Counted from the first letter of the stretch, positions 1-64,000 are shown. The stretch: DNA of 64,000 nucleotides from Sulfurimonas sp. (GCA_028687935.1 JAQTZE010000003.1:186001-250000); one strand, 5' to 3'. A program made the numbers and translations. Notes: a model not told the origin generated them from the sequence alone.

Positions 1-241
1 TGTCTTCAAACGCAGCTCTTTTTGCGTTTTTGATAATATCTTCGAGGAGAGTGGCTGCGTTTATATCTGCTGAGGCTGAGCCTCTGAGTTTATGCTCAAG
101 ATAGATATTGACACTTGAGGGTATCTGCTGCGCCAAAAGTGGATGCGCTTCTAAAAGAGAAGCTCTATCAATAGTACGCTGTGCTTCAAGTACTTCAGCG
201 ATGGAGTCGCGAGCCAATTGAAGTAAAATAGAACGACCCAT
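1..241 (-). CDS. AMMECR1-domain protein, partial (3' end beyond window)
   Basis: The first 80 residues of a protein whose C-terminus lies outside the window. The start ATG at 241 is preceded by a GAGGTAGG ribosome-binding site. The visible part reads like the N-terminus of AMMECR1-family proteins: an LARDSI-type helix, a basic KLRG segment where the family has its LRGCIG loop, and an NAKRAAFED segment matching the family's NAxxAAFxDxRF. Bacterial members are often found with the AmmeMemoRadiSam genes; their biochemical role is unsettled. It is the last visible gene of a minus-strand run from topA, 42 bases after the antiporter gene. The assignment rests on a fragment only. Confidence 0.55.
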   Translation of the reverse strand, partial: MGRSILLQLARDSIAEVLEAQRTIDRASLLEAHPLLAQQIPSSVNIYLEHKLRGSASADINAATLLEDIIKNAKRAAFED

Positions 242-283
242 AAAAACCTACCTCACTTTAAAATTTACGTTCTAAATTATATC

Positions 284-1447
284 CTATTTTGCAAGTTCTG
301 CTTTTTTGAGTTTGTAATTGTTAAGCAGTTTGATGATAATCATAACGCTGATAACTTGAAAAAGTGCAGCGAGGATAAGTGCATAATAGTGCATCGTATC
401 TATAGAGTGCGCGTTAAACGCAAGGGTTGCCATCGCGATAAGCAGTGTGAGGGGCATAGAGTGTGAAAGCCCCATGAGCAGGGCATCGATAACTCCAAGT
501 TCTTTGATAAAGACCAAAGATGCGACAACACGCATGACAGTCATGATACCTGTTATCATGAGCGCCATAGCGATAAGTCCATCCATCATGAGTGCTTCAA
601 GGTTAAATGAGGCACCGATATGGATGAAAAATATAGGGATCAAAAATCCAAAACCATAGGAAGAGAGTTTGTCTGGAAGGTCTTGTTTATGCTCAAAAAA
701 CGTGGGGATAAAAATCCCTGCCAAGAACGCACCAAAGGCAAGTTCAAGACCCAGATAGAGCATTGCACCGACAAGTAAAAAGAAGATTCCCATAGAGAGG
801 CGCATATCTTGTTCTTTGTTGTCGTTGTGCGGCATAAGGGCTGTTGAGACCTCTGGATACCACCAAAACAGAAGCTGCATCGCGCGAAATAGAAGAAACA
901 TAAAGACGATAAACAAAGTCAGGGCTAAGAGTGTCTGTAAAAGTCCAAAGCCTATGCCTGAGTGCAGAGTCGCTGAGGTAATCGTCAAAAAGCCGATACT
1001 CACAACTTCCCCGATACCTCCAGCAGTCATTGAGAGTGCTAGCCATGGAGTTTTGCCATACTCTTTTGAGAGTGTTGCAATAAGACCGACGGAGATCAGA
1101 GGCAAAAGCACCATAAAGATATTTCCAAGCTCAAAGTAGAGAGAAAAACCGATAGAAAAAGCGTACAGAAGCACGAGATAAAAGATTACCCGTTTCATAA
1201 CACTCGGTGACATTTTGAGAACTTTTTTGAGGTTGATCTCTGTTCCTGCGATAAACATCAGGTACAAAAATCCAAACTCAGCAACGATATCAAAAAGGTG
1301 CTCTGAGTGAAGAAAGCCGACATAGGCCAAAACAGAACCAAGAATGATCTCAATAGGTGTCGTAGGAAGTTTGAGCGCCTTAGCAAAAAATGGAGAAAAT
1401 ATTATAATCAAAGAGATTGTAAATATCAGTACGACGTTCGCGCTCAT
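284..1447 (-). CDS. CPA2-family cation:proton antiporter
   Basis: 387 residues, almost entirely hydrophobic, with about eleven predicted membrane segments; the length fits the bare transport domain of the CPA2 (KefB/NapA-like) family without a TrkA-N domain. The N-terminal half has the family pattern of a short LKLP-TP turn followed by a G-x-x-L helix, and an FIAGTEINL segment corresponding to the conserved F-x-A-G-x-E/D-I region. It should exchange Na+ or K+ for protons across the inner membrane. It starts 6 bases downstream of bioB and probably shares its transcript. Substrate ion cannot be told from sequence. Confidence 0.8.
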   Translation of the reverse strand: MSANVVLIFTISLIIIFSPFFAKALKLPTTPIEIILGSVLAYVGFLHSEHLFDIVAEFGFLYLMFIAGTEINLKKVLKMSPSVMKRVIFYLVLLYAFSIGFSLYFELGNIFMVLLPLISVGLIATLSKEYGKTPWLALSMTAGGIGEVVSIGFLTITSATLHSGIGFGLLQTLLALTLFIVFMFLLFRAMQLLFWWYPEVSTALMPHNDNKEQDMRLSMGIFFLLVGAMLYLGLELAFGAFLAGIFIPTFFEHKQDLPDKLSSYGFGFLIPIFFIHIGASFNLEALMMDGLIAMALMITGIMTVMRVVASLVFIKELGVIDALLMGLSHSMPLTLLIAMATLAFNAHSIDTMHYYALILAALFQVISVMIIIKLLNNYKLKKAELAK

Positions 1448-1453
1448 AATAGC

Positions 1454-2299
1454 CTATTTCACTTTTTTTGCGACATCAAGTTGGAGAGATGCGAGCATTT
1501 CAAGGTCTTTACTCATCACACGACCAGCAGTTGTGAGGTAGTTTCCTATGACGATAGAGTTCGCTCCATAGGCAAAAATCTCCTCTTGTCTTGCGCCAAA
1601 CATAAGCTCACGCCCACCTGCAACCATGATACGTTGTGCCTCAGGAAGTGTGTTGCGTGTGAGCTTGATGAGTTCGAGCGCTTCATCTATAGTCAGTGGA
1701 TTTGGCTGCAATTCTAGGGCTTCATTGTGATGATAGAAGTTTACAGGAACTGAAGTCGGATTGAGAGAGTTGAGAGATGCTAACATCGAGACTCTATCCT
1801 CTTGCGTTTCACCAAGACCAAAAATACCTCCACTGATAAGTACCATGCCCGCATTATTTACATTTTGGCAGGTTTCATAGCGCTCACTCCAAGGATGGGT
1901 TGTACAGATTTGCGGATAAAAAGCTTCGGAAGTCTCAAGGTTGTGGTTGTAGGCTTTGATACCTGCTTCTTTTAAAACCAAGAGTTGCTCGAGTGTCGCA
2001 GTACCATTACACGCTATCAAACGCAGCTCGGGCGCTACTTCGATGACAGCTTTTGCCACGTCACAGACAAACTTGAGTGTCTTCTCTGTGAGTCCTTTAT
2101 CGGCTGTAACGAGACAAAATCCAAGAGCACCGTTATCTCTAGCCGCGATAGCTTCTTCAAGGATACGCTCGATTGGTTTTTGTTTGTAGCGCTCTATATC
2201 TGCCTTGTATCGGACACTTTGCGAACAAAATTTACAATCTTCATTGCACGTTCCGCTGTTAATATTGCAGATAGAACATAAAAATATTTTCTTATCCAT
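1454..2299 (-). CDS. bioB: Biotin synthase (radical SAM)
   Basis: Inserts sulfur into dethiobiotin, the last step of biotin synthesis, in the cytoplasm. The radical-SAM cluster motif CNEDCKFC (C-x3-C-x2-C) lies near residues 17-24 of the chosen form, followed by CSQS as in BioB; the YNHNLET and NFYHHNEAL segments also match the family. I start at the internal ATG (2299), preceded by AAGGATC, rather than a codon 36 bases upstream; this leaves an 8-base overlap with the phosphoesterase gene. The resulting 281 residues match the short BioB form of Campylobacterota. An alternative longer start would add 12 poorly conserved residues. Confidence 0.93.
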   Translation of the reverse strand: MDKKIFLCSICNINSGTCNEDCKFCSQSVRYKADIERYKQKPIERILEEAIAARDNGALGFCLVTADKGLTEKTLKFVCDVAKAVIEVAPELRLIACNGTATLEQLLVLKEAGIKAYNHNLETSEAFYPQICTTHPWSERYETCQNVNNAGMVLISGGIFGLGETQEDRVSMLASLNSLNPTSVPVNFYHHNEALELQPNPLTIDEALELIKLTRNTLPEAQRIMVAGGRELMFGARQEEIFAYGANSIVIGNYLTTAGRVMSKDLEMLASLQLDVAKKVK

Positions 2300-2816
2300 T
2301 TTTGATCCTTGTATAGGAGTAGTTCTCTTTTTCAAAAAAGTCTGTTTTTTTCTTTCTTGCGTAGTAAGTCACATCAAAGGTATTTTCATTTACTTCAAGC
2401 ATCACACACTCTGAGAGCGGTTTATTGCGTCCGCAGGCTTCACCAGGGTTGAGAAAAAGCGTCCCGTTGATAAACTCTGATTTGAACTGATGGGTATGCC
2501 CAAAGACGACGACCTCAGTATCTGGCGTCATATAAAAAGGAAGGTGCATGAGCTTAAAATTTGTATCTACGAGCTTGAAATAGTAGGGCTCTTGGACAAG
2601 ATTATACTCATTGTGATAGCTCACAAGGTGTGAATCGTTGTTGCCATAGACCGCCACATAGCGTTTGCCGCATGATGCGAGTAGGTCAAGAACTTCTTTT
2701 TCTACGATATCGCCAGCATGGATAAAAAACTCAGCACCATCAGCGAGAAGAAGCTCGACGATGACTTTTGCTTTTTTATACTTTTTGTGCGTATCTGAGA
2801 GGATGCCTATTTTCAT
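2292..2816 (-). CDS. YfcE/MJ0936-type metallophosphoesterase
   Basis: 174 residues with the ordered metal-binding motifs of small calcineurin-like phosphoesterases: GILSDTH at the N-terminus, HAGDIV, YGNND and GHTH. The family hydrolyses phosphodiester bonds in small substrates with Mn2+ or similar metals; the physiological substrate is usually unknown. It sits between topA (15 bases upstream) and bioB (8-base overlap), so all three are probably co-transcribed. No signal peptide, so cytoplasmic. Confidence 0.88.
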   Translation of the reverse strand: MKIGILSDTHKKYKKAKVIVELLLADGAEFFIHAGDIVEKEVLDLLASCGKRYVAVYGNNDSHLVSYHNEYNLVQEPYYFKLVDTNFKLMHLPFYMTPDTEVVVFGHTHQFKSEFINGTLFLNPGEACGRNKPLSECVMLEVNENTFDVTYYARKKKTDFFEKENYSYTRIKNG

Positions 2817-2831
2817 ATATATTCTTTTTTA

Positions 2832-5045
2832 CTACTCGCGAGGAGTTCTTGTTTTACACTTGACACACTCGTAAACTTCTTTATTTCTGTATGTTCTTGG
2901 TGCTAAAACGCCATCACATTTCTCTTCTGTACATTTGATAGTCGTTGGTTCAAACTTAGAGATAAATTTACATTTTGGATAGTTTTCACAGCCCCAAAAC
3001 GCACCACGGCGAGACTGTTTCCAAAGAAGTTTACCTCCACAATCAGGACAAGGGATTTCAGAAGTTTTGCTCTCTGTCGCGATACTTTTCGTATTTTTAC
3101 AATCAGGGTAGCCGCTACATGCCAAAAATTGACCATTACGTCCATTTTTGATGACCATGTCTTTGCCACATTTGTCACATTTTTCATCAGAAGTTTCGAC
3201 TTTTTCTTCTACTTTGTTGCCTTCTTCATCGACTTGCTCTGTATATTTACACTTCGGAAAGCCGCTACATGCGACAAACTGACCAAATCTACCAGAACGC
3301 AGAAGCAACTCTTCCCCACACTGAGGACACATACGTCCAAGAGGTTTTGCCATCTTGAGAGAGACTATCTTCTCTTTACCTTCTTCAACTTGCTCAATAA
3401 AAGGGAAATAAAAATCACTCAGAAGCTCTTGCCAATCCACTTCGCCCTCAGCTACTTCATCGAGTTTCTCTTCCATATTTGCTGTAAAAGAGATATCTAC
3501 GATATTTGCAAAGTTTTTCTCTAAAATCTCTGTCACTGTAAACGCCATCTCTGTTGGAACAATCTGTTTTTTCTCTATACTTACATAGGTACGTGAGCTG
3601 AGTGTTGCTATCGTTGGAGCGTAAGTAGAAGGACGTCCAACGCCCTCAGCTTCGAGTTTTTTGATAAGACTTGCTTCAGAGTAACGCGCTGGCGGCTCTG
3701 TAAAGTGCTGCTCAGGTTTGACGCTTTGAAGATCTGCTTTGTCGCCTTCTTTGAGCGTTGGAAGCAGTTTATCTTTATCCTCTGCACCCGTTACTGCATA
3801 AAAACCATCAAAAAGAAGTTTTCTACCTGTCGCACGGTAGATATTTTCAGCACCTGTAAATGTGATACTTTGTTGCTCAAAACGAGCATCTTCCATCTGA
3901 CACGCCATAAAACGCTCATAGATAAGACGGTAGAGTTTTATCTCATCGGCTTTTAAAAACGCAGCGGCGACTTCAGGTGTGAAGTGAAGCATAGTAGGGC
4001 GGATAGCCTCATGAGCCTCTTGTGCACCTTTGGCTTTTTTACCGTAAACTTTCGGCTCAGTAGGAAGATACTTCTTGCCAAATCTATTTTCGATGATACC
4101 ACGAACTGCACCTACAGCTTCAGCCGCCATATTGAGTGAATCCGTTCTCATATAGGTGATAACACCACTCGTACCGTCTGGCGTTTTTACACCTTCGTAG
4201 AGTGTTTGTGCAACCATCATCGTCTTTTTAGGTGTGAAACCAAGTTTGCTCGAAGCAGTTTGTTGGAGTGTCGAAGTCATAAAAGGCGGAGGCGTTGCAC
4301 TTTTTCGCTCTTTTGTCTCGATAGCAGAGATAGTATAACTATCTGCGTTTACACTTGTAACGATTCCTTCGGCTTGTTTTTTGTTCTCGATAGAGAGTTT
4401 TGAGAGTTTTTCTCCCTTGTGAGATACTAAAGCTGCCTCGATATCTGTTTTGAACATCGTGTCGATAGTCCAGTACTCTTGCGGTACAAAGGCACGTATC
4501 TCACGTTCGCGGTCTACGACAAGCTTGAGTGTAGAACTTTGCACACGTCCACCAGAGAGACCTTTTTGGATCTTTGAGCTCAGAAGTGGAGAGAGCTTGT
4601 ACCCCACGACACGGTCAAGGAGACGACGTGCTTGCTGTGCATTAACCATCTTCATATCTATCTTCCGTGCAGATTCGAGCGCATGGTTGATAGCAGTCTT
4701 TGTGATCTCATGGAAGACAATACGCGGAAGCTCTGCAGGATCTTTTTTGATAGCCTGTGCAATATGCCAGCCTATAGCCTCACCCTCCCGGTCCTCATCG
4801 GTCGCGATATAGATGATATCGCTCTTTTTTGCAAGTGCTGCTATCTCTTTGACGGTAGCTGCGTTTTCTTTTGCTACGCTGTATGCCGGTATGAGGTGCT
4901 TTGTTGTTTCATCTACAGTGATGCCAAAACGCGACTTTGGTAGATCTCTGATGTGACCTTTTGAGGCAATGACCTCATATTCCTTGCCCAAAAAGTTCTT
5001 GATAGTACGAGCTTTGGCAGGTGATTCGACGATAATTAAGTTCAA
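2832..5045 (-). CDS. topA: DNA topoisomerase I
   Basis: 737 residues, type IA topoisomerase that relaxes negative supercoils. The Toprim domain opens with IIVESPAKA and carries DEDREGE at about residues 83-89; the catalytic tyrosine is Tyr298 in YMRTDS. The C-terminus has four zinc-ribbon-like Cys clusters (CPQC...C, CDKC...C, CPDC...C, CxxxxC...CVKC), the usual Campylobacterota arrangement. The start codon is TTG, preceded by AGGA eight bases upstream; no better ATG is in frame. It is the first gene of the minus-strand group running to the window start. TATA-rich sequence at about 5056-5066 probably holds its promoter. Confidence 0.97.
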   Translation of the reverse strand: MNLIIVESPAKARTIKNFLGKEYEVIASKGHIRDLPKSRFGITVDETTKHLIPAYSVAKENAATVKEIAALAKKSDIIYIATDEDREGEAIGWHIAQAIKKDPAELPRIVFHEITKTAINHALESARKIDMKMVNAQQARRLLDRVVGYKLSPLLSSKIQKGLSGGRVQSSTLKLVVDREREIRAFVPQEYWTIDTMFKTDIEAALVSHKGEKLSKLSIENKKQAEGIVTSVNADSYTISAIETKERKSATPPPFMTSTLQQTASSKLGFTPKKTMMVAQTLYEGVKTPDGTSGVITYMRTDSLNMAAEAVGAVRGIIENRFGKKYLPTEPKVYGKKAKGAQEAHEAIRPTMLHFTPEVAAAFLKADEIKLYRLIYERFMACQMEDARFEQQSITFTGAENIYRATGRKLLFDGFYAVTGAEDKDKLLPTLKEGDKADLQSVKPEQHFTEPPARYSEASLIKKLEAEGVGRPSTYAPTIATLSSRTYVSIEKKQIVPTEMAFTVTEILEKNFANIVDISFTANMEEKLDEVAEGEVDWQELLSDFYFPFIEQVEEGKEKIVSLKMAKPLGRMCPQCGEELLLRSGRFGQFVACSGFPKCKYTEQVDEEGNKVEEKVETSDEKCDKCGKDMVIKNGRNGQFLACSGYPDCKNTKSIATESKTSEIPCPDCGGKLLWKQSRRGAFWGCENYPKCKFISKFEPTTIKCTEEKCDGVLAPRTYRNKEVYECVKCKTRTPRE

Positions 5046-5143
5046 ATAGGTTTCCTATATATATAGTATAGTTGTTTTTTGATTGCGGAAGTGTACCCGA
5101 AAAAGATTAAAAAAATAAAATTTGCAAATAAATGTAAATCTAT

Positions 5144-5170
5144 TAAAGTTATATTTTTAGCTGTCGATAT
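5144..5170 (+). promoter_or_regulatory. FliA (sigma-28) promoter of the flagellin gene
   Basis: TTAAAG, a 16-base spacer and CGATAT match the sigma-28 consensus used for late flagellar genes. The same layout (TTAAG, 16 bases, CGAT) occurs before fliD and fliS in this window, which supports the call. The leader to the flagellin ATG is about 70 bases, ending in an AAGGA ribosome-binding site. Confidence 0.8.
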
Positions 5171-5244
5171 AATTAACATCAAGGCAAGGAAGCCAAGATA
5201 CAAAATTAACCAGAGCGAAAGGCTCTACCCAAAAAGGATTTATT

Positions 5245-6990
5245 ATGGGATTTAGAATTAACACAAACATAGGTGCTATGAACGCACACAGAAACGCTAC
5301 TCAAACAAATGCTGGACTTGATAAAAGTCTTCAGTCTTTAAGTTCAGGTCTTCGAATTAACAAAGCGGCAGATGATGCTTCTGGTATGACGATTGCAGAT
5401 AGCCTTCGTTCACAGTCTAAAGGTCTTAGCCAAGCTATCAGTAATGCTAACGATGGTGTTGCTGTTGTTCAAACGGCGGATGGTGCTCTTGATGAATACA
5501 TCAATATTATCAACACTGTAAGAACCAAATCAATCCAAGCTGCGTCTGATGGTCAAAATGCTGACTCTCGTCTAGCTATCCAAAAAGATATAGACCGTCT
5601 TTTAGAAGGAGCGAATAGTATCGCTAACACGACTCAGTTCAACGGTCAAAAACTTCTTGATGGTACTTTCACGAACAAGTCATTTCACATCGGTGCGTAT
5701 GCAGGTGAGACTGTAAACCTTTCAGTTGGTAATGTTCAGACTAACTCTGTTGGTTCTATTTCAAGTGTTGATAATAATGCAAGTAATGCAACTGATGGTT
5801 TAGCAACATGGACGGCTTTGGCTGCTGCAAATTTTACAGAAACAGCTTCTGGTAATGTATTAAAAGCAAATGAACTCACTGTAAATGGTACTGATATTTC
5901 TAGTAAACTAAATGAACTTAGTCCAAATCGTCTTCAAGATGCTAAAACTCTTGCAGCAGCTATTACTAGTGCTACAGGTTTGATTGCAACTGGAGCAACA
6001 AGATTGGATGGAGCAGCTGTAGCAGGTGCTACTTTAGGTGCTACAGATACATTAACAATAAATGGACAGTCAGTAGATATCGCATCTAAAATTATAGGTG
6101 CAAGTGATTCTGATGGTACATTGAGTAGATTGATTAATGACATTTCTGATAAAACAGGTGTTACTGCTGCATTAAGTGGTGGAAAACTTGTATTATCTGC
6201 TGCTGATGGTAGAAATATTTCTGTAGGTGGTTCTGCAGCTGCTTTAACAGCGGCTGGGCTTACAAGTAATGTTACTACATCAACTTCTGGAGCTAACGCT
6301 ACTTTAAACAGTGCTGCAACTGCTGCAGCGACTCTTGCAAAAGGGGCGCTAGTTCTTAATGGAGTAGATATGGCTGGTACATATGGTGATGGTACTACTG
6401 CAGGTTCAGCTGGTGCTGCTCTTTTATTGGCTATCAAAGGTATTGAAGGATTTGAAACTTCAACTCAGGCAGATGGTGTATTTACATTAAACGTTAATAA
6501 CGGTGACGATTTAAATATATCAGGCACCGCAGCTATTGCTCTAACAGAGGGAGTTACAAATACATCAGCACACGGTGTAGTTAGTATGTTTAGTAATGAC
6601 AAAGTTACTATTGGTGGTACTGATGCAGCATCATTTGGATTTACTTCAGGCGGATATACTCCTAAAGATGCTAACATCTCATTAGATAGTGTTAATGTAC
6701 TTACTCGTGAAAGTGCTGAAGTTGGTATCTTAATTACTGATTCTGCTTTAAAACAACTTGATGCAACTCGTTCAGACCTTGGTTCTGTTCAAAATCAGTT
6801 AGAGTCTACTATTCGTAACATCTCTGTTACGCAAGTAAACGTGGCTTCTGCTGAGTCTCAGATTCGTGATGTTGACTTCGCTGCAGAAAGCGCAAACTTT
6901 GCTAAATTGAACATCCTTGCTCAATCTGGCTCATACGCAATGTCTCAAGCAAACGCTGTACAACAAAATGTGCTTAGATTACTTCAGTAA
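5245..6990 (+). CDS. Flagellin
   Basis: 581 residues. The N-terminal D0/D1 region (GFRINTNIGAMNA, then LSSGLRINKAADDASG) and the C-terminal region (VNVASAESQIRDVDFA to QANAVQQNVLRLLQ) are canonical and form the filament core. Between about residues 180 and 480 lies a long Ala/Thr/Ser/Gly-rich surface domain with flagellin-IN-like repeats. At 581 residues it is longer than a typical 490-residue flagellin because of this insert. It is monocistronic, driven by a FliA promoter and ended by a hairpin at 7101. The AAACGCA word common in the rest of the window is absent from the gene. Whether it corresponds to FlaA or FlaB cannot be told. Confidence 0.96.
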   Translation: MGFRINTNIGAMNAHRNATQTNAGLDKSLQSLSSGLRINKAADDASGMTIADSLRSQSKGLSQAISNANDGVAVVQTADGALDEYINIINTVRTKSIQAASDGQNADSRLAIQKDIDRLLEGANSIANTTQFNGQKLLDGTFTNKSFHIGAYAGETVNLSVGNVQTNSVGSISSVDNNASNATDGLATWTALAAANFTETASGNVLKANELTVNGTDISSKLNELSPNRLQDAKTLAAAITSATGLIATGATRLDGAAVAGATLGATDTLTINGQSVDIASKIIGASDSDGTLSRLINDISDKTGVTAALSGGKLVLSAADGRNISVGGSAAALTAAGLTSNVTTSTSGANATLNSAATAAATLAKGALVLNGVDMAGTYGDGTTAGSAGAALLLAIKGIEGFETSTQADGVFTLNVNNGDDLNISGTAAIALTEGVTNTSAHGVVSMFSNDKVTIGGTDAASFGFTSGGYTPKDANISLDSVNVLTRESAEVGILITDSALKQLDATRSDLGSVQNQLESTIRNISVTQVNVASAESQIRDVDFAAESANFAKLNILAQSGSYAMSQANAVQQNVLRLLQ

Positions 6991-7100
6991 TCTAAATTAA
7001 GTAGCCTTTGGCTACGAGCACATTTCTTTAGAAAACGTACTTCGTTTATTACAATAGTAATTGACGAGACTGCGGCGTAAGCCGTATGCGTTTTTATAAA

Positions 7101-7133
7101 GCCAAAGACTTTTTGAGTCTTTGGCTTTTTTTT
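7101..7133 (+). terminator. Rho-independent terminator after flagellin
   Basis: GCCAAAGACT and AGTCTTTGGC form a 10-bp stem with a short T-rich loop, followed directly by eight or nine T residues. The 110 bases between the flagellin stop codon and this stem contain several smaller hairpins (6979-6992, 7001-7015 and near 7030-7045), giving a structured 3' untranslated region. Confidence 0.9.
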
Positions 7134-7232
7134 GCCTTCTTTTTTCATCAGATAAAACTTTATTCACAATTCTCTTGAAAAATATTTATAGATTTTCAAG
7201 CTGGAGTCATCCTTTCTTCTTTGACAAATATA

Positions 7233-8522
7233 TTAAACTAGCTTCATATCAATTAGCTGAGATTGGATTTCAAGTCCGATATTGGTACTTTCTAAGATGC
7301 TAATGCCTGTGTGTGTAGCTTTTTGTTCATATGTAGATAGTTTCTTAGCAATGATATCAATAATTTTTTTAGCCTCTTTTTCATTAATGAGATTCTTTTT
7401 TGCTACACTTAAAAAGTCATCGATTGTAAATTTCGAACTTTTACCGTTTATCGTAGTAAGATGTTCTTTTATGGCTCCTTTTGAGTAAGTAACATCGTAT
7501 GCAGGTGCAAGACGCCATTGCCCAAAACGATCCATCATAAATTCAAAATTTTTAGCATGATCGTCGACATTAAAAGAAAGCGCATTAAATACCATTCTTC
7601 GAAACATCTCTACTACATCTGTTTGAGACTTACATATCAGATTAGTGAGCTTAAGAAGTTCTTCATACGACATAACCTGCGGTATGCTAATATCTTTATG
7701 CATCAAACCAGCTGCGCTACATACATGAACCTTTGCATCGTTTTCATCTCTATCATAGCGTGCAAAGATAAGATGGTGTTCCCTATCTTCTTCAATGAGG
7801 ATCATGTCTGGTATGGTAATTCCGCATTCTTGTGCAAGACTCATGTGAAGGTATTCTAATTTGGTTAACTCGATGCTTTCATTTATCCCTTCGGCATTGG
7901 GATAAGATTCATCAAACTTTAAGATGGAACGGACAAATCCATCCTCTAAGCAAGCACTATTGCTACGAATTTCTCCCGTTTTTTTATTGTAAGCGATAAG
8001 CATTTTCGGTCTTGCACCGCCTATGGGTGACGCATTGTTGACAATATTCATAAATGCTGCAATCATAGTACTTTTTTTATCATCTTCAAGAACTTGCTTC
8101 ATCTCTTCTCGTAACTCTTTTGCGTTAAGGGCAATTGCTGCATCTATAATTTCTTGATGTTCTTGTGGTTTGTATTCAAGTGCGCCCATACCTCGATCTG
8201 CAATAAATGTTAGCTTTTGCAATAAGGTCACTTTATCGGCTGAAATACCTTGTTTCTCAAAATATCGGTCTATAAATGGCATACCGTGTTTATCTGGCAG
8301 AGATTGAAAAAAGACCCCTGGCATTCCACGATATAGATCCGGTGAATCTGGGTTGGTATAAGCACCAATAATTTTTTTTGTATTTAATTTAAGCGGTGAT
8401 ATTTCAAGTCCGCTCTGCTTAAAACCATTGTCATATTCAAAATAAATTCGTCCCGTATGCATGAGCATAGTTCCAATCTTTTGCTCATAGAGATATACAT
8501 CAACTTCCAATTGCTTACTCAT
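7233..8522 (-). CDS. hipA: HipA-type serine/threonine kinase toxin
   Basis: 429 residues from the ATG at 8522, one base after the hipB stop codon. HipA kinases cause growth arrest or persistence by phosphorylating targets such as glutamyl-tRNA synthetase. Visible features: the N-terminal Couple_hipA-like region, the SPIGGARPK loop at 165-173 that in HipA carries the autophosphorylated serine, and the catalytic/metal segment FNVDDHAKNFEF at 317-328, followed by APAYDV. All key residues are present, so it looks active. Toxin follows antitoxin in one operon, the standard order. The region lacks AAACGCAR, suggesting recent arrival. Confidence 0.9.
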   Translation of the reverse strand: MSKQLEVDVYLYEQKIGTMLMHTGRIYFEYDNGFKQSGLEISPLKLNTKKIIGAYTNPDSPDLYRGMPGVFFQSLPDKHGMPFIDRYFEKQGISADKVTLLQKLTFIADRGMGALEYKPQEHQEIIDAAIALNAKELREEMKQVLEDDKKSTMIAAFMNIVNNASPIGGARPKMLIAYNKKTGEIRSNSACLEDGFVRSILKFDESYPNAEGINESIELTKLEYLHMSLAQECGITIPDMILIEEDREHHLIFARYDRDENDAKVHVCSAAGLMHKDISIPQVMSYEELLKLTNLICKSQTDVVEMFRRMVFNALSFNVDDHAKNFEFMMDRFGQWRLAPAYDVTYSKGAIKEHLTTINGKSSKFTIDDFLSVAKKNLINEKEAKKIIDIIAKKLSTYEQKATHTGISILESTNIGLEIQSQLIDMKLV

Positions 8523-8523
8523 A

Positions 8524-8826
8524 CTATTTCCTAACCCGTTTTGGTAATGCGTTTTTATTTGCAGCCGCCCGAATATCATCAAGGCTTTGGATTTGGGGAT
8601 CAGAAATCAACCCTTCTAAATTAGCTAGCATATCTAGTGCATATAATACTTGCACTAAAGAAATCAGGCTAATTTTCTTCTGATAAATGAATTTTTGATA
8701 GGTAGCGATTGAAAGTCCTGCAAGATCACATAAATCTCGTTGCCGTAACTTTTTTTGCTTACGTGTTTTCTCTATCGTTTCAACCAAATCTTCGATAAAC
8801 TCAAAAGGTGTTTTTAACTCAACCAT
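8524..8826 (-). CDS. hipB: HipB-like antitoxin, Xre-family DNA-binding protein
   Basis: 100 residues with a Xre/Cro helix-turn-helix: KLRQRDLCDLAGLSIATYQKF, near residues 28-50. It should bind and neutralise the downstream HipA kinase and repress the operon. I chose the ATG at 8826 because AGGA lies just upstream; an ATG six bases earlier overlaps that site. The upstream dyad at 8852-8872 is its likely operator. The basic C-terminal tail may contact HipA, which is inference. Confidence 0.82.
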   Translation of the reverse strand: MVELKTPFEFIEDLVETIEKTRKQKKLRQRDLCDLAGLSIATYQKFIYQKKISLISLVQVLYALDMLANLEGLISDPQIQSLDDIRAAANKNALPKRVRK

Positions 8827-8843
8827 AAACATCCTATAGTATG

Positions 8844-8872
8844 CATTATATTGTATATTTAAATATTATACA
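8844..8872 (-). promoter_or_regulatory. hipBA promoter and operator dyad
   Basis: On the minus strand a TATAAT hexamer (8845-8850) lies directly downstream of the dyad TGTATA-N9-TATACA (8852-8872), which overlaps where the -35 region would be. This is the expected geometry for HipB autorepression. The sequence is very AT-rich, so some symmetry could be chance. Confidence 0.5.
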
Positions 8873-8895
8873 TATTATAGCATTTTTTATTTATT

Positions 8896-9030
8896 CTAGG
8901 TAGTTGCGTTTATAGTTGCTTTAGAGAAGCCTGCACAGTAAAAATCTTCAATATGTTGTGCTCTTTGAGAATAGCTTTTGCCAAGAGCAAAGAGAGAAAG
9001 TATTTTCTTTTCTATTTCACAACCTTGCAT
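8896..9030 (-). pseudogene. Remnant of an IS256-type (mutator) transposase
   Basis: A 44-codon open frame whose product resembles an internal piece of IS256-family transposases: EKKILSLFALGKSYS, then HIEDFY, then FSKATINAT, corresponding to the family's ...KxLSLYAxGMSxxDIxxHIxExYGxxxSxATIsxiTD segment. Family members are around 400 residues, so nearly everything else is missing. It lies next to a candidate IS end at 9065-9082. This points to a decayed insertion between hipBA and fliD, possibly linked to how hipBA arrived. Confidence 0.6.
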
Positions 9031-9064
9031 GTGTCGTTCCTTGGGTATTTGTTATTTTACCCGA

Positions 9065-9082
9065 TTGACACAGTTTATGAAC
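9065..9082. mobile_element. Candidate terminal inverted repeat of the decayed IS
   Basis: TTGACACAGTTTATGAAC resembles the ends of many IS256-group elements, which read roughly TTCATAAACTGTGTCA toward the transposase. It is 35 bases upstream of the transposase remnant, in the right orientation. The matching other end was not found, so the element is incomplete. Recognition is from memory, not alignment. Confidence 0.4.
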
Positions 9083-9107
9083 AGGCCTAACAAGAATCTA
9101 CTGATAA

Positions 9108-10484
9108 CTAGTTATTGTTACTATTAGCTTCAGCATCTATCATCATTTGAAGTGATGAGAACTGTGAGTTGATACGACTGATGATGGCATCATACGCTTG
9201 AAATTTTTTACTGAGTATCTCGTAACGGCTGTCTAGTGAAGCCGTTTGTTTGTCATACTGCGTAGTGAGAAGATCTTTGGCGCTGCTGAGTTGGTTGGAA
9301 AAGTTTGAGAGTAGTTTGTTGTAGCCTGTATAGTCAGTCATAGTTGCGTTTAGCTTCGTAAAAAAGCCGTCGTTTGTACTGTCACCACGGAAAAAAAGCT
9401 CTAAGGCTTTTGGATCTGCTTGGAGTTTTGTATTTAGTATCGATGTATCAAGCGTCATCACTCCAGAACTGTCGATGTCTATACCGTAGTCGATAAGTGA
9501 AGCCCCAGTCTTGTTATTCATCTGTGTCATCATTGTCGTTAGTTCTCTTTGGATAGATTTGACAAAACTATCTCCGTTAAATATGCCTACAGCTCCGCTC
9601 TCTCTGTCTGAGTTTGTCATGTCCTGAAGATTGGAGATAAGGTTGTTGTAGTTTTGTACAAATATAGACATCTCTGAGTTGATCGCCGTCGTGTTTTGTG
9701 TGATACTTATACTCGCAGATTCATCTACGGTCTGGTTTTTGTTGAGCGTTATTTTGACTCCGTTGATCAGATCTGAGATCTCATTGCTCGAGCGTGTGAT
9801 CTCTATCCCGTTGTATTTGAATGTTGCCGCTTTTGCAGGCTGGATATTATTAAGACCCAGTGCTGTTTCCAAGCTTGTAGCCAGAGGATCTGCTGCTGTA
9901 TTGGAGTCTGAGAAGGTGATCGCTTGATTGACATTGTCTGCTGTGATAACAAGCTGATAATTATCCGGACCTACTTGAAGTACAGAAGCAGTCATCTTTT
10001 CCCCTGCTTTTTCGTTTATAGAATCGCGTATACTATTGAGTGTGCTACTCGCTGTATAGTCTATATCAAAAGTCTCTTCACCGATGGTTATGGAAAAGGT
10101 TCCTGCTCCAAGATTTGGAACTGCTTCGGATTTGACACCGATATTATTAGAATTCCACACATCCTTTTCTGCCTTACTTACATCCGTGATATTGAACGAG
10201 CCGAGGTCTGAGCCGCCTTCTGTTGTGATACTTACTGCATCTGTACTTCCGCTCACAGAACGACCAAGATAAAGATTTTCGCTATCAAGGGCGGCTGCAC
10301 TTGCTTTAAATGTAGTCATAAGAGAGGATAGTAAATTAAAAGCATCCTCTTTTTGATTGGCAAGTGTGATTTTATTCTCAAGCGGTTTGATGATAGTGTC
10401 CGTATCTGCCGTACGAAGTTTATCAATAAGATCTGCTGTTAGAATCCCTGAACCGATTCCGAGTGAATTGATAGTACCAGCCAT
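9108..10484 (-). CDS. fliD: Flagellar filament cap protein FliD
   Basis: 458 residues. FliD caps the growing filament and helps flagellin fold at the tip. The N-terminus (MAGTINSLGIGSGILTADLI) and the C-terminal coiled-coil ending in QFSSLQMMIDAE are typical. I start at ATG 10484, preceded by AAAGGAT, instead of a codon 69 bases upstream that would add a non-homologous hydrophobic stretch. It has its own FliA promoter, back to back with that of fliS. Size is near the family norm for Campylobacterota (450-650). Confidence 0.93.
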   Translation of the reverse strand: MAGTINSLGIGSGILTADLIDKLRTADTDTIIKPLENKITLANQKEDAFNLLSSLMTTFKASAAALDSENLYLGRSVSGSTDAVSITTEGGSDLGSFNITDVSKAEKDVWNSNNIGVKSEAVPNLGAGTFSITIGEETFDIDYTASSTLNSIRDSINEKAGEKMTASVLQVGPDNYQLVITADNVNQAITFSDSNTAADPLATSLETALGLNNIQPAKAATFKYNGIEITRSSNEISDLINGVKITLNKNQTVDESASISITQNTTAINSEMSIFVQNYNNLISNLQDMTNSDRESGAVGIFNGDSFVKSIQRELTTMMTQMNNKTGASLIDYGIDIDSSGVMTLDTSILNTKLQADPKALELFFRGDSTNDGFFTKLNATMTDYTGYNKLLSNFSNQLSSAKDLLTTQYDKQTASLDSRYEILSKKFQAYDAIISRINSQFSSLQMMIDAEANSNNN

Positions 10485-10522
10485 GACAAATCCTTTTATC
10501 TTTATGATTATTAGTAACAATA

Positions 10523-10549
10523 CAATCGACAAATTTGTGAAAATCTTAA
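10523..10549 (-). promoter_or_regulatory. FliA promoter of fliD
   Basis: Minus-strand TTAAG, 16-base spacer, CGATTG, with the same TTTGT/CTGT context before the -10 as the flagellin and fliS promoters. It lies about 40 bases upstream of the fliD ATG. Confidence 0.72.
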
Positions 10550-10585
10550 GCAAATTTCAGACCAATTTGGCATAAATATTTTTAT

Positions 10586-10612
10586 TTAAGTTATTCAAAA
10601 TCCTGTCGATGT
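10586..10612 (+). promoter_or_regulatory. FliA promoter of fliS
   Basis: TTAAG, 16-base spacer, CGATGT on the plus strand, with CTGT immediately before the -10 as in the flagellin promoter. It is about 45 bases upstream of the chosen fliS start and divergent from the fliD promoter. Confidence 0.72.
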
Positions 10613-10658
10613 ACTTGGCATGAATGAATATGAAGAAAATTTGAAACAAGGGATAAAT

Positions 10659-11033
10659 ATGTATGGTAGTAATGCTTATAATACGTATACACAAAATAAT
10701 ATAGGAATCGAGTCGCCTGAAAAGTTGATCTCGATGTTGTATCAGGGAGTACTTCGTTTTAATGCGCAGGCAAAAAAAGCGATGAGTGAAAATGACCGTG
10801 AAAAAAGAGTTTACTGGATTAACCGTTCTACGGCAATTATTGCGGAGCTTGTTTCTGTATTGGATATGAAACAGGGGCAAATATCTCAGTATCTTGAAGG
10901 TCTGTATAACTATGAGATAAAACTGCTTATGGAAGCAAATTTGACTAATGATGTCTCCAAGATTGATGAAGTGAGTAATGTTTTCAAAGGACTTTCAGAA
11001 GCATGGAACGAGAGCACCAATGTGGCTAGATAG
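10659..11033 (+). CDS. fliS: Flagellin export chaperone FliS
   Basis: 124 residues. FliS binds the C-terminus of flagellin in the cytoplasm and prevents premature polymerisation. The N-terminus MYGSNAYNTYTQN and the following ESPEKLISMLYQGVLRF helix are typical of the family. ATG at 10659 follows AAGGGA; an upstream ATG at 10620 would overlap the leader and add 13 atypical residues. It is followed by a FliT-like gene with a 14-base overlap. Confidence 0.92.
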   Translation: MYGSNAYNTYTQNNIGIESPEKLISMLYQGVLRFNAQAKKAMSENDREKRVYWINRSTAIIAELVSVLDMKQGQISQYLEGLYNYEIKLLMEANLTNDVSKIDEVSNVFKGLSEAWNESTNVAR

Positions 11034-11274
11034 CCTCAAGCTCGCAATTATCGAAAAAGATACAGATAAGATAAACGAGCTTTTGGAAACACTTCCTCAG
11101 CTTGAAAATTCTCAAGAGATAGAGCAGGCAGTATATCTTCTCAGAGAAGCTGCAGAACTTCTCTACACGCTCAAAGATGAGACTGCGTTTGCAATGCAAC
11201 AACTCAAAAAAAATAAAGACTTTTTAAACTCCACACATAATAAAAACGCAGCTACCTTGGACATCAGATCGTAA
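11020..11274 (+). CDS. Small FliT-like flagellar protein
   Basis: 84 residues, mostly helical and charged, starting at MWLDSLKLAIIEKD and overlapping the end of fliS by 14 bases. The position after fliS and the length match FliT-type chaperones or the small helical proteins found there in Campylobacterota, but the sequence has no diagnostic motif. An earlier in-frame start (10978) exists but overlaps fliS more. Function is inferred from place and size only. Confidence 0.6.
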   Translation: MWLDSLKLAIIEKDTDKINELLETLPQLENSQEIEQAVYLLREAAELLYTLKDETAFAMQQLKKNKDFLNSTHNKNAATLDIRS

Positions 11275-11296
11275 ACAGTTGCGTTATACTTTCAAC

Positions 11297-12118
11297 ATGA
11301 AAAATATATATATCACAGACCTTGATCACACTTTTTTACGCAATGATTTGTCGCTGAGCGACTATACAAAACGCATTTGGAATGCGCAAGCACAGAGCTC
11401 TATTGTCGGCGTTGCGACAGCGCGTACTTATCTTAGAACACAGCGTTTTTTAGAGGGTGTGCATATCAATGCGCCGATGATACTTCTTGATGGTGCGCTC
11501 ATTGCCACGCAAGAGAAAAAGATCATCGATACAAAATTGCTCTCAAAAGAGCTTTGCGACGCAGTAATAGACGAGGGTGGGCGTTTTGGGATTTATCCTT
11601 TTGTCCTCTCGCTTGCCGATGATGAGCTAAACGAAGCTTTTTTGCACTCAAGTATCTTAAACGCAGAGCAGAAAAAAGTCCTCGCACGCTACACAAAAGA
11701 GGACAATCTTCAAGAGCAAAAAGAGCTACGAGGGATGGAGAAAAACTTCAAGATCGTTTATATGGGCGAAGAGCAACTGCTGCGTGATTTGGAGCAGCAT
11801 CTCAAAGAGGTTTTTGGCGAAGAGATAAAGTATATCCTCGCACCTGAAGCCTATGTAGGATGCTACTTTCTGACACTCCTGCATCAAAACGCAGACAAGT
11901 CGCACGGCATCCAAAGTGTGAGCGAATATATGGGATTTGATCTGAAAAAATTGACCGTTTTTGGAGACAACTTCAATGACCTTGGTATGTTTGCACTCGC
12001 GGGAACTGCCGTTGCGATGGCAAACGCACAAGAGGGTGTCAAAGAAAAAGCGCATATCGTACTCGCACATACAAACGATGAAGATGGTGTTGCACGTTAT
12101 TTAGAGAGCCTTCGATGA
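11297..12118 (+). CDS. Cof-type HAD phosphatase (subfamily IIB)
   Basis: 273 residues. HAD motif I is DLDHT near the N-terminus, and motif IV is GDNFNDLGMF near residue 220, followed by an AVAMANA segment, as in Cof/YbiV-type sugar phosphatases. These dephosphorylate small phosphorylated metabolites. I start at MKNIYITDLDHT (11297). The gene overlaps the downstream sugar permease by four bases (ATGA), so it probably acts in the same sugar module. Confidence 0.83.
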   Translation: MKNIYITDLDHTFLRNDLSLSDYTKRIWNAQAQSSIVGVATARTYLRTQRFLEGVHINAPMILLDGALIATQEKKIIDTKLLSKELCDAVIDEGGRFGIYPFVLSLADDELNEAFLHSSILNAEQKKVLARYTKEDNLQEQKELRGMEKNFKIVYMGEEQLLRDLEQHLKEVFGEEIKYILAPEAYVGCYFLTLLHQNADKSHGIQSVSEYMGFDLKKLTVFGDNFNDLGMFALAGTAVAMANAQEGVKEKAHIVLAHTNDEDGVARYLESLR

Positions 12119-13383
12119 AACGCAACTCAAATTTGCTCGCCATGAGCATTATCGGCGTTTTATTTTTCATCTTCGGTTTTGTTACTTGGCTCAATGGCTC
12201 ACTTATCCCTTTTCTCAAACTTATCTGCGATCTGAGCGAATTTGAAGCGCTCTTTGTGAGCTTTGCGTTTTATATCGCCTATACGGTGATGGCGTTTCCT
12301 ATGGCCTATGTGCTGGAGAGAACAGGCTACAAAAACGGTATGGCGCTAGGACTCGGCGTGATGGTTATAGGGAGTTTGCTCTTTATCCCAGCGGCACTCA
12401 GCGCTGCGTTTTGGGTATTTCTTATCGCACTTTTTACCCTTGGCACGGGGCTCACAATTTTACAAACCGCATCAAATCCCTATGTCGTACTTATCGGCCC
12501 AATCGAGAGTGCCGCGATGCGTATCAGCATCATGGGACTTATCAACAAAGCGGCGGGGGTTTTCGTGCCCCTTGCGTTTACCGCACTTATCCTCTCCGAT
12601 ATCTCAAACGCAGCGATGCAAAATCTCTCCGACTCTCAGATAGATACCCTCGCTCAGAGACTTATCGTGCCTTATATTATCATGGCGGCAGTACTGAGTT
12701 TTTTGGTACTTTTGGTGAAGTTTTCTTCGCTTCCAGAGCTTGAGTTTGAGAAACAAAACGCAGATGAGAAGAAAAGTATCTTTGCCTTTCCTCGTCTTAT
12801 TTTGGGTGCTTTGGCGCTCTTTTTTTATGTCGGTATCGAGGTTATCGCAGGCGATACGATAGGGCTTTATGCCCAAAATCTCGGGCTCTTAAACGCAACA
12901 GCGATGACTTCGTATACGATGGCGTTTATGGTGCTTGGTTATCTTATCGGGGTTGCGTTTATACCGAAGTTTCTCTCGCAAGAGCGGGCACTTTTGGGTT
13001 CTGCGTTTTTTGGGATACTCTTCTTGCTTGGCGTTGCGTTTGGCTCAAGAGATTCGCATCTGCTCTCAGAGATACTTTGGGGCTGGAGCGGCATCGCTAC
13101 ACTGCCTGATACTCTTGCGTTTGTAGCGCTTTTGGGTCTTGCAAATGCGCTTGTCTGGCCAACGATTTGGCCGCTTGCACTTGAGGGGCTTGGGAGATAC
13201 ACAGCAAAAGGAAGCGCACTTCTTATCATGGCAATTGCCGGTGGAGCACTGCTTCCGCTTATGTTTGGAAAGATAGCGCAGCTGAGTGGAGATATGCAGA
13301 TGAGCTACCTTTTTGGCATCGTCTCTTATATTTTTATCCTCATCTACGCACTTGCGTGGCACAAAAAAACGACTTGGAGATAG
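12115..13383 (+). CDS. FucP/GluP-like sugar:proton symporter (MFS)
   Basis: 422 residues with about twelve membrane helices. The N-terminal FFIFGFVTWLNGSLIPFLK and later ILQTASNPYVVLIGP segments are characteristic of the FHS branch of the major facilitator superfamily (fucose, glucose/galactose importers). It should import a hexose with protons. It lies between a HAD phosphatase and a hexose-phosphate mutarotase in one tight operon. This gene is unusually rich in AAACGCA/TGCGTTT words (about eleven in 1.27 kb). Confidence 0.87.
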   Translation: MKRNSNLLAMSIIGVLFFIFGFVTWLNGSLIPFLKLICDLSEFEALFVSFAFYIAYTVMAFPMAYVLERTGYKNGMALGLGVMVIGSLLFIPAALSAAFWVFLIALFTLGTGLTILQTASNPYVVLIGPIESAAMRISIMGLINKAAGVFVPLAFTALILSDISNAAMQNLSDSQIDTLAQRLIVPYIIMAAVLSFLVLLVKFSSLPELEFEKQNADEKKSIFAFPRLILGALALFFYVGIEVIAGDTIGLYAQNLGLLNATAMTSYTMAFMVLGYLIGVAFIPKFLSQERALLGSAFFGILFLLGVAFGSRDSHLLSEILWGWSGIATLPDTLAFVALLGLANALVWPTIWPLALEGLGRYTAKGSALLIMAIAGGALLPLMFGKIAQLSGDMQMSYLFGIVSYIFILIYALAWHKKTTWR

Positions 13384-13384
13384 G

Positions 13385-14215
13385 ATGATAGCGTACAAAA
13401 AATTTGCAAACGGATTTGAATATATAGAGGTGCAAAACGCAGCCGCAAGCGCAAAAATAGCACTTCAGGGTGCGCATATTTTTGAGTATAAACGCAAGGG
13501 AGAAGAGGATTTATTGTGGCTCAGTAAGAGCAGCGATTTTGAGTATGGCAAAGCGATACGCGGCGGTGTGCCTGTGTGCTGGCCTGCGTTTGGGATGAAC
13601 AATCCTGATTTGCCACAACATGGATTTTCTCGCACGGCGCGTTTCATACTCACGCAAACGCAAGAGGATGAGAGAACTACAGAACTTATTTTTACCCTTG
13701 AAGCCTCAGAGGAGAGCCTCAAAATATGGCCGTATAAATTTCTGCTCACACTCAAAGTCATTGTTGCCGAAAATCTCACGATGGAGCTCACGACAACAAA
13801 CAGAGATACAAAAAGTTTTACACTCACACAAGCGCTTCACAGCTATTTTCCCGTGTCGCATATTGATGATGTGAAGATTCTCGGACTTGAAAATAAACCT
13901 TACTTCAACGCGCTCACTTCACAAACGCAGCTTCAAAATGGAGTTGTGACATTTGACTCAGAGTATGACTGCGTTTATCAGGAAGTGCAAAATGAAATAA
14001 TTTTACAAGACGCAAAACGCAGTATCAAAATCAACAATGAAGGTTCATCAAGCGTCGTTGTCTGGAATCCGTGGACCCTAAAAGGCTCACGCATGAGCGG
14101 CATGAAAGCAGACGCTTACAAGAGTTTCGTCTGTATCGAATCAGCGAATGCCTTTGAAGACTTCAGAGTTTTAGCGCCGAATCAAACACATACGCTCAAG
14201 GCGCACTTCTCTTGA
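13385..14215 (+). CDS. D-hexose-6-phosphate mutarotase (YeaD-like)
   Basis: 276 residues starting one base after the permease stop codon; GGAGATAGG lies just upstream. The aldose-1-epimerase fold is indicated by RGGVPVCWPAFG, QHGFSRTARF, and VVWNPW near the C-terminus, all typical of YeaD-type glucose-6-phosphate 1-epimerases. It interconverts anomers of a hexose 6-phosphate. Its end overlaps the convergent siroheme gene by 20 bases. It contains seven AAACGCA words. Confidence 0.87.
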   Translation: MIAYKKFANGFEYIEVQNAAASAKIALQGAHIFEYKRKGEEDLLWLSKSSDFEYGKAIRGGVPVCWPAFGMNNPDLPQHGFSRTARFILTQTQEDERTTELIFTLEASEESLKIWPYKFLLTLKVIVAENLTMELTTTNRDTKSFTLTQALHSYFPVSHIDDVKILGLENKPYFNALTSQTQLQNGVVTFDSEYDCVYQEVQNEIILQDAKRSIKINNEGSSSVVVWNPWTLKGSRMSGMKADAYKSFVCIESANAFEDFRVLAPNQTHTLKAHFS

Positions 14216-14786
14216 GTGAGGAGTTTCTCCACGATTGCATATACTCTTTGGCTTTTGTATCAAGGAGTTGCATCCGCGCTTTACCTTTTGGCAGGCTCAA
14301 ACGCAACTGTTTCATCTCTTGTAAAAACTCTGAAATCTCGTTTGGGATACTCTCTAAGAGATAATTTTTGAGATGTTTTGCCAAGGCTGGAGAAGCCCCT
14401 GAAGTGGAAATTGCTATGGTGAGATCATCTTTTTTGACATACGCAGGAAAGATAAAATCACAATAATCTACAGAGTCTACTGCGTTGCAGAGGCAGTTGT
14501 ATTGTTTTGATTCTGCAAAAATCTCGGCTTGTAATGCGATATCATCCACAGCCACAATCACAATCCTAAAACCTTTGATATCCCCTTTTTTGTAGGCTCG
14601 CTGCTGCTGTGAAAGATTATTCTTTTGGATAGTTTGGAGTATTTTAGGCGTGAAGGATCGCGAGATTAGCTCGATATCCTGCGTAAAATCCAAAAGATGC
14701 TCTAATTTTTCGTGAGCGATTTTCCCGCCTCCGACGATCAATATTTTTTGATTCTCCAATTTGATAAACGCAGGGAAATAAGCCAT
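14196..14786 (-). CDS. Precorrin-2 dehydrogenase / sirohydrochlorin ferrochelatase
   Basis: 196 residues, equivalent to the N-terminal part of CysG or to Met8p. It oxidises precorrin-2 to sirohydrochlorin using NAD+ and inserts iron to give siroheme. The N-terminal YFPAFIKLENQKILIVGGGKIA holds the dinucleotide-binding glycine motif; TISTSGASPALAKHL is the family's conserved C-terminal segment. I start at ATG 14786. Together with the divergent methyltransferase at 14915 it supplies siroheme to the reductase at 20 kb. Confidence 0.9.
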   Translation of the reverse strand: MAYFPAFIKLENQKILIVGGGKIAHEKLEHLLDFTQDIELISRSFTPKILQTIQKNNLSQQQRAYKKGDIKGFRIVIVAVDDIALQAEIFAESKQYNCLCNAVDSVDYCDFIFPAYVKKDDLTIAISTSGASPALAKHLKNYLLESIPNEISEFLQEMKQLRLSLPKGKARMQLLDTKAKEYMQSWRNSSLKRSAP

Positions 14787-14914
14787 AAAAAACCTTTTTT
14801 GTACTAAATATTGCAGTAAAGCATAGCAAAAAAGAAGCAATTTTATCTTGATGTATGTTGGGTCTATTTTGCTCTGTACGTGCTACAATAAAAAAAACAT
14901 CAGGAATCCAAACT

Positions 14915-15655
14915 ATGGCAACAGTATACTTGACAGGGGCTGGCCCCGGTGATTTGGAGCTCTTGACGCTCAAAGCTCTTCGCGTCATCCAAGAGGCTGA
15001 TGTGATTATTTATGACCGTCTCGCAAATCCTGATATCCTCGAAAAAGCAAAAAGCGGCTGTGAGTTTGTCTATGTGGGCAAAGAAGGGGGTCATCATAGT
15101 ATGCCGCAGGAGGCTATCAATGAGATTATTTATCAAAATGCTCTCAAATATGAGAGCGTTGTACGATTAAAAGGTGGCGATCCTTTTGTTTTTGGACGAG
15201 GCGGTGAAGAGGCAGCGTATCTTCATACAAGAGATATAAAATTTGAGATCATTCCAGGTATCTCATCTGCGCTAAGTGTTCCTGCTTATGCCGGTATTCC
15301 GGTGACACATCGCGGGGTGGCCGCATCTTTTCGTGTAGTGAGCGGACATGCGTCAGCAGAGCAAGAAGAGTCAGATAGCTCTTGGGAGAGTTATAAAAGG
15401 GATGAGACGATTGTATTTTTGATGGGACTGCACAATCTTGCCACGATAAGTAAAAAACTCAGAGAGATCGGCAAGGAGAGCGATTGCCCCTGCGCCGTTA
15501 TCGCAAAGGGAACGACACAAAATCAGATTGTGGTCGTAGGTACACTCGCAGATATTGTTGAAAAAGCGAAAGGCTTACCGACCCCAGCCCTCATTATCGT
15601 AGGGAAGGTTGTAGCACTCAGAGAAGAGTTGCAGTGGTTTGAAGGCAATGCCTAA
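14915..15655 (+). CDS. cobA: Uroporphyrinogen-III C-methyltransferase
   Basis: 246 residues. Makes precorrin-2 from uroporphyrinogen III with two SAM-dependent methylations. Family signatures: VYLTGAGPGDLELLTLKA at the N-terminus, YDRL, VRLKGGDPFVFGRGGEE, and IPGISSALSVPAYAGIPVTHR. ATG 14915 is preceded by CAGGAAT. It is divergent from the dehydrogenase/ferrochelatase gene, so the two siroheme steps that CysG fuses in enterobacteria are separate here. Confidence 0.95.
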   Translation: MATVYLTGAGPGDLELLTLKALRVIQEADVIIYDRLANPDILEKAKSGCEFVYVGKEGGHHSMPQEAINEIIYQNALKYESVVRLKGGDPFVFGRGGEEAAYLHTRDIKFEIIPGISSALSVPAYAGIPVTHRGVAASFRVVSGHASAEQEESDSSWESYKRDETIVFLMGLHNLATISKKLREIGKESDCPCAVIAKGTTQNQIVVVGTLADIVEKAKGLPTPALIIVGKVVALREELQWFEGNA

Positions 15656-15664
15656 GCACTTCTC

Positions 15665-16831
15665 TTATTGCTGATAGCCAAAAACAAGGACTTTAAGGTA
15701 TCTCGCTGCCCAGATGATAAAAAGTAAAAGCCACGCACTCAATGAAATATCAAATAAAAAATCAGCTCCCCATCCAAACGCAAGGTTGAGACTATAGAGT
15801 GCTCGCAAGAGCACGACTACCTGCACAAACCAGAAGATTTTTGTAGCGAGAGCATCAGCATGAGGCGACTGTCCAGAGTGTCCGAGTATCACCCTTGTCC
15901 CAAAACCCACGAGAATAGTTGTCACAAATCCTAGAGCCAAAAGATGAATACCTAAGAAGTAAAAATCCAGAGCGAAGAAAAACTCCAGCGTATGTGCGAG
16001 GGCAGAGATAAAAAACGCCATCGGAAGCCAAAAAAGCCCAAGATGCAGTACCCAAAGAATGGCAGGTGAGCTAAAGAGCGGAAGTTTCCAGCTCATAAAC
16101 TCTCGCAATAGATAGAGTGCCAAAATCATATCGATAACAATCTGCGCAAGAGTAAAAGAGCTTAAAATTGTTTTTGCCAAGAGCAGGGCAAAGACAATTA
16201 TGATGAGATTTTGACTTTTTGGCTCATAGGAGTGAGAGAAAAAGGGAATCATTCTCTGCGCGACACTGAAAGTCAAAAAGATGATATACATGTAAAAACC
16301 TGTATTGATCGCAAGCATCTGTAACTCTACTCCAAGCTCGAATAGGAAAAAAAGCAAAGAGGAGAGCAGCCCAAAATAGTGCGCGACGAGTATCCAAAAA
16401 GGATCAGTTTTATCCTGCGCTTGCCCTGTGCTGAAGATATGGGTGAGTTGCTTAATCGCGTATATTTGTGAGATAAAAAGCACGGCCATAGCGAGAAGCA
16501 CAACTGTGTGACTTGTCATAGAGCCAAAGATAAAAAGAAGAGAGGCAAAACTATTGGCATAAAATATTTTTGTATAAAAAGCTCTCTCAATCACCTGCGT
16601 TTGGCAAAATCTTGGAAAGGTTGTAAATAAAAATCCAAGAAAAAGATTGCTAAAAACAGTAAAAAGAAGAGAGTAGGCGTGAAAAGTCACACTCGCTATC
16701 TCAAGGCTTACAATACCTTTGTAGGAAAGAGCAAAAACGAGCATCATAATGATTGCGTTTGCAAGGCCTAAGATGAAGAAGGGTTGATGGGGTTGGGATA
16801 AAAAATAACTCTGTTTATGTGTAGTATTCAT
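15665..16831 (-). CDS. nnrS: NnrS-family membrane protein
   Basis: 388 residues with about twelve membrane helices. NnrS is a haem- and copper-containing inner-membrane protein that helps cells survive nitric oxide. The HQPFFILGLANA start and the C-terminal HLLALGFVTTILVGFGTRVILGHSG segment with conserved histidines are typical. It ends 9 bases from the convergent cobA stop and is divergent from nrdD, with an FNR-type box between them. The link with the nor genes at 56-62 kb is functional, not positional. Confidence 0.9.
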   Translation of the reverse strand: MNTTHKQSYFLSQPHQPFFILGLANAIIMMLVFALSYKGIVSLEIASVTFHAYSLLFTVFSNLFLGFLFTTFPRFCQTQVIERAFYTKIFYANSFASLLFIFGSMTSHTVVLLAMAVLFISQIYAIKQLTHIFSTGQAQDKTDPFWILVAHYFGLLSSLLFFLFELGVELQMLAINTGFYMYIIFLTFSVAQRMIPFFSHSYEPKSQNLIIIVFALLLAKTILSSFTLAQIVIDMILALYLLREFMSWKLPLFSSPAILWVLHLGLFWLPMAFFISALAHTLEFFFALDFYFLGIHLLALGFVTTILVGFGTRVILGHSGQSPHADALATKIFWFVQVVVLLRALYSLNLAFGWGADFLFDISLSAWLLLFIIWAARYLKVLVFGYQQ

Positions 16832-16885
16832 TGTATTTCCATGGGTTTAGATTTTGAATTGTAATAAGATTTGTGAAAAAAAAGC

Positions 16886-16899
16886 TTGACGTTTATCAA
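16886..16899. promoter_or_regulatory. FNR/CRP-family binding site
   Basis: TTGACGTTTATCAA, a perfect TTGA-N6-TCAA dyad, the classic FNR-type operator. It lies 55 bases upstream of nnrS and 86 bases upstream of nrdD, which are divergent and both serve low-oxygen growth. The site could act on either or both. Only one such box was noticed in the window. Confidence 0.65.
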
Positions 16900-16984
16900 G
16901 AGTAACGTGACACATCTGTGACAGAAATTATTAGGACTCTTTAACACCGCTTCCTATAAACTTTCCAAATATTTGGAGATGATT

Positions 16985-19093
16985 ATGATTGAAAATGTTT
17001 TAAAACGCGACGGTACACACAAAGAGTTTATGGCTTTTAAAATCGAAGATGCTATCAAAAAAGCATTTTTGAGTGAGCATATTGCTTATGATAGTGAGGT
17101 GTTTTTTAATGTACTGAAAATCTTACATAGTAAAAGAGCCGTAGCGGTAGAAGATATCCAAGACTTGATAGAAAAAGAGCTCTACAAGGCGAGATATTTT
17201 GAAGTGATGCGCTCTTTTATCCTCTATCGTCACATGCACAAGATGCAACGTGATACGCTCCTTGATGAAGATACCACCTATATCAACTCCACGCAAACCA
17301 TAGAAGAGTATATCAGCGGAAGTGACTGGAGAATCAAAGCAAACTCCAATACAGGCTACTCAAACGCAGGTCTCGTCAACAATACCGCAGGAAAAGTCAT
17401 AGCAAACTACTGGCTTGATAAGATCTACTCCAAAGAAGAAGGCTACGCGCATAGAAACGGGGATTATCATATCCATGACCTTGATTGTTTGACTGGATAT
17501 TGTGCGGGATGGAGTCTTCGCGTTTTACTTGATGAGGGTTTTAACGGAGTACGTGGCAGAGTCGAGAGCGATGCTCCAAAACACTTTCGTGAAGCACTTG
17601 GACAGATGGCAAACTTTTTGGGAATATTGCAAAGCGAATGGGCAGGAGCGCAGGCTTTTTCCTCTTTTGACACTTATCTCGCACCCTATGCTTTTGCAGA
17701 CAGACTCTCCTACAAAGATATCAAAAAAGCGATCAGAAGTTTTATCTACAACCTCAATGTGCCAGCGCGCTGGGGACAGTCACCTTTTACCAATATCACG
17801 ATAGATTGGACGGTTCCGAGTGATTTGAAAGACCAAATTCCTACCCGAAAACAGAGCCATCTTTTAAAAGAGCGATTTGATAGAAGACTTTTGGCTCTTG
17901 CGAATGAGAGAGGTTGTGAAAAGCTTGAAGATATGACTTACAAACATTTCCAAGCTGAAATGAACCAGATAAACAGAGCCTACTATGAGATCATGACCGA
18001 AGGTGATAAAACAGGACAGCCTTTTACCTTTCCGATACCGACTGTTAATATCACCGAAGATTTTGACTGGTATGGAGAAAATACAGATGTTTTGTTTGAA
18101 AATACGGCAAAAGTCGGCTCTTCATACTTTCAAAACTTTATAGGAAGCCAGTACAAACGCGACGTAAACGGAGAGCTCATAGCCAACGATGAAGCCTATA
18201 AACCAGGGCACGTACGCAGTATGTGTTGTCGTTTGCAGCTTGACCTTCGAGAGCTGCTCAAACGCGGTGGCGGGCTTTTTGGAAGTGCGGAGATGACGGG
18301 AAGTATCGGTGTTGTCACGCTCAATATGGCAAGAGTCGGCTTTTTATACAAGGGCGATAAAGAGGCGCTTATAGCGCAGATCGATCAGTTGATGGAACAC
18401 GCAAAATCGACTTTGGAGAAAAAAAGAGTCTTTATTCAAGAGATGTATGACAGAGGACTTTTCCCTTATACAAAGAGATATTTGCCAGGATTTAAAAATC
18501 ACTTCTCGACCATTGGTGTCAACGGTATCAATGAGATGATACGCAATTTTAGCAGTGATAGATATGATATTAGCGCACCAATAGGTATTGCGTTTGCAAC
18601 AGAGATATTAAATCATATACGAGAAAAAATGGTTGCGTTTCAAGAGGAGACAGGCAATCTGTACAACCTCGAAGCAACACCTGCTGAGGGGACGACATAC
18701 AGATTTGCCAAAGAGGATAAGAAAAGATATGCAAACGCAATCATTCAAGCAGGAAGAGATGAAAATATCTATTATACAAACTCTTCTCAAATTCCTGTTG
18801 ATTTGACGGAAGACCCTTTTGAAGCACTCGAGCTCCAAGACGAGCTGCAGTGTAAATATACGGGTGGGACGGTACTGCATCTTTATATGCAAGAGCAGGT
18901 GAGCTCCACTGAGGCTTGTAGAAAATTGGTCAAAAACGTGATTTCAAACTTTAGACTTCCCTATATCACCATCACGCCGCTCTTCTCTGTATGTCCAAAA
19001 CATGGCTATATCGCAGGAGAACATGAGTTTTGTCCGCAGTGTGATGCGGAGTTATTGGCAGAGTATGAAACTTTGGAAGAGGAAGTTTCTTAA
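16985..19093 (+). CDS. nrdD: Anaerobic ribonucleoside-triphosphate reductase, large part lacking the glycyl-radical tail
   Basis: 702 residues from ATG 16985 (GGAG six bases upstream). Reduces NTPs to dNTPs without oxygen. It has an N-terminal ATP-cone (VLKRDGTHKEF), the HIHDLD and LTGYCAGWSLR segments of the active barrel, GGGLFGSAEMTGSIGVVTLNM, and a zinc-ribbon-like CPKHGY...CPQC near the end. The usual C-terminal RVxGYxRPV loop with the radical glycine is absent. The frame stops at TAA 19091 and a separate 50-residue gene 87 bases later supplies that motif. The protein is therefore inactive alone by family logic. Confidence 0.92.
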   Translation: MIENVLKRDGTHKEFMAFKIEDAIKKAFLSEHIAYDSEVFFNVLKILHSKRAVAVEDIQDLIEKELYKARYFEVMRSFILYRHMHKMQRDTLLDEDTTYINSTQTIEEYISGSDWRIKANSNTGYSNAGLVNNTAGKVIANYWLDKIYSKEEGYAHRNGDYHIHDLDCLTGYCAGWSLRVLLDEGFNGVRGRVESDAPKHFREALGQMANFLGILQSEWAGAQAFSSFDTYLAPYAFADRLSYKDIKKAIRSFIYNLNVPARWGQSPFTNITIDWTVPSDLKDQIPTRKQSHLLKERFDRRLLALANERGCEKLEDMTYKHFQAEMNQINRAYYEIMTEGDKTGQPFTFPIPTVNITEDFDWYGENTDVLFENTAKVGSSYFQNFIGSQYKRDVNGELIANDEAYKPGHVRSMCCRLQLDLRELLKRGGGLFGSAEMTGSIGVVTLNMARVGFLYKGDKEALIAQIDQLMEHAKSTLEKKRVFIQEMYDRGLFPYTKRYLPGFKNHFSTIGVNGINEMIRNFSSDRYDISAPIGIAFATEILNHIREKMVAFQEETGNLYNLEATPAEGTTYRFAKEDKKRYANAIIQAGRDENIYYTNSSQIPVDLTEDPFEALELQDELQCKYTGGTVLHLYMQEQVSSTEACRKLVKNVISNFRLPYITITPLFSVCPKHGYIAGEHEFCPQCDAELLAEYETLEEEVS

Positions 19094-19106
19094 GCTATAA
19101 AGTAGA

Positions 19107-19164
19107 GTAGGTCTCTTGTGAAGTTTCTTAGATTAAGCCTCCAGAAGCTTCGCAAGAGACCTAC
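19107..19164 (+). promoter_or_regulatory. Long stem-loop between the two nrdD pieces
   Basis: A 17-base arm at 19107-19123 (GTAGGTCTCTTGTGAAG) is complementary to 19148-19164 with a single G-U pair, leaving a 24-base loop. No T-run follows, so it is not a standard terminator. It ends seven bases before the GGAG of the small gene. It may stabilise or separate the two messages, or set their ratio. An 11-base direct repeat GAAGTTTCTTA (19082 and about 19120) also spans the stop codon region. Confidence 0.75.
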
Positions 19165-19180
19165 AATAAAGGAGTAAAAA

Positions 19181-19333
19181 ATGAGTAAAAATGAGATATT
19201 AGAATTGGTACAAGCAAAAAGACAAAAGTGTACAGTTTACACAAGAGTGATGGGGTATCACAGACCCGTAGAGAGCTTCAATCTAGGAAAAATCGGTGAA
19301 CACAGACAAAGAAAGCAGTTTGTCGAACACTAA
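19181..19333 (+). CDS. Stand-alone glycyl-radical domain of NrdD
   Basis: A 50-residue gene preceded by GGAG. Its product contains YTRVMGYHRPV, with the expected radical glycine at residue 25, followed by SFNLGKIGEHRQRKQF, matching the C-terminal end of NrdD proteins. It is in the same reading frame as the large piece but three in-frame stops (TAA, TAG, TAA) lie between, so readthrough is excluded and it must be made separately. The arrangement recalls GrcA/YfiD, the spare glycyl-radical domain of pyruvate formate-lyase. It overlaps the activase gene by 38 bases. Confidence 0.85.
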   Translation: MSKNEILELVQAKRQKCTVYTRVMGYHRPVESFNLGKIGEHRQRKQFVEH

Positions 19334-19997
19334 AATTATCTATGATATAACGAAGTTTTCGCATCTGGATTATCCAGATCATCTCTCGTGTATCGTTTGG
19401 TTTGCGGGATGCAATATGCGCTGCGTTTACTGTTATAACAAAGAGATAGTGCTTGCCAAAAATGGGCACTACAAAATAGATGATCTCCTCTCTTTTTTAA
19501 GATCAAGAATCGGTCTTTTGGACGCTGTTGTCCTCTCCGGTGGAGAAGCCACAGACTATGAGCTCAAAGATTTGTGTGAGACCATTAAGGCTTTTGGTTT
19601 TAAGATCAAGCTTGACACCAATGGCACAAATTTTGAAAATCTTCGAACTTTATGTGAAGCAAAATTGATAGATTATATCGCGCTCGACTATAAAGCCCCA
19701 AAAAATAAATTTAAAGAGATAACCGCCTCTATCAAATTTGAAGAGTTTTCAAAGAGCTTGAACTACCTTGTGCAGAGTAGGATAGATTTTGAAGTACGAA
19801 CGACGGTTCACGCTGATTTGCTGGATGAAGAAGATATCAATTGTATCATCGATGACCTCGTAGAGCGAGGGTATGAGCAAAAATATTATCTACAGAATTT
19901 TCGTGATACGGGCACTTCTATCGGTTCTTTACAAAGTGCCTCAAAGAGCCTTGAGAGCGGTTTATTGAGTGACAAACTGCAGATAGTGATGCGATAG
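19296..19997 (+). CDS. nrdG: Anaerobic ribonucleotide reductase activase (radical SAM)
   Basis: 233 residues. The radical-SAM motif is CNMRCVYC (C-x3-C-x2-C) in AGCNMRCVYCYN, followed by VLSGGEATDY, as in NrdG-type activases of the NrdD2 kind. It should generate the glycyl radical on the preceding small protein. The start is GTG 19296 with AGGA seven bases upstream; TTG 19320 is an alternative giving a tidier N-terminus and a 14-base overlap. No ATG is available before the cluster motif. Confidence 0.88.
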   Translation: MNTDKESSLSNTKIIYDITKFSHLDYPDHLSCIVWFAGCNMRCVYCYNKEIVLAKNGHYKIDDLLSFLRSRIGLLDAVVLSGGEATDYELKDLCETIKAFGFKIKLDTNGTNFENLRTLCEAKLIDYIALDYKAPKNKFKEITASIKFEEFSKSLNYLVQSRIDFEVRTTVHADLLDEEDINCIIDDLVERGYEQKYYLQNFRDTGTSIGSLQSASKSLESGLLSDKLQIVMR

Positions 19998-20071
19998 TCT
20001 TATTGATGTATGTCATTACAACAGTGTTTCGTATTTGTTACTATAGCGCTTTTTGAGTGAGGAGAGAGTAG

Positions 20072-21733
20072 ATGGAAGAAGAGGAAGTAAAACTAAACAA
20101 ATATGAGCGTTATAAACTTCGGATGTCCCCTCATGATTTTTTTCCGCAGATTGAGAGCCTTGATTTTGAGAATATTGGAGATGCGGATAGATATTATCTG
20201 CAAGATTTTGGTATCTTCAATGCAGATTTTTCAGAAGAGGCATTTACACTTAGAGCCCGTATTCCAGGCGGCAGAATAAGTGCAACGCAATTTCGCAATC
20301 TTGCAGATATCGTGAAAAAATATGATCTTCGCATTATTATCACAGCCAGAGCAGGTCTACAAATCCAGGGACTTGAGGCTGAGAATATTCTTGAAGTTTT
20401 TCATCAGGTAAACGCGCTTGGTCTGAGCACATGGCAAAGTTTTGGCGATAATGCCCGTAATATAGTCACAGATATCTACGATGGAGTCGGTGCATACGCA
20501 GAGATCGAGAGCTATCCAATCATTATGCAGATGCAAGAGAGAGTCCTCAAAAAACCACGTTATGTGGGTATGCTCCCTCGACGTATCTCGGTTGGCATCT
20601 CAGGTAATAGTGCAAATGTGGTGTCGCTTTTTGCAAATGATCTCTATTTTGCTCTGGCGAAAAAAGATGCGCTATTTGGTTTTAATGTATTTATGGGTGG
20701 CAAAAACTCAAAAGTAGCCCAAGATGCGAATATCTTTTTAGACCCAAGTGAAGTTGCTGATTTTTTTGAAGCATTTATCGAGGCCTTTTTTCTTCACGGT
20801 CTACGTGGATCACGCTCAAATACGCGACTCTATCATCTGCTGAAGTCTATAGGAATGGAGCAGTTTAAAGAATATATAGAAATTGAATATAAAAAACCCT
20901 TCAAAAACGCAGGAGAGTTACTGCTCCAAAAAGCGACATTTGCTCAAACGCAGCAACTTAAAGATAAAAGTTACTCCTATTGTTATCAGACAGATTTCGC
21001 ACGCATCAGCGCTCAAGAGATCTCTATGATTGCAGAATATGCCACAAAACATAATGCTACTATCAGGCTTGGAATCGATCAAAATATCTACCTGTTTGGA
21101 TTAGAAGTGAAACCAACTGCGTTGACGCCTCCAAGAGAGAGTGCGATGATAGTGGCGTGTGCTGGAAGTGAATATTGCCCCTATTCATATTGGAATATCA
21201 AAAATGAGACATCCTATCTGCCGCTTGAGAAGATAAACGAGCATAAGATAGAAGTCGGTTTTTCAGGGTGCACAAAAGGGTGTGCGAGACACCAGCATGC
21301 AGATATCGGACTTATTGGTCTAAGAACAAGTAGTTTCGGTGCAGCAGAAGGCGGTGCAAAACTCTTTTTAGGGGCACAACACACAGAAGGAAAATCTGTA
21401 GCAAGAGCCATCTTCTCCATGGTTCCTCTGCAGCATCTCCACGCACTTTTAAGTCTGATTATCACTTTGTATGAGCAGAGCGGGTATCAGGACTTTGAAG
21501 CCTATACAGCAAAAGTGCTCAATAAATACTCCGAAGATTTTCTTGCTCTGTGGTTTTTGCTCAATCTTCAAACTGGGCAAAGCATCCAACTCATTGCAAG
21601 AGAAGAGAATAGTTTTGCATATGAAAAGAGTTTGCTCGGCGTGCATTTTTTAGGTTTAGAAGTACTCAGTTTTAATGCAGAGAGTTTTAAAAAAGCAGTC
21701 TCGCTGACAAGTAAAAAACTGTGGACTATTTAA
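20072..21733 (+). CDS. Siroheme/4Fe-4S sulfite or nitrite reductase
   Basis: 553 residues, a single-chain NirA/Sir-type enzyme that transfers six electrons to sulfite or nitrite, probably from ferredoxin. The cluster ligands are Cys363, Cys369, Cys400 and Cys404 in CAGSEYC and CTKGC; the ferredoxin-like half-domains with TARAGLQIQG are present. GGAG precedes the start. The siroheme genes at 14.2-15.7 kb should feed it. Sulfite or nitrite cannot be separated by eye; in a sulfur-oxidising lineage assimilatory roles for both are plausible. Its end overlaps the convergent regulator gene by eight bases. Confidence 0.88.
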   Translation: MEEEEVKLNKYERYKLRMSPHDFFPQIESLDFENIGDADRYYLQDFGIFNADFSEEAFTLRARIPGGRISATQFRNLADIVKKYDLRIIITARAGLQIQGLEAENILEVFHQVNALGLSTWQSFGDNARNIVTDIYDGVGAYAEIESYPIIMQMQERVLKKPRYVGMLPRRISVGISGNSANVVSLFANDLYFALAKKDALFGFNVFMGGKNSKVAQDANIFLDPSEVADFFEAFIEAFFLHGLRGSRSNTRLYHLLKSIGMEQFKEYIEIEYKKPFKNAGELLLQKATFAQTQQLKDKSYSYCYQTDFARISAQEISMIAEYATKHNATIRLGIDQNIYLFGLEVKPTALTPPRESAMIVACAGSEYCPYSYWNIKNETSYLPLEKINEHKIEVGFSGCTKGCARHQHADIGLIGLRTSSFGAAEGGAKLFLGAQHTEGKSVARAIFSMVPLQHLHALLSLIITLYEQSGYQDFEAYTAKVLNKYSEDFLALWFLLNLQTGQSIQLIAREENSFAYEKSLLGVHFLGLEVLSFNAESFKKAVSLTSKKLWTI

Positions 21734-22436
21734 GAGAGATCGCGTACCCTTCTCCTTTGATATTTTGGATGAGTGATGGTGATGTTTTTTTTCTCAGACG
21801 GCTTATGAATGCCCGTAGTTTCATATCGCTAACAGCCTCTTGTGGCCAGAGGCTGCGTTTTATACTTTCACTCTCGAGGGCTTTGTTGTCTTCTTTTGCT
21901 TGGAGTAGCAAGAGCTGGACGAATCTGTTTTCTGTTTTTGTGAGGGCGATATAACGCCCCTCCTTATAGAGTGTATTTTTCGTCTGGTTAAACGCAAAGC
22001 CACCTTGAAGTTCTATATTTTTACTCTCTATTTTTTGTGCTATCTCCATGATATAGGCCAGAAGTTCTTCAGGGTCAAAGGGTTTGATAAAGTATTTAGT
22101 CACGCCGATATCGATGGCACTGAGAAGTTTGTCGGTTTCACTAAAGGCACTTAAGATGATGATAGGAAGATTTGGCTCTCTCTTTCTGATCTCCTGCGCC
22201 ATCTCCAGACCGCTGCGTTTTGGCATCATGATATCAGTGATGACGATATCCGGAGCAATTTTTTGAAATTTTTCCAAGCCCTCTTCGCCATCACTCGCCG
22301 TCGTAAAGGTGTAAAAGTACTCTCCTATTGCGTTTTTCAAAAGAGAAGAGAGTTTGGCTTCATCTTCGACAAGCAAAACTTTGAGCTCTTTTAAAACCCT
22401 ATTTTTTATCCAAAATACATTTTTATTACTCGACAT
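21726..22436 (-). CDS. OmpR-family response regulator
   Basis: 236 residues. Receiver domain: VLLVEDEAKL, phospho-acceptor aspartate in VITDIMMPKRSG, and the switch lysine in FIKPFD. The C-terminal winged helix (YIALTKTENRFVQLLL, KLRAFISRLRKK, IKGEGYAI) is of the OmpR type. Start at ATG 22436 gives an 11-base overlap with the histidine kinase gene; a longer frame reading into the kinase is unlikely. It should bind DNA when phosphorylated by that kinase. Targets unknown. Confidence 0.88.
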   Translation of the reverse strand: MSSNKNVFWIKNRVLKELKVLLVEDEAKLSSLLKNAIGEYFYTFTTASDGEEGLEKFQKIAPDIVITDIMMPKRSGLEMAQEIRKREPNLPIIILSAFSETDKLLSAIDIGVTKYFIKPFDPEELLAYIMEIAQKIESKNIELQGGFAFNQTKNTLYKEGRYIALTKTENRFVQLLLLQAKEDNKALESESIKRSLWPQEAVSDMKLRAFISRLRKKTSPSLIQNIKGEGYAISLK

Positions 22437-23643
22437 TTCTCTCCTCCAGAGGGATTTTGATACTAAAGGTCGTTGTGTTTTTCTTGGATTTGACATCGAG
22501 TGAGCCCTTAAATCCTTGCTCACAAATCATCTTTGACATAAAAAGACCAAGACCTGTTCCCTGCGAAGCATGCTTGGTTGTAAAGTAGGGTTCAAAGATT
22601 TTGTAGATATCTTTTTCTTTGATACCGCCGGCATTATCTTCTATCTCGATGAGGGCAAAAGCCTTCTCTTTTTTGACTTTGATATGGATTTCGCGGATTA
22701 AAATACTGTTGAGTACAAAAGCGTCTTTGGCATTTTTGAGTAGATTGATGATGACTTGAGAGAGCTCGTTTGGGATACCCAAAATCATAATGCCCTCTGG
22801 ACTTTGAATATTTATTTTAAGTAACTCTTTGTGAATAAGTGCATCCAAAATATGTACAGACTCCCTGATGCACAGCGCCAAATCAAAATACTCTTTTGCT
22901 TTGTCTGGTTTGAAGAAGTTGGTAAAATCCTCTATCGTATTGGACATATTTTTGATGATGACCTTGCTTTGGTCATAGTAGTCACTTATTTTTTCGCCAT
23001 CCTCACTGAGTGAAGCTTTTTTGATATTAAAGAGGATGAGATTGAGCTCTGTGAGCGGCTGTCTCCATTGGTGTGCGATATTTGCCAGCATCTGCCCAAG
23101 GCTGGCAAATCGTGATTGCCAAAACATCACTTGCTGCTTGAGCTCATTTTTTCTGATCTCCTCTTGGACTCTGGCTTCGAGTGTGCGGTTGAGCTCTTGG
23201 AGCTCTTTTGTCTTTTCTTCTATCTTTTTTGCGAGATTTGTGTTGAGCTCTTCAAGCTCTCTCTCTTTTTTGAGGAGTTCTTCTTTGTAGAGTACCTCTT
23301 TGGTGACGTCGTATCGGATAGCCACATACTCCGCGATTTCGCCATTGGCTGAGAGGATAGGGATAACGGTCGTATTGACATAAAACGCAGAGCCATCTTT
23401 TGCTCGGTTTTTGACTGTACTTTTGTAGATTTTTTTCTTTTTGATAGTTTTCCACAGCTTGGCAAAAGTTGCAGCGTCCACGTCAGGATGGCGTATGATA
23501 TTATGGTTTTTGCCAAGGAGTTCAGCGCGTGTATAGCCTGAAATAGCACAAAACTCATCACTGACAAAAGTGATGATACCCTCAGTATCGGTCTTGGAGA
23601 TGATGTTGGTTTTTTCTATGGCTTCTTTGTATTGTTGCAGCAT
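22426..23643 (-). CDS. Soluble PAS-domain sensor histidine kinase
   Basis: 405 residues without membrane segments. An N-terminal PAS domain (about 10-125, with GYTRAELLGKNHNIIRHPD, the Aer-like type), a coiled coil rich in Glu/Lys/Leu (about 125-175), a HisKA-like segment with the phospho-histidine in IAHQWRQPLTELN, and a HATPase domain with EDNAGGIKEKD and GTGLGL. It probably senses a cytoplasmic redox or ligand signal. It overlaps and precedes the response regulator gene, forming a cognate pair. Confidence 0.9.
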   Translation of the reverse strand: MLQQYKEAIEKTNIISKTDTEGIITFVSDEFCAISGYTRAELLGKNHNIIRHPDVDAATFAKLWKTIKKKKIYKSTVKNRAKDGSAFYVNTTVIPILSANGEIAEYVAIRYDVTKEVLYKEELLKKERELEELNTNLAKKIEEKTKELQELNRTLEARVQEEIRKNELKQQVMFWQSRFASLGQMLANIAHQWRQPLTELNLILFNIKKASLSEDGEKISDYYDQSKVIIKNMSNTIEDFTNFFKPDKAKEYFDLALCIRESVHILDALIHKELLKINIQSPEGIMILGIPNELSQVIINLLKNAKDAFVLNSILIREIHIKVKKEKAFALIEIEDNAGGIKEKDIYKIFEPYFTTKHASQGTGLGLFMSKMICEQGFKGSLDVKSKKNTTTFSIKIPLEERNVE

Positions 23644-23718
23644 GGAGAGATTTTAGCAGATAATCTGAGAAAAAAATACGACATAGGTCAAGCTCACTGC
23701 GTTTGCAGTGAGAGACGT

Positions 23719-24708
23719 TTAAGGCAGAGCTATTTTTGAGAGCCCTTTATGTGCATCATACGCCAAACGCATCACACCTACAGCGTAGTTTGACGAGTTG
23801 TTGTAGCGCATGATTTTTTGGACATAATCACGTGTGTATTGGAGTTCTGGTTTGTCGCAAGAGAAGCAGTTATAGATTTTTTCGCCTTGCTTATTCTCGG
23901 CATAGACAAACGAGGCTTTTTCGTTTTCAAAATCAAAGGTGTACCAATCATCTTCAATCGTGTCCATATCGCCTACTTGATCCCAATCCATAAGCGTGTT
24001 CCACTCCGATCTTTGTGAGAGAAAATAGCTCGCTGAGACGATAGCATCACTCATATCACTCAAATCACCTATCTCACTTTTATAACCCTTTGCGTAACTG
24101 AAGTTATTGGGCATAAACTGAGGAATGCCTACTGCACCTGCATAAGAGCTTTTGAGGTTACACTGCTCAGGAGCGAGCTCTTTTTTGTAGCAGTAGGTGA
24201 TGACCGAGGCCATGTTTGTCTTGCTCATCTTTTTGAGCCACTTTTCTCTCGCTGTTGCTTCGCCGATACGTGTCACGATGGTGTTGAAGACGATAAAAGC
24301 ATCATGTTTTGGCTCGATTTTACCAAGGCGGGTCTCTTTCATCATGATTGCGGCAATGATTTCACGATTGACGCCGTAAGTTTTTTCCGCATAGTCATAG
24401 ACTTCGCTGTACTCATGGAGATTTTCTACGATGAGATGAACATATTGGACGAGACTGTTATTTGCTTTTTTCTCATTTTTAGCGTGTTGCTGTATCTCTT
24501 TTGGCTGAATGGCGTTCCATGCAGCTTCATCAAATTGCTTTGTCTTGACTAAAGAGAGTAAAAATTTGTTGGCATATTCATACGATACACCCTCTTTGAC
24601 GACGCTCTCGCAGACCTCTTCATAGTCGTTGTTGATGAGCTTACAGTTGGTGTACTCTGCCATGAGCGAAGTGCCTAGCAGTAAAAATGCCACGAATAAT
24701 TTGTTCAT
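23719..24708 (-). CDS. Secreted lytic murein transglycosylase (MltB/SLT type)
   Basis: 329 residues with a signal peptide (MNKLFVAFLLLGTSLMA). The transglycosylase domain has the catalytic glutamate in IMMKETRLG and the substrate groove segment SYAGAVGIPQFMPNNF, as in MltB-like GH103 enzymes. It cleaves peptidoglycan to 1,6-anhydroMurNAc products in the periplasm. It is the last gene of the recycling operon, overlapping murU by four bases, and makes the substrate for the other enzymes in the operon. Confidence 0.87.
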   Translation of the reverse strand: MNKLFVAFLLLGTSLMAEYTNCKLINNDYEEVCESVVKEGVSYEYANKFLLSLVKTKQFDEAAWNAIQPKEIQQHAKNEKKANNSLVQYVHLIVENLHEYSEVYDYAEKTYGVNREIIAAIMMKETRLGKIEPKHDAFIVFNTIVTRIGEATAREKWLKKMSKTNMASVITYCYKKELAPEQCNLKSSYAGAVGIPQFMPNNFSYAKGYKSEIGDLSDMSDAIVSASYFLSQRSEWNTLMDWDQVGDMDTIEDDWYTFDFENEKASFVYAENKQGEKIYNCFSCDKPELQYTRDYVQKIMRYNNSSNYAVGVMRLAYDAHKGLSKIALP

Positions 24709-25358
24709 ATTTCTCTCCGATTTATTGCTTCAAGTCTCTGTGGTGTGCCGATATCATGCCAGATTCCATGATAGAGCTCAGCACTTAACATTCCCTTTTC
24801 GCTCATCTCTCGCAAGAGTGGCGCAAGGGCAGATTTTCCCTCTGGCAGGTTTTTAAATAGTGTTGGATTATAGTAGCCTATGCCTGAATAAGTGTATTTG
24901 ATTTGAGCCTCATTGCAAAGTAAAGAGCCATTTAAGCCAAAATCACCTTTTGGGTTATGCTCTGGATTTGGTACAAGGATAAGATGGGCGAGTTTGCCAT
25001 CGAGTGCAAACGCAGCGTCAAAATCATAGTCACAAAAAACATCGCCATTGACGAGTAAAAAGGTATTATCTCCCAAAAGAGGCAATGCTTTGATAATACC
25101 GCCAGCACTCTCAAGCGCGCCACTCTCTTGCTCGTCTGAATAGTGTATCTTTACACCCCATTTTGCGCCATCACCAAGTGCTTGGGGTATTTTGTGCCCC
25201 AAGTGCGCGATATTGATGATGATCTCATCAAAGCCTTTTTTGGCAAGTTTTTCTATATGCCAGATGATAAGCGCTTTGCCATGGACTTCAAGAAGCGGCT
25301 TTGGCAGGCTATCTGTGAGCGGTCGCATCCTCTCTCCACGTCCTGCGGCAAGTATCAT
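24705..25358 (-). CDS. murU: N-acetylmuramate-1-phosphate uridylyltransferase
   Basis: 217 residues. The N-terminal ILAAGRGERMRPLTDSLPKPL is the nucleotidyltransferase signature; short size and pairing with an AmgK-type kinase indicate MurU, which makes UDP-MurNAc from MurNAc-1-phosphate. The start ATG overlaps the amgK stop codon (ATGA). It bypasses MurA/MurB and returns recycled sugar to wall synthesis, a route known from Pseudomonas. Confusion with glucose-1-phosphate or mannose-1-phosphate transferases is possible without the context. Confidence 0.82.
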   Translation of the reverse strand: MILAAGRGERMRPLTDSLPKPLLEVHGKALIIWHIEKLAKKGFDEIIINIAHLGHKIPQALGDGAKWGVKIHYSDEQESGALESAGGIIKALPLLGDNTFLLVNGDVFCDYDFDAAFALDGKLAHLILVPNPEHNPKGDFGLNGSLLCNEAQIKYTYSGIGYYNPTLFKNLPEGKSALAPLLREMSEKGMLSAELYHGIWHDIGTPQRLEAINRREI

Positions 25359-26302
25359 CGCTTTGATGTGAGCTCCTCGAGAAGTTGTGCGAGGTGTTGT
25401 GTCTCTTCATATCTCTTCGCAGTTTCCAAGACATAGTGTAGCGTGAGCGGAATATCTTTGAGATATCCCTCTTTGCCGTCACGAATATGTAGACGCGAGA
25501 AGACTCCGAGGACTTTGATATGGCGTTGCAAGCCCATAAAGTCAAACCACTTAATAAAGGTCGCATCCTCTACGTTTAGAGCTTTTTTATCCCGAAACGC
25601 AAGAACCAAAGCTTCGACATCTTCGCGTTTGTATGCGATATAGCAGTCCTTGAGCAGTGAGACCAGATCATAGGTAATCGCCCCACACATCGCATCTTGA
25701 TAGTCAATCACGCCAATCGCTCCATCGCGCTGAATCATGATATTGCGCGAGTGATAATCACGGTGGACAAAAACACCTTGAGGCTGAGAGAGGACGACTT
25801 CGCTGATTGCGTTTAGAGCTTCTGCGAGAATTTTCTGCTGCGTTTCATCCAGTGTGTGAGAGAGTTTTTTCTCCAAATACCAGCTCCGCATCAAGTCCAT
25901 CTCAAAGTGTAAAAAAGCTTTGTCATAGAGCGGCAGAGCAGTTGCATCTGCGTTTTGCATCTTGAGTATTGCATCGATTGCGTTTGTATAGAGTTCTTTG
26001 AAATTTGTCTCATTCAAGACATTGAGATAGTGAATATTGCCAAAATCTTCAAGGATCAAAAAACCCTCTTCAAGGTTTTGCTCATATATTTTCGGTGCGT
26101 TTACTCCTGCGTTTAGGAGTCTTTGGGTGATATCAAGAAAGGGTGCGAGAGAATTTTTCTCAAGCGAAGAGTCCATCAGCAAAACAGTTTTCTCACCCGA
26201 TGTGAGTCTGAAATATTGTCTAAAACTTGCATCTGCAGAGGCTATCGCTAGAGTGAAATCTTTGTAGGGAGTCGTTGCCAACCACGCTTGTATCTTATCC
26301 AT
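25355..26302 (-). CDS. amgK: N-acetylmuramate/N-acetylglucosamine anomeric kinase
   Basis: 315 residues of the aminoglycoside phosphotransferase fold. The catalytic loop is VFVHRDYHSRNIM, followed by GVIDYQDA for metal binding. AmgK phosphorylates MurNAc at C1. It is immediately followed by murU and preceded by anmK with 8-base and 4-base overlaps, which makes the assignment much safer than the fold alone. The small-molecule kinase would be cytoplasmic. Confidence 0.84.
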   Translation of the reverse strand: MDKIQAWLATTPYKDFTLAIASADASFRQYFRLTSGEKTVLLMDSSLEKNSLAPFLDITQRLLNAGVNAPKIYEQNLEEGFLILEDFGNIHYLNVLNETNFKELYTNAIDAILKMQNADATALPLYDKAFLHFEMDLMRSWYLEKKLSHTLDETQQKILAEALNAISEVVLSQPQGVFVHRDYHSRNIMIQRDGAIGVIDYQDAMCGAITYDLVSLLKDCYIAYKREDVEALVLAFRDKKALNVEDATFIKWFDFMGLQRHIKVLGVFSRLHIRDGKEGYLKDIPLTLHYVLETAKRYEETQHLAQLLEELTSKR

Positions 26303-27377
26303 ATATACCGCCTAAAATCGAGTTTTTTTGTGCACCTGTGACGTTTTTGAGATTTACCTCTTCACGGTGGATGCGTTTGTAGCCCAGCCATGCAAATGCC
26401 ATCGCTTCGAGTGCGTCGGAGTTGATGCCGTACGCATCACTAGGAGCGACTTTGATAGCGCAAAGCTCATGGAGTCTTTGCATCAAAAAGCTGTTTTTTG
26501 CTCCCCCGCCGCAGACGATAAGCAACTCTGATTTTGCAGACAAAACGTCATGTGCGATGCTTTGCGCTGTGAGTTCGAGGAGTGTGGCTTGCATATCTGG
26601 CTCTTTTATGGTGTTAAAAAGTGGCAGATGCAGTCCGAGCCAACTCTCGTTGAAGTACTCTCTGCCCGTACTTTTTGGCGGTATTTTTTGAAAATATGCA
26701 TCATCCAAAAGTTTTTCTAAAAGCTCTTGATTTGGCGTACCGCTTTGTGCAAATGCTCCGTCTCTGTCGTAGTTTTCACCTGTGCATTTGCGTATCCACA
26801 TATCCATGAGCACATTTCCAGGACCCGTGTCCCATCCTTTGAGCGTATCACCCAAAAGGGTGATATTTGACATGCCGCCTATGTTGATGACGGCTGTGTT
26901 TTTGCCAAGATTATGAAAAGCAAAGTCATGAAACGCAGGAGCAAAAGGTGCGCCCTGACCGCCATTTGCGATATCCATACTGCGAAAATCAGAGACAACG
27001 CTGATACCAGTTTTGGCACTCACAATATTGGGACAACCCATCTGCAAAGAGAAGGCAAAGGTTGCGTTTGGTTCATGCCAAAGTGTCTGACCATGCAGAC
27101 CAATCGCAGTAATATCGCTTGCGTTTATCTTTTTTTCCATCATAAATCTATTGACGGCGCGGGCGAAAAGATGGCCGAGTTTGGCATCGAGTGTGCCTAC
27201 TTTTTTGAGCGTGACCACGCCTGAAATGGTGCTAAGTATCTCATCTTTGAGCTCTCGTGGGAAAGGGTATTCGTGGGAGTGGATGAGTTTGCACGCGAGT
27301 GCATCTATCTCACACAAGACCAGATCGATCCCGTCCATGCTTGTTCCCGACATCACACCTATATAAAGTTCACTCAT
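26295..27377 (-). CDS. anmK: Anhydro-N-acetylmuramic acid kinase
   Basis: 360 residues from ATG 27377, preceded by GGGGAA. Opens the 1,6-anhydro ring of anhMurNAc and phosphorylates it to MurNAc-6-phosphate. Motifs: GVMSGTSMDGID at the N-terminus (ATP binding), DTGPGNVLMD and VCGGGAKN. An upstream in-frame codon was rejected because it lies deep inside the transporter gene. It overlaps the transporter stop by eight bases. Its usual follow-up enzymes MurQ or MupP are not in this window. Confidence 0.95.
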   Translation of the reverse strand: MSELYIGVMSGTSMDGIDLVLCEIDALACKLIHSHEYPFPRELKDEILSTISGVVTLKKVGTLDAKLGHLFARAVNRFMMEKKINASDITAIGLHGQTLWHEPNATFAFSLQMGCPNIVSAKTGISVVSDFRSMDIANGGQGAPFAPAFHDFAFHNLGKNTAVINIGGMSNITLLGDTLKGWDTGPGNVLMDMWIRKCTGENYDRDGAFAQSGTPNQELLEKLLDDAYFQKIPPKSTGREYFNESWLGLHLPLFNTIKEPDMQATLLELTAQSIAHDVLSAKSELLIVCGGGAKNSFLMQRLHELCAIKVAPSDAYGINSDALEAMAFAWLGYKRIHREEVNLKNVTGAQKNSILGGIYG

Positions 27378-28839
27378 TTTTCCCCGCCTGCATGATGATA
27401 AACGCAACAAAAGAACCTGTGAGCATTTGCCACGAGAAGCCGATTTCGATGCCAAAGATATAAGGTTGCATGAGCAGCACGCTCAAAAAACCGCCACCAA
27501 GTGCAAGTGGAACGGTCGTCGCATTGCCGCGTTTTGTGAATATTGCCGCAAAATAGACACCCAAAAGTCCCGTGTAGGCAAAAGTCATCACGCCCAGAGC
27601 AAAGTTGATAAGCGAGAGCTCACTAGAACGCTGCCAAAAGTAGCTTACCATCGCCATAAGGGATAAGATCAGAGCAAAAAAGAGGACTGCGTTTTGAGAG
27701 GCTTTGACGAAATGCATCTCAGATACTTCGCCGCGTTTGAGCCTCCATGGTTTGTAGATATCTTCGATGGCGACGGAGGCCATAGCTCCCAAAACAGAGT
27801 TCGCACTTGAGAGTGCCGCCGCGATTGCGCCAACGGTGACAAGCCCGCGAAGACCATCAGGCATTTCGTTTAAGATATAGTACATAAAGATAGTGATCTG
27901 TTCCCCATCAAAGCTCTGCACGACCGCACTTTGCTGATAAAAGACAAACAAAAGTGCACCGATGGCGAGGAAGATAAGCACGACGGGAATGGTGAGTGAA
28001 ACAGCAAGCAGAAGAGACTTTGCCGCCTCTTTTTCGTTTTTACAGCTAAGCACCCGCTGTGTCATATCCTGATCGAGTCCAAAAGCCGCGATATTGAGCA
28101 AAAGCCAACCTGTGAGAAGGCCAAAAATATTGAATTTTCCATCCATTGATGTATCGATAAACGCAAGCTTATCGTGCTCGTTTAGAACCTTCCAAATATC
28201 TACATGCGCAAGCGAATAGTAGAGGAATATAAGTACCGCAAGTGCTGCGACAACGTAGGTGATGGCTTGGATGACATCGCTGAGGATGATGGATTTTATC
28301 CCGCCAAAATAGGTGTAAGCCAGAGCACCGAGCATCAAAATAGCGATAGAGAGAGCGAGGTGCACAAAGGCAACATCTGCAAAAAGTATCATGGAGACAG
28401 CAATAGCACCGATGTAGAGTCTCGCCCCGCTTGCCATGACACGACCTACCAAAAACATGATACCAGCTTGGCGTTTTGCCGCTGCACCGTAGCGTTTTTC
28501 GAGGAGTTCATAGACGGTAACGGCTTGCATAGCGTAGAACTTCGGCAGCAGTACAAACGCAACAAAAATCCCTGCCAAAAGAGCTGAGAAGTAAAAACCT
28601 ATAAAAGTAAAATCTTTGGCATAGGCATACTCAGGAACACCCAAAAAGGTCGCAGCCGACTGGCTTGTCGCCAAGACGGAGAGGGCGACGGCAAACATTG
28701 GCATGGAGTTTTTGCTCACAAAATATTCGCGTGAACTCTCGATTTTTGCTTGTGAGAGCATATAAGATGAGAGGGCTAAAATGGCGAAATAGCCTAAAAA
28801 TACCAACCAATCAAGGGATGAAAAACTCGTTTGCATCAT
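27370..28839 (-). CDS. Sodium:solute symporter (SSS family), likely for anhydro-muropeptide sugar
   Basis: 489 residues, about thirteen membrane helices, with the SSS patterns SSREYFVSKNSMPMFAVALS and ATSQSAATFLG near the N-terminus and GARLYIGA in the middle. It sits between the secreted NagZ-AmpD fusion and anmK, with overlaps on both sides (ATGA and eight bases). I infer that it imports anhMurNAc or the anhydro-disaccharide product released in the periplasm, taking the place of AmpG. Family and membrane nature are clear; the substrate is inference. Confidence 0.8.
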   Translation of the reverse strand: MMQTSFSSLDWLVFLGYFAILALSSYMLSQAKIESSREYFVSKNSMPMFAVALSVLATSQSAATFLGVPEYAYAKDFTFIGFYFSALLAGIFVAFVLLPKFYAMQAVTVYELLEKRYGAAAKRQAGIMFLVGRVMASGARLYIGAIAVSMILFADVAFVHLALSIAILMLGALAYTYFGGIKSIILSDVIQAITYVVAALAVLIFLYYSLAHVDIWKVLNEHDKLAFIDTSMDGKFNIFGLLTGWLLLNIAAFGLDQDMTQRVLSCKNEKEAAKSLLLAVSLTIPVVLIFLAIGALLFVFYQQSAVVQSFDGEQITIFMYYILNEMPDGLRGLVTVGAIAAALSSANSVLGAMASVAIEDIYKPWRLKRGEVSEMHFVKASQNAVLFFALILSLMAMVSYFWQRSSELSLINFALGVMTFAYTGLLGVYFAAIFTKRGNATTVPLALGGGFLSVLLMQPYIFGIEIGFSWQMLTGSFVAFIIMQAGKNE

Positions 28840-30509
28840 GGTCTTTTTAGTCCCAAATCTGCTACATCTTTACGCACACTCGCCATAAATTGAACTCCTG
28901 GATCGACTTTGGCGGTGCGATAATTTGCATCTTTTTCCAGCCACAATGGCGTGTTTTGCATCTTCAGGTATTCATAATGACCAAGGAGATACTCGATATT
29001 TGGATATTTTTGTTTGAGATAGCGCACGAGACGGATATTTGCTTCGACTTGCGCCTGTGTGAGATCTTCTGCTTTGTTATCCTGACCGCCGATATTTTCT
29101 ATCCCGATTGCAGAGTAGTTGAGCCCGATAGTGTGACGCGCCATGAGGTTTTCTGGCATGAGTTGGTAGATACTTCCATCACGATTGACCAAAAAATGGG
29201 CTGAGACATTGAGTGCGCCTGCGCTTTGGATATATTTGCGCCCCTCTACGATCTCTTCAGCTTTGAGACGCTCAAAACAGAGCTCAAAATCCATGATACT
29301 TGTCCAATGTAACACGATAGATTTTGGCTCGATATCGATGTTGCTGACATTCATATCGTAATGCGTTTTGATGTACTCTTTAGAGAGATCGATGCGTTTT
29401 TGGGAGAAGTGTACGGGTTTTTGGATGATTGCGTTTTTGGTGTGCAGATTTGCTATACGCTCATTTGCTTCTTGGATGCGTTTGTGCGCTATTGCACCAC
29501 TTTGCACAGCGTCATAGATAGTCTGGATGATATCTTTGGTACTATGAAACTCAAGCTGATTTCCAAAGAGAAGAATATCGACACCCGAATTTATAGCGAG
29601 GACAACGCGCTCTTTGAGACTATAATGCTTTGAAATCGCCCCCATCTGCATATCATCACTTATTAAAACGCCGCGGTATCCGAGTTGCTCACGCAGAAGT
29701 TTTGTGTTGGTATTATAGGAGAGCGTTGCGGGATACTCCGCGTCAAGATGGGAGTTGAAGACATGTGCGGACATGATCATATCCACTGCGTTTGTCTGGA
29801 TAAAGTGCTTGTAGGGTTCGAGCTCCCTCTCGCTCCAAGTGTTGCTCACATCGACATAGCCTGCGTGTGAATCGCCCAAAGAAGAGCCATGCCCTGGGAA
29901 ATGTTTGAGTACACTGATAATGTTTTCACGCGCTAACTCTTGCATAAAGATAGCTGCGTATGTATTGACCGCTGCCTCGTCGCCGTATGAGCGTTCAAGC
30001 CCGACAATGACACTGTTTTTTGGCTCAATTGCCAAATCTACGATAGGGGCAAAATCACAATTGATACCGTTTTCTTTGAGCATCTTCGCCTGCGTTTTAT
30101 AGATTTCGCGTGCTTCTTCTTGGGGGAGTGCCGCAATGCGTTTTGCGGAAGGCACTTGTGCAAATCCATAGCTAGGTTTGAGTCGAGCAACTTTTCCGCC
30201 CTCTTGGTCTATAGAGATAAGAAGTGGTTTTGTAGCATAAGTTTTGAGCGTAGCTGTGAGCGTTTGGAGTTGCTGTGGTGAAGCGATATTTTTGCCTTGC
30301 GTTTTGTCACGATAGAGCCTGTCAAAGAGGATAACACCGCCGAGTTCATAGTTTTGAATATCTTTGACGATGGAGCTGTTGGCATCCACTTCAAAACCTT
30401 CAAAACCCACAACAAGCATATGGCCTATCTCTTTTTTGAGGCTCTCTTCATCGATAGTGGCTGCGTTTAGAGAAAAAAATGTGAGAAAAAGTAGGGTAAT
30501 AAATTTCAA
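28836..30509 (-). CDS. Secreted NagZ-AmpD fusion: beta-N-acetylhexosaminidase plus N-acetylmuramyl-L-alanine amidase
   Basis: 557 residues. A signal peptide (MKFITLLFLTFFSLNA) is followed by a GH3 NagZ domain (about 25-350): KHFPGHG at 202-208, DSH at 213-215, and the nucleophile in SDDMQM (Asp285). A second, Amidase_2 domain (about 390-545) has zinc ligands consistent with His401, His511 and Asp536, and Glu471 in the active site. One polypeptide could thus remove GlcNAc and the stem peptide from anhydro-muropeptides. E. coli does this in the cytoplasm with separate enzymes; here the signal peptide puts it in the periplasm. It is the first gene of a six-gene operon. Confidence 0.88.
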   Translation of the reverse strand: MKFITLLFLTFFSLNAATIDEESLKKEIGHMLVVGFEGFEVDANSSIVKDIQNYELGGVILFDRLYRDKTQGKNIASPQQLQTLTATLKTYATKPLLISIDQEGGKVARLKPSYGFAQVPSAKRIAALPQEEAREIYKTQAKMLKENGINCDFAPIVDLAIEPKNSVIVGLERSYGDEAAVNTYAAIFMQELARENIISVLKHFPGHGSSLGDSHAGYVDVSNTWSERELEPYKHFIQTNAVDMIMSAHVFNSHLDAEYPATLSYNTNTKLLREQLGYRGVLISDDMQMGAISKHYSLKERVVLAINSGVDILLFGNQLEFHSTKDIIQTIYDAVQSGAIAHKRIQEANERIANLHTKNAIIQKPVHFSQKRIDLSKEYIKTHYDMNVSNIDIEPKSIVLHWTSIMDFELCFERLKAEEIVEGRKYIQSAGALNVSAHFLVNRDGSIYQLMPENLMARHTIGLNYSAIGIENIGGQDNKAEDLTQAQVEANIRLVRYLKQKYPNIEYLLGHYEYLKMQNTPLWLEKDANYRTAKVDPGVQFMASVRKDVADLGLKRP

Positions 30510-30578
30510 ATAAAGCCTTTGTATAAAAGTTTGTTTTTATCTATAGAAGTAAGCATCCATCATTCCAAAAGAGAGAAA

Positions 30579-30649
30579 GAGTGCCGCGCTTCGTTCGGAG
30601 TGACAATCCTTTCGTCATTGCGAGGAACGTAGTGACGCGGCAATCTTTT
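30579..30649. repeat. Pair of inverted CGTCATTGCGAG-type dispersed repeat units
   Basis: TGCCGCGCTTCGTTCGGAGT (from about 30582) and CGTCATTGCGAGGAACGTAG (from about 30613) belong to a repeat style widespread in bacterial genomes, in opposite orientations. Together they can fold through GCCGCG/CGCGGC. The second unit reaches into the next gene and encodes its last residues. Base composition here is GC-richer than the surroundings. Copy number in the genome cannot be seen. Confidence 0.6.
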
Positions 30650-31070
30650 CCATCACACGCTCTAGCAACATCTCTATCTCTTCTTCTGCTTCAAAGTGCC
30701 CAGATAGCACTTTAAATATATAGAAGTTTTTGATAGCTGGCGAGTGAATAACTGCGTCATAAAACCCAAAAGAGTCATCTTCTGGACTTGTATATATTGA
30801 AGAATCTACCTGCAAGAATGACCCTTCTTCATCTATAGAACAATCCTCACAAGCCCCGATGTAGAGATAAATATCCTCATCTGTGATGTCATAAAGATTG
30901 ATAAGTGCCTGAGTTGCAAGCCTTGCGTTTTGGACACCGCTATCACTAAAGATAAGGTGCATCGCATCGTTATTAAAAAGAGAAAAATTTCCCGCTTGCG
31001 TTTTGTGAAACTTATAACTATCGACAAAGGCGTGGGCTGCATTTTTGAGGGTGCTTACAATATAAATCAT
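30615..31070 (-). CDS. Hypothetical protein with weak nucleoside-phosphorylase-like pattern, 3' end formed by a repeat
   Basis: 151 residues. I do not recognise a function. The order GNFSLFNND, then SGVQNARLATQALIN, then YLYIGAC loosely resembles the start of PNP/MTAN-fold proteins (LxxSGxGxxNAxxAT...YxNxGxCG), but later catalytic motifs are absent and the protein is short for that family. The last ten codons (KIAASLRSSQ) lie inside a dispersed repeat, so the original C-terminus may be lost. It may be a degenerate paralogue. Confidence 0.55.
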   Translation of the reverse strand: MIYIVSTLKNAAHAFVDSYKFHKTQAGNFSLFNNDAMHLIFSDSGVQNARLATQALINLYDITDEDIYLYIGACEDCSIDEEGSFLQVDSSIYTSPEDDSFGFYDAVIHSPAIKNFYIFKVLSGHFEAEEEIEMLLERVMEKIAASLRSSQ

Positions 31071-31123
31071 GCAAGATTATAGCAAAATCCAAAAAGATAT
31101 CTTGCTATTTAAGCTTTTTTGGC

Positions 31124-31129
31124 TATAAT
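31124..31129 (+). promoter_or_regulatory. -10 box of the SRP RNA gene
   Basis: TATAAT preceded by a T-rich stretch with TTGCTA about 22 bases upstream. It sits about eight to ten bases before the start of the RNA's closing stem, the expected distance. Confidence 0.65.
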
Positions 31130-31135
31130 TCCACC

Positions 31136-31240
31136 GCTTCTCTTTAGACCTGTGCAATGGTGACTCAAGACAATGTGTCAGGGTAGGAATACAGCAGCAC
31201 ACCTTGTTTTGCTATGTGCCGCAGGTATCTGGAGAGGAGT
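31136..31240 (+). ncRNA. ffs: Signal recognition particle RNA (4.5S-type)
   Basis: Scaffold RNA of the signal recognition particle. The apical domain is seen in GTGTCAGGGTAGGAATACAGC and the following AGCA, corresponding to the conserved UCAGG / GGAA / AGCAGC internal loops that bind Ffh. The closing stem pairs CTCTTTAGACCTG (from about 31138) with CAGGTATCTGGAGAG (31222-31236). A TATAAT box lies just upstream. End points are estimated from the stem and are good to a few bases. Confidence 0.85.
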
Positions 31241-31359
31241 CTTTCTCTTTTCATAATCAAACTTTCATTTTACACTTCTTTGTAGCATACGCTATACTAA
31301 AATTTGCAACAAAACAAAACGATTTAACTCCCTGTAACCTTTTTCTAACAATCTTTTAC

Positions 31360-31365
31360 TATAAT
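31360..31365 (+). promoter_or_regulatory. -10 box of the type II secretion operon
   Basis: TATAAT 29 bases upstream of the gspG ATG, in AT-rich DNA. The 150 bases between the SRP RNA and gspG show nothing else that I recognise. Confidence 0.55.
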
Positions 31366-31393
31366 ATTGCACCAAAAAATAAAGGCAAAATTT

Positions 31394-31828
31394 ATGCAAA
31401 ATCAAAAATCAAAATCTGCGTTTTCACTTATCGAACTTATGATCGTTATCGTCATCCTTGGGCTTTTGGCGGCGATGGTTATGCCGAGTCTTACGGGCAA
31501 AGGTGAAGAGGCAAAACGCAACCTTGTGTGTGTACAGATGAAGAGTATCTACAACAGCTCACTCGATATGTTCAAGATAGACAACGGTGTATATCCGAGC
31601 ACTACAGAAGGGCTTGAGGCATTGACAGTCAATCCTGATCCAGAACTTTATAGCAACTACTCAAAAAGCGGCTACTTCAAAGATGGAAAAATCCCAAAAG
31701 ATTCATGGGGCAATAAATTTATCTACGTCAATGATGAGAATAAGATAGAGATCATCTCTTTGGGTGCTGACAAAAAAGAGGGCGGCAAAGACGAATCTGC
31801 CGACATCAAAATGAGTGAGTGTAAATAA
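31394..31828 (+). CDS. gspG: Type II secretion major pseudopilin GspG
   Basis: 144 residues. Leader MQNQKSKSA, then FSLIELMIVIVILGLLAAMVMPSL, the type IV pilin-like processing site and helix; position -1 is Ala instead of the more common Gly. The body has the GspG hallmarks (NLVCVQMKSI, YPSTTEGLEAL, DSWGNKFIY). It forms the main shaft of the secretion pseudopilus. First gene of a twelve-gene operon; start at ATG 31394 gives a normal leader, while an earlier in-frame codon adds nine poor residues. Confidence 0.95.
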   Translation: MQNQKSKSAFSLIELMIVIVILGLLAAMVMPSLTGKGEEAKRNLVCVQMKSIYNSSLDMFKIDNGVYPSTTEGLEALTVNPDPELYSNYSKSGYFKDGKIPKDSWGNKFIYVNDENKIEIISLGADKKEGGKDESADIKMSECK

Positions 31829-31831
31829 GCG

Positions 31832-32350
31832 TTGCAACGTAAAGCCTTTTCTCTTGTGGAGCTTCTCATTGTTGTGATGATTATGGGAGTTATTTATTCG
31901 CTCTCCATGCAGGGATTGCATAGGGCGGAAAAGGGGACAGCGGGGCTTAGTCTTGAAAATCTCAAGGCATATATGCTCTCCTTAGAGTATGAAAAGAGCG
32001 TGAAGCTTTTGTGTCTGGATGATTGTGAGAGTTGTGATATCTTTGTCGATGGAGTCAAGAAAGAGACGCTTGAAAAGTTCCTTGATAATGGTGTCAAAGT
32101 CTATCGATATGAGTTTTTACTCGGTGTGCATGAGGTGAGCAAAGAGCTCTATTTTAATGAAGAAAATGTCGAAGAAGATGTCTGCTTTTCCTATGGCATC
32201 GACAAACAAGGGATAGGTGAACAAGTGTTAGTAGAGTACAAAAACGCACTCTATGACTTCACTCCTTACTTCACATCCACGATAAAATATGCAAATATCT
32301 CAGAGGCGATAAACGCAAGAGAAAAAAGCATCCAAGAGGTACAAAGATGA
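31832..32350 (+). CDS. gspH: Minor pseudopilin, GspH-like
   Basis: 172 residues from a TTG start three bases after gspG. Prepilin leader MQRKA then FSLVELLIVVMIMGVIYSLS, again Ala at -1. The rest is poorly conserved, as usual for GspH-type tip proteins. Position between gspG and gspF supports the call; other minor pseudopilin names are possible. It overlaps gspF by four bases. Confidence 0.72.
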   Translation: MQRKAFSLVELLIVVMIMGVIYSLSMQGLHRAEKGTAGLSLENLKAYMLSLEYEKSVKLLCLDDCESCDIFVDGVKKETLEKFLDNGVKVYRYEFLLGVHEVSKELYFNEENVEEDVCFSYGIDKQGIGEQVLVEYKNALYDFTPYFTSTIKYANISEAINAREKSIQEVQR

Positions 32351-33561
32351 TATTCAGGTACAAAGGCGTAGACGAAGCCGGCAACAAAGTCAGCGATAAA
32401 GTCGAAGCCATCTCTCTTGTTGAGGCCAAAAACAAACTCAAAGCAAGCAAGATTATTTATCAAAGTATCAAAGAAGAAAATGCTTCTGTTTTTGATGGTT
32501 TGAGCCTAAGTATGCGCTACAAAATCAAGCCAAAAGACCTCGCTTCTCTCTCACGTGAACTCTCGATGTATATCCGCTCAGGTATCACTATCGTTTCAGC
32601 ACTCAAAATCGTGCAAACGCATTATGAAAAAAACAAGAAGATGAAGCTCTTTCTCACGACAGTCAGCGCGCATCTTGATGAGGGAAAAAACTTCTATACG
32701 GCTTTGGAGTCTCAAAGCGTGGTCGTGCTTCCAGAGTTTTTCAAGCACTCTATCAAGGTAAGTGAGAGCGGCGGTATCCTTGATGAAGTACTACTTGAAC
32801 TCTCGCGTTTTCTCAAAGAACAGGATAAGATAGCCAAAGAGATCAAAAGTGCTTTTGCCTATCCGACTTTTATGATACTTATCTCTTTGGTGATGATTGC
32901 GTTTATGCTTGCCTTTGTCGTGCCGCAGATCACGGGTATATTTGAGAGTATGCACCAAGAACTCCCGACGCCTACGAAGGTTGTCATCGCTATGGGTGAC
33001 TTTTTTCGGGATAATATCAAGCTTATTTTAGCAACTATCGTCATCCTTGTCATTGCGTTTATGGTGCTGATGAAAAAGAGTTACGCTTTTGCCTACGGTG
33101 TACATAAGTTTATTCTTGGTATCCCTTTGTTTGGTGAGATAGCACAAAAAAGCGAACTTGCACGTTTTGCCTATATGGCTTCACTTCTGACACGTTCGGG
33201 TGTTCCTTTTGTGCAGACGATAAACCTCTCAGCAAATATTCTCAACAACCTCGTGCTCAAAGAGCTCTTTGTAAACGCCTCGACAAAAGTCGTCGAAGGA
33301 AAACTGCTCTCAAACGCCATCAATAACTCCAAGACAAAGATAGATAACGCTTTTGTCCAGTCGATAGCACTTGGGGAGGAAACTTCTCAGGTGCAGAGCG
33401 TTTTGACCAATATTTCTGAACTCTATTTTGAAGAAAACCGTGAAAAAATTTCACTTTTGCTTACTTTGCTTGAGCCCGCTCTTATGCTCTTTGTAGGTGG
33501 GAGTATCGGCTTTATCGTCGCGGCAATGTTACTTCCAATCTTCTCTATGAGCATACAATAA
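32347..33561 (+). CDS. gspF: Type II secretion inner-membrane platform protein GspF
   Basis: 404 residues with the two repeated T2SF domains: KDLASLSRELSMYIRSGI near residue 60 and ELARFAYMASLLTRSGV near 275, each followed by helical hairpins, plus three membrane segments. GspF couples the ATPase GspE to the pseudopilus base. Length matches the family. Start ATG overlaps the gspH stop (ATGA). Confidence 0.95.
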   Translation: MIFRYKGVDEAGNKVSDKVEAISLVEAKNKLKASKIIYQSIKEENASVFDGLSLSMRYKIKPKDLASLSRELSMYIRSGITIVSALKIVQTHYEKNKKMKLFLTTVSAHLDEGKNFYTALESQSVVVLPEFFKHSIKVSESGGILDEVLLELSRFLKEQDKIAKEIKSAFAYPTFMILISLVMIAFMLAFVVPQITGIFESMHQELPTPTKVVIAMGDFFRDNIKLILATIVILVIAFMVLMKKSYAFAYGVHKFILGIPLFGEIAQKSELARFAYMASLLTRSGVPFVQTINLSANILNNLVLKELFVNASTKVVEGKLLSNAINNSKTKIDNAFVQSIALGEETSQVQSVLTNISELYFEENREKISLLLTLLEPALMLFVGGSIGFIVAAMLLPIFSMSIQ

Positions 33562-33562
33562 T

Positions 33563-34486
33563 ATGATGAAACGCAGCGCAAAGATGACCAAACGCAGCGC
33601 GATAGCCCTTCTTATAACAGTTTTTTTTATTATCGCTATTACGCTCTCACTTGGCATCGCGCTTAAGCAGGTAAAAGATGCTTCTGTGGAAGTTGACCGT
33701 GAACACTTTATCCTGCAAAGTGCGCAGATTCTCGATGATGTAAACGCCATCCTCAAAAACTCGCCTCTGCTTGATCAGGTGAACTCTTCTGAGAGCTTTT
33801 TTTTGTTTCTCTCTGCGGTCTCTTTTATCCCCTTTGAGAGCAATGGTCTCAAAGTCAGCATCGAGATAGCAAGTGCGCGTTCAAAAGTGAACATCAATAC
33901 AATGCGTGATGCAAATATCTCAAATCCGCAAAAAACGCAGGCACTTCAGGCATATTTGAGTAGTTATTCCATATCTAATGACTATGTAGAGATTTTACTC
34001 GATGGTATGAGCGGAATTAAAGCAGATAATACCTATAATAGCGCAATATTTAACGAAAATCCATATCTGTTTCGGGACTATATCAGTTCAAAAACGCAGC
34101 TCGATGAGCTCAATAAATTTTATATACAAAACACGCATGACAATAGCATCACAAAGCTAGATTTTGAAAATATCTTTGCTTTTTCCAAGCCTACAGGCTA
34201 CATAGTAGATCTCAATTATGCAACAAAAGAGAGCTGGAGACTCATGCTTGGCTGTGATGAACTGCGCGCTGAGGAGCTAATGCTCGGTGCGGGAACCTAT
34301 CTCAAAGAAGAGGATTTGGGACTCAGTGCTGAGGAAGTCATAGCGCTTGGTCGCTTTGATACGAGTCTCTTTGAGCCTTATCTCGATGTTAAAGTCGAGA
34401 TATTTCAAAACGATCAGCACTCTTTGATCCATTATGAATATGATATGAAAACCAAAAAAGGGACAAATTTTGTTTACGAAATTTAA
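33563..34486 (+). CDS. gspK: Minor pseudopilin GspK-like
   Basis: 307 residues. Short basic leader and hydrophobic helix (KRSAIALLITVFFIIAITLSLGIAL) without the FxxxE core, as in GspK, which lacks Glu+5. The large periplasmic part contains helix-hairpin-like repeats typical of T2SSK. GspK caps the pseudopilus tip. It begins one base after gspF and overlaps gspL by 17 bases. The first 40 bases hold two AAACGCAG words. Confidence 0.8.
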   Translation: MMKRSAKMTKRSAIALLITVFFIIAITLSLGIALKQVKDASVEVDREHFILQSAQILDDVNAILKNSPLLDQVNSSESFFLFLSAVSFIPFESNGLKVSIEIASARSKVNINTMRDANISNPQKTQALQAYLSSYSISNDYVEILLDGMSGIKADNTYNSAIFNENPYLFRDYISSKTQLDELNKFYIQNTHDNSITKLDFENIFAFSKPTGYIVDLNYATKESWRLMLGCDELRAEELMLGAGTYLKEEDLGLSAEEVIALGRFDTSLFEPYLDVKVEIFQNDQHSLIHYEYDMKTKKGTNFVYEI

Positions 34487-35399
34487 TACAAAATATAAAA
34501 CAATTTTTATAGACCCAAAATCGCCGCACCTTGAAGTGGATGAAAAAGTAAATGTCATCCTCTCTCCGGCGCTTTACTGGGTGAAAAAACTCGCACTTCC
34601 TATGAAGTATGTGCGAGATGTGAAAAAGCTTCTGCCGTCTATCTTTGAAGATGTGCTTCCTGAGGGACACTATAGCTACAGTGCTTATAAAAGTGGCGAA
34701 GAGTTTTTTGTTTTTGCCTATGAAGATAAACGTATTTTGGATACTTTGACGCAAAAAGGTATCAGCGGATCAAATATCGCAAACGTCTATTTTGCGCAGA
34801 GTGAGTTTACAGATGCAGGTGAGCCAATAGCCATCAACGAGCAAGAGAGCATCTACCTCAAAGATGAGATCCTAATTCTTCTTCCAAGTGCGTTTGTAAA
34901 CCAGAGCAAAGCACTTGATCTTGAGAAGATAAACCTCTCAGGACACACAATAGCACTTGCACAGTTTGGGCATATTGTTGATAACAAAAGCCTCACAAAA
35001 ATTGCTGCTGTCTTTGTTGCACTCATACTGCTTTTGGCGGCTGAGCTATTTGTGATCTCACAAAAAACAGCTGAAGTAGAGGGACTCAAAGAGGCACTTT
35101 TTGCGCAGGAGGGGACAAAATCAACAATGTTTGAGAACAATGCAATCCTTAAAAAGCAAAAAGAGATTTATGAAAAGCAGACAAAACTGCGTGATAGTAT
35201 CGCTGTGACACTTGCTTCAAAACTCGCAAAAGGGGAGACGCTCAAAGAAGTGAATTTCAAAAACAAAGCCTTTGTAGCCGACTTTTCTACCCTTTCTCCA
35301 GCGAGTATAAACGCAATAGAAAAAGAGCTCAAAGGGTACAATCTTAGCTTCAAAGCTTCAAAGAAAAGTGAAAATTGGCATCTGGAGGTGACACTGTGA
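34470..35399 (+). CDS. gspL: GspL-like cytoplasmic/membrane assembly protein
   Basis: 309 residues: a cytoplasmic PilM-like part (1-180), one membrane helix (about 185-207, IAAVFVALILLLAAELFVIS), a coiled coil and a small ferredoxin-like periplasmic domain. This layout is that of GspL, which recruits GspE. Sequence conservation is low and the call leans on order and topology. Overlaps gspM by four bases. Confidence 0.75.
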   Translation: MFTKFNTKYKTIFIDPKSPHLEVDEKVNVILSPALYWVKKLALPMKYVRDVKKLLPSIFEDVLPEGHYSYSAYKSGEEFFVFAYEDKRILDTLTQKGISGSNIANVYFAQSEFTDAGEPIAINEQESIYLKDEILILLPSAFVNQSKALDLEKINLSGHTIALAQFGHIVDNKSLTKIAAVFVALILLLAAELFVISQKTAEVEGLKEALFAQEGTKSTMFENNAILKKQKEIYEKQTKLRDSIAVTLASKLAKGETLKEVNFKNKAFVADFSTLSPASINAIEKELKGYNLSFKASKKSENWHLEVTL

Positions 35400-35803
35400 A
35401 CCGTCTCAATCCTCTCTACGTCGGCGCAGGACTCTTATTGCTCACTTTATTACTCCTCTTAAAGCTTAGCAGTGCCAAAGAAGAGCTCGTCCTTGCACAA
35501 GCAGACTACAAAGAGACCTCTTTGGCGCTGAATGAACTGAGCTCTCTTAACAGTGCTTATATGGGCAAAGAGGAGGTGAAAAAATCTCTACAGAGAATCC
35601 TCTCACAGTCTTCACTCAAAAGTGCAAATATCGAACAAAGTATCAAGGCTAACTCTTTGCTGCTGCGCTCTTCTAGCATGGACAAAGATGCCCTGAGTTC
35701 ACTGATGGGCAAACTACTCAATGGTGCATACGATATCAGTTCCTTTGAAATCAAAAAGCTTAGTGAAAACAAAGCAAGCTTGGAAGTGGAGATAAAATGG
35801 TAA
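35396..35803 (+). CDS. gspM: GspM-like assembly protein
   Basis: 135 residues from a GTG start overlapping the gspL stop (GTGA), with GGAGG upstream. One N-terminal membrane helix (LYVGAGLLLLTLLLLLKL), a coiled coil and a small periplasmic domain, the topology of GspM, GspL's partner. An in-frame ATG 21 bases earlier lies inside gspL without its own ribosome-binding site. Call by topology and order. Confidence 0.72.
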   Translation: MNRLNPLYVGAGLLLLTLLLLLKLSSAKEELVLAQADYKETSLALNELSSLNSAYMGKEEVKKSLQRILSQSSLKSANIEQSIKANSLLLRSSSMDKDALSSLMGKLLNGAYDISSFEIKKLSENKASLEVEIKW

Positions 35804-36330
35804 AAAAACTACTGAGATTTTTCGCATACCTTGCGTTTTTTGTACTCGCTTTGGTCTATTTTGCACCAAAAGAGAGTATCTATTATCTGCTAGAAAATGA
35901 GCTCAAAAACTACTCTGTTATCATCTCTGATGAGACGCTTACAGATAAAGGTGTGAGCCTCACTATCCAAAATGCAGCTCTGTATGTCAAATCAATCGAG
36001 AGTGCAAAAATACAAAACTGTGATGTGACATTTTTACTACTCTATAACTCCATAAACGCAAGAGATATCATGCTCTCAGAGAGTGTGAAATCCTTAGTGC
36101 CACTCAAGATAGAGAGCCTTGCGTTTACGCAGAGTATTTTTGATCCACTGCATGTCAATATCCACGCAGTAGGTGATTTTGGTGAGGCAAAAGGAAGTGT
36201 GAACTTGCTTGAGCGAACTATTCATATAGAGCTTATTGCTTCGGATTTGATGCAAAAAGAGTACAAAAATGCACTCAGAGAGTTCAAAAAATCTGAAGAT
36301 GGAGGACTTTTCTATGATAAAGCTTTCTAA
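35797..36330 (+). CDS. gspN: GspN-like membrane-anchored protein
   Basis: 177 residues with an N-terminal hydrophobic anchor (FAYLAFFVLALVYFA) and a beta-rich periplasmic part. Position between gspM and gspC is that of GspN in several T2SS loci, and length is short for that family (about 250). No catalytic motifs. The assignment is positional. Overlaps gspM by seven bases and gspC by 17. Confidence 0.55.
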   Translation: MVKKLLRFFAYLAFFVLALVYFAPKESIYYLLENELKNYSVIISDETLTDKGVSLTIQNAALYVKSIESAKIQNCDVTFLLLYNSINARDIMLSESVKSLVPLKIESLAFTQSIFDPLHVNIHAVGDFGEAKGSVNLLERTIHIELIASDLMQKEYKNALREFKKSEDGGLFYDKAF

Positions 36331-37126
36331 CTCCTCTTTTTTACCTATTATCGCAAAAATACTTATCCTTTTGCTTATCGCAAAGACGCTCTCACTTGGG
36401 CTTTTATGGTTCTTGCCAAGTGATGGCGTGGAGCTTGTGCAAAAAAGCAGTTACAAACCAAAGTACCAAAGAGTAGATTTTGAAAATATGATCCAAATGC
36501 CAGTAGGCAGTAAAGGCAGCGGAACACGAGAGAGTGGTTCTAGTGCAGTGACTATCACAAGTATGGTACTTAAGGGGCTCTATGGCACGAAGTCTATGGG
36601 CTATGTTATCGTCGCACTCAAAGCCTCGCCAAACAAGACTTCTATCATAGCCATGGGAGAAGAGTTTTCAGGCTTTACACTTCACTCCATCGCGCAATCG
36701 AGTGCAACTTTTACCAAAGCAGGCAAAGAGTATACACTTGAGCTGGAAAAAATAAGCACACAAGGCTATGTAGCATCTGTGGAAGAGACACAACAAGCGG
36801 ATGACGGCTCCCCAAAGCGCGTAAGCAAAGAGGATATCGCCAACTACGCTAAAAATCCCCAAGATATCTGGAGAGACATCTCTATAGTCGAGGTAAAAAA
36901 CGGCGAAGCGATAGAGGGATTCCGTGTGACAAAGATAGCGAAAAACTCGAAGATGGCAATGCTTGGACTTAGAGAAGGCGATGTCATCATCAAGGCGAAC
37001 AATGTCGAGCTCAAATCTTACAAAGATGCGATAGAGATTTATAACGGGATAGACAAATTAGACGCGGTGCAAATCGTAGTTATGAGAGAAAATCAAGAAG
37101 TGGAGTTAGTATATGAGATTCATTAA
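36314..37126 (+). CDS. gspC: GspC-like inner-membrane/secretin connector with PDZ domain
   Basis: 270 residues from ATG 36314, with GGAGG upstream. Single membrane helix (AKILILLLIAKTLSLGLLWF), a homology-region domain (about 75-160), and a C-terminal PDZ-like domain: GFRVTKIAKNSKMAMLGLREGD, then VIIKANN. GspC links the inner platform to secretin GspD and takes part in substrate choice. Overlaps gspD by 14 bases. Confidence 0.83.
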   Translation: MIKLSNSSFLPIIAKILILLLIAKTLSLGLLWFLPSDGVELVQKSSYKPKYQRVDFENMIQMPVGSKGSGTRESGSSAVTITSMVLKGLYGTKSMGYVIVALKASPNKTSIIAMGEEFSGFTLHSIAQSSATFTKAGKEYTLELEKISTQGYVASVEETQQADDGSPKRVSKEDIANYAKNPQDIWRDISIVEVKNGEAIEGFRVTKIAKNSKMAMLGLREGDVIIKANNVELKSYKDAIEIYNGIDKLDAVQIVVMRENQEVELVYEIH

Positions 37127-38993
37127 GGCAATATTTTTAACAGCAGTGTTGGTTCTGAGTTTATCAGCGCGAGAGCAGGTCAATGTAAACTTCGCAAACC
37201 TTCAGATAGATGACTTTATCAAGCTTGTCTCAAAGATAACGAACAAAAATATTTTGATAAATCATAAAGTAAACGGCACAGTGGACTTCGTAAGTACAGC
37301 GCCTATTTATGATGATGAACTTATGGGTATTTTGGTCTCTGTTTTGGAATCCAAAGGCTTTACACTTATCGAAGATGGCTCTTTGTATGAGATAGTGCGC
37401 TCAACTGATGCCGCGCAGAGCAATGCAAAAGTGGTCAGCCCTGAGAGCAGTGCAAGTGGTAATCTTATGGTGACACAAGCCATAGTTGTCAAGGGCGAAA
37501 ACGTCGATATTGTAGCGGCAAAGATCCGTTATCTCATCTCTAAAACTGCCAAGCTGATGACGATGAAAGAGAGCAATACGATGCTCATCACCGACTATCC
37601 AAAAAATATTGAGACAGTCAAACAAGTTATCAATGATATCGACACAAACAATGCAATGATCGTCAAAATCTTTCCAGTGAAAAACACAGAAGGTAAAAAA
37701 CTTCAAGCCAAACTTGCAGATATCGCAAAATCTATCTTCAATGAAAAAGTAGACTCAGAATTAGTAAAAATCATCCATGATGAAAACGCAAACAGCATCA
37801 TTGTCGTCGGAAACGCAAAGAATGTGAAAAAAGTAGAAGAGCTTGTCACAAGACTCGATGTCGAATCAAATATCGCAAGTTCACTGCAAATATTTACACT
37901 CAAAAACTCTGACGCAAAAGCAGTTGCAACAACTATCAATGAAATCATCTCAAAACAGACTTTCGCTGATCCTGCGATGAAGCCAAATATCTCAGCAAGT
38001 GAGGAGATAAACGCAGTCATAGTTGTCGGTGATCCACAAGTCATCAAAGGGATAAAAGTCATTGTAGATGAACTTGATAAAGAGAAATATCAGGTCTATG
38101 TGCAGGCGAGAATCATCAATATCTATAAAAAAGATGCGATAGATCTCGGTGTAAAATATGGTTTTGATGGCGCAGCTGTTTCATCAAGTGGGGGATTATA
38201 TACTTTGGCAACAAATATGACTGGCAAGTCTGTCGCTGTTGATGCAACACAGTTTCTTACTATTCCAACAAATTTATCACATGGTTTTGCTCTTGGAGCA
38301 GCCATAGACTTTTTGGAAAAAAATGATGCTTCAAAATCTATTTCAAATCCTTCTATTTTATGTGTCAATAACAAAGAGTCTTCTATCTATGTTGGACAAA
38401 CAATATCTATTGCAACAGGTAGTATCAGTTCTGCGACAACATCCATATCTCCTGGTCTTACAAGTAGCTACAAAAGGGAAGATGTAGGTTTGACACTCAA
38501 AATCAAGCCAAGAGTCTCTTCTGAGGAAAAAGTAACACTTGAAGTGGAAGCTATTTTGGAGAGTCTTGATAGTAAAGGTGACGTACTCACGGGGGAACAA
38601 CCAATAACTTCAAAGCAAGAAGTGAAAACGCAAGCTATTTTGCGTCATGGAGAAAATATTATCATTGGTGGTTTAGTTAAAAATACGGATATCAATAATG
38701 TAAGTAAACTACCTTTTTTAGGAGATATTCCTCTGATAGGGGAGTATCTTTTTTCTTCAACATCTAAAACAGAAGAAGAGACAAATTTAGTAGTTATTCT
38801 TACTCCCTATATTATAGATAATAGTGAAGCACTTTCAAAACTTCAAGAAGAATTGGGTATCGCTGCTATTTTGCAACAAAAATACAATACAGAAGTTTTC
38901 GCAAACCTAGAAAAGAAAAAAGATGCAATTGAAGATGGCTCAGACCAAAGCAAAGTCAATCCTATGGAAGCGATAGATAATGTTAACCCTTGA
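37113..38993 (+). CDS. gspD: Type II secretion outer-membrane secretin
   Basis: 626 residues with a signal peptide (MRFIKAIFLTAVLVLSLSA), N0 and N1-N3 ring domains (repeated Ixxxx..NAIIVVG-type segments), and the C-terminal secretin barrel with VGQTISIATG, VGLTLKIKP and GGLVK followed by LPFLGDIPLIGEYLFSS. It forms the gated outer-membrane channel. Length is normal. No C-terminal S-domain for a pilotin is obvious. Confidence 0.95.
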   Translation: MRFIKAIFLTAVLVLSLSAREQVNVNFANLQIDDFIKLVSKITNKNILINHKVNGTVDFVSTAPIYDDELMGILVSVLESKGFTLIEDGSLYEIVRSTDAAQSNAKVVSPESSASGNLMVTQAIVVKGENVDIVAAKIRYLISKTAKLMTMKESNTMLITDYPKNIETVKQVINDIDTNNAMIVKIFPVKNTEGKKLQAKLADIAKSIFNEKVDSELVKIIHDENANSIIVVGNAKNVKKVEELVTRLDVESNIASSLQIFTLKNSDAKAVATTINEIISKQTFADPAMKPNISASEEINAVIVVGDPQVIKGIKVIVDELDKEKYQVYVQARIINIYKKDAIDLGVKYGFDGAAVSSSGGLYTLATNMTGKSVAVDATQFLTIPTNLSHGFALGAAIDFLEKNDASKSISNPSILCVNNKESSIYVGQTISIATGSISSATTSISPGLTSSYKREDVGLTLKIKPRVSSEEKVTLEVEAILESLDSKGDVLTGEQPITSKQEVKTQAILRHGENIIIGGLVKNTDINNVSKLPFLGDIPLIGEYLFSSTSKTEEETNLVVILTPYIIDNSEALSKLQEELGIAAILQQKYNTEVFANLEKKKDAIEDGSDQSKVNPMEAIDNVNP

Positions 38994-40497
38994 ACCTCTC
39001 CATAACCTCAAACTCGAAGTAAGCGAGGCTCCAGGTCTTAGCACTGAGCTGTGTCTGAAAAACTATCTGCTTTTCTCAGAGCTTCATGGAGAGCTGTGCG
39101 CCTTTATGAGTGAGAGATATTTGGTAGAAGCAAGTAACTATTACACAAAATTGCCGCAAAAATATCCTCTGCATATGCTTGATGAAGACTCCTACGACAG
39201 ACTTTATAACCGTTTCTTGGAGCTAAGAACTGACAGAACAATGGAGAGTATGCAAGAAGAAAGCGAAGGTAAATCTGATGATGAAGAGCTCTCTCTCACA
39301 GATTTTTTGCGTACCTCTTCAGATATTCTCACCAGCGAAGAATCCGCTCCAATTATCAAATTTGTGAATGCTCTTTTTTATCAGGCTATCAAAAAACGCG
39401 CTTCAGATATCCATATAGAAGTACAAGAAAAACGCGGTGAAGTACGTTTTCGTATCGATGGGATGCTTATCAAAAACGCAGACCTTGACAAAAAAGTAGT
39501 CAATCTTATCGTCAGCCGTATCAAAGTCATCTCAAACCTCGACATCTCTGAGAAACGCATCCCACAAGATGGTCGTACGCAGATAAAAATAGCAGGTGAA
39601 AGCCTCGATGTGCGTGTCTCGATACTTCCGACTTTTTACGGTGAGCGCGTGGTTATGAGACTTTTGATGCAAAGCTCACAGATACCACATATTAACGAGC
39701 TTGGCTTTAACAACTCACTTATTGGCGATGTCAAAAAACTGCTGCGTTCATCACATGGTATCATCCTTGTAACTGGACCTACGGGAAGTGGAAAGACTAC
39801 TTCATTGCACTCCTTTTTGCGTGAAGTCGAATCTCCTGAACTCAATCTCATAACTGTTGAAGATCCAGTCGAGTATAAGTCGGATAATATCTCTCAAATA
39901 CAGGTCAATGAAAAAGTCGGACTCACTTTTGCCGCAGCGCTTCGCTCGATTCTGCGTCAAGATCCTGATGTCATCATGATAGGGGAGATACGTGACGAAG
40001 AGACAGCAAGTATCGCTGTGCGTGCGGCACTCACAGGTCACTTGGTTTTCTCAACGCTGCACACAAACTCAGCTGCGGCAACTATCTCAAGACTCACAGA
40101 TATGGGAATAGAACCCTTTCTTATCTCTTCTTCACTTCTTGGAATACTAGCACAAAGACTTGTACGTGTCTTGTGTGATGAGTGTAAAGAGGAGGATGTT
40201 TTAGCCGAAGAGTTCGCAGAGGATTATAAACTTGCCAAAGATGCAAAAGTCTACAAAGCTTGCGGGTGTAAAGCGTGTAACTACAGTGGCTACGCTGGAC
40301 GTCGCTCTATTGGGGAGCTGCTTGTTATGAGTGACAAAGTTCGTGATCTACTCAAAACGACAACGGATGAACACTCTATCAAAACAGCCCTCGAAGCGGA
40401 TGGCCTCAAAACTATCGCAACACAACTCCATACAATGCTGCTTGATGGTGAGACTTCACTTGACGAAGCGATACGCATCGGTTTAGGTCATGCGTAG
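38980..40497 (+). CDS. gspE: Type II secretion ATPase GspE
   Basis: 505 residues. Walker A GPTGSGKT, Asp box in LITVEDPVEY, Walker B DVIMIGEIRDEET, His box GHLVFSTLHTN, and a four-cysteine zinc module (CDEC...CKAC) near residue 400-435. It powers pseudopilus assembly on the cytoplasmic face. Starts inside the end of gspD with a 14-base overlap. Confidence 0.96.
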   Translation: MLTLEPLHNLKLEVSEAPGLSTELCLKNYLLFSELHGELCAFMSERYLVEASNYYTKLPQKYPLHMLDEDSYDRLYNRFLELRTDRTMESMQEESEGKSDDEELSLTDFLRTSSDILTSEESAPIIKFVNALFYQAIKKRASDIHIEVQEKRGEVRFRIDGMLIKNADLDKKVVNLIVSRIKVISNLDISEKRIPQDGRTQIKIAGESLDVRVSILPTFYGERVVMRLLMQSSQIPHINELGFNNSLIGDVKKLLRSSHGIILVTGPTGSGKTTSLHSFLREVESPELNLITVEDPVEYKSDNISQIQVNEKVGLTFAAALRSILRQDPDVIMIGEIRDEETASIAVRAALTGHLVFSTLHTNSAAATISRLTDMGIEPFLISSSLLGILAQRLVRVLCDECKEEDVLAEEFAEDYKLAKDAKVYKACGCKACNYSGYAGRRSIGELLVMSDKVRDLLKTTTDEHSIKTALEADGLKTIATQLHTMLLDGETSLDEAIRIGLGHA

Positions 40498-40939
40498 GCA
40501 CGCGTTTACGCTTATCGAAGTGATGGTCGCAGTGATGATTATTTCTGTGGTCATCATGGCCTTATTACAGCTTTTTGCGAACAATACGCATATCTTCTCC
40601 TCTCTTGATAAAAAAGCACAGACCAATCAGTATCTCTCTTTTCTTGTTTCAAATTCTGATTATGGTTTTGAAGATAAACGCGGCACACTCTACGACTATG
40701 TGAGTGATTTTGATCTGCAAGATGATTTGCGTCATACCCTCAAAAATATCAAAGCGGAGCTCGTCTATCAGGAGAAAGAAACAATAGATATGAAAGATTT
40801 TGCATCAGAAGATAGTTCTATGCAAACGCAGAGTGAAGATGCCAAAGAGACAAACTCGGATATGGTTTTTGAGATAGGGAGCAGTGTCATCAAACTCGAA
40901 GAGAGTTCTGGTGCACTGCTGCGTTTGAGGCTTCAATGA
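40490..40939 (+). CDS. gspI: Minor pseudopilin, GspI-like
   Basis: 149 residues. Leader MRRHA then FTLIEVMVAVMIISVVIMALL, a GspI-like processing site and helix. Overlaps gspE and gspJ by eight and four bases. GspI is part of the tip complex with GspJ and GspK. The C-terminal half is weakly conserved. Confidence 0.78.
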   Translation: MRRHAFTLIEVMVAVMIISVVIMALLQLFANNTHIFSSLDKKAQTNQYLSFLVSNSDYGFEDKRGTLYDYVSDFDLQDDLRHTLKNIKAELVYQEKETIDMKDFASEDSSMQTQSEDAKETNSDMVFEIGSSVIKLEESSGALLRLRLQ

Positions 40940-41469
40940 GAAAGGGATTTACACTTATAGAGATGATGATCTCTATCTCGATACTTGCAATCATGATGAT
41001 TTACCTCTATCAAAGCTATGCATCACTTAATATTTCCAACGATATTTTTACAAAAGCAACAAAGAAGATAACACAGAGCGAGCAGAAGAAACAGGTGCTC
41101 TTTTTGGACTTTTCTTTGGCGCTCAAAGAGGCAAACGCAACGATAAATATAGTGCCTCAAGACGCCAAAGAAGATGTTGTGTTTATGCAAAGCGGACACT
41201 CTTTGCATAGACGATATAACCCTTATATAGGCTATATTGTGAAAAATAAAAAACTCTTTCGTATCGAATCGCTCAATCCTCTACTCGAATATCCACTCAC
41301 TATCGATAGTGAGTTTGTAGCAGATGAACTCGGTGAAGTCAATGGCTTTCGCGTCTATAAAAATGATAAAAAGAGAGATCAAAACGCGAGTGAAGCCTAT
41401 CTCGTACACGTAGACTTCAAAGATGAGGATGATATTTTACTTAAGGTGAAGATGTTAAACGAGTATTGA
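40936..41469 (+). CDS. gspJ: Minor pseudopilin, GspJ-like
   Basis: 177 residues. Leader MRKG then FTLIEMMISISILAIMMIYLY; here the -1 residue is the canonical Gly. Last gene of the secretion operon. No terminator stem is evident in the 100 bases that follow. Confidence 0.76.
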   Translation: MRKGFTLIEMMISISILAIMMIYLYQSYASLNISNDIFTKATKKITQSEQKKQVLFLDFSLALKEANATINIVPQDAKEDVVFMQSGHSLHRRYNPYIGYIVKNKKLFRIESLNPLLEYPLTIDSEFVADELGEVNGFRVYKNDKKRDQNASEAYLVHVDFKDEDDILLKVKMLNEY

Positions 41470-41571
41470 TCACTCAGTATTATTCTTAAATTTTCCATCA
41501 AACAGTATACGAAACTCATAAATATGTGATAGAATATTTTTCTGTAATATTACCGGGGGAGGTTTTAGCAG

Positions 41572-43914
41572 ATGAAAAATATTGTTATCTCAACAAAAAT
41601 ACTTCTTTTAGTTCCTCTTCTTTTCATTCTTATCTCTTTAGGTAAAATAACTTTAAATTACTATGATAGTCAAAATCAAATGCATGAGTTTGTGCAGAAA
41701 AATGCCAGCACACTCAATACATTTATCCTTGCTAACAGAGAGTATTATCACAAGTTATATATAAACAAAACGCTTCCTCTGGATGAAAATACTTATGTGG
41801 GTCTTCCTGCCTTCTCCTCTTTTGAGATATCAAAAACATTCTCAAGTGAAAATGCGTTTGATATTACTGTCCAAACGGTATCGGATAGAGCCAGAAACCC
41901 CAAAAACGCAGCAAGTGAAAGCGAACTCAAGGCGATAGCATTTTTTAATAAAGATAAAACACAAGCAGAATATTTCGTAAATGAAGGCCAATATTTTCAA
42001 TATGCCACACCCTTATATATAGAGCAAAAATGTTTGACATGTCATGGTGCAAAAGAGGATGCTCCGAAGTTTGTATCAAATCATTATACTGAAGCGTATG
42101 ACTATAAAATCGGCGAGCTAAGAGGTATCGTCAGCATTAAAATACCAAAAGAAAAAATAGGCAAATATTTTATGTATATGTTTCTCAAAAATCTTTTTTT
42201 TGATCTTTTGACACTGGTGATTATTTTTTTAATCACTTATTTTTCTATAAAATATTTTAAAAATTTAGCACAAAGTTTAAATACTGAAGTTCATAATACA
42301 ACAAATGATTTAGAAAAAAATATCGCGTTTTTAAAATCTCATCAAGTTGTACTTGATGAATCAAGCATAGTAAGTAAGGCAGATATCAAAGGCAATATCA
42401 CTTATGTCAATGAGAATTTTTGCAAAATTTCAGGATATACCCAAGAAGAACTTTTGTCAAAACCGCATAGTATCGTCAGCCACAAAGAAACGGGAGAGGA
42501 GCTTTTTAGAGAACTTTGGAGCACAATAAGAGCAAAAAGAGCATGGAAAGGTGTGATAAAAAACAGTGGCAAAAAAGGAGATTACTGGGTGGATATCACT
42601 ATCTTGCCTATACTTGATGCACAAGAGAATATTGTAGAGTATATAGCGGTAAGACATGATATAACGAAGATGATAGAGCAACAGCAGATGCTGGATAATG
42701 CGGCAAATACGGATACGCTAACAGGATACGGCAACAGGTACAAACTCAACAATGATATAAATTCAAGTATAAAACCGGCACTTGCAATAATCAATATAGA
42801 TAATTTTTCACAAATAAATGATTTTTATGGTCATGCAAAAGGTGACTTAGTTATCAAAAAATTAGGCGATATTTTAGCCAAGATTGTGCTTACAGAGAGA
42901 TGTAAGATATACCATCTTCAAGGTGATGAGTATGTCTTGTTCAATAGTAATATCGAACCTGATCTGTTTATTCAAAAGATGACAAAACTCACGGCGCAGG
43001 TTGCAAAGAGTTCTATTAAAATAGAAGGGGAAGAACTTTCGGTAAATTTTAGTACAGCTATCTCTTTTGAATCTAAAGAGAAGCTCCTGATAACAGCGGA
43101 TATGGCACTAAAAATTGCAAGAAGAAATAATAAAAATCTTATTGTATATGAAGAGTGTATATCGTTAAATGATGAGTATGAAAACAATATAAAGTGGACA
43201 AAGAAGATAGAAGTGGCAATCAAAAATGATGACATTGTTCCTGTTTTTCAACCAATCGTAAATAATATTAGTTGTGTTTGGGAAAAATATGAAGCACTCG
43301 TGCGGCTTCAAGATGGAGATAGACTTATCCCTCCATTCCTTTTTTTAGATATTGCTAAAAAGACAAAACACTATACACAGATTACAAAGATAATGATAGA
43401 GAAGACTTTTGAGATATTTAAAGATAAAGAGTTTGAATTTTCCATAAACCTGACCATAGAGGATATTTTAAATAACGATATTAAAGTGTTTATATTTGCT
43501 ATGTTAGATTCTTATAAACTCGGTCCAAGAGTGGTTTTTGAGATAGTAGAATCAGAGTCAATCCAGAATTTTGAAGAGGTTTCGGAATTTATACAAAATC
43601 TAAAAAGATATGGGTGTAAAGTCGCAATAGATGATTTTGGCACAGGGTATAGTAACTTTGAATACTTGCTCAAGCTTAAAGTCGATTATATCAAGATAGA
43701 CGGTTCACTTATTAAAGAGATAGATACGAATGAAGAGGCACAACTTGTGGTATCCACGATAGTTGACTTTGCAAAAAAAATGAAGATAAAAACCATCGCA
43801 GAGTTTGTTGCAAGTGAAGCAATATTTTATAAAGTCAAAGAGTTGGAGATAGATTACTCTCAAGGCTATTATTTTAGTCCCCCGCAAACGCAGCGCGAAG
43901 CATTTGGAGTGTAA
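41572..43914 (+). CDS. Membrane c-di-GMP phosphodiesterase with periplasmic c-type haem domain, PAS and degenerate GGDEF
   Basis: 780 residues. Two membrane helices flank a periplasmic Tll0287-like domain with CLTCH at 154-158, a c-type haem site. Then a PAS domain (about 255-370), a GGDEF domain whose signature is QGDEY and so probably catalytically dead, and an EAL domain with EALVR, FEIVESES, DDFGTGYSN and DYIKIDGS, which looks active. It likely hydrolyses c-di-GMP in response to redox state or a gas bound at the haem. GGGGGAGG precedes the start; the gene stands alone between the secretion operon and rpmI. Confidence 0.9.
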   Translation: MKNIVISTKILLLVPLLFILISLGKITLNYYDSQNQMHEFVQKNASTLNTFILANREYYHKLYINKTLPLDENTYVGLPAFSSFEISKTFSSENAFDITVQTVSDRARNPKNAASESELKAIAFFNKDKTQAEYFVNEGQYFQYATPLYIEQKCLTCHGAKEDAPKFVSNHYTEAYDYKIGELRGIVSIKIPKEKIGKYFMYMFLKNLFFDLLTLVIIFLITYFSIKYFKNLAQSLNTEVHNTTNDLEKNIAFLKSHQVVLDESSIVSKADIKGNITYVNENFCKISGYTQEELLSKPHSIVSHKETGEELFRELWSTIRAKRAWKGVIKNSGKKGDYWVDITILPILDAQENIVEYIAVRHDITKMIEQQQMLDNAANTDTLTGYGNRYKLNNDINSSIKPALAIINIDNFSQINDFYGHAKGDLVIKKLGDILAKIVLTERCKIYHLQGDEYVLFNSNIEPDLFIQKMTKLTAQVAKSSIKIEGEELSVNFSTAISFESKEKLLITADMALKIARRNNKNLIVYEECISLNDEYENNIKWTKKIEVAIKNDDIVPVFQPIVNNISCVWEKYEALVRLQDGDRLIPPFLFLDIAKKTKHYTQITKIMIEKTFEIFKDKEFEFSINLTIEDILNNDIKVFIFAMLDSYKLGPRVVFEIVESESIQNFEEVSEFIQNLKRYGCKVAIDDFGTGYSNFEYLLKLKVDYIKIDGSLIKEIDTNEEAQLVVSTIVDFAKKMKIKTIAEFVASEAIFYKVKELEIDYSQGYYFSPPQTQREAFGV

Positions 43915-43977
43915 GAGTTGTCTCTATAGCAAGAGATAACTACGATACTAGCATTTTGTTGTTAGAATTGGCGCTTT

Positions 43978-44205
43978 TTACTCTTCTCTATACTTAGAGA
44001 TTCCGCAAGGCTGATTTGGTGTAGGTGGATGCTCTTTGAGATAAGTCAGATCTTCAAGTGTCTGCGTGAGCACTTTTTTTTGCTGGAGTATTGGGAGCAT
44101 TAGGTTATCCTTCTCATTGAGAGGAATGCTCCAGTCAAGAAGTATTGTTTGTACTTCAGCGTCAAGTTCTGTGAGGGCGTTTTGTATATGTTTTATTGAA
44201 TTCAT
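43978..44205 (-). CDS. Hypothetical small protein
   Basis: 75 residues, no recognisable domain. The first two-thirds are predicted helical, possibly coiled coil ([27 protein letters not shown]), the tail is proline-rich with one cysteine. It is divergent from rpmI, whose promoter lies just outside its start. No close partner genes. A real gene is likely because it fills the gap neatly, but support is modest. Confidence 0.5.
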
Positions 44206-44240
44206 GCGAGCATTGTAGCGAATTTTTAGAATTGTTTGGG

Positions 44241-44273
44241 TATAATTCCCGCCTCAAAGTCTATTTAGACTTG
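44241..44273 (+). promoter_or_regulatory. rpmI-rplT promoter and leader hairpin
   Basis: TATAAT at 44241-44246, then a leader hairpin AAGTCTA-TT-TAGACTT at 44258-44273, about 25 bases before the rpmI ATG. The short leader might serve ribosomal-protein feedback, but no L20-binding mimic is obvious here. Confidence 0.55.
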
Positions 44274-44300
44274 TATGAGAATTTTACAGAGGAGTCATCG

Positions 44301-44492
44301 ATGCCAAAAATGAAATCGGTAAAAGGCGCTGTTAAGCGTTTTAAAGTGAAAAAAAATGGTACTGTTAAACGTGGAACTGCGTTTAGAAGCCATATTTTAA
44401 CTAAGCAAGATGCACAAACTCGTCGTGATCAAAACACACCAAAAGTTGTTGCGAAAGTAGACGAAGCAAACATTAAGGCTATGATTAACTAA
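44301..44492 (+). CDS. rpmI: 50S ribosomal protein L35
   Basis: 63 residues, starting [20 protein letters not shown], typical of L35. GGAG is six bases upstream of ATG 44301. An earlier in-frame codon (44196) was rejected because it adds a non-homologous 35-residue extension over the promoter. infC, which often precedes rpmI, is not here. Confidence 0.97.
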
Positions 44493-44515
44493 TTTTTTAG
44501 TTATCTCATAAATCT

Positions 44516-44531
44516 CCAATTCTAGAATTGG
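44516..44531 (+). promoter_or_regulatory. Perfect palindrome between rpmI and rplT
   Basis: CCAATTCTAGAATTGG, a 16-base perfect inverted repeat in the 105-base spacer. Another CAATTGGG lies at about 44571. In other bacteria L20 represses this operon by binding a leader structure; this may be a local equivalent, which is only inference. Confidence 0.4.
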
Positions 44532-44597
44532 GCAAGTCCATCATAGATATGGCACCTAAAACGCGAAGCGTCAATTGGGTAAAGAAAAAGGAAAAAT

Positions 44598-44957
44598 ATG
44601 CCAAGAGTAAAAACAGGTGTTGTTCGTAGAAGAAGACACAAAAAGATATTAAAATTAGCAAAAGGTTTCTACAGTGGTCGTCGTAAACACTTTAGAAAAG
44701 CTAAAGAACAAATTGAACGTTCATTGTATTATGCATTCCGTGACCGTAAGCAAAATAAACGTGAGTTCCGTAAACTATGGATCATCCGTATCAATGCTGC
44801 TTGTCGTTTAAATGGAATGAACTATTCAACGTTCATCAATGGTTTAAGCAAAGCTGGTATCGAGCTTGACCGTAAAATTCTTGCTGATATGGCGATGAAT
44901 GATGCAGCTGCGTTTAGCGCAGTTGCTGCAGCATCAAAAGCAGCACTTGGTAAATAA
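44598..44957 (+). CDS. rplT: 50S ribosomal protein L20
   Basis: 119 residues with the L20 signature: [31 protein letters not shown], and [12 protein letters not shown]-type core. Binds 23S rRNA early in 50S assembly. AAGGAAAA precedes the start. It is the second gene of the rpmI-rplT pair. Confidence 0.98.
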
Positions 44958-44962
44958 GTTCT

Positions 44963-44980
44963 AAAGACCTTCGGGTCTTT
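44963..44980 (+). terminator. Hairpin after rplT, probable terminator
   Basis: AAAGACC-TTCG-GGTCTTT is a perfect seven-base-pair stem with a stable UUCG loop, five bases after the rplT stop. The following sequence is only moderately T-rich, so termination could be partial. It lies between convergent genes. Confidence 0.6.
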
Positions 44981-44998
44981 GGGCTTTGCCAAATTTTC

Positions 44999-46270
44999 TT
45001 AGATCTTGTGAATATATAAAACCGAGTTTCCCTTTCTATTATAATAAATCCCCAAAGAATTTTTTCTCGATACAAAAACACCGCGTCCATTGAATGTTTT
45101 GGCGTTTCTAAATATCTTGCTTAAAATATTTGTGTCAAATCCCTCACCCTCATCTGATATCTTTGTAACGATATAGTTACTTCCAAAATATTCTATAGCA
45201 TTGAGTTGTACGATGATGTTTTTTTCGCAGACTTCGCTGCGTTTGATAAGTTCATCAAGATATGTATCATCTTGTATAAGGGTATGTTTTGTATCAGAGT
45301 CTATGCCAAGATTACCATGCTCGAGAGCATTCATAAAAAGCTCTGTAAAAACAAGAACTGCACTATCACTTATATCTTTGTTTTTAGATAGAGATGCAAA
45401 GAGTTCCGCGTACCACTCACTTGCAAAATCTATCTCTTTTAAGGAAGTAGCAAAAGTTTTTTGTTGATGCCCTGAGTCAAAAGGAGGTAGTCTGTTGATA
45501 AATATGAGCGTGAGATCATCTTCTTGGATTTTTATCTTTTCAAAAATCTTTTCCCTGAGGTCTTCTTTTGTAAATGCATTCGCAAAGTCCTCTTGAATAA
45601 ATTCCGAGTAAGATAGTTTATCGATGCAGGTCTCGTTTTCTACAATACCATCACTATAAAAAAGAAACTTTGAGATCTTGGCGATATTATATATTGAAGT
45701 CTGAAAATCGTTTTGATATTTACTCATAGGTGGATTGTTAGATTTGACTTTTACTATTGCGCCCTCTTGTGTTTTGAGAAGTGCAGCTGGCATTGCAAAT
45801 TTTGCATATTCCATAGTCTGAAAATAGTTGTTTATCAGGATGTAGTCTATCGCAAGTGCTTCATCATCAAGCAAAATGGGCTGGATATATTCAAGAGATT
45901 CTCTAATTAGTATGTGCAAATCAAAACTCTCATACATCTTCATTTTATCGATGAGATGGTTTATAAACGCAGAGATGAGCATAGCGCTTAGAGAAGCTGA
46001 GAGACCTTTTCCCATGCCATCAACTATCAAATAGAATGTACGGTGTTCATCTATCTCACGGGCAGTATATGCATCGCCACTCATAATATCAAGCGGCTTG
46101 TACAAAAAATCCACGAGCAGAGGAGTTTCATTTTCTATCATCTTGTAATAGAAATCATTGCGAAGAATATTGAGCTCTTTTGCAAAAGCCAACTCTTCTT
46201 GATACGAGCTGTATAACTCTTTTTCCTTATACTCTTGTAACTCAGCTCCAAGTTTCTTACGAGATGGCAT
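44999..46270 (-). CDS. PP2C/SpoIIE phosphatase fused to an anti-sigma-type HATPase
   Basis: 423 residues. A SpoIIE/RsbU-like phosphatase domain (about 50-245) keeps metal-binding aspartates in MSGDAYT and VDGMGKG. A HATPase_c_2 domain (about 285-420) has the N-box in ELFMNALEHGN and a nucleotide lid around SDEGEGFD. It could both dephosphorylate and phosphorylate a STAS partner. The STAS-like gene is five bases upstream in the same operon, which supports a partner-switching module. The usual sigma factor is not in the window. Confidence 0.82.
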   Translation of the reverse strand: MPSRKKLGAELQEYKEKELYSSYQEELAFAKELNILRNDFYYKMIENETPLLVDFLYKPLDIMSGDAYTAREIDEHRTFYLIVDGMGKGLSASLSAMLISAFINHLIDKMKMYESFDLHILIRESLEYIQPILLDDEALAIDYILINNYFQTMEYAKFAMPAALLKTQEGAIVKVKSNNPPMSKYQNDFQTSIYNIAKISKFLFYSDGIVENETCIDKLSYSEFIQEDFANAFTKEDLREKIFEKIKIQEDDLTLIFINRLPPFDSGHQQKTFATSLKEIDFASEWYAELFASLSKNKDISDSAVLVFTELFMNALEHGNLGIDSDTKHTLIQDDTYLDELIKRSEVCEKNIIVQLNAIEYFGSNYIVTKISDEGEGFDTNILSKIFRNAKTFNGRGVFVSRKNSLGIYYNRKGNSVLYIHKI

Positions 46271-46275
46271 AGTGA

Positions 46276-46563
46276 CTAAATATTTCTGATATTAAATGTC
46301 GCATTGAGATTTAAATCATCAAAGAGTTCAAGAAGCTTCGGACTTTTGATGTTCATTTGAATCTTTATATTGTCTTTGAGGACGAGTTTATTAAAGTAGC
46401 CAATAACGGAAGAGGTGACAGAAATAGAATCATTTATATTGATAGTTATATTTTTGTAGGTAGCAACGACACCATCAATAGTATTTTTAATATCTTGAAA
46501 ATCTGAGATAGTTTTGATGTTCCCATCGATAGTGATCGAATTGTGCAGTGACGAAATATTCAT
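46276..46563 (-). CDS. STAS-like anti-sigma-antagonist protein
   Basis: 95 residues with a STAS-like alternation: SITIDGNIKTISDFQDI, ITININDSISVTSSVIGYFNKL, where the serine pair before the VIGYF helix is at the place of the phosphorylated serine. Sequence is divergent and the call depends on fold pattern plus the adjoining phosphatase/kinase gene. It would carry the signal from that protein to an unknown target. Confidence 0.65.
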   Translation of the reverse strand: MNISSLHNSITIDGNIKTISDFQDIKNTIDGVVATYKNITININDSISVTSSVIGYFNKLVLKDNIKIQMNIKSPKLLELFDDLNLNATFNIRNI

Positions 46564-46607
46564 GTAAAAACTCCAATTTGTTAATGCTCAATAGTAGCAA
46601 AACTAAA

Positions 46608-47798
46608 CTAAAAATTTCTCTCTTCATGAATACGTTCCATCCACTCTTTCATCTTCTTCTCATAGCCACTCTCTAAAAGCGAGACAAAACGCAGCGGTTT
46701 TTCTAGGTAAGTTTGTTTGACATAGCCGCCAAAGTCATGCGGATAGAGATATTTTCCATCGCTTTGCTGCTTAAGATGTTTTGGTATCTCTAAATGCACA
46801 CCCTCAGCAATAGCTCCAAGGGCTGCGTTTATAGCCAGATAAGAGGAGTTGGACTTCGGTGAGGCACAGAGATAGACCACGGCTTGGGCAAGAATGATGC
46901 GCGCTTCAGGGTAGCCTATCTTACTCACGCTTGTCATGCACGAGGTGCAGAGTGTAAGTGCTTGAGGATTTGCGTTTCCTATATCTTCACTGGCCAAGAT
47001 GACAAGTCGTCTGGCGATAAACTCAGCACTCTCCCCGCCGTCGATAAGACGAGCGAGATAGTAGATACCTGCGTCCATATCTGAGCCGCGTATAGACTTT
47101 ATCATGGCCGATGCAAGATCATAATGGACACCCGCTTCGCTGCTGCCTGCTGAGAGTGCATTTGGTCGGAGGGCTTTGAGATTTTTGAGTGTGATTTTTG
47201 TATCTAAGTTGGAGCTAAACTCCAAAAGTTTGAGCATCGCTCTTGCATCACCGCCACTACTAGCGACGAGATATTCTCTTGCCTCTTGCTCTATCTCCAA
47301 TCCTGCATGAGCAGTAGCTGTGTCGAGCAAAGATGCTAGCGCTGCGTTTGTAATATAACGAAGTTCAAAAAGCATCCCGCGTGAACGAATAGCTGAAGTG
47401 AGTGAGAAGAAAGGATTTTCCGTCGAAGCACCGATGATAAGGACGCTGTTGTTCTCCATAACAGGAAGCAAAACCTCTTGCTGATTTTTTGCAAGGCGGT
47501 GGACTTCGTCGATAAAGATAAGTGGTTTTTCGAGAGTGTTTTTATGCGTATCAAAGATTTTTCGTAGTTGTTCTATCTTGAGAGAGGTTGCGTTTAGCTC
47601 ATAAAAAGGCATCTGCATACTTTTGGCGATGATACGTGCGAGTGAAGTTTTACCACAGCCCGCAGGACCATAGATGAAGCTATGACCAAGTGCCCCTTTT
47701 TCGCATAAAACGCGGAGCGGAGCATCTGCAGCGCTGAGATGTTCTTGACCGATCAGCGCATCAAAAGAAGATGGTCTGAGATGCTGTGTAAAGTCCAA
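46608..47798 (-). CDS. rarA: Replication-associated recombination ATPase RarA (MgsA)
   Basis: 396 residues, AAA+ clamp-loader-like ATPase. LRPSSFDALIGQEHL start, Walker A GPAGCGKTS, Walker B IFIDEVHR, sensor region IIGASTENPFFSL, arginine finger region SAIRSR, and the C-terminal MgsA domain (SMIKSIRGSDMDA-like). Acts at stalled forks. It follows the pseudouridine synthase by one base. Confidence 0.95.
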   Translation of the reverse strand: MDFTQHLRPSSFDALIGQEHLSAADAPLRVLCEKGALGHSFIYGPAGCGKTSLARIIAKSMQMPFYELNATSLKIEQLRKIFDTHKNTLEKPLIFIDEVHRLAKNQQEVLLPVMENNSVLIIGASTENPFFSLTSAIRSRGMLFELRYITNAALASLLDTATAHAGLEIEQEAREYLVASSGGDARAMLKLLEFSSNLDTKITLKNLKALRPNALSAGSSEAGVHYDLASAMIKSIRGSDMDAGIYYLARLIDGGESAEFIARRLVILASEDIGNANPQALTLCTSCMTSVSKIGYPEARIILAQAVVYLCASPKSNSSYLAINAALGAIAEGVHLEIPKHLKQQSDGKYLYPHDFGGYVKQTYLEKPLRFVSLLESGYEKKMKEWMERIHEERNF

Positions 47799-47799
47799 T

Positions 47800-48888
47800 T
47801 TACTTTACGCCTTTGCCTCTTGAGCCAGATTTTGAACTGGCTTTTGAATCTGCTCTTGATTTTGGACCAGCTTTAGAATCCGCTCTATTTTTAGGTTTTG
47901 GTCCTGCTTTGGAGTCGGCTCTGTTCTTTGGTTTTGCTGCGAGTATTTTTCTGAGTTTTACGCTGTCTGGATTGTTGAAACCCTCTGTATTTTTTTCCTC
48001 TTCTTTATATCTTGATTTCGCGCCATCTTTGGACTTTTGGCCATCTTTACTTTTTGGTTTGAAACCCTCTTTGCCTTTAGCAAAAGCTTTTGGTTTTTTC
48101 TCTGCACCTTGCGTTTCTCGTGCTTTTTTCTCTTCATCTTTTAGGAAAGAAAAGAGTGCAGAATATTCACTACGTGTAAGATATCTTGATTTTCCAACCG
48201 TGAGGTTGTTGAGTTTTATCTCTGCAAAAGAGATACGTTTAAGGTCAGAGATCTCTGTACCAAAGTGTGCAAAAAATCTTCTCAGCTCACGGTTTTGTCC
48301 CTCTTTGATAGCCACTTTGAGTGTGGAGAAGTTGTGCCCGTTTTTTTGGATCTGATACCCTATGAAAGGGGCAAATGTCATCGAAGTTACTTTGGAGTGT
48401 GAGTGTCCGCCAGCGGTTGCATCATCAAGTGTGAGACCGCCGAGCATTGCCACTTCCATCTCTGGAGTTACTTCGCCTTTGATTTTTATTTTATAGATGC
48501 GTTCTAAGTCTGAGTTCATGAGCGCAGTCGCGACTTTTGAAGCATCTGTGAGGAGTAAAACACCCTCAGAAGCGTAGTCAAGACGTCCAACAGGAATAAA
48601 GTGTTTGAACTCTTTTTCGAGTGAATCGTAGATTGTTCTTCTGCCCTTAGGATCGCTCTTTGTAACAAGCTCACCTTTTGGTTTAGAGTAGACGATTACC
48701 GTGTATTTGTCTCTTGGAGTGACCTGTTTTCCGCTGATGTAGACGATATCCGCTACTTCATCTATTTGTACACCAGGATTCATCTCTATTTCGCCATTGA
48801 TACGTACGTAGCCGCTTATTATCGCAGCATCCGCTTCTCTTCTTGAGTAGCTGGAGTGGTGCGCAATGTATTTATTTAATCGCATCAT
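47800..48888 (-). CDS. 23S rRNA pseudouridine synthase, RluB type, with a repeated basic tail
   Basis: 362 residues. An N-terminal S4 domain (RLNKYIAHHSSYSRREAD), then the RluB/E/F catalytic domain with the active aspartate in GRLDYASEGVLLLT. Residues about 265-362 form a Lys/Arg/Ser/Ala-rich tail with two and a half copies of an approximately 12-residue unit (KNRADSKAGPKP). The tail probably binds rRNA; such tails are common but vary. Start ATG overlaps the kdsD stop by one base (TAATG); the second ATG three bases later is equally possible. Confidence 0.87.
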   Translation of the reverse strand: MMRLNKYIAHHSSYSRREADAAIISGYVRINGEIEMNPGVQIDEVADIVYISGKQVTPRDKYTVIVYSKPKGELVTKSDPKGRRTIYDSLEKEFKHFIPVGRLDYASEGVLLLTDASKVATALMNSDLERIYKIKIKGEVTPEMEVAMLGGLTLDDATAGGHSHSKVTSMTFAPFIGYQIQKNGHNFSTLKVAIKEGQNRELRRFFAHFGTEISDLKRISFAEIKLNNLTVGKSRYLTRSEYSALFSFLKDEEKKARETQGAEKKPKAFAKGKEGFKPKSKDGQKSKDGAKSRYKEEEKNTEGFNNPDSVKLRKILAAKPKNRADSKAGPKPKNRADSKAGPKSRADSKASSKSGSRGKGVK

Positions 48889-49850
48889 TATGATATGCCT
48901 TTTTCAATCAGCGTGTGCAGATGCAATACGCCTTTTATTTTTTTATTTTTATCTGTAATTACTAGAAGTTGAATCTTCTTCTCTTCTATAAGCACGAGCG
49001 CTTCGCTTGCGAGCATATCTTCATCTTCAATTGAGAGAGGATGTAATGTCGCATATTTTAAAACGCACTCTTCAAGACTAAACTCTTTATGCATCAAAGC
49101 GCGGCGGATGTCTCCATCACTTAGAAGTGCTACAAGCGCACCATTGGCATCTTGGATAAGAACCGTTCCTAAGCGTCCTTCAGAGATCTTGAGAATCGCA
49201 TCTTTGACTTTTGTCTCTTCTTGAACTATTGGGAGATCTTCAGTTCGCATAAGATTGCTGACTTTTACAAAAAGTTTTTTGCCCAAAGCACCACCAGGGT
49301 GAAAAGATGCAAAGTCACTTTTTTTGAAGTTTCTAGCCTTCATAAGCGAGACAGCGATAGCATCACCGAGTGCGAGCGTGAGAGTCGTCGAACTTGTCGG
49401 TGCGATATCCAAAGGACATGCCTCTTTTTCGACATCGATTTTCACCACTACATCGCTATATTTTCCCAGCGTCGAAGCTGCGTTTCTTGTCATCCCAATG
49501 AGCGGTATCGCAAATCTTTTGATGTGAGGCAAAATAGAACTGAGCTCTTCGCTCTCTCCGCTGTAGCTTATAGCAATCACTACGTCTTCTTTTGAGAGCA
49601 TTCCTAAGTCCCCGTGTAGGGCTTCTGTAGGATGTAAAAAGAAGCTTGGAGTTCCCGTGGATGCAAAAGTTGCAGCCATTTTAGCGCCTATAAGACCGCT
49701 TTTACCAACACCTGTAACGATAAGCTTACCTTTACATGCGAGAATAATCTCAATAGCTTTGTTGAAGTCATCGTTAATGCCTTCTGAAGCTTTAAGCAGC
49801 GTTTGCGCCTCGATTTGTAGAGTTTCTTGTGCTATTGTCTTGTAATCCAT
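48888..49850 (-). CDS. kdsD: Arabinose-5-phosphate isomerase (SIS plus two CBS domains)
   Basis: 320 residues. Converts ribulose-5-P to arabinose-5-P for KDO synthesis in LPS. SIS domain with VTGVGKSGLIGAKMAATFASTGTPSFFLHP, EALHGDLGM, and two C-terminal CBS domains. I start at MDYKTIAQE (49850) because it matches the family; no Shine-Dalgarno is visible and TATAAT lies only six bases upstream, so the message may be leaderless. ATG 49874 is an alternative. A KpsF paralogue role cannot be excluded. Confidence 0.9.
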   Translation of the reverse strand: MDYKTIAQETLQIEAQTLLKASEGINDDFNKAIEIILACKGKLIVTGVGKSGLIGAKMAATFASTGTPSFFLHPTEALHGDLGMLSKEDVVIAISYSGESEELSSILPHIKRFAIPLIGMTRNAASTLGKYSDVVVKIDVEKEACPLDIAPTSSTTLTLALGDAIAVSLMKARNFKKSDFASFHPGGALGKKLFVKVSNLMRTEDLPIVQEETKVKDAILKISEGRLGTVLIQDANGALVALLSDGDIRRALMHKEFSLEECVLKYATLHPLSIEDEDMLASEALVLIEEKKIQLLVITDKNKKIKGVLHLHTLIEKGIS

Positions 49851-49963
49851 GTCGTGATTATACCCGTTTTTCATAGATAATGTTGCTGCGTTTGATGCTG
49901 AGCGTCTAGCTTTGGATTTCTTTTTGCTATAATAATGTCACTCCAAAAATAGGAAAGATTTCA

Positions 49964-50704
49964 ATGATGAAAAACAAAAGAGATGTAATTGGAAAATATG
50001 AGAGCAGTATCAACATTTTAAGACTTGAAGAGAGAATGTTGCAATACAACACGCTCATCCTAGCAGAAGAGGGCTCAGGTAAAACAAATCTTGCATGTAA
50101 AATACGAAATTTTGTCATGGATATGAGTGTCCCAACGCTCTATGTAGACTTTGCAGACTCAAAAATAGAAGAGATTGAGACACGATATAAAGACGAACAT
50201 TTTAACTATATTCGTTTTGATGAGAGTGATGAATTTCAAGAAAAATTAAATAAATTGGTTGCTGAGAAAAAACATATCTATATGGCAGTTGATCCAAACT
50301 TTTTTTCTACAAGAAGAGATGTGAAAAGTAAGCTAACACAAACATTGCAAAAGCAAGAGTTTCTTGATGGCTATTACTATTTCTTTCATGACATCAAGAA
50401 TCTTGATGGTTTCCATAGCAAATTTGAAGACTTCTTGCTTTATATGCTTGGTTTTTTAAATATGAAAAAGTACGGGCTTACTTTCCTCGCACAGCCTCAT
50501 ACAACTTTTGAGAGCCAGCACGTGAAGCTTCTCTTTACCTTCATGTACATAGGAAAATGTTCAAACTTGGAGTACTTCAATACTTCACAACTCAAAAATC
50601 TTGGAAAAAACAAATTTTTCTATCAGTACAGAACTGCACACCGTACACTTTTGTTTAATGATATCATCAGCAATATGGTCAAAGTCGACGAGTACATAAA
50701 CTAA
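49964..50704 (+). CDS. P-loop ATPase-like protein of unknown function
   Basis: 246 residues. Walker A AEEGSGKT lies at about residues 34-41; a VDPNF segment and hydrophobic LTFLAQPH strand could serve as Walker B and sensor. The overall character is RecA/KAP-like but I recognise no family. TATAAT is at 49928 and AGGA precedes the double ATG start. It is 11 bases upstream of nnrDE and probably co-transcribed with it. Confidence 0.6.
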   Translation: MMKNKRDVIGKYESSINILRLEERMLQYNTLILAEEGSGKTNLACKIRNFVMDMSVPTLYVDFADSKIEEIETRYKDEHFNYIRFDESDEFQEKLNKLVAEKKHIYMAVDPNFFSTRRDVKSKLTQTLQKQEFLDGYYYFFHDIKNLDGFHSKFEDFLLYMLGFLNMKKYGLTFLAQPHTTFESQHVKLLFTFMYIGKCSNLEYFNTSQLKNLGKNKFFYQYRTAHRTLLFNDIISNMVKVDEYIN

Positions 50705-50715
50705 AGAGCGCCAAA

Positions 50716-52116
50716 ATGCAAAAAATATTTGATGAGGTAGCGACGCTCGACGCACGATGTTATGAAGTATTTGGTTTAAGTGAAGATATTCTCATGGAAC
50801 ATGCCGCAAATGGTATGGCTGCGTTTATCCGTGCGAATTTCTCAAAAGATGCAAAAATCATCATCGTCTGTGGCAGTGGCAACAATGGAGCTGATGGTAT
50901 TGCTCTAGGACGCCAACTACACGGTGACTTTGATGTCAAACTTTTGTATGCAAAAATCCCCTCATCATATATGGCAAAGCTCCAAACGCAGCGTGCAAAA
51001 AACGTAGGCGTGCAGAGTACAAATGCGGTGCATGATTGTGATGTATTAGTCGATGCACTTGTCGGCACTGGTTTTAGCGGAGAATTTTCGCCTGAACTCT
51101 CCGCTTTATTGCATACAATGAATAGCGTAAAGGCGTTTAAAATTGCCTGTGACGTGCCCTCTGGAATGGTTACAAATGGCGAATGTGTCAAAGAGGCTTT
51201 TGTGGCTGATGTAACTCTGACAATGGGCGCTTTGAAAAAAAGTATGTTTTTGGATGAAGCCAAAGAGTTTGTTGGCAAGATAGAAGTTTTGGATCTTGGC
51301 ATTGCGCGCACTCTCTATGAAACGCAGAGTAATTGGCATCTTTTGGATCAAGAAGATCTCGAGCTTCCTTATAGAATCAAAAAAGATTCACACAAAGGAA
51401 CTTATGGACACCTTGCACTTGCCTATGGCTCAAAAGCTGGAGCGAGTGTAATGAGCGCAAACGCAGCACTGCGTTTTGGGGCTGGGCTTGTAACGCTTGT
51501 CGGGTATGAAAATGAAAAAAACATCAATATCCCAGAGATACTTATGTACTCACATGAACTTCCTTCAAACACAACTGCAATAGCGCTTGGTATGGGACTT
51601 GGCGAGGAGTTTAGTGATCTTGAACTTGAAAATTTTTTGGATAACTGGCTTCCTATCGTCGTGGATGCGGATATATTTTTTATGCCGATTCTTACAACGA
51701 TTTTAAAAAGAGAAAAAGTAGTACTCACGCCGCATCCAAAAGAGTTTGTGGAACTTCTGAGACGAGCAAATATCGCAGATATTAGTGTTACTACACTACA
51801 AAAAAACCGTTTCAAATATGTAGAAGCTTTTTGTGAAAAGTATCCCTATATCACACTACTGCTCAAAGGCGCAAATGTTATCATCGCTAAAGGTGAGCAC
51901 TTTTTTATCAACCCACATGGAACGGCTGTGCTTGCAAAAGGCGGAAGCGGGGATGTCCTTAGCGGTCTTATAGCGGCTCTGCTCGCCCAAGGATATGAAC
52001 CTCTAAACGCAACGATTAATGCTTCTTTGGCACATACAAAACTCGCTTCTTTATATCAGGGAAATGATTTTTCACTGACACCTTATGATTTGATTGAAGC
52101 GATAAGTCAACTCTAA
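50716..52116 (+). CDS. nnr: Bifunctional NAD(P)H-hydrate repair enzyme (epimerase and dehydratase)
   Basis: 466 residues. N-terminal YjeF_N epimerase (CGSGNNGADGIALGRQL) and C-terminal ribokinase-like dehydratase (KAGASVMSANAALRFGAG, LTPHPKEF, AKGGSGDVLSGLIAALLAQG). Repairs damaged NADHX and NADPHX. Length is standard for the fused form. It contains an inverted pair AAACGCAGCACTGCGTTT. Confidence 0.95.
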   Translation: MQKIFDEVATLDARCYEVFGLSEDILMEHAANGMAAFIRANFSKDAKIIIVCGSGNNGADGIALGRQLHGDFDVKLLYAKIPSSYMAKLQTQRAKNVGVQSTNAVHDCDVLVDALVGTGFSGEFSPELSALLHTMNSVKAFKIACDVPSGMVTNGECVKEAFVADVTLTMGALKKSMFLDEAKEFVGKIEVLDLGIARTLYETQSNWHLLDQEDLELPYRIKKDSHKGTYGHLALAYGSKAGASVMSANAALRFGAGLVTLVGYENEKNINIPEILMYSHELPSNTTAIALGMGLGEEFSDLELENFLDNWLPIVVDADIFFMPILTTILKREKVVLTPHPKEFVELLRRANIADISVTTLQKNRFKYVEAFCEKYPYITLLLKGANVIIAKGEHFFINPHGTAVLAKGGSGDVLSGLIAALLAQGYEPLNATINASLAHTKLASLYQGNDFSLTPYDLIEAISQL

Positions 52117-52181
52117 AAATAAGTTTTGTTATAGACTGCTTATGCTATAAAAGAAAAATATCACTTAAATAGGAAAAAAAT

Positions 52182-52961
52182 ATGGATAATATATTAAAAA
52201 TCGGAAAATATGAACTTGGAAGCCGCCTTATCGTTGGAAGCGGAAAATATAAAGATTTTCAAACAACACGAGAGGCGACACTTGCAAGTGGAAGTGAGCT
52301 CATAACAGTTGCAGTAAGACGTCTCAATATCACAGATCCTGATAAAGAGAATCTTCGTGATACTTTTAAGGGAACAAATGTGAAGTTTTTACCAAACTCT
52401 GCTGGATGTGTGACTGCGGAAGAGGCTATTACTACTTTTAGATTGATGCGTGAAGCGACTGGAATAGATTTGATAAAACTCGAAGTCATAGGCGATACGC
52501 TCAAAACTTTGTATCCTGATGTTTTGGAGACGATCAAAGCGTGTAAGATACTCGCAGCAGATGGCTTCACAATCATGGCGTACACTTCAGATGACCCGAT
52601 CATGGCAAAACGTCTTGAAGACGCAGGAGCGCATGCTATCATGCCTCTGGCTGCACCTATTGGAAGTGGTCTTGGTATTCAAAATCCATATAACATCGTA
52701 TTTATCCGTGAAGCGGTTAGTGTTCCTGTGATAGTTGATGCGGGAATAGGCTGTGCAAGTGATGCGGCGTATGCTATGGAGCTAGGAGCAGCAGGTGTTC
52801 TCACAAACACAGCAATCGCTCAAGCACAAAATCCTATGATCATGGCTGAGGCAATGAAGCATGCAGTGATAGCAGGTCGTATGAGCTACCTAAGCGGTCG
52901 TATCCCAAAACGTCCTTATGCAACTGCATCAAGCCCAATTGATGGGATGATACAGTTCTAA
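52182..52961 (+). CDS. thiG: Thiazole synthase ThiG
   Basis: 259 residues, TIM barrel that forms the thiazole ring of thiamine with ThiS-thiocarboxylate, DXP and dehydroglycine. [12 protein letters not shown], the Schiff-base lysine in [10 protein letters not shown], and [19 protein letters not shown] are diagnostic. No other thiamine genes adjoin it and no TPP riboswitch is seen in the 65-base leader. Confidence 0.96.
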
Positions 52962-52971
52962 TTTAAACGTA

Positions 52972-53038
52972 CGGAGGAACTAATTCCTCCATGCTTCGCT
53001 GAAGCCGTTATGGCTACTGAAGCTTTGACGCCCTTTCG
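52972..53038. other. Run of hairpins between convergent genes
   Basis: GGAGGAA-CTAA-TTCCTCC at 52972-52989, a GCTTC-GCT-GAAGC stem just after it, and TGACGC...GCGTCA at about 53018-53038. No T-run follows, so ordinary termination is uncertain. The spacer separates thiG from a minus-strand gene and could act as a two-way terminator or a small structured RNA. Confidence 0.45.
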
Positions 53039-53069
53039 GAGCGTCAGAGTGGTTGATTGAAGTCTCTTA

Positions 53070-53345
53070 TTAAACTTCCAATTTTTCAGAGAGATGGGTC
53101 ATCAACAAAAGTTGCCCCATCCCTTGAAAAAACTTCTCTACTCCTATCTTCTCCGCTTCTATAGCTTTTTGTAAAGCCACTACAAAAACGAGCTGAGACT
53201 CTTGTGACGCTTGCATAAAAGTCTCTATGATATAGGCATAACTCAGCGTGTGCGTCGCGCCATTTACATCAAAATCTATCTCAGAATCTGCGTCAATATT
53301 CTCTTGCAAGAGCAGTTGTTTACATTTTTTCTCTAGTTTTTGCAT
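53070..53345 (-). CDS. Hypothetical protein in the NSS transporter operon
   Basis: 91 residues from ATG 53345, two bases after the transporter stop. Mainly helical (KLEKKCKQLLLQ, YAYIIETFMQASQES), acidic, cytoplasmic, no domain recognised. A longer frame starting inside the transporter was rejected. Close spacing suggests co-translation with the transporter and perhaps a regulatory partner role, which is inference. Confidence 0.6.
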   Translation of the reverse strand: MQKLEKKCKQLLLQENIDADSEIDFDVNGATHTLSYAYIIETFMQASQESQLVFVVALQKAIEAEKIGVEKFFQGMGQLLLMTHLSEKLEV

Positions 53346-53347
53346 TT

Positions 53348-54685
53348 TTAAAATACTCCTAAAAGGTTGAGCATCACGATAAACATAGCTACAGGCGTGA
53401 TATAGCGAAGTGAAAAATACCAAGCTTCAAACGCAAAGCCAAGTTGTGGTTTGAGGATAGATTCTACTTTGCGTTTATCTATGACAAAACCGACGAATAG
53501 AGCCATAATAAGCCCACCAATCGGAAGCATGATAGCAGCCGTAAAATAATCCACCCAGTCAAAGAAGTTTTTATCTCCCCATGTAAGAGCCTCTTTAAAA
53601 CCGTCTATATTGGAGAGTAGAGCGATGATGCCGATGAGGTAAAAGAAAAGTCCCATAAGGATAGAAGCTTTGAGTCTGCTCCAGCTAAATCTGTCTATAA
53701 AATACTGCACCATCGGCTCAACCAAAGAAACAGAAGACGTAAGTCCTGCAAACGCAAGGGCAATAAAAAATAAAACCGCAAAGGCATTTCCAATGATGCC
53801 CATCTCATAAAACGCAGCGGGAAGAGAGATAAAGACAAGACCTGGACCTTTGGCCGGACCAGCACCATACTGGTATAAAAAAGTAAAAAGCATTAGCCCG
53901 GCGACTATAGCGATTGTTGTATCTAAAAATACAACCCAAAACGCAGCCTTTACGATATTGGAATTTTTTTCTAAAGATGCGGCATAGGTCATAATCGCAC
54001 CCATACCAAGTGAAAGGGTGAAAAATGCATGACCGACGGCGACGACAAAAGCTTCAGAGTTTATCTTGGACCAATCAGGAGCGAACATAAAATGGACAGC
54101 TTTTGGAAATGCATCTAGTGAAAGGGCATATATAAACATACCTACGAGGATAACCATGAGTGCGGGCATCAGCACAAGGTTCATCTTCTCGATACCGCCT
54201 TTGATACCTTTGGTCAAAACATAGGTAATCCACACAAACGCAACCGAGTGATAAAAAAGCTGCGTCCATATATCGGTATGGAGCATTGTGTTGAAGGTAC
54301 TCTCAGCTTCTTTGATGGATGCGGGAAGGGTGGAGAGGGAAGTGATTATATAGTGGAATATCCATCCGATAACTACCGAGTAAAAAATCATAATGAAAAG
54401 ACCGGCTAAACCTTGAAAACCACCGTACTTCCAGAGATGCTTATGTGTGGGTGCAATACTTTCAAATGAACTTACAGTATCTTTTCTCCCAATATACCCT
54501 ATGAGCATCTCTGCGATCATAATGGAAAAACCGATAAATAATACTGTTAAGAGATAGACAAATACAAAAGCTCCTCCACCATATTCACCAGTAATATATG
54601 GAAATTTCCATATATTACCAAGTCCTACAGCACTTCCGGCAGCAGCTAAAATGAATCCTATTCTGCTAAATCTTGCTATTTTCAT
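53348..54685 (-). CDS. Neurotransmitter:sodium symporter (NSS/SNF) family transporter
   Basis: 445 residues, about eleven to twelve membrane helices. The first helix has the NSS signature FILAAAGSAVGLGNIWKFPY (sodium and substrate site), then GGGAFVFVYLL. Bacterial relatives such as LeuT, TnaT and MhsT import amino acids with Na+. Substrate unknown. The leader holds CCCC-TTGATT-GGGG, a small hairpin. Confidence 0.93.
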   Translation of the reverse strand: MKIARFSRIGFILAAAGSAVGLGNIWKFPYITGEYGGGAFVFVYLLTVLFIGFSIMIAEMLIGYIGRKDTVSSFESIAPTHKHLWKYGGFQGLAGLFIMIFYSVVIGWIFHYIITSLSTLPASIKEAESTFNTMLHTDIWTQLFYHSVAFVWITYVLTKGIKGGIEKMNLVLMPALMVILVGMFIYALSLDAFPKAVHFMFAPDWSKINSEAFVVAVGHAFFTLSLGMGAIMTYAASLEKNSNIVKAAFWVVFLDTTIAIVAGLMLFTFLYQYGAGPAKGPGLVFISLPAAFYEMGIIGNAFAVLFFIALAFAGLTSSVSLVEPMVQYFIDRFSWSRLKASILMGLFFYLIGIIALLSNIDGFKEALTWGDKNFFDWVDYFTAAIMLPIGGLIMALFVGFVIDKRKVESILKPQLGFAFEAWYFSLRYITPVAMFIVMLNLLGVF

Positions 54686-54756
54686 GTGTTTTACCCCCTT
54701 GATTGGGGCTATTATACATAAAATTCATAATATCCAAAAGATTTGTCAAAATACTA

Positions 54757-54785
54757 TTGACATTTGCAATCTTATTGACTATAAT
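54757..54785 (+). promoter_or_regulatory. Consensus sigma-70 promoter of the tRNA cluster
   Basis: TTGACA, a 17-base spacer and TATAAT: an exact consensus match, 45 bases upstream of the first tRNA. It is the best such promoter seen in the window, as expected for stable RNA genes. Confidence 0.88.
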
Positions 54786-54830
54786 TTCGCCTCATTAATC
54801 AGCATAAACAAACTGTTTTAATGTGTAGGT

Positions 54831-54908
54831 CGGGGTGTAGCTCAGTATGGTTAGAGTACCTGGTTTGGGACCAGGGGGCCGAAGGTTCGAGTCCTTTCAC
54901 CCCGACCA
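54831..54908 (+). tRNA. tRNA-Pro (UGG)
   Basis: Acceptor arms CGGGGTG/CACCCCG with encoded ACCA; anticodon stem CCTGG/CCAGG with loop TTTGGGA, anticodon TGG. T-loop GGTTCGAGTCC present. Confidence 0.95.
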
Positions 54909-54942
54909 CTTTTAAATTTTTACAACTTTTATATTTTGGCAT

Positions 54943-55020
54943 GGTGGGATTAGCTCAGTTGGTTAGAGCACTGGTTTGTGGTGCCGGGGGTCACGGGTTC
55001 GAGCCCCGCATCCCACCCCA
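54943..55020 (+). tRNA. tRNA-His (GUG)
   Basis: Acceptor GTGGGAT/ATCCCAC with an extra G at -1 and discriminator C, both histidine identity marks; loop TTGTGGT gives anticodon GTG; CCA encoded. Confidence 0.95.
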
Positions 55021-55061
55021 TAGATTTAAAATATAAAAAATTGATATTAACAAATATAGTA

Positions 55062-55138
55062 GCGTTCGTGGCTCAACTGGATAGAGTTTCGGATTTCGGC
55101 TCCGAGGGTTATAGGTTCGAATCCTATCGGGCGCACCA
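55062..55138 (+). tRNA. tRNA-Arg (UCG)
   Basis: Acceptor GCGTTCG/CGGGCGC with G-U pairs, anticodon stem TCGGA/TCCGA with loop TTTCGGC, anticodon TCG; CCA encoded. Confidence 0.94.
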
Positions 55139-55226
55139 TCTATCTTCATTGATAAATGAACGAAGTCCATTTATTTACGCTAGACGCTTGGTCATAAAAG
55201 CTCTGATTTTCCACAAAATCAAGCAT

Positions 55227-55248
55227 TTATCAAGGTTTCTTGATAAAA
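55227..55248. repeat. Inverted repeat between tRNA genes
   Basis: TTTATCAAG-GTTT-CTTGATAAA (9-bp perfect arms) in the 115-base spacer between the two tRNA-Arg genes. It could be a processing or attenuation structure. The same spacer repeats parts of this (ATTGATAAATG at about 55149). Confidence 0.5.
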
Positions 55249-55253
55249 ATTAT

Positions 55254-55330
<77 letters not shown>

Positions 55331-55371
55331 CTTATTTAGAGTCTGAAGAGACATAAAACACTTATCTACAT

Positions 55372-55456
55372 GCGGATGTGGTGAAATTGGTATACACGCC
55401 AGACTTAGGATCTGGTGCCGTAAGGTGTGGAGGTTCAAGTCCTCTCATCCGCACCA
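55372..55456 (+). tRNA. tRNA-Leu (UAG)
   Basis: 85 bases with a long variable arm (GGTGCCGTAAGGTGT). Acceptor GCGGATG/CATCCGC, anticodon stem CCAGA/TCTGG with loop CTTAGGA, anticodon TAG; CCA encoded. Last gene of the tRNA cluster. Confidence 0.95.
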
Positions 55457-55562
55457 TCGAAAAAAGCCTTAACTTAGGCACTTTCAAAAACTTTTTAAAC
55501 TTAACTTACATAAAATATTACATCTCTCAAAAAAAATTCAATAATTTCTCTCTTTTTATTTA

Positions 55563-56462
55563 TCAATTAATCTTACTTTTTGAGCCAATAAGCCAATATG
55601 CAACAGACAAGCCTACTATAACGGCACCGATAATCAAAAGTTCTTCAGATTTTTCAGATGATAACGAATAAATAAGTACTTTTCTAATGAGTGCTGCCAT
55701 GGCAAGCATGATAAAAGCACCTATGGCAAAACCTTTTCCTTGAAGATGATTGATCTCTTCGTGGATGAGCTCAATCGCCGCCCACAAGACGAGTAAACTC
55801 CCCAAAACTGTTAAAATCCCTTTTTCTATCCCTATATCTGAAAAGAATAATAAATAGATGTCATAAACGAATAAACCTATCGCAAAAAACGCGACAAGGG
55901 CTAGGGAGCCTGCTAGAAAAAAATTGACAAAGGAGTTGAATTTTTTCAGTCCTGAGAGGATTGTTTTTTCAAATTTTGACAAAGAGAGAAATTTACTCAA
56001 CTCCTCTTCTCTGTAGGAACTTGTAAGCACATCAAGGTTCATATCTATTATCTTCTCAACAGCTTTTATTTCTTTGACATGTTGCTCTTTGTTGTGAAAA
56101 TTTCCTTCGATATTTTGCAAAATAAAAGTTCTCACAAAGGTAAACGCAGCGTTTACGTAGTGCGTTGGCAAGCCTATTTTTACATGTATTTCACCTATTT
56201 TATAGAGACTCATAAAATAGCTCATATCATAGTTGCCGCAAAAGAGATTGACGTACCACTCTTTGATTTTGCTTCGGTGATGTGCGATGATATCTTTATT
56301 TTTCAAAAATTGAGCCGTTGCTCCAAAGCCCCAAATATAATCATAAAATCCGTCTATAAATTCATCTGAGAGTTCTGCCATTCTTGGCTGTAAATTTTGC
56401 AAAATCTTTGCTTCTTCTTCTGTGAATTTATAGTGCGTTTTTAAAGTGCTATATTGTTGCAT
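55563..56462 (-). CDS. Protoglobin domain fused to a PsiE-like membrane domain
   Basis: 299 residues. The N-terminal part (about 1-165) has a sensor-globin/protoglobin pattern, with a likely proximal haem histidine in YKIGEIHVKIGLPTHYVNAAF. After a short linker the C-terminal half (about 180-295) has four membrane helices and LIHEEINHLQGKGFAIGAFIMLAMAALIRKVLIY, which matches the PsiE family. It follows norF by 12 bases at the end of the nor operon, so it may sense or bind NO and affect a membrane process. Function of PsiE itself is unknown. Confidence 0.78.
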   Translation of the reverse strand: MQQYSTLKTHYKFTEEEAKILQNLQPRMAELSDEFIDGFYDYIWGFGATAQFLKNKDIIAHHRSKIKEWYVNLFCGNYDMSYFMSLYKIGEIHVKIGLPTHYVNAAFTFVRTFILQNIEGNFHNKEQHVKEIKAVEKIIDMNLDVLTSSYREEELSKFLSLSKFEKTILSGLKKFNSFVNFFLAGSLALVAFFAIGLFVYDIYLLFFSDIGIEKGILTVLGSLLVLWAAIELIHEEINHLQGKGFAIGAFIMLAMAALIRKVLIYSLSSEKSEELLIIGAVIVGLSVAYWLIGSKSKIN

Positions 56463-56474
56463 TGTCGCTCCTTT

Positions 56475-56732
56475 TTATTTTGCGGGCAGATAATAGGCTG
56501 CTGCAATGGATGATAGAACTATGATGAGCCAAAGTGTAGGTATGATACTATATTTTAGTTGAACATTTTTCAATCCCATAAAATAATCTATAATCAGTTG
56601 CCCTTTGATAAATGTGCTCAAAAGTAAAATCCCGACCATAACGCTATTTACAAATTCCAATTTGCCAAGTAAAAACGCAAAAACAGTCAAAATAAATAAG
56701 ATTAGCCAAACACCCTCAATACTTTTTTTCAT
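56475..56732 (-). CDS. norF: NorF/COX4-like small membrane protein
   Basis: 85 residues, three membrane helices, from ATG 56732. A longer frame overlapping norE was rejected. Size, topology and place after a NorE-like gene match NorF or the bacterial cytochrome-oxidase subunit IV type. Such proteins assist nitric oxide reductase assembly or activity and are not essential. Name by context. Confidence 0.68.
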   Translation of the reverse strand: MKKSIEGVWLILFILTVFAFLLGKLEFVNSVMVGILLLSTFIKGQLIIDYFMGLKNVQLKYSIIPTLWLIIVLSSIAAAYYLPAK

Positions 56733-56737
56733 ACCAT

Positions 56738-57337
56738 TTACCTTATAATGTAGATAAGTACAAAGAGCACAATCCATAGGAGATCTACTAGATGCCAATA
56801 CGTAGCTCCTGTCTCGATTCCTCTGCTATCTTGGGCACTGTAGCCATCTTGCTTGCTTCTTCTACGAATATTAAACAGGATTACGGTGCCTAAGCTCACA
56901 TGCATAAAATGAAACATCGTGAGAAGAAGATAAAACATAAAAAATGTGTTTGTGCTGAGAGTAATTCCCTGCTCAAATATGGCGGAAAATTCTAATAATT
57001 TATTGATCAAAAAAAGAACCCCAAAGAGTATGGCAGCCAAAAGCCATTTGGAGGCGAGATTATTGGCAGCTTGAATCTTTTGTGTTCTTGCGTTTTTAAC
57101 CGCATTGACTGCGTTTACTACGAAATAGCTGCTTGTGACAAGTATCAAAGTATCAATAAAGCCTGAGAGTTGATTGAGTGCTAATTGCGATGTGTTAAAG
57201 AGTGCGATATCCGCTCTTCTTGAAAATGCATAGCCGATAAACATCAAACCAAAAGTGAGAAGTTCGATATAAACAACTATCCAAATAGCAAAATCACCGG
57301 GAGGATAAGGCTCTTTGATACTCAGAGTTTTATTCAT
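56738..57337 (-). CDS. norE: NorE, cytochrome c oxidase subunit III-like protein
   Basis: 199 residues with five to six membrane helices. The LPPGDFAIWIVVYIELLTFG-like start (PPGDFAIWIVVYIELLTF), MFHFMHVSLGTVILF and THWHLVD-like ATYWHLVDLLWIVLF segments are those of the COX3 family. NorE supports NO reductase. The start ATG overlaps the norQ stop by one base. Confidence 0.85.
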   Translation of the reverse strand: MNKTLSIKEPYPPGDFAIWIVVYIELLTFGLMFIGYAFSRRADIALFNTSQLALNQLSGFIDTLILVTSSYFVVNAVNAVKNARTQKIQAANNLASKWLLAAILFGVLFLINKLLEFSAIFEQGITLSTNTFFMFYLLLTMFHFMHVSLGTVILFNIRRRSKQDGYSAQDSRGIETGATYWHLVDLLWIVLFVLIYIIR

Positions 57338-58122
57338 TATGCACTCTTTGTAAAATGCAGAGAGATAAGTTTTTGCAGAACTTCTAAGACGTCATCCTCA
57401 TCACTAAGGGACTCGACGATAGAGTGCATACACGCCTGATAGGGATCAAAACCTTTGACGATGAGCTTTGCAGCATAGATCAAGAGTCGTGTCGATACCG
57501 CCTCTTGGATATCGCTGTCGCTGAGTCTGCGAATCTCTCCTGCGATATTGACAAGTTTTTGTGCTATCGCTGCGTTTACGCTGCTCTCTTTGATGATAAC
57601 TTCTTTTTCGATTTCAGGTTTTGGGTAGTTAAAGCTTAGAGATATAAACCTTTGCTTGGTACTTGGTTTCATCCCTTTGAGGACATTTTGATAACCAGGA
57701 TTGTACGAGACGACGAGCATAAAATCAGGGTGTGCTTCTATCACTTCGCCCGTTCTGTCTATGGGCAAAACGCGTCTGTAATCTGCGAGTGAGTGCAAGA
57801 CAACTGTTGTGTCTTTTCTCGCTTCTATAATCTCATCAAGATAGCAGATGCCGCCGTTTCTCACCGCTTTTGTCAGTGGTCCATCTTGCCAAAACGTACC
57901 ATTTTCATCTATAAGATGGCGGCCAATCAAATCAGCGGCACTCAAATCATCATGACACACTACAGTATAAACTTCACGTCCAAGTTTCTCACCCATTGCC
58001 TCTATAAATCTTGTTTTTCCACATCCTGTAGGGCCTTTTATGAGAATAGGCAAGTTCATAGAAGCCGCAGCTTCAAAAAGTTCTACTTCATTTGATTGCG
58101 CTAAGTAGTAAGTGTTTGACAT
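57337..58122 (-). CDS. norQ: NorQ, MoxR-type AAA+ ATPase
   Basis: 261 residues. Walker A GPTGCGKT, Walker B GGICYLDEIIEA, and the NorQ/CbbQ pattern DLIGRHLIDENGTFWQDGPL and VVSYNPGYQNVLKGMKPSTKQRF. With NorD it forms a chaperone complex that inserts the non-haem iron into NorB. Ten bases after norD. Confidence 0.95.
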   Translation of the reverse strand: MSNTYYLAQSNEVELFEAAASMNLPILIKGPTGCGKTRFIEAMGEKLGREVYTVVCHDDLSAADLIGRHLIDENGTFWQDGPLTKAVRNGGICYLDEIIEARKDTTVVLHSLADYRRVLPIDRTGEVIEAHPDFMLVVSYNPGYQNVLKGMKPSTKQRFISLSFNYPKPEIEKEVIIKESSVNAAIAQKLVNIAGEIRRLSDSDIQEAVSTRLLIYAAKLIVKGFDPYQACMHSIVESLSDEDDVLEVLQKLISLHFTKSA

Positions 58123-58132
58123 CTTTTTTCCT

Positions 58133-59902
58133 TTATCGTGTTAAGTTCATGTAAATTTCTGTGACAACTTTTGGCAGTTTTTTGGCATCACGAATAACTG
58201 CGTAGGAGTTTCGTCCAAAAAGATAGGGCAGATACTCTTTGGCTTCTACGTCGATGGTGATACAAAAGGGTGTAATGCCTTTTTGTTTGACCTCTTCAAT
58301 GGCTTTTTTTGTATCCTCAATGCCGTATCTTCCATCGTATCTGTCGACATCGTTTGGCTTGCCGTCGCTAAGAATTAAGAGCAGTTTGTTTGCACTTTGT
58401 TGCTTCTCTAAAATCTTCGCACTCTCTCGTATCGCCGCACCCAAACGAGTGTAGTATCCAGGTTTGATGAGATCAATACGACCACGAACTCTATCGCTGT
58501 ATTTCTCTTTGAAATTTTTGATGATGTGAAAATTGACTTTTTTATTTCTTATAGAGGAAAAAGCATAAATACTAAATCTGTCTTGTAACCTTTGAAGCGA
58601 CTCAGCAAAGACCATCAGTGAATCTTTTATCATATCTATCACGCGAATATCTTGCGTGATTCCAGCTTCTGTGGAGAGAGAAATATCGGCTAAGATAAGT
58701 GTCGCCATATCTCTAGTTTTTTTCTTATAACTTTGGAAAAATCTCTGCGGGTGATTTGAGTGGTTTTTATGCCCTTTATAATCGATCCATGTGTCGAGGT
58801 TGAGCTCATCGCCATAAGGAAGATTGTCTATTTTTATCCGATCAAGCTCCATCAAATCAAGCTCAGAATGGATTTTTTTCATCATTTTTTCAAGTCGTTT
58901 TGGGAGTTCTATCGCTTCTACATAAATTGAAATTTGTGGTTTTATACAGACATAATTTTTGAGATAACTCTCTTTTTTATAATCCCACTCATCTCTAAAA
59001 TGGCCTTTTCCAAGGGGATAATCCTCTGCAGAATTCGCAGAAATATCCAAATCCATCTTGATTCTTGAAGCGAGATTTGCATCTTTTTTGCCTAGCGTTA
59101 TCTCATCCAAATCCTCAGCATTATAAAGTGCATCTTCATCAAAACTGTCATTTTCTTGTCTATCTACGTTGACCTGTTCCATGAGGCTCATAAGCGATTC
59201 TGGCAAAAAAAGTAAAAGGCCATCCGTCTCTTTGTCATCATTAATCTGCTCGGCTTTTTTCTTCATCTTAAGTTCTTCGGTTTTATCTTTTTTGCCATCT
59301 TCTCTGCCCATCTCTTCTTCATCATCAAAATCAAGAAGCATTGTATTGCTTGAGTGTGAAGGGTAAATCCAAAGAGGATTTGGGTAACTATTATCATCTA
59401 GTAAATCTTCGTTCAAAGGCTTAATAGTAGATAATTCAGGATATCTTTCGAGTAAAAAAGCTTCTGCGTTTGTATGAAAATCTTTAAATCCAGAATATTT
59501 CTCTATAAGAAAATTTGCTGCTTTTTTATTTTCATTGATACTAGCATTGCTTTTTATATTCACATGAGCAAGCATTGCGCAGAGCCAGTAGTAGTGCATT
59601 TCATTGAGATTTTTGTCATCAAAATAAGACAAAGACGCAGGAAAGTAAAGTGCTTTCTCATCTTGCCAAGCAAGAAAAAAGCTCTTTCCTTTTCCTGAGA
59701 ATTTCTCCAGTAAAGTTCTTGAAGTTTTTAAAAATCTTTTGTCGGTAATATGAAGCTCTTTTGCCTTATCACCGCCTAAGAGGTGATAAAATATTTTTAA
59801 AGATCTAGCTCTCTCTTCAAAGAGAACTTTCTCTGCTTCATAGAGGCGAGATGCTTTTTTTGTGACATATTTGTCCCAAAATTTACCGACTTTTTCATCC
59901 AT
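58133..59902 (-). CDS. norD: NorD, von Willebrand factor A-domain partner of NorQ
   Basis: 589 residues. The C-terminal third is a VWA domain with the MIDAS start LADISLSTEA and SDGKPNDVDRYDGRYGIEDT; the middle is acidic and Lys-rich (about 190-290), probably disordered. NorD docks NorQ to the reductase for cofactor insertion. Length is near family norm. Starts right at the norB stop. Confidence 0.92.
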   Translation of the reverse strand: MDEKVGKFWDKYVTKKASRLYEAEKVLFEERARSLKIFYHLLGGDKAKELHITDKRFLKTSRTLLEKFSGKGKSFFLAWQDEKALYFPASLSYFDDKNLNEMHYYWLCAMLAHVNIKSNASINENKKAANFLIEKYSGFKDFHTNAEAFLLERYPELSTIKPLNEDLLDDNSYPNPLWIYPSHSSNTMLLDFDDEEEMGREDGKKDKTEELKMKKKAEQINDDKETDGLLLFLPESLMSLMEQVNVDRQENDSFDEDALYNAEDLDEITLGKKDANLASRIKMDLDISANSAEDYPLGKGHFRDEWDYKKESYLKNYVCIKPQISIYVEAIELPKRLEKMMKKIHSELDLMELDRIKIDNLPYGDELNLDTWIDYKGHKNHSNHPQRFFQSYKKKTRDMATLILADISLSTEAGITQDIRVIDMIKDSLMVFAESLQRLQDRFSIYAFSSIRNKKVNFHIIKNFKEKYSDRVRGRIDLIKPGYYTRLGAAIRESAKILEKQQSANKLLLILSDGKPNDVDRYDGRYGIEDTKKAIEEVKQKGITPFCITIDVEAKEYLPYLFGRNSYAVIRDAKKLPKVVTEIYMNLTR

Positions 59903-61294
<1,392 letters not shown>

Positions 61295-61741
61295 CTATCC
61301 TTGAATGTTTGGTGGCCACTCTTGGGTATTAACCTTCGATGTCCAAATTAAAAAATCTGCAAGATTATCTACTTGCTCTGGTGCGAGATGAAACTGTGGC
61401 ATTTTTCTTCTATCTGGGATATTTAGAGGCTGAGATGCCATCCACCCTTGCATATAAGATTTAAATGATGCTTCATCGCTACTGCCCAAGCGTTGAAATA
61501 CGTTCCCTAGTTCAGGAGCATAATAAGCACCTTCTCCTAGGAGAGTATGACAGCCGACACAATTATTGTTTTCCCATATTTTTTTTCCTAGCACTACAGA
61601 TTCTGTAATATTTTCTGCATGGCTTAGTTCTGGTATTTGTTTAACACTATCAAATGTTAGTCCCGCAAATACTAAAATAGCAAAAATACCCCCGCCAAAA
61701 TAGATATTTTTGGCCATATCTTTGGTAATACGCTCAGACAT
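61295..61741 (-). CDS. norC: Nitric oxide reductase, cytochrome c subunit NorC
   Basis: 148 residues: one N-terminal membrane anchor (NIYFGGGIFAILVFAGLTF), a haem c site CVGCH in ENNCVGCHTLLGEGAYYAPEL, and a methionine ligand in RRKMPQFH. Passes electrons to NorB. First gene of the nor operon; CAGGAG precedes the ATG, and a dyad operator lies 18 bases upstream. Confidence 0.96.
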   Translation of the reverse strand: MSERITKDMAKNIYFGGGIFAILVFAGLTFDSVKQIPELSHAENITESVVLGKKIWENNNCVGCHTLLGEGAYYAPELGNVFQRLGSSDEASFKSYMQGWMASQPLNIPDRRKMPQFHLAPEQVDNLADFLIWTSKVNTQEWPPNIQG

Positions 61742-61758
61742 TTTAACTCCTGTTTTAA

Positions 61759-61825
61759 ATTCTACCTTAGAGTAGTAATTGAAATAGTAGCCAAGTAAAA
61801 ATTAAATACTACTAAATGGTAGAAT
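61759..61825. promoter_or_regulatory. Paired dyad operators between norC and the Rrf2 regulator gene
   Basis: Two copies of ATW-CTAC-N6-GTAG-WAT: ATTCTACCTTAGAGTAGTAAT at 61759-61779 (split here as dyad halves CTAC and GTAG) and ATACTACTAAATGGTAGAAT at 61806-61825. Centres are about 47 bases apart. One copy is near norC, the other 27 bases before the regulator's TATAAT (61852-61857). Likely sites of the Rrf2 repressor controlling both directions. Confidence 0.65.
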
Positions 61826-61877
61826 TAATATTTGTTTTTTTAAACTTCTTGTATAATCTCTCTAAAAAGGGGTTCGT

Positions 61878-62291
61878 GTGCAACTACATAATACATCGCA
61901 GTATGCAATTAGAGTTTTGAATTTTTTTGCCAACCATAGCGATGATCGTCTTTATAGCGCCAAAGAGTTAGCTGAGCTTTTGAGTATTCCTTATAAATTT
62001 TTAACTAAGATTATGGGTATATTGGTAAAAGCTGAGTTTATCAAATCTATCCAAGGACGAGAGGGTGGGTATGAGCTCAACAAGCCCGCATCACAGATAA
62101 AACTCATAGATATTTTAAATACTTTCAATGATGAGACAGACAATGAGAGCTGTATTTTAGGTGTAGGTATCTGTGATGGACACAACAAATGTGCCTTGCA
62201 TGATCAATGGATGCAGCCAAAAGGGTTACTGCGAAAGATGTTTGAAGAGACTACTTTAGAGAACTTGACCTCTGCAGATTGTAAATTATAA
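61878..62291 (+). CDS. Rrf2-family iron-sulfur regulator, NsrR-like
   Basis: 137 residues from a GTG start with AAGGGG upstream. Winged helix with SAKELAELLSIPYKFLTKIMGIL and GREGGYELNKPA, the Rrf2 signature. Cluster cysteines at 92, 99 and 105 are placed as in NsrR. It is divergent from norC and next to a paired operator, so it most likely senses NO through its cluster and derepresses the nor operon. IscR-type function is a less likely alternative because no isc genes adjoin it. Confidence 0.83.
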   Translation: MQLHNTSQYAIRVLNFFANHSDDRLYSAKELAELLSIPYKFLTKIMGILVKAEFIKSIQGREGGYELNKPASQIKLIDILNTFNDETDNESCILGVGICDGHNKCALHDQWMQPKGLLRKMFEETTLENLTSADCKL

Positions 62292-62295
62292 ATAT

Positions 62296-62856
62296 ATGAA
62301 AAGTAACTTGAAAACCTATGTAAAAAAGATGAAAGGCTTTGAGAAGGCTCCCCCACGACAAGCATTTTCTAAAATTTTTTGGTCATGGTTTGGTGCCTTG
62401 CTCGGCATCTATGCGATTGCGATTTTAAATGCAAAAATAGATATTGAAAGGTTTGACACACTCTTTTTGGTTGGCTCGTTTGGAGCTTCGGCTGTTTTGA
62501 TATTTGCTGCACCTCAGGCGGATTTCTCCCAACCAAGAAATTTTTTAGGCGGTCATGTTCTCTCCGCTTTGGTCGGAATTACTGTCTATAAATTTTTGCA
62601 TCTTGATATAGAAATATTGAGCGCGATAGCGGTTTCTTTATCAATTGTGGTTATGCATCTGACGCGTACACTGCACCCACCTGGAGGAGCGACAGCATTA
62701 GTTGCCATCGTAGGAAGTGCCCAAACGCATGAACTTGGTTATTTGTTTGCGTTTTACCCGATTTTGTTGGACTCTTTTGTAATGTTTGGCATCGCTTTGA
62801 TTATCAACAATCTATCCCATAATCCAAAAAGACACTATCCGCGTTACTGGATTTAG
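62296..62856 (+). CDS. HPP-family membrane protein
   Basis: 186 residues, four to five membrane helices, with the family motif HLTRTLHPPGGATALVA and an earlier SFGASAVLIFAAPQADFSQPRN. Plant and cyanobacterial members have been linked to nitrite transport. Only four bases separate it from the regulator gene and the two are probably co-transcribed. A role in nitrogen-oxide traffic is inference. Confidence 0.82.
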   Translation: MKSNLKTYVKKMKGFEKAPPRQAFSKIFWSWFGALLGIYAIAILNAKIDIERFDTLFLVGSFGASAVLIFAAPQADFSQPRNFLGGHVLSALVGITVYKFLHLDIEILSAIAVSLSIVVMHLTRTLHPPGGATALVAIVGSAQTHELGYLFAFYPILLDSFVMFGIALIINNLSHNPKRHYPRYWI

Positions 62857-64000
62857 CTACTTATCCGTATCTGTAAATGTTATATCATAGTGAAGACCAT
62901 TACTATTGAAACAATCGACCTCTCCTTTGAGCTGATAGCGAATAAGGGAGTTGATGAGCTGTGTCCCAAAACCTTCTTTGCGTTTTGCAAAGTCAATGCC
63001 TCCTCCATTATCTGAAATATGTAGATGAATTTTTTGTTCATCATCTAGCATAATCGCTACTCTGATAAGAATATCTTCATTATCTTTGACAATAGCGTAT
63101 TTAAGGCTGTTCGTCAGTATCTCATTGACTACGAGTCCTAGCGGTATCGCGTTGTCTATGCTTATCATAATAGTTTTGGAGTCAAAAGAAAAACGTACTT
63201 TTTTATGACGTATATTTTGACTGACCAAGTTGATAAGGTTTTTTATATACTCTTTGAAGTCTATTGCTTCTAGGTTAGATGATTGAAAAAGTTTTTCATG
63301 TATCATTCCCATCGCTTTGATAGTCTGGATACTATTGTCAAAGATTTCTTTTGTCTGTGTGTCAGTTACTTTTTTAGAGTGAGAGTAGAGGATACTTGAG
63401 ACAATCTGCAGATTGTTTTTTACGCGGTGTGCCAACTCTTTGAGAAGTATACTTTTGTTACTGAGTTCTTGATGCAACTCTGTGTGCTGAGAAAATACAG
63501 TGCGGTTCGAGGACTCTAAAAGATATGCCCCAGCTAAACCAAAAGTGAAAGAAGAAATCATCCAAAAGAGATGCATTATGGCATCATTGAGTTGGACTCC
63601 ATCTGTGTAAAACGCTCCAAGCGCAGAGATACTTATCATCACGAGAGTGGTAAATATCGCATGACGCATAGGCAGTCCAGAAACGGTAAATACCCAAAAG
63701 ATGATGAGGTAGATCTCCGCATGATAAGATGAATAATGGTGCAGTTGCATCATCACAAGTGTATGCCCTGCTGTGGCAATAATAGGCGCGAGCACAAGAA
63801 GTCTCAGAATTAAGGAAAATGATTTTTTGCTTATGGCTACAAAAGTTATACTAAAAGCAACAAAAGGTAAGAGAAGCAAGTGAAGAAAAAATACAAAAGG
63901 ATAGATCTCTTGAGGCGCGATGAAATAGTCTAAGAGAGAAAACAAGAGATACAGTGACCCAGTAATAAAACTAATAAGTGTTATCTGTTTTATACGTGCA
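62857..64000 (-). CDS. Membrane histidine kinase (HisKA_2/HWE type), 5' end beyond window
   Basis: At least 380 residues. About seven membrane helices are followed by a short coiled coil, the HisKA_2 segment LAHRVKNNLQIVSSIL with the phospho-histidine, and a HATPase domain with NEILTNSLKYA, DNGGGID and GFGTQLI. The frame stays open to the window edge and the extra codons encode a plausible membrane helix (ITLISFITGSLYLLFSLL), so the TTG at 63945 is probably not the start. No cognate regulator is visible. Signal unknown. Confidence 0.83.
   Translation of the reverse strand, partial: ARIKQITLISFITGSLYLLFSLLDYFIAPQEIYPFVFFLHLLLLPFVAFSITFVAISKKSFSLILRLLVLAPIIATAGHTLVMMQLHHYSSYHAEIYLIIFWVFTVSGLPMRHAIFTTLVMISISALGAFYTDGVQLNDAIMHLFWMISSFTFGLAGAYLLESSNRTVFSQHTELHQELSNKSILLKELAHRVKNNLQIVSSILYSHSKKVTDTQTKEIFDNSIQTIKAMGMIHEKLFQSSNLEAIDFKEYIKNLINLVSQNIRHKKVRFSFDSKTIMISIDNAIPLGLVVNEILTNSLKYAIVKDNEDILIRVAIMLDDEQKIHLHISDNGGGIDFAKRKEGFGTQLINSLIRYQLKGEVDCFNSNGLHYDITFTDTDK

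Follow-up and report, generated by a model that had tools for sequence, protein, structure and literature searches.

The question raised by this locus is which molecule crosses the inner membrane when a Gram-negative bacterium recycles its cell wall with hydrolases that are predicted to be secreted. In most studied Gram-negatives, recycling starts with the uptake of entire muropeptides, and in the cytoplasm these double as signals that induce β-lactamase. The stretch of DNA analyzed here (the window, 64,000 nucleotides of Sulfurimonas sp., GCA_028687935.1 JAQTZE010000003.1:186001-250000, positions being counted from its first letter) derives from a 2.58 Mb assembly that is 100% complete, and it contains a minus-strand run of six ORFs reading from 30509 to 23719 with successive overlaps of 4, 8, 8, 4 and 4 nt. 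A preliminary description had named six overlapping genes, and both the ORFs and their families, as judged with Pfam and NCBIfam, bear it out. The first gene (28836–30509, with a TTG start at 30509) encodes a signal peptide, a GH3 domain of the NagZ-type β-N-acetylglucosaminidases and an AmpD-type Amidase_2 domain (Pfam E-values 2e-62 and 6e-20), with catalytic KHFPGHG/DSH and zinc-ligand motifs in place. It is followed by a transporter (27370–28839, ATG at 28839) that belongs to the SSS family (TC 2.A.21), the Pfam SSF profile scoring 90.8 bits against a cut-off of 22.8 (E = 1e-25). The next three genes encode AnmK (26295–27377, ATG at 27377; Pfam AnmK, E = 6e-131, and 459 bits against an NCBIfam cut-off of 367), the anomeric MurNAc/GlcNAc kinase AmgK (25355–26302, ATG at 26302; Pfam APH, E = 7e-29, and a strong NCBIfam match, E = 9e-79, that is yet under the cut-off) and the MurNAc-1-phosphate uridylyltransferase MurU (24705–25358, ATG at 25358; NTP_transferase, E = 9e-25, and 290 bits against a curated NCBIfam cut-off of 250). 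The last gene (23719–24708, ATG at 24708) encodes a secreted, MltB-like lytic transglycosylase (SLT_2, E = 1e-30) with the catalytic-Glu motif KETRLG and no named equivalog. AnmK, AmgK and MurU, the three enzymes by which the anabolic recycling pathway is recognized, are thus present together.

Close relatives hold the identical six genes in identical order; among named relatives Sulfurimonas sp. STC_122 is nearest, with 86% for the fusion and 91% for the carrier. A search for the gene set in other Campylobacterota, as the preliminary description had proposed, returned the cluster from dozens of genomes of Sulfurimonas and Sulfurovaceae, and the gene order is therefore not due to chance. The same description had called the combination unusual, which is only partly so: this is the normal arrangement in AnmK-bearing Sulfurimonas and Sulfurovaceae and periplasm-first processing has precedents, but the combination is new in a Gram-negative. 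The GH3 domain matches widely, though none of the GH3-matching loci of other phyla carried a second cluster gene, and for that reason we do not claim the cluster outside the Campylobacterota.

As to its surroundings, a PAS histidine kinase and a response regulator are encoded directly downstream (21726–23643, minus strand) and are possibly linked to regulation of the cluster. On the other side, a 151-residue protein that matches nothing in Pfam or NCBIfam (30615–31070, minus strand) is kept just upstream of the fusion in several Sulfurimonas and is possibly a neighbor rather than a cluster member. A stretch resembling a dispersed repeat (30560–30640, GCGTCACTACGTTCCTCGCAATGACG and on), single copy within the window, lies in the 3′ end of the gene for this protein and the spacer towards the fusion. 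Beside the Sulfurovaceae clusters a secreted L,D-transpeptidase/YafK-like protein recurs, as judged by eye at nine loci.

The fusion protein has an N-terminus (MKFITLLFLTFFSLNA↓A) that looks like a signal peptide. Its GH3 domain reaches 177 bits on the NCBIfam NagZ model (below the cut-off of 207) and has among its nearest structures those of a bacterial GH3 β-N-acetylglucosaminidase (6k5j) and of the secreted NagZ of Bacillus subtilis (YbbD), with cytoplasmic NagZ structures ranking behind; the NagZ-type motifs KHFPGHG and DSH are found in 22 of 22 cluster orthologs. The Amidase_2 part keeps HWT, GHxE and DPG, which we take to be the zinc-ligand motifs of AmpD-type enzymes, and with 35 versus 143 bits on the AmpD equivalog it is AmpD-like by fold family only. 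In three Sulfurimonas lacking the fusion, the stand-alone secreted amidases have DDPS for DPG and HHT as the start motif, and apparently form a lineage separate from the fused domain. That the scheme requires the fusion was considered and rejected, many relatives having separate NagZ and amidase genes with both products secreted. In other Sulfurimonas NagZ stays a neighbor of the SSS gene, and the secreted amidase has its own gene elsewhere. In another family, f6, placed in the Sulfurovaceae on the strength of matches between its GH3 loci and named Sulfurovum contigs, the amidase usually adjoins the SSS gene and the GH3 gene is unlinked, yet its product bears a signal peptide or lipobox (a GH3 search of one f6 genome gave no match). 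A hydrophobicity test of N-termini detected a signal-like stretch in all 22 cluster NagZ proteins, 19 of 21 f6 GH3 proteins and 20 of 22 stand-alone amidases, and in 0 of 79 AnmK, AmgK and MurU proteins; some amidases carry lipoboxes. Given these stretches in GH3 proteins and amidases, fused or separate, both steps are predicted to be extracytoplasmic in almost every carrier genome, which extends to relatives with separate genes what the preliminary description had predicted from signal peptides for this one.

A functional AmpG or cytoplasmic ampD and nagZ had been named in that description as grounds for abandoning the scheme. The sole GH3 and the sole Amidase_2 domain of the genome reside in the same signal-peptide protein, and cytoplasmic counterparts were not found. 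The AmpG family model TIGR00901 had no match in 41 genomes (the source and 40 relatives), the same search being positive in E. coli and Caulobacter controls, and it matched none of the eight MFS proteins of the source genome, the one in the window being NagP-like. Among 349 Campylobacterales genomes, 21 have AmpG-family matches with E<1e-15, and AnmK/SSS is present in a single one of these; distant TIGR00901 matches elsewhere in the order fall far under the model cut-off. AmpG was tested by this one model, outside which peptide ABC systems fall, and an unrelated carrier replaces AmpG in Agrobacterium (PMC9790009), both of which would favor an undetected AmpG-like or ABC transporter (such as YejBEF-YepA of Agrobacterium) as main importer, with the SSS protein carrying an unrelated solute. 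Muropeptides imported in that manner would, however, require a cytoplasmic NagZ and amidase, none of which was found in the genome, and SSS and AnmK are kept together even when unlinked, and we regard such an importer as very improbable.

The association of SSS with AnmK was examined across the 349 Campylobacterales genomes, with proteins of 54–100% identity counted as true SSS orthologs. SSS orthologs occur in 45 genomes and AnmK in 46; both are present in 45, SSS alone in none and neither in 303, the single AnmK genome that lacks an SSS ortholog being a draft of about 240 contigs. In 8 of the 45 genomes the two genes are separated by over 5 kb or fall on two contigs, and close linkage alone thus does not explain the co-occurrence. 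Fisher's test gives an extreme value, but one that ignores shared ancestry. This near-perfect co-occurrence independently supports import of anhMurNAc, and the best reading of the SSS carrier is that of an anhMurNAc importer, the transport itself being predicted.

That the carrier takes a fragment that is larger or of another kind (GlcNAc-anhMurNAc, anhMurNAc-peptide or MurNAc), and is a functional analogue of AmpG or MurT, we consider unlikely, the known substrates of SSS-family proteins being small solutes. Precedents come from Tannerella forsythia, in which MurT, described as a member of the sodium symporter superfamily, imports MurNAc (PMC5790795) and AmpG imports disaccharides (PMC7670621), and many relatives of the source genome have the amidase, not GH3, adjoining the SSS gene. 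Against this, AnmK acts on free anhMurNAc and matches the SSS carrier in occurrence almost genome for genome, almost every carrier genome is predicted to secrete both hydrolases, and the source genome lacks a further GH3 or Amidase_2 domain by which processing could be completed inside.

The best structural relative of the proposed anhMurNAc importer is SiaT, the Na+/sialic acid symporter of Proteus mirabilis (5NV9, E = 5e-38), which also carries an acidic N-acetylated sugar and holds the sialic acid carboxylate with Ser60, Thr63 and Arg135 (PMC5931594). Ser60 and Thr63 are common to both proteins (S61 and T64 of the carrier) but do not discriminate substrates, since both positions are kept in a 27%-identical paralog as well. 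Of the Na2 site, A57 (SiaT Ala56) is found in 44 of 44 orthologs, and this carrier shares the serine pair aligned to SiaT Ser342/343; SiaT Asp182 aligns with D188. The two proteins differ in that SiaT Gln82, which holds the glycerol tail of sialic acid, is F82 here, and that Arg135 aligns with A136, the carrier having arginines at neighboring TM3 positions instead: R133, three residues before, and R140, four after. Both arginines are invariant in the 44 SSS orthologs and missing from the 27%-identical paralog, and together with F82 they would suit an acidic sugar that has no glycerol tail, a match that is suggestive only. An AlphaFold model of the carrier (9 sequences, pLDDT 47) was too poor to place R133 and R140 and was discarded.

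Two further steps, the uptake of GlcNAc and the removal of phosphate from MurNAc-6-phosphate, may be accounted for by a plus-strand operon (11297–14215) that in the source genome lies ~10 kb from the recycling cluster. It encodes a HAD-IIB Cof-type phosphatase (11297–12118), an MFS transporter of the NagP N-acetylglucosamine type (12115–13383) and an aldose 1-epimerase-like protein (13385–14215). In several Sulfurimonas relatives the HAD-NagP operon directly follows the recycling cluster, and in f6 the HAD gene is there alone. The HAD-IIB gene is present in 46 of 46 AnmK genomes (in 30 of them ≤10 kb from AnmK) versus 59 of the 303 others, and its occurrence in those 59 indicates other roles or other subfamilies. 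MupP was also sought within the HAD_2 family, with no convincing match: the best HAD_2 protein gives 85 bits on the MupP model against a cut-off of 359 and fits phosphoglycolate phosphatase better, and no HAD with HAD_2-type motifs occurs in any cluster neighborhood. Co-occurrence was also the argument that led to MupP itself (PMC5371407), and it is by this logic, and with no good MupP visible, that the HAD-IIB protein is put forward as MurNAc-6-phosphate phosphatase in its place, a candidate for which we see the chances as slightly short of even. The NagP-type protein matches NF046060 with E = 8e-153 (509 bits, below the 625-bit cut-off), and rather probably takes up the GlcNAc that GH3 sets free in the periplasm.

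Taken together, gene content and genome comparison make it likely that this Sulfurimonas possesses a complete, AmpG-independent, sugar-only and periplasm-first anabolic recycling pathway with the SSS protein as anhMurNAc importer, in which the enzyme activities, the SSS substrate and the HAD and NagP roles are inferred. The MltB-like enzyme would free GlcNAc-anhMurNAc-peptides, from which, in the periplasm, the secreted fusion would strip GlcNAc with its GH3 domain and the stem peptide with its Amidase_2 domain. Free anhMurNAc would then enter with Na+ through the SSS carrier, and GlcNAc through the NagP-type carrier. In the cytoplasm AnmK would yield MurNAc-6-phosphate, the phosphatase (candidate HAD-IIB, 11297–12118) would convert this into MurNAc, and AmgK and subsequently MurU would produce MurNAc-α-1-phosphate and UDP-MurNAc. 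Neither MurQ nor Mpl was found above cut-off in the source genome, in which the matches remained at SIS-domain (weak) and Mur-ligase level, respectively, and with no such MurQ, AmgK–MurU is the only visible fate of the sugar.

A cluster that mainly scavenges the wall fragments of other bacteria as a nutrient, with self-recycling secondary, would be in keeping with the secreted hydrolases, the lipoprotein nature of some amidases, the sugar symporters and the NagP-type GlcNAc importer in the window. It fits poorly with the return of the sugar to UDP-MurNAc by AmgK and MurU and with the missing MurQ catabolic route; moreover, no outer-membrane uptake gene is seen in the cluster, and relatives are largely chemolithoautotrophs (PMC4584964, PMC12029903). 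We deem scavenging as the main function quite improbable.

The proposed recycling pathway resembles that of Pseudomonas (AmpG-NagZ-AmpD-AnmK-MupP-AmgK-MurU) in leading through AnmK, AmgK and MurU to UDP-MurNAc and in the absence of MurQ (PMC5371407). Unlike Pseudomonas, this Sulfurimonas has no AmpG, no clear MupP (with the HAD-IIB candidate instead) and no Mpl that we could find, and it has a secreted, fused NagZ/amidase and an SSS carrier. In B. subtilis, with its secreted NagZ and AmiE and its MurP PTS, the fate of the muramic sugar is catabolic, via MurQ. The Sulfurimonas GH3 domain is close to the secreted YbbD structure, and the order proposed here, with GlcNAc and the peptide removed in sequence outside the cytoplasmic membrane before the muramic sugar is imported, is that known for B. 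subtilis (cited in PMC6987092). B. subtilis differs in being Gram-positive, in using PTS import and in having an unfused NagZ and amidase. For Rhodothermus marinus, PMC6987092 proposes a layout with no AmpG, no cytoplasmic NagZ or AmpD, a NagZ thought to be periplasmic and AnmK inside; there the transporter is not identified, and the passages on this layout describe no fusion or operon. T. forsythia (MurT-MurK-MurQ) is likewise a Gram-negative that takes up a free muramic sugar, through a carrier placed in the sodium symporter superfamily and, elsewhere in the same paper, in the MFS (PMC5790795), but this is MurNAc scavenging by an auxotroph with AmpG, without AnmK and with a catabolic MurQ, whereas the proposed Sulfurimonas substrate is anhMurNAc, the route of which the T. 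forsythia authors left open. The open-licence literature that we searched names no SSS carrier of anhMurNAc and describes no recycling in Sulfurimonas; muramic acid also goes unmentioned in a review of prokaryotic SSS proteins. The novelty lies in finding this combination in a Gram-negative and in assigning the importer by co-occurrence evidence; periplasm-first processing and the carrier type have precedents.

More tentatively, and with the balance somewhat against it, the cluster SSS proteins may constitute a dedicated Na+/anhMurNAc symporter family and the linked HAD-IIB a second, unrelated type of MurNAc-6-phosphate phosphatase, giving with NagP a Gram-negative route that passes nothing but monosaccharides through the inner membrane and does without reuse of the stem peptide via Mpl. 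If true, such a monosaccharide-only route would uncouple recycling from muropeptide signaling, and an anhMurNAc carrier outside the PTS type (MurP) would be named, in answer to the question from the T. forsythia work. Sulfurimonas and Sulfurovaceae are abundant at vents and redoxclines, and the pathway, if true, would hint at how they regain wall sugar and perhaps withstand fosfomycin. The prediction singles out one gene as a long-missing type of transporter.
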